Source: a virus. From it: DNA of 24,334 bases. The notes under the pieces were generated by a model. That model saw nothing but the letters and a program-made list of their open reading frames with translations. It did not search any database and was not told where the DNA came from. The translations under genes were made by a program, and so were the position numbers. Every line of letters starts with the position of its first letter. Position 1 is the stretch's first letter. Shown one piece after another: positions 1 to 24,334 of the stretch. The DNA lies in IMG/VR virus record IMGVR_UViG_3300025652_000532, positions 1-24,334 of that record; one strand, written 5' to 3'.

Positions 1-401
1 ATTCTAGAGAGCAAGAGGTAGCGTTGGTGGCTCGTGAACTTAAGAACATAGCCAAGGAATTAAACATAACAATCGTAGCGTTATCTCAGCTTAGTAGAGG
101 TGTGGATAGACGAGAGGGTTCAAGACCTACGCTATCTGATCTTCGAGAGAGTGGAGAGATAGAGCAGGCATCAGATATTGTTATGCTTGTATACAGACCA
201 GAATACTATGGTATTATGCAGGATGATAATGGAAACCCTACAGAGGGATTGGTTGACCTTATCTTTGCTAAGGGTAGGAATATAGGTACTGGTACTTTAC
301 CTCTTAGGTTTGAGAAGGAGTACACTAGGTTCAGTGACCCTACTGATTATGGTAACGACTATAAGCCAGTTCAAGGTGTAGAAACATCTCAAGCCTTCTA
401 A
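1..401 (+). CDS. dnaB: DnaB-type replicative helicase, C-terminal part (5' end outside window)
   Basis: This is the C-terminal part of a hexameric 5'-3' replicative helicase that would unwind DNA ahead of the phage fork. The frame is open to the left edge (first whole codon at base 3), and the residues SREQEVALVAREL before the first possible internal start match the DnaB pattern NREQEIxxISRxL, so the gene begins upstream. Visible RecA-core elements are the strand IVALSQLSR, the motif DLRESGEIEQASDIVMLVYRPEYY (DnaB motif H3 region), and AKGRNIGTGTLPLRF with the Lys/Arg pair expected of the arginine-finger and DNA-loop region. Walker A lies outside the window. The acidic-to-neutral tail after EKEYTRFSD is normal for the family. 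It heads a packed plus-strand operon of DNA-metabolism genes. The family call is firm; whether a primase domain is fused upstream cannot be seen. Confidence 0.92.
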   Translation, partial: SREQEVALVARELKNIAKELNITIVALSQLSRGVDRREGSRPTLSDLRESGEIEQASDIVMLVYRPEYYGIMQDDNGNPTEGLVDLIFAKGRNIGTGTLPLRFEKEYTRFSDPTDYGNDYKPVQGVETSQAF

Positions 402-404
402 GTT

Positions 405-494
405 ATGGAGTGGGATTTTGAGACTACATCTAACTTTATAGTAGGGTGTGTATTTATACTTTGGTTTATTAATAAAATTATAAGAGACATATGA
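405..494 (+). CDS. 29-residue single-pass membrane microprotein
   Basis: A short reading frame of 29 codons starts three bases after the helicase stop and ends in an ATGA overlap with the next gene. That exact fit between two real genes is the main reason to believe it is translated. The product begins MEWDFETTSN, continues with an uninterrupted hydrophobic stretch FIVGCVFILWFI (residues 11-22) and ends with the basic tail NKIIRDI. It would therefore be a one-segment membrane peptide with an acidic outer end and a positive inner end. No family is recognised. Small inner-membrane peptides in phage early regions can be holin-like, superinfection-exclusion or host-takeover factors, but nothing here decides between these. 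Confidence 0.5.
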   Translation: MEWDFETTSNFIVGCVFILWFINKIIRDI

Positions 495-1045
495 AAATAG
501 GAATAGCTAACGCAATAGAAGAAGCAACTAATCATTTTGATGAGTTAAATATAAGCGAAGATGAAACTATAATAATTCAAAAGTTATTTGAGTTTGCTTA
601 CGAGTATAGGAATGTAGAGTTTATGAGTATTGGAACGAGAGAAAGAAATATTGTAGAGACTAACGCTTGTTTATCTAACATTATATTAAAACACTTTCCC
701 TTTCCTTTAAGAGTAATATGTTCAATATTCAAGAAGCATCACTCTAGTGTAATACACTATAGAAAGCTACACGATAATTGTTTAGTACATGATAAGCAAT
801 ACCTTAAGCTATTTAAAGCATTGAATGAAATGGTTAGAGATCTTTTGTTAGATGCTAAATCTCATGATGAGGTCTTGTTAAAAATTGGTAGTAGTAAATC
901 ATTTAAAGATGATCTTATATCTGAATTAAAATTCACTATCACATCGCTAAAAGTTATGAATAGTAAACTTAAAGAGGAGTTGTATATTATTAAAGAAAAA
1001 GAGATGTATGAGAAAAGAAATACACCATGCGACAGTATACTATAA
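491..1045 (+). CDS. DnaA domain IV-like DNA-binding protein
   Basis: A 184-residue protein whose middle resembles the DNA-binding domain IV of DnaA. TRERNIVETNACLSNIILKHF (49-69) corresponds to the first helices of that domain, and FKKHHSSVIHYRKLHD (80-95) corresponds to the signature GGRDHSTVxHA that reads DnaA boxes. The AAA+ ATPase part of DnaA is absent, so it cannot assemble an ATP-driven initiator on its own. Residues 140-175 are rich in K/E/L with heptad-like spacing and probably form a coiled coil for dimerisation. The position directly after the helicase suggests a role in origin recognition or helicase loading. It could instead be a transcription factor that binds host DnaA boxes. 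The motif match is visible; the function is inferred. Its start overlaps the stop of the microprotein upstream (ATGA). Confidence 0.65.
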   Translation: MKIGIANAIEEATNHFDELNISEDETIIIQKLFEFAYEYRNVEFMSIGTRERNIVETNACLSNIILKHFPFPLRVICSIFKKHHSSVIHYRKLHDNCLVHDKQYLKLFKALNEMVRDLLLDAKSHDEVLLKIGSSKSFKDDLISELKFTITSLKVMNSKLKEELYIIKEKEMYEKRNTPCDSIL

Positions 1046-1271
1046 GTGGAGGACAATTAGGGTGAGTAAAGGTATTGAGGTTAAGTCTAAGAAGTGGAAT
1101 GAAGCTAATCATGAGACTTGCGTTACAGACTTAAAGCCTTCAGAGTTAGAGAAAAACAAAAGATTCCTAAACTCTTTAGGCTACAAGCACAAGTCTAAGG
1201 TTGGTATAGAAATAAAGATAACCAAAGTTGTGAGTCATAGATACCTATGTATGTCTCATGATGTTTACTAA
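1008..1271 (+). CDS. small phage protein of unknown function (87 aa; GTG start at 1062 possible)
   Basis: No family recognised. The longest version (ATG at 1008, 87 residues) overlaps the end of the preceding gene by 38 bases. A GTG at 1062 (69 residues, starting VSKGIEVKSKKW) would remove the overlap and is preceded by GGAGG nine bases upstream. Because other genes here do not use Shine-Dalgarno sites, that GGAGG may be accidental, so the start is left open. The product is basic, with a central helix-like segment LKPSELEKNKRFLNSLGYK and a C-terminal strand-like run KVGIEIKITKVVSHRYLC. It overlaps the following gene by 14 bases, consistent with translational coupling in one operon. Confidence 0.6.
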   Translation: MRKEIHHATVYYKWRTIRVSKGIEVKSKKWNEANHETCVTDLKPSELEKNKRFLNSLGYKHKSKVGIEIKITKVVSHRYLCMSHDVY

Positions 1272-1497
1272 AATATATATGTACTACAAAGGAACTTTAA
1301 CAGACTTAAACTCTAAGCAATCTAATGGACAACCTATGTCCGTTAAGTTTCGAGACAAATCTGTATTCGAGGTATTAACTCACTTTAGTATGATGATAGA
1401 AGATTGTAATCTGAGTGAGATTACTATAAAGATAAAGAGGGATAAGTTAAAGATCTTAGATCATAACAAACAAAAGCCTCATTACAAAGACTTATAA
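1258..1497 (+). CDS. small phage protein of unknown function (79 aa)
   Basis: No family recognised. Two consecutive ATG codons (1258 and 1261) begin the frame inside the end of the previous gene, in keeping with the overlapping style of this operon. The predicted pattern is strand (KIYMYYKGTLTDL), strand (QPMSVKFRDK), helix (SVFEVLTHFSMMIEDC), strand (EITIKIKRD), ending in a short basic tail. This is a compact alpha/beta fold of a size common among phage early proteins. It is the last gene before a 122-base non-coding gap with RNA structure. Coding status is likely from the frame length and fit; the function is unknown. Confidence 0.6.
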   Translation: MMFTKIYMYYKGTLTDLNSKQSNGQPMSVKFRDKSVFEVLTHFSMMIEDCNLSEITIKIKRDKLKILDHNKQKPHYKDL

Positions 1498-1535
1498 GTG
1501 AGTACCATACTTGAGTTGGGCATAAATTGAAAAGT

Positions 1536-1602
1536 CCTAACAGGGGTGTTAGGCAAGTCAGTGTCAAAGGTAGAGCTTAAGTCACTCTACCCTTGGCTTT
1601 GA
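1536..1602 (+). other. two RNA hairpins in the intergenic gap 1498-1620
   Basis: The 122-base gap between two plus-strand genes carries two strong inverted repeats. The first is CCTAACA (1536-1542), loop GGGG, TGTTAGG (1547-1553): seven perfect pairs. The second is a two-tier stem: TCAAAG (1564-1569) pairs with CTTTGA (1597-1602), and inside it GTAGAG (1570-1575) pairs with CTCTAC (1585-1590), leaving CCTTGG unpaired on the 3' side. Neither hairpin is followed by a T-tract, so they do not look like plain intrinsic terminators. The next start codon lies 19 bases after the second stem. Possible roles are a 5' UTR control element, an RNase processing site that divides the operon transcript, or a small RNA. 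Confidence 0.55.
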
Positions 1603-1620
1603 AATAATAAAGAAACAATT

Positions 1621-1701
1621 ATGATTCAAAACATTATAATTATAATATCAACTGTGTTATCTTTATCAGTAATTATGAATGCATTTACTAATAAAAAATA
1701 A
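1621..1701 (+). CDS. 26-residue membrane microprotein
   Basis: A 26-codon frame starts 19 bases after the structured RNA and ends six bases before the zinc-ribbon gene, filling the space neatly. The product MIQNIIIIISTVLSLSVIMN followed by AFTNKK is nearly all hydrophobic with a short basic tail, as expected of a single transmembrane helix with an inward C-terminus. The leader AATAATAAAGAAACAATT before the ATG is A/T-rich like other starts here. No homologue is recognised; the very high isoleucine content could also arise from AT-rich DNA, so translation is only moderately supported. Confidence 0.4.
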   Translation: MIQNIIIIISTVLSLSVIMNAFTNKK

Positions 1702-1706
1702 TTACT

Positions 1707-1898
1707 ATGGATATGTATTGCGAGAAATGTGACAACAAGGTAGAGGTTACCAAGTTCACTATTAAAATAGTTAATGGAGAGGTTATAAATCCTGAAACTA
1801 TATGCAATTGTGGTGAAGTCATGAAAGATGTGTCTGAGTACAATGGACTTGGAGGTATAATTAAAAGACCAGGAGGTCGCATAAGAGGTAAGAGATGA
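1707..1898 (+). CDS. zinc-ribbon small protein (63 aa)
   Basis: A 63-residue protein with two metal-binding knuckles, C5-x2-C8 near the start and C33-x-C35 (ICNCG), separated by a strand-rich linker KVEVTKFTIKIVNGEVINPE. This is the layout of a zinc ribbon. The tail GGIIKRPGGRIRGKR is strongly basic and glycine-rich, suited to nucleic-acid contact. Small zinc ribbons of this kind are frequent in phage early regions and usually have unknown partners (polymerase, nuclease or ribosome). The gene follows the membrane microprotein by five bases and overlaps the next gene by ATGA. The metal site is read directly; the function is not known. Confidence 0.7.
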   Translation: MDMYCEKCDNKVEVTKFTIKIVNGEVINPETICNCGEVMKDVSEYNGLGGIIKRPGGRIRGKR

Positions 1899-2107
1899 TA
1901 CAACATATTTCACTAATCATAAGAGAGATAAAAAATGGCTGGAATAATTTCAAGAATGCTAAGAATATCAATCAAGAGAGGTATGACCTTGAAGGTTTTA
2001 AGCAGATACCTAAGGATGAAGTACAGAATACATGTAAGCGAAGTTGTGCTTGCGAAAAGAAAAAAGAGTATAAACAATTAAAGAAAAGAGATGCAAGAAA
2101 AAATTAA
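1895..2107 (+). CDS. small basic protein with clustered cysteines (70 aa)
   Basis: No family recognised. The start overlaps the stop of the zinc-ribbon gene (ATGA) and the end overlaps the DUF1599 gene by 17 bases, so it sits in a run of coupled cistrons. The product has a helical N-terminus (SLIIREIKNGWNNFKNAKN), then a cluster C47, C51, C53 (motif CKRSCAC) and a highly charged lysine-rich C-terminus. Three closely spaced cysteines could bind metal together with a partner, or form a redox site. The cluster next to a zinc-ribbon gene is suggestive but no function can be assigned. Confidence 0.55.
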   Translation: MIQHISLIIREIKNGWNNFKNAKNINQERYDLEGFKQIPKDEVQNTCKRSCACEKKKEYKQLKKRDARKN

Positions 2108-2402
2108 AGCTAAGTGTGACGAGATAAGAGACTTGTTAGTAAAAAAGAATGAAGCATATGGTAACGCAGTTTTTGAAAAGGGTGTGTTATTTGACGTAGA
2201 GCCTTTATACGCTATTCAAGCTAGGATAAACGATAAACTTAATAGAATAAAAAATAACAACGTTTATCATAGTGACAACGATCTTTTAGACTTAACTGGG
2301 TATCTAATACTTCTTCAAATAATGAAGGAGGACATGGATGCTAAGATGGAGTGGAATTTTAACAACAATGTCAAAGGCAAGTCAAATGAAGAAAGAGCCT
2401 AA
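2091..2402 (+). CDS. DUF1599 (nucleotide-modification-associated domain 1) protein
   Basis: A 103-residue protein that matches the DUF1599/Nmad1 pattern found in many phages. It has a helix ending KKNEAYGNAVFEKG (family: KNxDYGNSF), then IQARINDKLNRIKN (family: IRIxDKLxRL), and finally DNDLLDLTGYLILLQIM (family: EDTLLDLAxYAxLx). These all-alpha proteins are related in shape to MazG-like pyrophosphatases and are linked by gene context to modified-nucleotide metabolism, although the reaction is not established. The acidic residues D and E of the second and third motifs are present. It may act on the phage nucleotide pool. It overlaps both neighbours, and the downstream nuclease-like gene starts within it. 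Confidence 0.75.
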   Translation: MQEKIKAKCDEIRDLLVKKNEAYGNAVFEKGVLFDVEPLYAIQARINDKLNRIKNNNVYHSDNDLLDLTGYLILLQIMKEDMDAKMEWNFNNNVKGKSNEERA

Positions 2403-2829
2403 GTTTGAAAAAGAATCTGATAGAGTAAGGGAAGAGGAAACTCTTCGTATACTACTAGAGGGTAAAGATCTGACCTTTAAGCAGTTAGATAGGTATGCTC
2501 CAGTAGATGCAGAGATAATAGATAATAAGACTATGAAGGTTGTATCTCTATGTGAGGTAAAGACAATGAGTCTTAATATGAGTAATATAGAAAGGGTTAG
2601 AACTTCTGTACGAAAGATACAACACTGCCAGAAAGAAGCCTTAACTAGAGACTTACCTTTATGTATAGCTTGGAGATTTAACGATGGTATAGGCTATATA
2701 TGGATGAAGGAAATAACTAAAGCCACAGTTGAGTGGGGTGGCATGAAGAACCCACGACCAGGATCTATATGGGATAGGGAACTCCTGTTTTATATAGATT
2801 TAGATTTACTAACTATAATTAAATTTTAG
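2338..2829 (+). CDS. PD-(D/E)XK nuclease-like protein
   Basis: A protein of up to 163 residues with a likely restriction-endonuclease-like core. The order is an acidic helix (SDRVREEETLRILLEG), then PVDAEIID with D57, then CEVKT with E73-V-K75, giving the D...ExK triad, and a later helix (NIERVRTSVRKIQHCQKEAL) plus strand (LPLCIAWRF). Numbers refer to the ATG at 2338, which has AAGGAGG six bases upstream. ATGs at 2368 and 2386 are alternatives with less overlap on the previous gene, and the recognisable domain begins after all three. The enzyme would cut or process DNA, perhaps in degradation of host DNA or recombination. The triad is visible; the activity is inferred, and it could be a nuclease-fold protein with another role. 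Confidence 0.6.
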   Translation: MLRWSGILTTMSKASQMKKEPKFEKESDRVREEETLRILLEGKDLTFKQLDRYAPVDAEIIDNKTMKVVSLCEVKTMSLNMSNIERVRTSVRKIQHCQKEALTRDLPLCIAWRFNDGIGYIWMKEITKATVEWGGMKNPRPGSIWDRELLFYIDLDLLTIIKF

Positions 2830-2831
2830 AC

Positions 2832-3023
2832 ATGAACAAGATTCAGAAAGATCAAGAACAGCAGTACAAGTACTTAAAGTTTGACTGCGAAATGAGAGCT
2901 AAGGCTGTAGAACTAGCCTCAAGTCTACCAACATCTAAAAACGTTAAGTCTTTGTTGGATAACACAGAGAAGATAGCTAAGTATATATTTGGTATGGTAG
3001 ACCAACCAAAGGAACAGAAATAA
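2832..3023 (+). CDS. small helical phage protein of unknown function (63 aa)
   Basis: It starts two bases after the stop of the nuclease-like gene. The 63-residue product is predicted to be two helices: YKYLKFDCEMRAKAVELASSL and VKSLLDNTEKIAKYIFGMVD, joined by a PTSKN turn and ending in a charged tail. Short two-helix proteins with an 'AVELA ... tekiakyI' pattern occur widely among phages without known function. Nothing marks a catalytic or metal site. The single cysteine is not part of a motif. The coding call rests on its length, its spacing in the operon, and protein-like composition. Confidence 0.6.
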   Translation: MNKIQKDQEQQYKYLKFDCEMRAKAVELASSLPTSKNVKSLLDNTEKIAKYIFGMVDQPKEQK

Positions 3024-3056
3024 TTTGTATCTTGCACGTTATAAAATAATTATAAT

Positions 3057-3329
3057 ATGGCTAGAAATAAATTAGCAGGGACTAAGGTAGGGAATAGCAA
3101 GAGTGCTAAGTTCTATCAAGACAACCCTGACGCTAAGAAGAAGAAGGATAAGTATAACGCTAAGTATGGTGCTAGCTTATCTAGGAAACTTTACAGGGCT
3201 TTTCTTAACGCTATGAATAAGAAAAAAGGCAAGAAAGGTGATGGTAAGGATGTATCTCACACTAAAGGTGGAGGTACAGTCTTAGAGTCACAGAAAAATA
3301 ATCGTGCTAGAAATCGAGGGAAGAAATAA
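3057..3329 (+). CDS. small basic protein with HNH-remnant-like C-terminus (90 aa)
   Basis: A lysine/arginine-rich 90-residue protein. The N-terminal half has the pattern SAKFYQDNPDAKKKKDKYNAKYG, and the C-terminal half carries DGKDVSHTKGGG (62-73) followed by NRARNR (82-87). That resembles the compact phage family with 'DGKDVDHK ... NRxxxR', which is often annotated as HNH endonuclease-like or structural. The aspartate/histidine pair of an HNH core is partly kept, but the middle Asn and final His ligands are not evident, so a catalytic role is doubtful and a DNA- or capsid-binding role is equally possible. It follows a 33-base A/T-rich gap ending in AAAATAATTATAAT before the ATG. Confidence 0.6.
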   Translation: MARNKLAGTKVGNSKSAKFYQDNPDAKKKKDKYNAKYGASLSRKLYRAFLNAMNKKKGKKGDGKDVSHTKGGGTVLESQKNNRARNRGKK

Positions 3330-3349
3330 TTATTTCGTAAATTCCCATC

Positions 3350-3820
3350 ATGCGATACAAGAGAAGAAAAGGTAAGCAGATAACTAAAGCTAAGAAACAC
3401 ACTGAGGATGGAATTACATTTGCCTCAGGCTTAGAGTTGTATTGCTATAGAGCCTTAAATAAAGCTAAAATCCCCCATGAGTATGAGGGCAAGACCTTCG
3501 AGCTTGTAGAGAAATTCAAGTTCGAGGGTCTCCTTATGGATAAAGGAACCACTAAAGGAAAGAAAGTATTTAAGGAGATGACTGGTAACGTAAGAAACAT
3601 ATCTTACACACCTGACTTTATAAACTTAGATGCAGGATTTATAATAGAAACCAAAGGATTAAGAACCCCAGTATTTAGTATGAGATTCAAATTGTTTTTG
3701 AAATACCTACATGATAGTGATCAAAACTTAGACGTATACATCCCATCGAATCAAAAAGAAGTTAACGCAACAATAGAATCCATACTAGATAGGGGAACCT
3801 TTAAAAAACAAAAATCATGA
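3350..3820 (+). CDS. DUF1064 / T7 endonuclease I-like nuclease
   Basis: A 156-residue protein with the DUF1064-type restriction-endonuclease-like core. The sequence GITFASGLE gives E29, SYTPDF gives D89, and FIIETKG gives E100-T-K102, which is the E...D...ExK arrangement seen in T7 endonuclease I and Holliday-junction-type nucleases. The following segment FSMRFKLFLKYL is the helix normally packed beside the active site. The first 20 residues are very basic and may contact DNA. Such enzymes resolve branched DNA or nick host DNA during phage replication and packaging. All four expected catalytic residues are visible, so activity is likely, though the substrate is unknown. The stop overlaps the next start (ATGA). 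Confidence 0.8.
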   Translation: MRYKRRKGKQITKAKKHTEDGITFASGLELYCYRALNKAKIPHEYEGKTFELVEKFKFEGLLMDKGTTKGKKVFKEMTGNVRNISYTPDFINLDAGFIIETKGLRTPVFSMRFKLFLKYLHDSDQNLDVYIPSNQKEVNATIESILDRGTFKKQKS

Positions 3821-3978
3821 GCAACAACGAGAAAGATGACTTCATCATAGACTCTGCAAAGAGAGCTGAAGAATCAAAACAAGATATTTTAGATTCTTGG
3901 ATAGTAGATTTAACTGAAAAAGAACAACCTAATGCGTGCAGTATAGATGACGAAGACTGTGAAGCCTGTGGTTCGTAG
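3817..3978 (+). CDS. 53-residue acidic protein with C-terminal cysteine cluster
   Basis: A 53-codon frame begins in an ATGA overlap with the nuclease gene and ends at a TAG one base before the preferred PhoH start, so it fills the gap exactly. The product is very acidic, with a helix-like body (SAKRAEESKQDILDSWIVDL) and the tail NACSIDDEDCEACGS, in which three cysteines lie within eleven residues. The acidic charge contrasts with the basic proteins around it. It may be a DNA mimic, a metal-binding adaptor, or a partner of the neighbouring nuclease or PhoH ATPase; the sequence does not choose between these. An out-of-frame extension of PhoH runs through its last third, which argues for the later PhoH start. 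Confidence 0.55.
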   Translation: MSNNEKDDFIIDSAKRAEESKQDILDSWIVDLTEKEQPNACSIDDEDCEACGS

Positions 3979-3979
3979 T

Positions 3980-4636
3980 ATGGATAACAAGAAGAAGCAA
4001 CCACCAAAGGGTAATGTTAAGTTTAACATAACCTTATCTGAGGAACAAAAGATAGCTAAGGAGCAGATACTAAACCATGCATTCAATTTCATTGTTGGAA
4101 AGGCTGGCTCTGGTAAGACGCTTCTAGCTGTTCAAATAGCTTTAGATATGTTCTTTAAGAGGCAGTACAACAAGATTATCATTACAAGACCTACTATAGC
4201 TACAGAGGATAATGGTTTCCTCCCTGGTGATGAGAAGGAGAAGCTAGAGCCTTGGCTTGTACCCATCATGTCGAATATGCGTAAGGTGTATAACAAGCCT
4301 GAGAAGATTCAAAAGATGGTTGAGAATGAAGAAGTTGAGTTGGTTTCTTTAGCTCACTTTAGAGGTCGAACGTTTGATCACGCAGTAGTTATAATAGATG
4401 AGTTTCAGAATTTAACTAAGCCACAATTAAGAATGGCATTAGGTAGGTTAGGTAAAGATTCTGTTATGATATTTTGTGGAGATAATCAACAGATAGATCT
4501 AGCATCGCAACTTAACTCAGCTATAGATGACGTTCATAAGATAAAAGATAGTAAGCATGTCTACAAGGTAATATTAGAAGACAACCATAGACATAAAGCT
4601 ATTGATGACGTACTTAAATTATTAACTGGATACTAG
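3980..4636 (+). CDS. phoH: PhoH-like P-loop ATPase
   Basis: A 218-residue PhoH-family ATPase, a short single-domain form common in marine phages. Walker A is GKAGSGKT (40-47). ITRPTIATEDNGFLPGD (68-84) is the PhoH-specific stretch, with the family's RP and G-x-LPGD elements. Walker B is VVIIDEFQN (136-144), and IFCGDNQQIDL (164-174) is the sensor strand followed by the conserved GD. The related domain of superfamily 1 helicases suggests an RNA- or DNA-stimulated ATPase; the role in phage is unsettled (phosphate stress, RNA handling). I chose ATG 3980 because it follows the stop of the preceding gene at once; an in-frame ATG at 3947 would add eleven residues and overlap it by 32 bases. It lies in a nuclease-rich operon. 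Confidence 0.9.
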   Translation: MDNKKKQPPKGNVKFNITLSEEQKIAKEQILNHAFNFIVGKAGSGKTLLAVQIALDMFFKRQYNKIIITRPTIATEDNGFLPGDEKEKLEPWLVPIMSNMRKVYNKPEKIQKMVENEEVELVSLAHFRGRTFDHAVVIIDEFQNLTKPQLRMALGRLGKDSVMIFCGDNQQIDLASQLNSAIDDVHKIKDSKHVYKVILEDNHRHKAIDDVLKLLTGY

Positions 4637-4640
4637 AATT

Positions 4641-4877
4641 ATGAAGCAAAGAAAAGATGGTACAAGTCCCTACTACACTAACAAGTCTGTTAAGTCAAAA
4701 GTAGATAAGCTATTAAATGAAAATTCTATTATATGGTCTAACATGGGTACAGGGACTCCATTGGATCTTAAGACTAGAGAAGCAGGTGAGAGTAAGTGGC
4801 AAGAATTAGCCCTTGAGATAAAAAATTTAGACGAAACTTATTTTAATGTTATATGCCCATACGGTATAGATTCTTAA
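4641..4877 (+). CDS. small phage protein of unknown function (78 aa)
   Basis: The last gene of the plus-strand operon, four bases after the PhoH stop. No family recognised. The N-terminus is basic (MKQRKDGTSPYYTNKSVKSKVDKLL), the middle is polar (SNMGTGTPLDLKTREAGESKW), and a C-terminal helix (QELALEIKNLDETYF) leads to a short hydrophobic end. There is no visible signal peptide or membrane segment. It is followed by the convergent intergenic region with hairpins, so transcription of the operon probably ends soon after. Confidence 0.55.
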   Translation: MKQRKDGTSPYYTNKSVKSKVDKLLNENSIIWSNMGTGTPLDLKTREAGESKWQELALEIKNLDETYFNVICPYGIDS

Positions 4878-4900
4878 TCCCATATAATATATATGCATAG

Positions 4901-4923
4901 AGGTCCAGCAAATAGCTGGACTT
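4901..4923 (+). terminator. hairpin after the plus-strand operon, possible weak terminator
   Basis: An inverted repeat AGGTCCAGC (4901-4909) and GCTGGACTT (4915-4923) with the loop AAATA. It forms nine pairs, eight standard and one G-U. It lies 24 bases after the last plus-strand stop codon. The downstream sequence CGTTGTATGG is not a T-run, so intrinsic termination would be inefficient. It may act as a 3'-end stabiliser or an RNase stop. Confidence 0.4.
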
Positions 4924-4931
4924 CGTTGTAT

Positions 4932-4978
4932 GGTATATCTTCGTTTGACTCAAACGTTCTAAGACCAAACAATATACC
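4932..4978 (+). other. nested RNA stem-loop in the convergent intergenic gap
   Basis: A seven-base outer stem GGTATAT (4932-4938) / ATATACC (4972-4978) encloses a second hairpin, CGTTTG (4942-4947), loop ACT, CAAACG (4951-4956). An unpaired segment TTCTAAGACCAAACA lies between the inner hairpin and the closing strand. The fold is possible on either strand. At 47 bases it is too short for a tRNA and lacks a T-loop. With the preceding hairpin it makes a compact structured block after the last plus-strand gene. Confidence 0.45.
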
Positions 4979-5014
4979 CTGAATTAGCTGTATTCCTATC
5001 TCCATATTATATAC

Positions 5015-5041
5015 AAAAAAAGGGAGGGAACCACCCCTCCC
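5015..5041 (-). terminator. intrinsic terminator of the leftward virion operon
   Basis: Read on the minus strand this is a seven-pair GC-rich stem, GGGAGGG (5041-5035) / CCCTCCC (5028-5022), with a six-base loop, followed at once by seven T residues (5021-5015). This is a textbook Rho-independent terminator. It lies 89 bases after the stop codon of the 3492-residue gene and points the same way, so it should end the late transcript. On the plus strand the tract of A precedes the stem, so it would not terminate rightward transcription. Confidence 0.88.
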
Positions 5042-5129
5042 ATCAATTAACCAAAACGCTAAACAACAAAAAAGTCATAAAACATTATAAAGATACATAT
5101 TAAATTAATAATATTAGGTGTTTTTATTT

Positions 5130-8100
5130 TTATTTCGCATCAACACTTAACACATCCTGCTTATAGTTCTTAAGCATTCTATTGTAAGCTAGGTCTATAA
5201 CAACATCACTTACCCCCATACCTTTAAGTATAGCCTTAGTATCACTACCTGCAACCTTGTTAAGTCTAGCCCCTGCCATAAGATCAGCTATTATGTTTAG
5301 ATCGTTATCAAGGTCAGGATTATTCTTCATCTCGTTAATTAATAAAGTTTTATCTCTTATAATCTTATCAGAAGACCTACTTCTCATATCGTTGTAGGTA
5401 TTCCTAGCGTTTATAGACATAGTTTTATTAACGTTTGACCTAGAGATTCTAAGTCCAAATAAAGCTAATGTTTCGTAAGTAGGAACTCTTTCAGAGTCTT
5501 GTTCAAATGATTCCATTATTCTTTGTACGTTTCTACCTAGTCCTGGCATAGCAACCTTCTTACCTACGTACTCAATCATTTTAAGAGTCGCTGTTGCACC
5601 ATCGTCTGTTCTTTCGTATATCTTATTACCTTTATTTTCGTAAGCCTCTAAGAATACAGCTAAAGTCATCTCCTCGCCTAAGAAAGGTTCGTACATTTTC
5701 TTTATTATACTATAAGCAGATTCCTCACCCACCTCAGTATCTATATCTGTAAATGTAAGTCTTAGAATATCTCTTATGTGACCTACACCAGATATGCTAG
5801 AGAAGTTTATGTAGTCGAAGTACTTATCGTTCTCCATCTGATTTTCATTAGTCTTACTCTCTAAGACACCACTATCAACGTATGCTAAACTACCATCTCT
5901 ATCCCACTCAGCTACCATAGTTCTAATTCTTCTCTCTTCAGATTCTTCTTCGTCTCCACCAGCAAACCCTAGAGATTGGGATATAAGCTGCATAGTATAT
6001 AGCTGAAGACCTTCTAATAAAGTCATTGTAGCTATAGTACCAGCTATTCTTTTGCTTCCAATCTTTCTAATATCAGGGTTACTACTGCCTATCTCTTCAA
6101 ACCCTAACTTAACAGCATTCTTAGCGTTACGGAATGATTCAGCCTGGAACGCAACGAATGAACCTACTAAAGGAGATCTACCTATAACTCTTATTATTCT
6201 AGGTATCTCGTTATAGTTAGGGTATAGGTTGATTATATTCCTAGCAGCCATATCATCAGCTTCCTTCTCTGAAATACCAGCCTCAATATATCTAGCCTTC
6301 TCAGATAAGAAACCATAGAACTTCCATACATCATCCTCTGCTTGGTATGCTCTAGTTGCTTTATCATCAAGATATTTAAGTGGTTTACCTACAGACCTTA
6401 CAGTCTTAGCCATAAGTTTACCAATCTTACCTCTTTTCTCGTCTAGGTACTTAGACATATCGTAGTCACTCTCCCCTAAATCTTTAGATATATTTCTAAT
6501 CTCCTCTAGGGAAGCAGAAGAACTAAGCACTCCTTTCTCTATAAGGTTCTTTCTTATAACATCTAACTCAGCGTTACTAGAACCCATAGTTGCTTTAATA
6601 GATGCTTTAGCATCCTCATACATAGTACCAACATCCATATTTATATGACCATTCATAGTAGCGAATGCTGTGTTACCTACAATGTTCTTAACGTGAGTAC
6701 CAGGATTCCATACAGTCTTTGTCTTCTTATTTAAAAGTACAAGTTGCATGTAAGAGTCGTACACCCAGTTAAATAAACCTTCTCCTTTTTCAGGAGACAT
6801 TTGATTCATCACAGCGAACATCTCGTTGTCTACAAACTTACCTTCTAGGCTACCCCATTTAGCTCCTACAAGCTTATTAAATGTATCTGGAGTCTGAGTG
6901 TCGGAGATAAACTTACCATTACCTATATCAAGAATATCTTTATACATTCTCTCAGCAGTTATAGTCTGAGCGACCTTCTTAACTGTATTGTTGTAGTTAA
7001 ATATAGGGTCATCAATCTCACCCCAGAAATCTTTAATCTCTTGAGGTATTTCTTTTCTTTGCTTGAAGATAGAAGTTAACCTACTAAGTCCATCTAAAGA
7101 ACCACCGTTCTTAATGTTGTACGCAAAGTTTTTATCGCTGTTTAGTTTTCTGTAATTAACATCAACTATCTCAGTCAATCTCTTCTCTGTAGCTTTAGGG
7201 TTATCTTTCTTAGCTTCTCTGTATAAGAAGTCTTTAGTCTTCTGTATAATAAGGTTGTCTGTTTGTTCCCAACCCTTAACTTCGAAATTTTTGTACGCTT
7301 GAGTTACATATAATCCTAGGTTACTATCAACTGTAAACATAGTCTGACCTGCTATAAGATCCTCAGCAATAAGAGTCTTACTTAAGGCATCAATTCCCAT
7401 ACGCATCTCAATAAGAACATTCTTAATTTCAGAATCCTCTAAGGCTTTTATTTTATTGTGATCGTGTAATAAATCGTTAAGCTCTTTTTCAGTATAATTA
7501 TACTTTTCGTTAAGTTTCTTAAGTCTTTTACCAACCTCGTTAGCCTCTATGATTGCAGAGTTTAGAGCACCTCTACTCCTAACCATTATCTCCTTCACTT
7601 CTTTATCAGAGTGAGTACCAAAAGGTTTAGCTAATAAAGTTGTTAACTTAATATCGTAACGTTGCTTATCTTTAGAGTCAAATGCTTTTTGATCTACAAA
7701 CCCAGTAAGGTAAGTACCTGACATGTAGTTAAGATCCTGCATAGCCTTAGATATATCCCAACCTATAGATACTAAACCATCAGTGTATACGTTAGACTCT
7801 CCTTCCTCTTGAGGGGCTTGGAACCTAAGTGGCCCAACCTTATCAGTGGCAGCCTTAAGCTCTGAGGTTAGGTTTATTACTGCGTTAGGGTATTCTTTTT
7901 TCGGAGAAGGAAACTTATCGTTAATAGATTTGAATAGACTAGCACTTGCTAGATTGTAAAAATAACCCATAGGCATATCTTTTACCTTTTCAATGCTATC
8001 ATAGCTGTCTTTGTACTGCTCAAATTTATTGTAAGTTTTTTCAAATAACTCTCCAGTATTAGGGTCTGTAAACTCAGTTGTTATGTATGTGTTTCCATCT

Positions 8101-11100
8101 TCTCTGCTAGAAACGTTTAATTTGGGTTTGTAGGCTCTTAAGGGGTTAAAGTTAAATGTGTGAACATCAACATCTCCAATAGTCTCTATGTAGTTTCTAG
8201 ACTCTAAGAACTCATCAGATTTAAGTGCTAGGTCATTAGAAATATCTATTATATTTTCAACACCATACTTCATCCCCTTAACTAACCTCTTAAGTTCGTT
8301 ATTGATATTTTTAGGGACTATCTTGTTATAGAACTCTGATGTTCTACCTTTATTCCCTCCAGTATGACCTTGTACAATATCAGACTGCTCTCCATTAACA
8401 AATGCTATCTGATCGTACCCCTCTTTAGAGGCTTGATTGATAACTTTCCTGATAGCTAGCCCAACCCATAGGTCTGTTTGATTCCAAGGGAGGTATGGTT
8501 TGAGGTATTTCAATTGATTTGATAATCTTTCAACCTCTTCTTTAAATTTGTTTAGTAAAGGTGCTCCTTGACCATCAGGATACATTTTACTTAGCTCTTT
8601 TATAATATATTCACGATCTTCAGGTTTAACGTTCTCAAGCAAAGAGTCTCTGTTTTCTAATCTAAGAGCTTTTAACTTAGATTCTAATTCCTCAACCTCA
8701 TACTTAGTCTTAAAGTTACCCTTATTAGTTCCTTGAACCCAATCAGACTGTATCTCTTGAACGAAGAGGATCTTCTCCCCATTAGGACCAACTCTATCGT
8801 CAGCTCTAACAGATGCTATAAGATTTTCTCCAAGTTCATCGTAGTGAGGGGCAGTGAATATATCCTCAGAAGACTTATCCCTAATAAGGAACTCTCTGTA
8901 GTTTTCTCCTCCAGGAAGGGTTACCTTAGAATACCTAGATACTGGGAGTAAACCATCTAGTGCCTCCTCTATAATATTCTTTCTCTCGTTATCACTTAAC
9001 TCCTCTACCTCTGTCGTTACTTCTACGTCAGAGTTTAATAAAAGACCCTCAGGGGTTGTAATACCATAAGTGTCACCATCGTACCCTATGTTATAATCAT
9101 CGTAGTTAATTACAGGATCCTTAGATAAAATCTTAGTCTCTATATCAGCCATGTTAGTAGCAATCAATTGAGCTACAACCTCCTTAGGGATACTCTTAAC
9201 CTTAGACTCTTTTTGGTAAGCCTTAAGTATATCCTCTAGACCCATAGTAGCAATATCCTTTGATGTACCTTTAACACCTTTAGATAGTCTACTTATCCAC
9301 TCTGTTGGGTTAGCCTTATCAATATCTATCATATTCAAAGACACCAAAGCGTTAGGTGTATACTCCATCTCATATGTAGGAGCCTGGAACCTTATATCTG
9401 GACTTATTCCTTGATATACATTTATAGACTCTTCGCCTTTTAGGTAAGCATCGTGAATCCTGTTGTATCCATCTATAACTTTATTGTCACTTCCAATTAT
9501 AGGAGGCATAATAGATTCTTCGTCATATTCTCTAATACCAGTTGATGTCTCTATATACTCTTTAAGAACTTCGTCATTCTCTAGAATGTCCTTAATCATT
9601 AGAGTTCTCTCCTGATAGTTTTCAGAAGCTATTTGATCTAAAGTAAAATCAGAAAAACCACCTTGATCAGTTCCCATTTCATCAGCCTCCATAGCTACCT
9701 CATCTCCAGGTATTTGGAATCTTAATCCAGTTCTCTTGTCTTCAAACCTCTCATCAAAAGGAGTAGTCTTCTCAGCATTCTTAGCGTAAACTAACCCACC
9801 AATCTGAACAACTTGTTCTGCACCCACAACTGGCATACCATCTAACCTATCGTAGAAGTATGAGTGTCTAAATGGATTCATACCAACTTGAGACCATGAA
9901 GGGTCATTCATTACATCAACTACTATTTGTTTAGCATTTTCACCTCTAGCTTTAGCATCAGCCCCCTCAATAGGACTCCAATTACCTAGCATTCTAGCAA
10001 TGGTAGACTTACTTAGCTTCCCTCTAGCTATACCTAAAGCAACTTTAGGACTAGATATGAACTCAACATTGTCTATCCTAGCAACGTTTGTGTAAGACAT
10101 AGCTTTACCTCTACCATCTTCGTGTACGGTGATAGCCCATATATTCTTATTTGTGTAAGCAGGAATGTCTAATCGTAAACCAACCTTAGTACCCTCTTCT
10201 ATAGGAACGTCTAATCTACCTTCGATCTTAGATCCTACAGCAGTTTCAATATCCTCTAGGCTAGCAGGGTCTATAAATTGAGTTATAGGCTTAATAGGGC
10301 TATTCTCCTGAACTATATCTAAATACTCCTGTTGGTTTATCTCTCCATCGAAATAAGCCTGTGCAGCCTCTCTAACCTCTTCTCTTCTATTAGTGATAGC
10401 TAAATCACCTCTACCTATCTTAGACTCTTGCCACTGCACCTCTTCTACTTGAGGAACCTGCATTCTAATCTTCTCAGATATTTTTAATGGAGTAGTTGAT
10501 ATTCCTGCTGTAGGTGGGAATATTTGATTCCTTGTTAGGGTTGTCTTTCCAGATCCACTAACCCTTTTAGCATCACCAATAACCTCATTAGTTTTAGGAT
10601 CCTCAGCAACCTCGTACCAAAACTCTCTATTATCTAATCTATGTATTTTAGCCTTACTACCACCTTCAGACGCTATAGCAGTACCATAACTCTCGTATCT
10701 ATTATCCTTAACAGCCTTTACAGGTCCGTCAATTTCTAGTACAGCATATACTTTATTAGTTACTTCTTCACCTCTTAATTCTGGCTCTGTAAGTACGTTT
10801 ACTAAAGCCTTTTTCATACTACCAATACTAGCCTCTCCTTGCTTATTAAATCCTACTAAACTATCATCGCCCATTGTGGTCTTGATGAAGTTAACAAAGT
10901 TAACCTTACTTGTTCCAGACTCAATAGAAGCCTTAACGTAGGTTAGGAATTTATCAGTGAATAGTTTTCTATCATTGAATGAACTCTTCTTGTTGTCTAA
11001 CTTATCCCATACCTTCTCAAGAATATCTTCTTCAAATTTAGAGCTTGCTCTATAAGAATCAATACCCAACTTCAATCCAAACTCTTTAGGCCCAACCTCG

Positions 11101-14100
11101 TTAGATGCTTTAATTAAAGCTTTATAAACCTCAGATTTATTTAAGCCTATCTTAGATATAAAGTTTTTAGAGGTGAATAAGTTAACCATACCTCTGGACA
11201 TGGCTGTATTAGAAAGTAATTTACTTTCCCTAGCTGTAGTAAGAGCCATGTATATTTTGCCACCATTAGCCTCTAACATAGAGTTAAGTTGCTTAACCAT
11301 GCCATTGGCAGCGTTATCAGTAGAAGCCCAGAAGTAACCATCCTCGTTGAATTTCATGGTGTAATAAATTCCACCCTTCCCCTCTACTAGAATTGTTCCG
11401 TCAGAATCAATAACAGACCCTGAAAATGTTGCGTCAGGAGAATGTATCATCATTGTCTTACCTTTGAAGTCTTGTATGGTCTTACCACTAGTGATACGCC
11501 CATCGGCTTCCATCTCAGCAAATACCTTTGAGTTTACATCGTAAGTGTATTGTATCTGAGTTCTTCTATCAACAGCATCTAGTTGGAATCTAGACTCAGC
11601 GTCAGTTTCTCCAACCTCAAACTCTACTCCTCCAACAGTAACCTTTCTACCATCAACCAAAGCCTCAGCTAAGTTTGTTTTTATATCAGATAGAGACATA
11701 GTATTAAGGTCTATAGCCTCAACGTTCTCAGGGAATGATGTTACACCAAGTTTAGTTAAGATAGCCTTTATAACCTCTCTAAGTCTATTAAGTCTAGAGT
11801 CTTTATTCTTGAAGTGACCATAAGCAGCGTCACCCATCATCTCAGCAAAAGCCTCCTCTATCTGACCTTCTCTAGAAAGATCAGCATAGTTAGTCTCAGC
11901 CCACTCAAGGTAAGAGCCTTTTATCTTACGACCACCCTTTGTAGTTCTTCTTTTAACTTTACCCTCAGCCACCTCAGCCTCTATTCTTTTATATAGAGTT
12001 GGGTCAGTCTTCTTAATGAAGTCAACCATTGGGTGAATAATCTCGTGGAATAAAGTGTTACCCTGAACAGTCTCAAGGTTTACGTATATAGTTTTGTCAG
12101 AACCCCTAAAGAAGGATGATCTTTTCCCTGACTCAACAATCTTCTCGTCAATACCTAAAGATTCCATTTGTCCCTTCATAGCCTCACTGTTACGTATAAC
12201 TGTAACGTTAAGACCACCAATAGAGTTAAGGAATTTTAAAGCGAAACCTAAAGCTCTCTTACGATCTTCAGTTACACCCTCAAATAGTTCACTATCATAA
12301 TTTGCATTCTTCTCGTCTAACTTATGCAAGTTCTCAGAGTTAAAGTTTTTACCATGACTAGTATTACTCCAGTCTAAGCCTGTATGTAAAGACATTTTTC
12401 TACCACCAACACTCATTATTGTTAGGGCATCCATCTTTCTAGCATCAGTCCCCTTAAGTGGTTTACCACTCTTTAAAGGAACTACAGATCCATTACTAAA
12501 CATAAGACCATCTTTAGCAGAAAATATAGACTCTTGACCAAATTGTCTACCTAAGTCTAAAGCTTTAGCATTATCTATACCTGTGACTACAAGACTCTCT
12601 TCAGCAACTCCATTGTACACACCTTGAACAGTGTAGTAAGTAGCATCTGCTGCATCTAACATAGACTTAAGCTTCTCCATTCTAGAGTTTCTCTCCTCTT
12701 GAGTTAAGCCCTCCTTTTCTGAAGTTAGTACGTGGTAGTCGTTACCATCTATAACTTCTTTAGGTATATCATCAAGACCTTCTTTTTTAGTCTGTAAGAA
12801 TAGTTTGTTATTAATAGGAAATAAGCCACTATCTGTATTGCTTTTAGGTCTCTCAGCTCTACGTTTTTTCTTTCTGTTTTCTATTTGCTTTTCACTATAA
12901 TTAGCCTCAAAGCCTTCTTTAGTTTCAACTAATTTAAGTGTTGCATCTCCTTCCTCTACAAGACCAAATACATCTGCAATTCTTTCATTAGGGGTAGTAT
13001 TATTTTTTCCATATTTCTCAAAATCAAACTTGCCAACAGACTCTCCATTTTCATCGAATGTTTCAACTTGTACTTTACGTCTACCATCTTTTGCAGTGCT
13101 TATTGTAACTAATACTTTATTACCATCGTCGTCTGTAGTCTCGTAAGTTTCTGAATAAACAGTATCTTGGTCGTTTGCTAACTCGTCTGAAGTAAACTCT
13201 TGTTCTACCACTTCTTCTTTAGATGCCTTGTCAGCAGCCTCAAAGTCCTTCATGGCATTCTTAGCCTCGTTAAGATTTTTAAAGCTACCTTGGACAACCT
13301 CTGAGCTTTGTACGCTCTCACCATTAACTGTAATGGATTGTTGACTCTCTGAGACTACTACCTTAGGTTTCTTATTCTTATTTTTTACTTGTTCTTTGAC
13401 GCTATCATACTGCTCTTGAGTTTCTATCTTAGAAACGTTTACAGTTTCAGTAACGTTAGATTTAGATAAGTCTTGAGTTTGAGTAGCGTTTACTATCTCA
13501 ACTCCTTTATCCTTTAATATTGATGCAGCCCTAGCTCTAGTGGATTTTGTTGATGAAGATATATTATATTTAGACTCTTTACCCTCAACCTCCATCTCAG
13601 CCATAGCTTCAGATAAAGCGTTTAAGTCCTCTGTAGATACCTCCTCAGAAGCCTCCACTTTGTTAAGAACTTGCTGAACAGCTTTCTCTTTATCGAACAT
13701 TCTTGCTCTAGATTCTACAGCATCAGGTGCGTAGTAACCATAGATTATTTCTTCTAGTTGCTGTCTAGCTACATCATTCATAGAAGCCTCCATGTTGATA
13801 GTACCTCTTCTTATCTGAGCAGCAACCTCTGGATCTTTAGCAAACTTTAAAGCCTCAGCTCTACTCATTTCCTTAACAGAACCATCCTCCATAGTAAAGA
13901 CAGTAGATATGTTCTTATCTAAAATCTCAAACTTCTTTAGTGATTGGTATAAGTATGGTGCAGTATGCATTCCTCCACCCATTAAACCACCTATAATAGT
14001 AGCATCAGATATTCTTACAGCAATTTCCTCTATACCTTTATATTCTGCAGATCCAGTAAATAAGTCAGTCATAGCATTACTAAGCTCTGTAGCACCCTCT

Positions 14101-15608
14101 GATAAACCTTCTATAGCAGTTTGCTTTGAAAATCCTTTAACAAATTTATCTGCTATCTCTGCTGGCTTCATCTTACCTAAACCAGCTATTTTTCTACCAG
14201 CGTTTATACCATCTAATGTGAATTTCTCAAAAAACATCTCAGCCCCTCCAGTAAGAGCAACATTAGCTAATAACATTCCTTCGGATATATCTATCTCACC
14301 CTTAAGCCTTTGTTCTCTAAGTTCAATATCTTTAAGACCCCCTGCTGATATACCTGCAAAACCAAGTGTAGCACCCTCAGCCAATCCTAATGGGGCAGAA
14401 GCGTACATACCTAGTATCAATGGTGCTGACTCAGCTAAGGCATTACCAGCCTGGAACATAGCGTTACCATAATTACCCTCAAGTAAAGATTCACTCATTG
14501 AGCTTTGTTCGTATAATCTAGTTTTATCACGCTGACTGTTAGCGTACTTATGAACCTTATTTGCTAAGAATCCACCCTGTAACTTAAACATAGTTTGTTG
14601 GTAAGGACTTGCTTGTGCACCTACTCCCTCAAGTAATTCTAAAGGACCAGCAACAAGCATATCTAAACCACCAGCGTAGAACGACTGAGCTATATCACCC
14701 CATTGTCCTCCAGATTCCATCTGTCTATTTAAAAGGGAATTAAGATTTTTTAAAACCTTATTATCCTGAGTGTCAAGTACTTCCATAGACGCTTCACCAG
14801 ATTGTAGTTGGTCTATAAACTCTTGATCGTAAGCCTTTGCTTCAAAATCCTTAATACTAACTTCTTCTCCGTTAATCTTTAGGTTTTTGATAGGTATATA
14901 ACCTAAGTCTATACCTTCAGCTTGAAATTGAGCAAGTCTTTCTTGTGGAGGGTAGTTTGATTTTATCTGCTCTACCTTAGCTTGATTGTATTGTTTTTCA
15001 GCTTCAAAGATTTTGTCGCTGTTTTGTGAAAAGTAATTGTTTACAGAGTCTTCTTCTGTAACTAACATGTCCTCTATCTCTTCAGGACTTGTCATGTTTT
15101 TATATATTTTCTCAAGAAAGCCTAGATCTTCATCAGCATCTTCTTTCTTTCTATCAGATTCTTCTAATGCTTTTCTTTTGTTATCAAAGTCAAGCTTTTC
15201 ATCTAGGTCTAAACCGTTAGCGTCAAAGAATGGTCGTAACTCCTCTTGCTTTCTTAAGCTTTTTTGTTCATCTTCAGGAAGGTCTTTAAACCCAGAAAAT
15301 CTCTCCTCTAGACTAGACTGAACGTCTTGTTCCAAAGAAGGCTGAGAAGCCTCCAATTGTAATGCAGTATCCTCTGAATCCTTCTGAGGTAATGTACTTG
15401 GAGATATTGAAACGTCTTTTTTTTTTAACCCAAGTAACTCTTTATAATCATCTTCAGAACCATTATATCCAGAACCTTTAAACAAACCGTAAGAGTCTGC
15501 AAAAGCTTCAGCGTTATCAGATAATAAAGTATAAAATTCATCTTGTGTGCCATTATAGCCTGTATTAGTAAACAGACCATAAGCGTCTTTTAATGCTTCT
15601 TCGTTCAT
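5130..15608 (-). CDS. giant mosaic virion polyprotein (3492 aa) with metallopeptidase and large-polyvalent-protein modules
   Basis: Probably the largest internal virion (ejected) protein. Layout: two 30-residue repeats (9-59); a charged helical region; hydrophobic segments near 390-425 (APLILGMYASAPLGLAEG); a polar, possibly disordered 640-1000; a zinc peptidase site H1188-E-x-x-H1192 with E1251/E1252 as likely third ligand (EEAFAEMM). From about 1343 onward come phage large-polyvalent-protein modules: HSPD...GGIYY...FWAS (about 1390-1425); a VLEIDG...ESYGTAI module (about 1640-1690); RHSYFYD at 1914; ParB-like VIDGYNRIHDA around D2046; YREFLIRD...EIQSDW (2285-2290). An LPD38-like C-terminus has NPGTHVKN (2968), YPNYNEIP, SPLVGSFVAFQAESFRN and a membrane-like helix near 3190-3217. 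RFQ motifs (1340, 1963, 2073, 2595) and an RMQ (1715) mark the later boundaries. The ATG overlaps the previous stop (TAATG). No RNA polymerase signature was seen, unlike N4 vRNAP of similar length. Confidence 0.85.
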   Translation of the reverse strand: MNEEALKDAYGLFTNTGYNGTQDEFYTLLSDNAEAFADSYGLFKGSGYNGSEDDYKELLGLKKKDVSISPSTLPQKDSEDTALQLEASQPSLEQDVQSSLEERFSGFKDLPEDEQKSLRKQEELRPFFDANGLDLDEKLDFDNKRKALEESDRKKEDADEDLGFLEKIYKNMTSPEEIEDMLVTEEDSVNNYFSQNSDKIFEAEKQYNQAKVEQIKSNYPPQERLAQFQAEGIDLGYIPIKNLKINGEEVSIKDFEAKAYDQEFIDQLQSGEASMEVLDTQDNKVLKNLNSLLNRQMESGGQWGDIAQSFYAGGLDMLVAGPLELLEGVGAQASPYQQTMFKLQGGFLANKVHKYANSQRDKTRLYEQSSMSESLLEGNYGNAMFQAGNALAESAPLILGMYASAPLGLAEGATLGFAGISAGGLKDIELREQRLKGEIDISEGMLLANVALTGGAEMFFEKFTLDGINAGRKIAGLGKMKPAEIADKFVKGFSKQTAIEGLSEGATELSNAMTDLFTGSAEYKGIEEIAVRISDATIIGGLMGGGMHTAPYLYQSLKKFEILDKNISTVFTMEDGSVKEMSRAEALKFAKDPEVAAQIRRGTINMEASMNDVARQQLEEIIYGYYAPDAVESRARMFDKEKAVQQVLNKVEASEEVSTEDLNALSEAMAEMEVEGKESKYNISSSTKSTRARAASILKDKGVEIVNATQTQDLSKSNVTETVNVSKIETQEQYDSVKEQVKNKNKKPKVVVSESQQSITVNGESVQSSEVVQGSFKNLNEAKNAMKDFEAADKASKEEVVEQEFTSDELANDQDTVYSETYETTDDDGNKVLVTISTAKDGRRKVQVETFDENGESVGKFDFEKYGKNNTTPNERIADVFGLVEEGDATLKLVETKEGFEANYSEKQIENRKKKRRAERPKSNTDSGLFPINNKLFLQTKKEGLDDIPKEVIDGNDYHVLTSEKEGLTQEERNSRMEKLKSMLDAADATYYTVQGVYNGVAEESLVVTGIDNAKALDLGRQFGQESIFSAKDGLMFSNGSVVPLKSGKPLKGTDARKMDALTIMSVGGRKMSLHTGLDWSNTSHGKNFNSENLHKLDEKNANYDSELFEGVTEDRKRALGFALKFLNSIGGLNVTVIRNSEAMKGQMESLGIDEKIVESGKRSSFFRGSDKTIYVNLETVQGNTLFHEIIHPMVDFIKKTDPTLYKRIEAEVAEGKVKRRTTKGGRKIKGSYLEWAETNYADLSREGQIEEAFAEMMGDAAYGHFKNKDSRLNRLREVIKAILTKLGVTSFPENVEAIDLNTMSLSDIKTNLAEALVDGRKVTVGGVEFEVGETDAESRFQLDAVDRRTQIQYTYDVNSKVFAEMEADGRITSGKTIQDFKGKTMMIHSPDATFSGSVIDSDGTILVEGKGGIYYTMKFNEDGYFWASTDNAANGMVKQLNSMLEANGGKIYMALTTARESKLLSNTAMSRGMVNLFTSKNFISKIGLNKSEVYKALIKASNEVGPKEFGLKLGIDSYRASSKFEEDILEKVWDKLDNKKSSFNDRKLFTDKFLTYVKASIESGTSKVNFVNFIKTTMGDDSLVGFNKQGEASIGSMKKALVNVLTEPELRGEEVTNKVYAVLEIDGPVKAVKDNRYESYGTAIASEGGSKAKIHRLDNREFWYEVAEDPKTNEVIGDAKRVSGSGKTTLTRNQIFPPTAGISTTPLKISEKIRMQVPQVEEVQWQESKIGRGDLAITNRREEVREAAQAYFDGEINQQEYLDIVQENSPIKPITQFIDPASLEDIETAVGSKIEGRLDVPIEEGTKVGLRLDIPAYTNKNIWAITVHEDGRGKAMSYTNVARIDNVEFISSPKVALGIARGKLSKSTIARMLGNWSPIEGADAKARGENAKQIVVDVMNDPSWSQVGMNPFRHSYFYDRLDGMPVVGAEQVVQIGGLVYAKNAEKTTPFDERFEDKRTGLRFQIPGDEVAMEADEMGTDQGGFSDFTLDQIASENYQERTLMIKDILENDEVLKEYIETSTGIREYDEESIMPPIIGSDNKVIDGYNRIHDAYLKGEESINVYQGISPDIRFQAPTYEMEYTPNALVSLNMIDIDKANPTEWISRLSKGVKGTSKDIATMGLEDILKAYQKESKVKSIPKEVVAQLIATNMADIETKILSKDPVINYDDYNIGYDGDTYGITTPEGLLLNSDVEVTTEVEELSDNERKNIIEEALDGLLPVSRYSKVTLPGGENYREFLIRDKSSEDIFTAPHYDELGENLIASVRADDRVGPNGEKILFVQEIQSDWVQGTNKGNFKTKYEVEELESKLKALRLENRDSLLENVKPEDREYIIKELSKMYPDGQGAPLLNKFKEEVERLSNQLKYLKPYLPWNQTDLWVGLAIRKVINQASKEGYDQIAFVNGEQSDIVQGHTGGNKGRTSEFYNKIVPKNINNELKRLVKGMKYGVENIIDISNDLALKSDEFLESRNYIETIGDVDVHTFNFNPLRAYKPKLNVSSREDGNTYITTEFTDPNTGELFEKTYNKFEQYKDSYDSIEKVKDMPMGYFYNLASASLFKSINDKFPSPKKEYPNAVINLTSELKAATDKVGPLRFQAPQEEGESNVYTDGLVSIGWDISKAMQDLNYMSGTYLTGFVDQKAFDSKDKQRYDIKLTTLLAKPFGTHSDKEVKEIMVRSRGALNSAIIEANEVGKRLKKLNEKYNYTEKELNDLLHDHNKIKALEDSEIKNVLIEMRMGIDALSKTLIAEDLIAGQTMFTVDSNLGLYVTQAYKNFEVKGWEQTDNLIIQKTKDFLYREAKKDNPKATEKRLTEIVDVNYRKLNSDKNFAYNIKNGGSLDGLSRLTSIFKQRKEIPQEIKDFWGEIDDPIFNYNNTVKKVAQTITAERMYKDILDIGNGKFISDTQTPDTFNKLVGAKWGSLEGKFVDNEMFAVMNQMSPEKGEGLFNWVYDSYMQLVLLNKKTKTVWNPGTHVKNIVGNTAFATMNGHINMDVGTMYEDAKASIKATMGSSNAELDVIRKNLIEKGVLSSSASLEEIRNISKDLGESDYDMSKYLDEKRGKIGKLMAKTVRSVGKPLKYLDDKATRAYQAEDDVWKFYGFLSEKARYIEAGISEKEADDMAARNIINLYPNYNEIPRIIRVIGRSPLVGSFVAFQAESFRNAKNAVKLGFEEIGSSNPDIRKIGSKRIAGTIATMTLLEGLQLYTMQLISQSLGFAGGDEEESEERRIRTMVAEWDRDGSLAYVDSGVLESKTNENQMENDKYFDYINFSSISGVGHIRDILRLTFTDIDTEVGEESAYSIIKKMYEPFLGEEMTLAVFLEAYENKGNKIYERTDDGATATLKMIEYVGKKVAMPGLGRNVQRIMESFEQDSERVPTYETLALFGLRISRSNVNKTMSINARNTYNDMRSRSSDKIIRDKTLLINEMKNNPDLDNDLNIIADLMAGARLNKVAGSDTKAILKGMGVSDVVIDLAYNRMLKNYKQDVLSVDAK
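15432..15584 (-). repeat. two tandem 30-residue repeats at the N-terminus of the giant protein
   Basis: Residues 9-29 (AYGLFTNTGYNGTQDEFYTLL) with one extra leading A are matched by 39-59 (SYGLFKGSGYNGSEDDYKELL), a period of exactly 30 residues or 90 bases. The shared pattern is [AS]YGLFxxxGYNGxxDxxxxLL. The DNA copies differ at many third positions, so selection seems to act on the protein. The motif also occurs at the N-terminus of other giant proteins of Bacteroidota phages that I recall; its role is unknown, perhaps a docking or packaging tag. Confidence 0.75.
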
Positions 15609-17068
15609 TATGTCGGTTTGTTATAGTTTGATCCTACTCCTTGAGTTGATGTTGTTACTTCACCCTCAGCTATCTTAAATAAATCTAAAGATGTACCACC
15701 TGCAGTCTTAATCCTCTTCTTAACTGAGGAAGATAAACTAGCTAAAGGTATTAAATACATTTGTCCTGAAAACTCTACAGCAGCAACAGGCTGATTAGAT
15801 TCTGTAATACCTGTGTATATGATATTACCCTGAGCATCCATTCCTGTATTATCACTGTTCCAAACTTGTAGAGCAGTATTAAACTCTTCAAGTCTAGCTG
15901 CTCCCTGTCCTTCTATTAAAGCTTCAGGGCTCAAAGATACAGTTATATTTTCATTTGTAAGGTCATCATATTGACTAGGTGAGAATTTTATATTTACCTC
16001 ACCAAATGATTTAGTTTTTTCAGCATCTCCTAGTAAAATCTTAGAAGCGTCAGGACTTAATCCTGTATCTTTATCATCACCTTTACTAACAACAGACCCT
16101 CTAACACCAGGATAATCTTTTCTAGCACTAGATTCCATTTTACCTTTAAGGTATTGTATATAATTATTAGCTAATTCAGGTTCGTAAGTATCAGACCCAG
16201 GAACTAACTTGTCCGTAAACGTTGTGTCTCCAGGTTCTAAGCCAATACCTTCAGTCTCCATAGCAAAAGCTTCTGGTCCACTTAAATTACCTACATTATC
16301 AACAGTGAATAAACCTTCTTGACCTAAGTACATTTTTTTGTAAGCAGGGTCATCCCAATTACCATTCTTGTCTGGAGTTAATTTACCTACTATCTTTTTA
16401 CCAACTCTATCAAACTGAGCTTTAGATACGTATTTAACTTCATATCCATTCTTTTCCTCTTTATATTCTCTGTTTGAAGCTTCTGTAGAGTATAATGCAT
16501 TAGCAGGATTTTCAAACTTAGTCTCGTTTATAGCACCTTGACTTATAGGAAACTGTTCTAAAGCATCTGAAGGGTTTACACCTTGATCAACAGCATCTAA
16601 AAATGACTGATAATTATCCTCAAAAGTATAACCACCTTCTTCATTAGTCCCTAAAGAATCTCTATTATTTCCTCTAGCTAGTTCTCTGTTAGAAGATACT
16701 TCTTTCCAAACCTCATCAAAAACAACTTTTTCTGTTTTCAATCCACTTTCACTATCATATCTTTGATTTATAGCTTCAGAATCTTGATTAATTATACCCT
16801 CAGACAAACCTGCTAGGTTTTTCTGATAATTCAAAACATCATTCTGAAATATCCTACCCATCTCAGGACCCATACTTGAGGAGTCAAACGACAAAGGACT
16901 AGGTTGATTTTTCTTCCTAGCCTCTTTTCTTCTATCTGCAGCAGCTTGCTTTTGAAGCTCTAACTGCTCTCTTCTCATTTCTAACTGTTGTCTTACAGCT
17001 TCCTCTTGTAAAAGATTACGATTGTTCTTAAGAACTGTACCTGTAAAAAATAAACCTTCTTGAGCCAT
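15608..17068 (-). CDS. putative internal virion protein (486 aa)
   Basis: A mostly soluble, acidic protein. Residues 20-55 form a long charged helix with heptad-like spacing (EEAVRQQLEMRREQLELQKQAAADRR), a probable coiled coil. The rest is polar with several aromatic turns and strand-rich C-terminal sequence (VAAVEFSGQMYLIPLASL). No enzymatic motif is visible and I do not recognise a named family. It lies between the 300-residue and 3492-residue genes, three bases after the first, and its stop overlaps the giant gene's ATG by one base, so the three are probably made in fixed ratio. By position it corresponds to T7 gp15, the middle internal core/ejection protein; this is inference from order and size, not from sequence similarity. 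It could also be a scaffold or a tail-associated protein. Confidence 0.65.
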   Translation of the reverse strand: MAQEGLFFTGTVLKNNRNLLQEEAVRQQLEMRREQLELQKQAAADRRKEARKKNQPSPLSFDSSSMGPEMGRIFQNDVLNYQKNLAGLSEGIINQDSEAINQRYDSESGLKTEKVVFDEVWKEVSSNRELARGNNRDSLGTNEEGGYTFEDNYQSFLDAVDQGVNPSDALEQFPISQGAINETKFENPANALYSTEASNREYKEEKNGYEVKYVSKAQFDRVGKKIVGKLTPDKNGNWDDPAYKKMYLGQEGLFTVDNVGNLSGPEAFAMETEGIGLEPGDTTFTDKLVPGSDTYEPELANNYIQYLKGKMESSARKDYPGVRGSVVSKGDDKDTGLSPDASKILLGDAEKTKSFGEVNIKFSPSQYDDLTNENITVSLSPEALIEGQGAARLEEFNTALQVWNSDNTGMDAQGNIIYTGITESNQPVAAVEFSGQMYLIPLASLSSSVKKRIKTAGGTSLDLFKIAEGEVTTSTQGVGSNYNKPT

Positions 17069-17071
17069 GTC

Positions 17072-17974
17072 TTAGTATTTAGATTTCATGTAAGCACCCA
17101 TACGAGCTTTAACCTTCTCTAGGTAACCACCATGTTTCATCATTGGGGCAGGTTCTTCTTTAGGGGCTTCTTCCTCTTCAGCTTCTATAACATTCTTATC
17201 ATACTTAGCTACAAGATCCTCCATTAATTTAAACGCAGCATCCTTGTCTCCTTCGCTTAACGCAGCCCTTACAGCCTCAACGTCATCAGGAGGTAGTATA
17301 AGTTCTCCACCTGTAGCCTCACCAATCTTCTCACCGTCTTGAACCATATCAATAGGGTTGTCTTTATGACTAAACTCTCCAGGAGTTACTCCACCTTCTT
17401 CAGCATCTATTACTGCACCTTCTTTTGCCATAGCACCTACACCACTAGCAATATCTTCAACACCACCAAAGATGTTTTGTTCTGCAGCAGCTTTCTGACC
17501 TACAATCCCTGAAAGCTCTTGCCCTGCAACATTTATATCTTGCTGCTTAACTCTATTCTGCTCTCTAGCTAGGTTTTCCATAGCTCTAGTCTTAGCTTGT
17601 TGTTGCATACCCATAAGGTCTGTTCGTTGCTTTGCAGCAGAAGATTCTAAGGCTTGCACCCCAGCTAAAACGTTTCTAGGATCTTTAGATAAAGCACCCA
17701 TTGCAGAAGCTCTATCAGCAGCTTGCTGACCTTGCATCTGTTCTATATAGTTTTGATCTATAGGTTGGTCTGCAGTCTTAATAGTTGCAGCACTAACCTC
17801 ATCTTTTAATCTAGATTTATCAAAATCTGCTTCAGCTTTCTTAGCTTTACCAGCTTGTATACCACCGTATATAGCTTTAATGCCACCTATAGCTGCAGTA
17901 GCAGCACCGACAAAAGCCTTAGGAGCGTTCTTGTTTTTTTTATATGATACTTTAGCTTTTATCTTTCGTGCCAT
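17072..17974 (-). CDS. putative internal virion / DNA-ejection protein (300 aa)
   Basis: A 300-residue protein with a basic start (MARKIKAKVSYKKNKN). An Ala/Gly-rich amphipathic segment follows (GAATAAIGGIKAIYGGIQAG, about 23-42) that could insert into or contact membranes. Next come a long helical middle rich in Q, A and K, and a conserved-looking segment GVTPGEFSHKDNPIDMVQDG...GEATGGELILPP (195-229). I recall that segment from virion proteins of Bacteroidota phages (pattern GExxHxxNPIDxxxxGxxxGExTGGE). The end is acidic, then basic (KHGGYLEKVKARMGAYMKSKY). It starts the 300-486-3492 trio and so resembles T7 gp14 in position, size and amphipathic character. An exact TATATTTG sits 16 bases upstream of the start. 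Function is inferred; a head-to-tail or tail-tip role remains possible. Confidence 0.7.
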   Translation of the reverse strand: MARKIKAKVSYKKNKNAPKAFVGAATAAIGGIKAIYGGIQAGKAKKAEADFDKSRLKDEVSAATIKTADQPIDQNYIEQMQGQQAADRASAMGALSKDPRNVLAGVQALESSAAKQRTDLMGMQQQAKTRAMENLAREQNRVKQQDINVAGQELSGIVGQKAAAEQNIFGGVEDIASGVGAMAKEGAVIDAEEGGVTPGEFSHKDNPIDMVQDGEKIGEATGGELILPPDDVEAVRAALSEGDKDAAFKLMEDLVAKYDKNVIEAEEEEAPKEEPAPMMKHGGYLEKVKARMGAYMKSKY

Positions 17975-17989
17975 GTTATTAAATTTTTA

Positions 17990-17997
17990 CAAATATA
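17990..17997 (-). promoter_or_regulatory. possible Bacteroidota -7 promoter element
   Basis: On the minus strand TATATTTG matches the Bacteroidota -7 consensus TAnnTTTG. It lies in the only non-overlapping gap of the virion cluster (38 bases between the giant tail gene and the 300-residue gene) and would give a leader of about ten bases. No matching TTG/TTTG -33 element is seen 17-23 bases upstream, and the region is A/T-rich, so a chance match is possible. Confidence 0.25.
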
Positions 17998-18012
17998 CTA
18001 ATTATTTTATTA

Positions 18013-21000
18013 TTATCTATTGCTAAGTTCACTCTTGTCTACATCTGCATTTGCAGCATACAAGTTAAACTTACTCTTTGATTGATTTAAGTTAGTCGCA
18101 AGTATAGCTCTCATGTAACTACCCTTCATTCTCTCTCCTTCTATATTACCACTCTTAACAACAAATAAAAACCCATTGGTTAAATCAATGTTGTTATACT
18201 CAGGGCTAGATAAGAAATCAATTTTTGTTGGGCTAGAAGAGAATATATATCCTAAGAACGTAGTTTTATTATCGCTACTATTCTTGTAATAAAGTTTATA
18301 GTTGGTTGAAATAACTTTAACTAAACCTGTTGTTTGTTGAGGGAAGCTTGATGTAAATACAGTCCCAACAACATTACTCTCTGCAGATAGATTAGAAGAT
18401 GATAAAGATACATCAAAGCTATTATTATCACCTAGTTCTTGTATAGCATACTCAGCACCAGAAACCATATCAACAGGAGATATAGGTTTGTTAAAGTCAA
18501 CAACATTAAAGTTATCCCCAATTAATGTAACGTATGGAGACTTATCGTTTGTAATTACCTCTGAAGCAGAACCAACACCTTGTATATCAGATCCATCTCC
18601 AAAATCAACATTATCATTTAAGGAGTCAATTCCAGATCCAGCAAAAGGTATTTCAGAATATTGGATACCTTCTTTAGACTTATAGTCTATAACTAACATG
18701 TAACTATTATTTAGTTCAAGATTTACAGGTTCATTAACTTTTATTAAACTATTAGAAATAACTTTCTTTACTATGAAATCTTTTTTAAGATAAGATCCAT
18801 TCTTATCCGTACCAAATACTCTAATTAAATCACCAGGAGATACGTCTTCATAGAAGTTAGTATTATTTCCTATTATCTCGTTAGAGTCATCGCTATCATT
18901 ACTGATAGTACCTTTAACTTTCTTAAACGCAATACTTGTAGTAATTACATCACTGTAGTTACCATAGTACTGACCCATATTGGTAAACAAACCTGTAATA
19001 AATTTAGTATCACTTTCAATACCTATAGCATTATAAGTCTTAACACTAGAAGGTTCTGCGTTAAATACAAAGTCTATATAAGATAAGTTTTGATTTCCAT
19101 AAAATTTATTAAAGTTACTGTAACCTCTAGAGTAAACATCAGAGTTGTTGTGTCTATAAATCCTACCCTGATTAAAACTCACAAACTGTTTGTTAATCTT
19201 AGAGTAGAACTCAGGCACAAACGAGTAGAACGAAGTCCACCTGTTAGTTCCTTCACTAAAAGCTAAAGTAACAGCATCAAATATAGTATCGTCAACACTA
19301 ACATTAGCTGTAGAGGTTACATTATCCCAACTACTTATACTACTACCCCAACCACTAGCTTGATTAGGATTAGCAGTGCTATTGCTTCTTCCATCTGAGA
19401 TAGAAGGTATAGTTATAACATACTCGTCATACTTAGGATCGTAACCACCTAGAAGTAAATAAGGTGTAGACTCTTTATCTGAATTGTAATCAGAAGAGGT
19501 TATCTCATCAGGGTTGTATTTAATATACATCTCACCAATATCTCTAAAGTAATCCTTCATCCCATAATCTGATACAACTGTTAGTCCATCTGTAGACAAT
19601 CTAAGTATAGCACCTCTTTTTATGTCAGCAAAGTAAAACTTCTGACCATGCTTAACAATAGATTCAGGGTTTAAACCACAACCAAACTGACCAGAGTAAA
19701 GCTTAGCGTAGTTTCCTATAACGTCATTAGATAAAGAAACTAACCCCTCACCTGAAGCAGTGTTTAGTATATCCTGTTTAACAAGGACTCTACCTACCTT
19801 ACTCTCGTGGAATATGATTAGGTCGTTATCTTTATTTTTTAAAGACTGTATAGAACCAAAGTCCTTATTGTAGTCAAAGTATGGTGTGTTAGCTAAATTA
19901 AAACTAGATAAACCATTTATAGCACCAGTACTAACATAGGTTTCTGAGTAGTATACAGATGCGTTAAGTCTTCTCTCAGCAGCATTAGTGTTTATAACAT
20001 TTATTCTACCTCTATCGTAATGATTTGTATGGTGGAAGTCATTTAGGAAGTAATCTTCACATGCAAAACTCTCAAACGTACTACCATTTATTATGGTAAA
20101 CATCGTTCTAGCCTTCATGTAAACATCACCAGAGTTCAATGTTACTACAGCAGGTTGTAAACAAACCTCTGTATTTACATCTTTATCTGTAAAGAATATA
20201 GTGCCTTGAGCAGTGTCACCATCGTGATACCTTGAGCCCTCTCCAGCATTTCCTATTTGATACCTATCACCAATCTCATAATATACTAAATTCTCAGGAC
20301 TCTGAGTTTTTCTAGGTCTATATATCTCTGCTATCAATAAGTCATACCCACTACCATTTAAAGAGAACCCAGAGTGATTTAGACTTACTTCTCCACCACC
20401 ATCTAGTGCGACTGCATCACTACCAGGATTAGGTATGGTTATATAGAATCCACCTTCACCAGCCCCTGTAGCAATAGGTTGAGTATCTTCACCTGCAGGT
20501 GTATCAGATTGGTAAACATCAAACCCTGTAATTTCAAAGTCTAAGTACGTAGTAAATCGTTTTCTTTCGTTACCTATCTTACAACTAACAAATCTAATCC
20601 TATCACCATCTGCAATATCAAAATCAACTAATGATGATGTAGATTCTGTATAGCTAGATTTGTGACTCTTTAATGATTGAAGACTCAAGTACATCTGAGT
20701 ATCTCCACCTCCTGAGCCAGGTATTACGTGTGGTATAGTTACTTGCATAAACTCATCTACAGAGGTATTACCTGCGTAAACAAACTGATAGCTTGTAGCC
20801 CAAATTGGTGGTCTATTGTATACTTCAAATTTAACCTCTGAAGATTGACCTAATTCAGGTCCACCCTCTGTAGGAAACTTATTATAAACTCTAGTACCAT
20901 TTAACTCTTCAAGAACAAATTCATCATCAAACTTATCTTGAAGTTTTACTCTTTTCCCAAAATCAGGAGCTGTATTTACAAAAGAACACCTGTTAGTCTC

Positions 21001-24000
21001 GTCAAAGTAAGCTATACCAAAGTCATGGAATGCACCTGTTTTAAACGAACTAATACCAGGAGCTCCACTAAGGAATTTAGCGTCAACAATAATATCAGCT
21101 TTTTGCCATCCATCATTGTCGGCTGCCCAAAGAGCCCCTACTGTATCAATTTCTTCATTATCGTGAAAATGAAAATTTATTTTAATCCTAGAACCTATTG
21201 AAGTTAACTCTATATATCCATCATTGTCATTTAAACTACTAAAATTAGAATTAGCACCATCACCAGCGTCTAAACCACCCTGATAGTTACCAGAATCAAA
21301 ATTTTGAATAATCTTATTAGATATTTGATTTACAGTAGTTAACCCAGTAATATCAATATTCATGTTAATTTTAGCAGTTCTATACTTTGTTTTGCCTCCT
21401 GCAGCTAAAGCTGCTTTTCTACCAATAGAAAATCCTAAGTCTAAATTTAAAGACTGAGAGTTTTCATCATTAAGATCTAAGCCATTTAGTTCTAAATAAA
21501 AATTAACATTACAATTTTTATTTCCACCTGGTTTCCATTTGTTTCCACCAACTTCATTACTTATAGCTAAACACAATTTAGAGCTTTCAGCAATTGAGTT
21601 ATTACCAGTAGCTAAGCTCTCTAATAAATAGTTAGTACCTGTGCTTGCGTAAACCAAAAGACCAGAGTCTGTAGTCTCAATCTTAGGTTTATTGTCGGTT
21701 TCAAAAATACTCTTAACAACTAAAGGTGTGTTGTCGTAACCCTCTAGTACGTTACCATAAGTTAACCTATTATCAGATATTATAGTTTGAGCTTTAGCTA
21801 ACTTAGGTACAGCATCAAATAACTTGTCTGACTCAGCCTTATCTATAAATGGATATACACCATTGTTTTTAAAGTTAATTGAGGATCTATCTACGTTAAA
21901 ATGATAATCAGCAGGGTTTAAACCACTGTCTGCAGAAGATATTAATTCATTCTTTCTAATCTTTAGGTACTTAATAAAGTTATTCTGAACTGTCTCTACT
22001 AAAAAGAACTCCCCATTGTTACCCTTCCTAGCTACAATCTCTATCTTTTTAACGTCTGATATAGCATCTACATAACCTACACCAAGATTATTAGCTGTTT
22101 TATTATATTCAGAAAACTTTAATGGTGTATTTCTAGCAAACTCAGGATCTATATATATATTAGATATACCACTATAAGAAGTATTCTCATTATCACAGTG
22201 TATATATCTATACTTAAACTGAAATAAGTTATCTAGTATATTATTGTGTGCGTAGCCTTCGTCATGACTAGGATTAATAACAGGTCTGTTATTAGGTTGA
22301 TGTTTAACAACATCTAAGTAACGCATCTTATCCTCGTAGTTACCATAGCTTATTAATGGTGAGTAAGCATCCTTTGGATCTGCAAACATCATTATACCAG
22401 GTAGCTCCGTAAAGCTCTCAAGGAAAGGACAGTTAGTTATTAAAGCAGATGTATGATTACCATCAGGTAGCTGTAAAGGTTTAGCATTGTTAAGTGTAAA
22501 TGTTACAGGTTGAACTGTAGTTATAGTAGTTTCACTTATGCTTTCAACACGATAATATCTAGGAAAGTCATTACTATCTAATACACCAATGTACTCTCCA
22601 GGAGATAATTCACTATTTGATAATTCAGCACTAACTGTAACTTGATCTGTACTATTGACATTAAAGGTAATATTATCAGGCATCTTTCTAACAATACCAG
22701 TAACCTCAGCATAGCCATTGTATGATGTTACACCTTCATAACTAGCTTGAGTGTATATTACATCTCCAATATTAAATTTATTATTTATGCTTTCATAAGT
22801 TAAAAACGCAGAACTAGAGTTACCATTATAGTAAATCTCTTCAAACTTAACAGCGTTATCTATATTGACCTCGTTTTTCTTAGCTAACTCAACATTAATT
22901 TTTCTAGGTCTATTAAGGTTGTCTGTCCAGTAAAGTATGTCATCTATCTTATTTACCCCTGTAATAGCCTTGTTGTTACTGAAGTTTAGTATGTTATCAA
23001 CTAAACCATTACTACCTACTCGACCATCTTGATACACAGTCCTAACCTTATCATCTATAAGACTATATTCTAATATAGAATCATAATTATTATAAGATGT
23101 ATCATTTATAAAATAATAAATGCAGCTCTTAGGTTTATCTTCGTAAGTACCTATACATTTGTATTTAGAACTTAGATTAGACCTAACACTAGTTCTTTGA
23201 AGTAAAGTGTTTGTTATATATTTTTTAGCACCTGAAATGTAGTTAGTTAAATTAGGAGGTGCATCTGTAGACTTTCTTACTATAATATCTGATTTTACAG
23301 AAGGGTAAATAAGGTCATCAATATCTTCAACGTCACTCATAGAATAACTATCTGTAGTGGCTTGATCTACAAAACTCTCAACAGAACCCCTTAAACTTCT
23401 TTGATTAGTGCCCTCCACTGTTTCTTCACCATCACCTAAGTCAATTTGCTCTACATTTTCAAAGTGAAGTTGGTAATTTATACCACCTGGAGCAGAAGGA
23501 ATGTTATTTCCAGTAGTAGTATTCCAAGTATATTCTCTAGAATTGTCTTGAAACAATGTTACTGATTGTTGTGAAGAATCTAAAGAAGTACTATTTTCAT
23601 CTTGATCTACAACCTCAAACTCCCAGCCACTAATCGTAGATGAAAACTCTACCTGAAGACCATTAGTTTCTCCTGTTTGACCTATAACATACTCTGAAAC
23701 CTCAGACATAGGAGTACTACCTTTATTAATTATAACACCATTTTCATCAAGCAATTCTCCAAAGTCTTGATTTAGTATTTTAACTGTTAAATAAGTTGCA
23801 AGTCCAATTTCATTAAAAAACGGTATGTCAATTAAAGCTCCAGGACTTATAAAATTACCTTGAGGATCATTAAGGAAGCTATCATAATATGCTCTATTAG
23901 CATCTTCGTTTGCATTTCTTACAAAATAAGCTAACTCTTGTTGAGCAGAATTAGATACATCATTATTTTTTCTAAAATATTTATAAGTTAGACCTTGAAC

Positions 24001-24334
24001 GTTAATTAATTCTAACTCAACCTCTTCATCACCACCTAAAGACCACCCATCTGTATTTGTTATCTTTAGTCTTTTTGTTAGATTAGAATTCGGATAAAGT
24101 TCATCGTTACTCAATACTGGTACACCACCAGTTAAAGTCATTAACCACTTATTTACATTTAAAGGGTTTACTCCTGTATTACCAGACTGTATCTCTCCTA
24201 TTTGAGTATTTAATAGAGTAACTAAACTATATAGGCTATCAATCTGACTGCTTAAATCATCATTGTTAGCACTATAATCAGAAGAAACTTGATCTATATC
24301 AGATTGAGATATACTACTATCTATACTTAATTGA
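18013..24334 (-). CDS. giant beta-rich tail / stabilisation protein (at least 2106 aa, N-terminus outside window)
   Basis: The frame is open to the right edge: upstream of the first ATG (24141) another 64 codons continue without a stop. They encode a Ser/Asp/Ile-rich segment (ISQSDIDQVSSDYSANND...LYSLVTLLNTQIGEIQSG) that looks like a coiled stalk, so the true start lies beyond the window. The body is strand-rich, without membrane segments. Landmarks I recognise from Bacteroidota and crAss-like phage structural proteins are ITGVNKIDDILYWTDN followed by RPRKINVE (about 22880-22980); FGCGLNPESIV...FYFADIKRGAILRLS (about 19590-19690); a propeller-like YDPKYDEYVITIP (about 19400-19450); FSEGTNRWTSFYSFVPEF (about 19201-19265); and a C-terminal KSGNIEGERMKGSYMRAIL. 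The repeated strand motifs suggest a beta-propeller. It probably forms a tail hub, appendage or stabilisation ring at the virion surface, just upstream of the ejection proteins. No catalytic motif is seen. Confidence 0.75.
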   Translation of the reverse strand, partial: QLSIDSSISQSDIDQVSSDYSANNDDLSSQIDSLYSLVTLLNTQIGEIQSGNTGVNPLNVNKWLMTLTGGVPVLSNDELYPNSNLTKRLKITNTDGWSLGGDEEVELELINVQGLTYKYFRKNNDVSNSAQQELAYFVRNANEDANRAYYDSFLNDPQGNFISPGALIDIPFFNEIGLATYLTVKILNQDFGELLDENGVIINKGSTPMSEVSEYVIGQTGETNGLQVEFSSTISGWEFEVVDQDENSTSLDSSQQSVTLFQDNSREYTWNTTTGNNIPSAPGGINYQLHFENVEQIDLGDGEETVEGTNQRSLRGSVESFVDQATTDSYSMSDVEDIDDLIYPSVKSDIIVRKSTDAPPNLTNYISGAKKYITNTLLQRTSVRSNLSSKYKCIGTYEDKPKSCIYYFINDTSYNNYDSILEYSLIDDKVRTVYQDGRVGSNGLVDNILNFSNNKAITGVNKIDDILYWTDNLNRPRKINVELAKKNEVNIDNAVKFEEIYYNGNSSSAFLTYESINNKFNIGDVIYTQASYEGVTSYNGYAEVTGIVRKMPDNITFNVNSTDQVTVSAELSNSELSPGEYIGVLDSNDFPRYYRVESISETTITTVQPVTFTLNNAKPLQLPDGNHTSALITNCPFLESFTELPGIMMFADPKDAYSPLISYGNYEDKMRYLDVVKHQPNNRPVINPSHDEGYAHNNILDNLFQFKYRYIHCDNENTSYSGISNIYIDPEFARNTPLKFSEYNKTANNLGVGYVDAISDVKKIEIVARKGNNGEFFLVETVQNNFIKYLKIRKNELISSADSGLNPADYHFNVDRSSINFKNNGVYPFIDKAESDKLFDAVPKLAKAQTIISDNRLTYGNVLEGYDNTPLVVKSIFETDNKPKIETTDSGLLVYASTGTNYLLESLATGNNSIAESSKLCLAISNEVGGNKWKPGGNKNCNVNFYLELNGLDLNDENSQSLNLDLGFSIGRKAALAAGGKTKYRTAKINMNIDITGLTTVNQISNKIIQNFDSGNYQGGLDAGDGANSNFSSLNDNDGYIELTSIGSRIKINFHFHDNEEIDTVGALWAADNDGWQKADIIVDAKFLSGAPGISSFKTGAFHDFGIAYFDETNRCSFVNTAPDFGKRVKLQDKFDDEFVLEELNGTRVYNKFPTEGGPELGQSSEVKFEVYNRPPIWATSYQFVYAGNTSVDEFMQVTIPHVIPGSGGGDTQMYLSLQSLKSHKSSYTESTSSLVDFDIADGDRIRFVSCKIGNERKRFTTYLDFEITGFDVYQSDTPAGEDTQPIATGAGEGGFYITIPNPGSDAVALDGGGEVSLNHSGFSLNGSGYDLLIAEIYRPRKTQSPENLVYYEIGDRYQIGNAGEGSRYHDGDTAQGTIFFTDKDVNTEVCLQPAVVTLNSGDVYMKARTMFTIINGSTFESFACEDYFLNDFHHTNHYDRGRINVINTNAAERRLNASVYYSETYVSTGAINGLSSFNLANTPYFDYNKDFGSIQSLKNKDNDLIIFHESKVGRVLVKQDILNTASGEGLVSLSNDVIGNYAKLYSGQFGCGLNPESIVKHGQKFYFADIKRGAILRLSTDGLTVVSDYGMKDYFRDIGEMYIKYNPDEITSSDYNSDKESTPYLLLGGYDPKYDEYVITIPSISDGRSNSTANPNQASGWGSSISSWDNVTSTANVSVDDTIFDAVTLAFSEGTNRWTSFYSFVPEFYSKINKQFVSFNQGRIYRHNNSDVYSRGYSNFNKFYGNQNLSYIDFVFNAEPSSVKTYNAIGIESDTKFITGLFTNMGQYYGNYSDVITTSIAFKKVKGTISNDSDDSNEIIGNNTNFYEDVSPGDLIRVFGTDKNGSYLKKDFIVKKVISNSLIKVNEPVNLELNNSYMLVIDYKSKEGIQYSEIPFAGSGIDSLNDNVDFGDGSDIQGVGSASEVITNDKSPYVTLIGDNFNVVDFNKPISPVDMVSGAEYAIQELGDNNSFDVSLSSSNLSAESNVVGTVFTSSFPQQTTGLVKVISTNYKLYYKNSSDNKTTFLGYIFSSSPTKIDFLSSPEYNNIDLTNGFLFVVKSGNIEGERMKGSYMRAILATNLNQSKSKFNLYAANADVDKSELSNR

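Follow-up and report, generated by a model that had tools for sequence, protein, structure and literature searches.

A short recurring peptide at the module joints of a giant phage protein: a lineage-specific seam and candidate processing site

The window analysed here is a 24.3-kb viral metagenome fragment (24,334 nucleotides), which carries on its minus strand an ORF (5130-15608) encoding a giant protein of 3492 aa. A preliminary description of this DNA had reported that the tripeptide RFQ recurs at or near the starts of distinct modules of this protein, and had read it as a protease recognition sequence or, alternatively, as a linker or recombination seam. The question addressed here is which of these readings, if any, accounts for the recurrence.

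The giant protein and its repeated tripeptide

The neighbours of the giant protein are large proteins of 2042 and 300 aa, whose matches (near-threshold to the crassvirus muzzle C-terminus, weak to T7 gp14) give these neighbours a likeness to T7/crassvirus-type internal ejection (cargo) proteins. The C-terminal module of the giant protein matches phrog_22602 (PHROG, virion structural protein), and isolated Flavobacterium elemo phages encode homologues of its middle part that bear the annotation structural protein. On this basis, the source of the window is most likely a marine podovirus-like phage with a Bacteroidota host. A Pfam search of the giant protein returned only DUF3293 above cutoff and no LPD, ART-PolyVal or MPTase-PolyVal domain, the modules being too divergent for the models. 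The protein nevertheless holds at least two distinct modules in one polypeptide that are exchanged between relatives, as polyvalent proteins do, and is best explained as a polyvalent ejection-type polyprotein with an N-terminal part bearing an HExxH domain, a variable row of cargo modules and a conserved C-terminal module. Its parts are as follows.

11592-15608, minus strand: N-terminal part, residues 1-1339, including DUF3293 and the HExxH domain
12525-12707, minus strand: DUF3293 (PF11697), residues 968-1028 (Pfam E 2.1e-5, 25.5 bits against a cutoff of 25)
11715-12437, minus strand: zincin-like HExxH domain, residues 1058-1298, NTLFHEIIHPMV ... EEAFAEMMGD (invariant residues; putative fold)
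12033-12047, minus strand: HEIIH, residues 1188-1192
11583-11591, minus strand: seam 1, AES-RFQ-LDA, residues 1340-1342
10467-11582, minus strand: cargo module 1 (HSPD/GGIYY module), residues 1343-1714, also present in Flavobacterium elemo phages
10458-10466, minus strand: seam 2, EKI-RMQ-VPQ, residues 1715-1717
9723-10457, minus strand: cargo module 2 (RHSYFYD module), residues 1718-1962
9714-9722, minus strand: seam 3, TGL-RFQ-IPG, residues 1963-1965
9393-9713, minus strand: cargo module 3 (putatively ParB-like, by residues), residues 1966-2072
9384-9392, minus strand: seam 4, PDI-RFQ-APT, residues 2073-2075
7827-9383, minus strand: cargo module 4 (EIQSDW module), residues 2076-2594
7818-7826, minus strand: seam 5, GPL-RFQ-APQ, residues 2595-2597
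5133-7817, minus strand: C-terminal module, residues 2598-3492 (phrog_22602 match)

The C-terminal module had been called LPD38-like in the preliminary description; no LPD38 match was found there by Pfam. Homologues of the RHSYFYD module occur in other contexts in Roseobacter phage CRP-9 and Podoviridae ctYwJ313, and the motif is absent from the Roseobacter phage homologues of this module.

The four RFQ copies (residues 1340, 1963, 2073 and 2595) and the single RMQ (residue 1715) were confirmed at the reported positions and in the quoted contexts, as was the absence of RFQ from the other three virion-type proteins, which lack RMQ as well. The expectation of less than one RFQ was also correct: the computed value for 3492 aa is 0.185 against 4 observed (Poisson p 4.2e-5). 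When the search is taken over all tripeptides, some tripeptide is equally extreme in 7.3% of shuffled proteins, so the count within the giant protein alone is suggestive only. The possibility that so long a protein repeats a tripeptide by chance could draw on this figure; it is refuted by the recurrence of the motif at junctions across relatives, and its probability is negligible. Judged from the sequences of these related proteins, the case for non-chance recurrence is decisive.

Module exchange at the motif in related proteins

Relatives were collected by a scan of viral contigs; of the 25 loci that it yielded, 23 have clear giant-protein relatives, and two later scans added a few more. Among 19 homologous giant proteins built from about a dozen modules, the same motif was found at nearly every junction. 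This bears out the placement of the motif at module starts in the preliminary description. In these 19 proteins 55 of 60 module starts lay directly after the motif, where random positions give 2.1, a count that is partly circular, as the module references had been cut at the motif. Boundaries were also defined without the motif, from the ends of BLAST alignments (≥45% identity), in a non-circular breakpoint test: 43% of 546 internal homology ends lay within 15 aa of the motif, against a mean of 3.2% and a maximum of 12.6% when the motif positions were rotated. With no motif preset, the top 3-mers near the breakpoints included QAP, RMQ, IRM, LRF and RFQ.

Individual comparisons show the joints directly. 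The upstream end PLKISEKI continues through R[FM]Q into VPQVEEVQ, APTYEMEY, APTLFNEP, APSYDMEY or APEVAEEY; in the other direction, five different module ends run into the downstream start APTYEMEYTP, each via R[FM]Q. What distinguishes relative L009 from the window is a 229-aa module that lies between VGPLRFQ and GIGLRFQ. Compared with L003, L006 and L009, the window holds two additional modules at one site and, with them, exactly two additional seams. In these alignments modules are thus gained, lost and swapped exactly at the motif.

When 47 distinct seams, gathered by means of motif-based patterns, were compared, the consensus was [IL]-[RK]-[FM]-Q-[AVT]-P, and acidic residues stood near +7 and +9 (Q 47/47, R/K 47/47, F/M 41/47, I/L 42/47, P at +4 32/47). 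Variants have K in place of R and Y, L, E or A in place of F; REQ stands at both seams of L016 and L018, and the first seam is degraded in three proteins (EIRKKNP, EIREQNP and EIREKNP). The loose seam pattern is weakly enriched within single proteins, its strength lying in position and lineage coherence and not in raw counts. Codons differ synonymously among seams, and the RFQ seams encode the same peptide with several codon sets; the motif is kept as a peptide and not as a fixed DNA word. Many RMQ seams carry one identical 18-nt sequence, ATTAGAATGCAGGCTCCT, between different modules, which fits exchange at the seam.

One rival reading of the exchanges is that the motif is a recombination seam only, a short shared DNA or tolerant linker without function in the protein. 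Modules do swap exactly at the motif, and the presence of the common 18-nt sequence in most RMQ seams fits pure recombination as well. Neither point explains why the RFQ seams reach the same peptide by several codon sets, or why the I/L-R-F/M-Q residues stay while the flanks differ, and a DNA joint alone also fails to explain the joint change of all seams to KFSL or RFR in other lineages (below). We regard recombination without protein function as unlikely. The processing-site and recombination-seam readings proposed at the outset both fit and need not exclude each other, and the proposal is partly supported: its seam part is borne out by swaps exactly at the motif, and its processing part is the best explanation of the motif, at the level of a proposed function.

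Lineage-specific variants of the seam

In other lineages the seam occurs in other forms, each used at all seams of a protein. L021 and L024 have [RK]FQ[LI] at five places each, L020 and L199 have [RK]FS[LI] at six or seven places, and gp68 of Bacteroides phage BF1-TP2 has four [IV]RFR (residues 1548, 1754, 2259 and 2480), with one of the four preceding and one following an HExxH domain of its own. Generality was tested with QIKSAxxNxGxF, a pattern that recognises where an ART-like module ends and is blind to what comes after it. This found 206 module ends in viral and bacterial contigs, with IRYS, IRFS, ILYQ, IRFQ, IRYR, ILFQ, IRFR and IRYH as the commonest continuations. Ten ART-like modules end directly in a stop codon, and all ten are without the motif, which is therefore not part of the fold.

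In these otherwise unrelated polyvalent proteins, the variant after the ART-like module predicts the variants elsewhere in the same protein. Where the module is followed by R[FY]S, the ORFs contain a further 27 R[FY]S against 4.5 expected and show no excess of the other classes (R[FY]Q 2, 3.3 expected; R[FY]R 3, 4.7 expected), while R[FY]R proteins hold 5 further R[FY]R against 0.6 expected. Across ORFs the own-class count was 46, whereas 2000 permutations averaged 24.2 and reached 38 at most; the further sites are not all independent, since some come after further copies of the ART-like module, and others do not (e.g. GEVRYSIAE, EGIRFRWIG and GGEVRFQAT). The variants also divide by host phylum: the residue after R[FYL] is Q, R or H in 14 and S in 1 of the 15 classifiable Bacteroidota loci and S in 25/25 loci of other phyla (p 6e-10, uncorrected for shared ancestry). 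Genome-wide pattern searches (~1480 genomes) gave few matches, all but two of them apparently the ART-like module, and left the dialects uncontradicted. A general enrichment of RFQ in viral proteins containing EIQSDWHQ was considered and rejected (RFQ 5 against 9.2 expected), which makes RFQ itself a dialect of this phage group. By these comparisons the wider seam is [phi]-[RKL]-[FYM]-[QSRH], and the literal RFQ is just one of its dialects. The prediction of one site by another, together with the split by host phylum, marks the motif as a seam code that is specific to the lineage and probably has a reader acting in trans.

A candidate processing site and its reader

The reading we favour, with a probability of roughly 0.58, is that the motif is a proteolytic processing site, which is also the joint for module swaps and has, in each lineage, one recogniser that reads it in trans. 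The peptide persists between modules that are not homologous, always at the joint itself and in a lineage-wide form; a single recogniser acting at all joints explains this best, and an endoprotease is the most economical recogniser. It would cut within the motif, after Q or between R and F, and the modules would come free in the course of assembly or ejection or once delivered; for the giant protein the predicted fragments are 148.7, 41.5, 27.7, 12.5, 59.3 and 101.1 kDa. With the same short sequence at every joint, the motif would double as the point of module exchange. Zincins usually prefer a hydrophobic residue after the cut, a preference that cutting between R and F would satisfy; the invariant Q in the window's group would suit a cut after Q. 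No single scissile bond is common to all seams, because R[FY] can be followed by Q, S, R or H, and L016 and L018 use REQ.

The leading candidate protease is the HExxH domain in cis, and the second is a host protease. HEI[IV]HP and EEAFA are invariant in all relatives that cover the domain (10 diverse relatives), giving the conserved HExxH helix and downstream Glu of a zincin-like sequence, and seam 1 lies shortly behind the domain, as in a polyprotein. The preliminary description had placed an HExxH peptidase in this protein; the motif and its downstream Glu hold up as conserved, and the peptidase is a candidate role. A model of the domain (pLDDT 72) had no significant match to a solved peptidase in Foldseek, no PDB sequence match to the domain was found, and bacterial genomes scanned with a zincin profile yielded no relative. 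HExxH was present in 28/40 multi-seam ORFs against 46/78 of the others (truncated loci), and since the multi-seam ORFs are barely richer, a zincin in cis is not required everywhere. HExxH is known in non-peptidases as well. In an AlphaFold model of residues 1690-2640 (951 residues, a poor model) all four seams of that segment lie in lowest-confidence coil.

The recogniser might instead bind without cutting, the motif being a docking element for a phage or host packaging, ejection or unfolding factor by which each module is loaded or threaded. Variants specific to lineage and host phylum fit any trans-acting recogniser, not only a protease, and for crassvirus-type particles the cargo is believed to leave in a partly unfolded state (PMC10172136). 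However, the stop-ended modules are without the motif, yet would still need docking if delivered, and a site lying precisely between modules is what cutting calls for; docking is in our judgement decidedly unlikely. Proteolysis could also belong to capsid maturation, with a phage prohead protease acting as on the head proteins of T4 or SPN3US. Cleavage of packaged proteins has general precedent, and the giant protein would resemble the substrates of T4-like and giant-phage prohead proteases as a packaged protein processed at short motifs. In four 59-64 kb relatives, however, the giant protein is alone in having the motif in its form with A/V/T and P, which was not found in the probable capsid or scaffold proteins; processing by a prohead protease is very improbable.

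For processing within the giant protein itself, the nearest parallel is a self-processing polyprotein. In picornaviruses the 3C sites (e.g. LFQ/GP) are a short recurring cleavage peptide, and the protease domain lies within the same chain. The giant protein likewise has one recurring short peptide at the junctions of functional units and a candidate protease domain in the same chain. It differs from picornavirus-type polyproteins in that cleavage is proposed from the motif, the peptidase is of another class and the cargo modules are mobile; LRFQ-AP and LFQ-GP show a resemblance only. T7/crassvirus cargo proteins are not known to carry the seam, and the text of the crassvirus atlas (PMC10172136) makes no mention of cleavage or protease. 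With polyvalent proteins, as they appear in the available text of Iyer et al. (2017; PMC5512222), the giant protein shares its size, multi-domain and virion-associated character, swappable modules and a zincin-like domain, and zincin processing of such proteins is predicted there. That text, as available, holds no RFQ, seam or cleavage motif, and the shared lineage-specific junction code is an addition made here. The NCBI PLxRFG domain (NF032893) was considered as an earlier description and rejected, its motif lying inside a C-terminal domain and being unrelated. Literature searches brought up no description of the seam motif, and the lineage-specific seam code is the new part of this work.

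The odds appear about even for a wider proposal, in which polyvalent proteins of phages and prophages across several bacterial phyla would be true polyproteins. Their cleavage code, [IVL]-[RKL]-[FYM]-[QSRH], would be specific to the lineage, would co-evolve with the cis or host protease reading it, and would define the exchange points of a combinatorial cargo delivered together with the genome. Giant polyvalent proteins are widespread, and how chains of 3000-4000 aa pass through the virion and become separate activities is a puzzle. With the seam code, sequence alone is enough to place module boundaries, and modules that have no annotation can be isolated for study. The code points to delivery in modules whose joints are defined, and makes the question of processing testable in a single proteomics run.

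Additional seams and cargo modules

In the giant proteins of loci L007 and L010-L013, two of the seams (short motifs between modules, putatively cleaved) lie 29 aa apart and enclose a 26-aa peptide (for example, VDKLENNSDLGVVNINIPDNTQTQEI), possibly a released peptide or else the leftover of a lost module. The phages at L020 and L199, whose own seam variant is [RK]FS[LI], carry an additional KFSL past the C-terminal module, close to the C-terminus. A zincin-like module of L017 sits as inserted cargo flanked by the seams LRFQ and IRLQ; one cargo module of L022 looks kinase-like and one in L016/L018 looks methyltransferase-like.

L007 giant protein, residues 1248-1277: close seam pair
L020 giant protein, residue 4129: additional KFSL site
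L199 giant protein, residue 4153: additional KFSL site
L017 giant protein, residues 2608-2852: second zincin-like module, HEVQHH

Continuations of ART-like modules

Another common continuation after the ART-like module (end matching QIKSAxxNxGxF) was ITK[ASKE]xGG with a Gly-rich stretch behind it (L268, L281, L293, L304, L320, L324, L330, L342 and L344), perhaps an additional seam type of other phages. At L414 and L365, 3-5 ART-like module ends were arrayed per single contig, a stop codon directly following each; these contigs were binned to Saccharibacteria and Burkholderiales.

The 486-aa protein and a cultured phage

Window 15608-17068 (-): 486-aa protein, gene between the gp14-like and giant genes
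L226 5234-16135: gp68 of Bacteroides phage BF1-TP2, 3633 aa, annotated as hypothetical

The 486-aa protein was compared with Pfam and PHROG and gave no match; its place in the gene order points to an ejection protein of the T7 gp15 type. BF1-TP2 gp68, a polyvalent protein, carries [IV]RFR at four seams as well as an HEVVGHH domain, and makes the seam reading testable in a cultured system.
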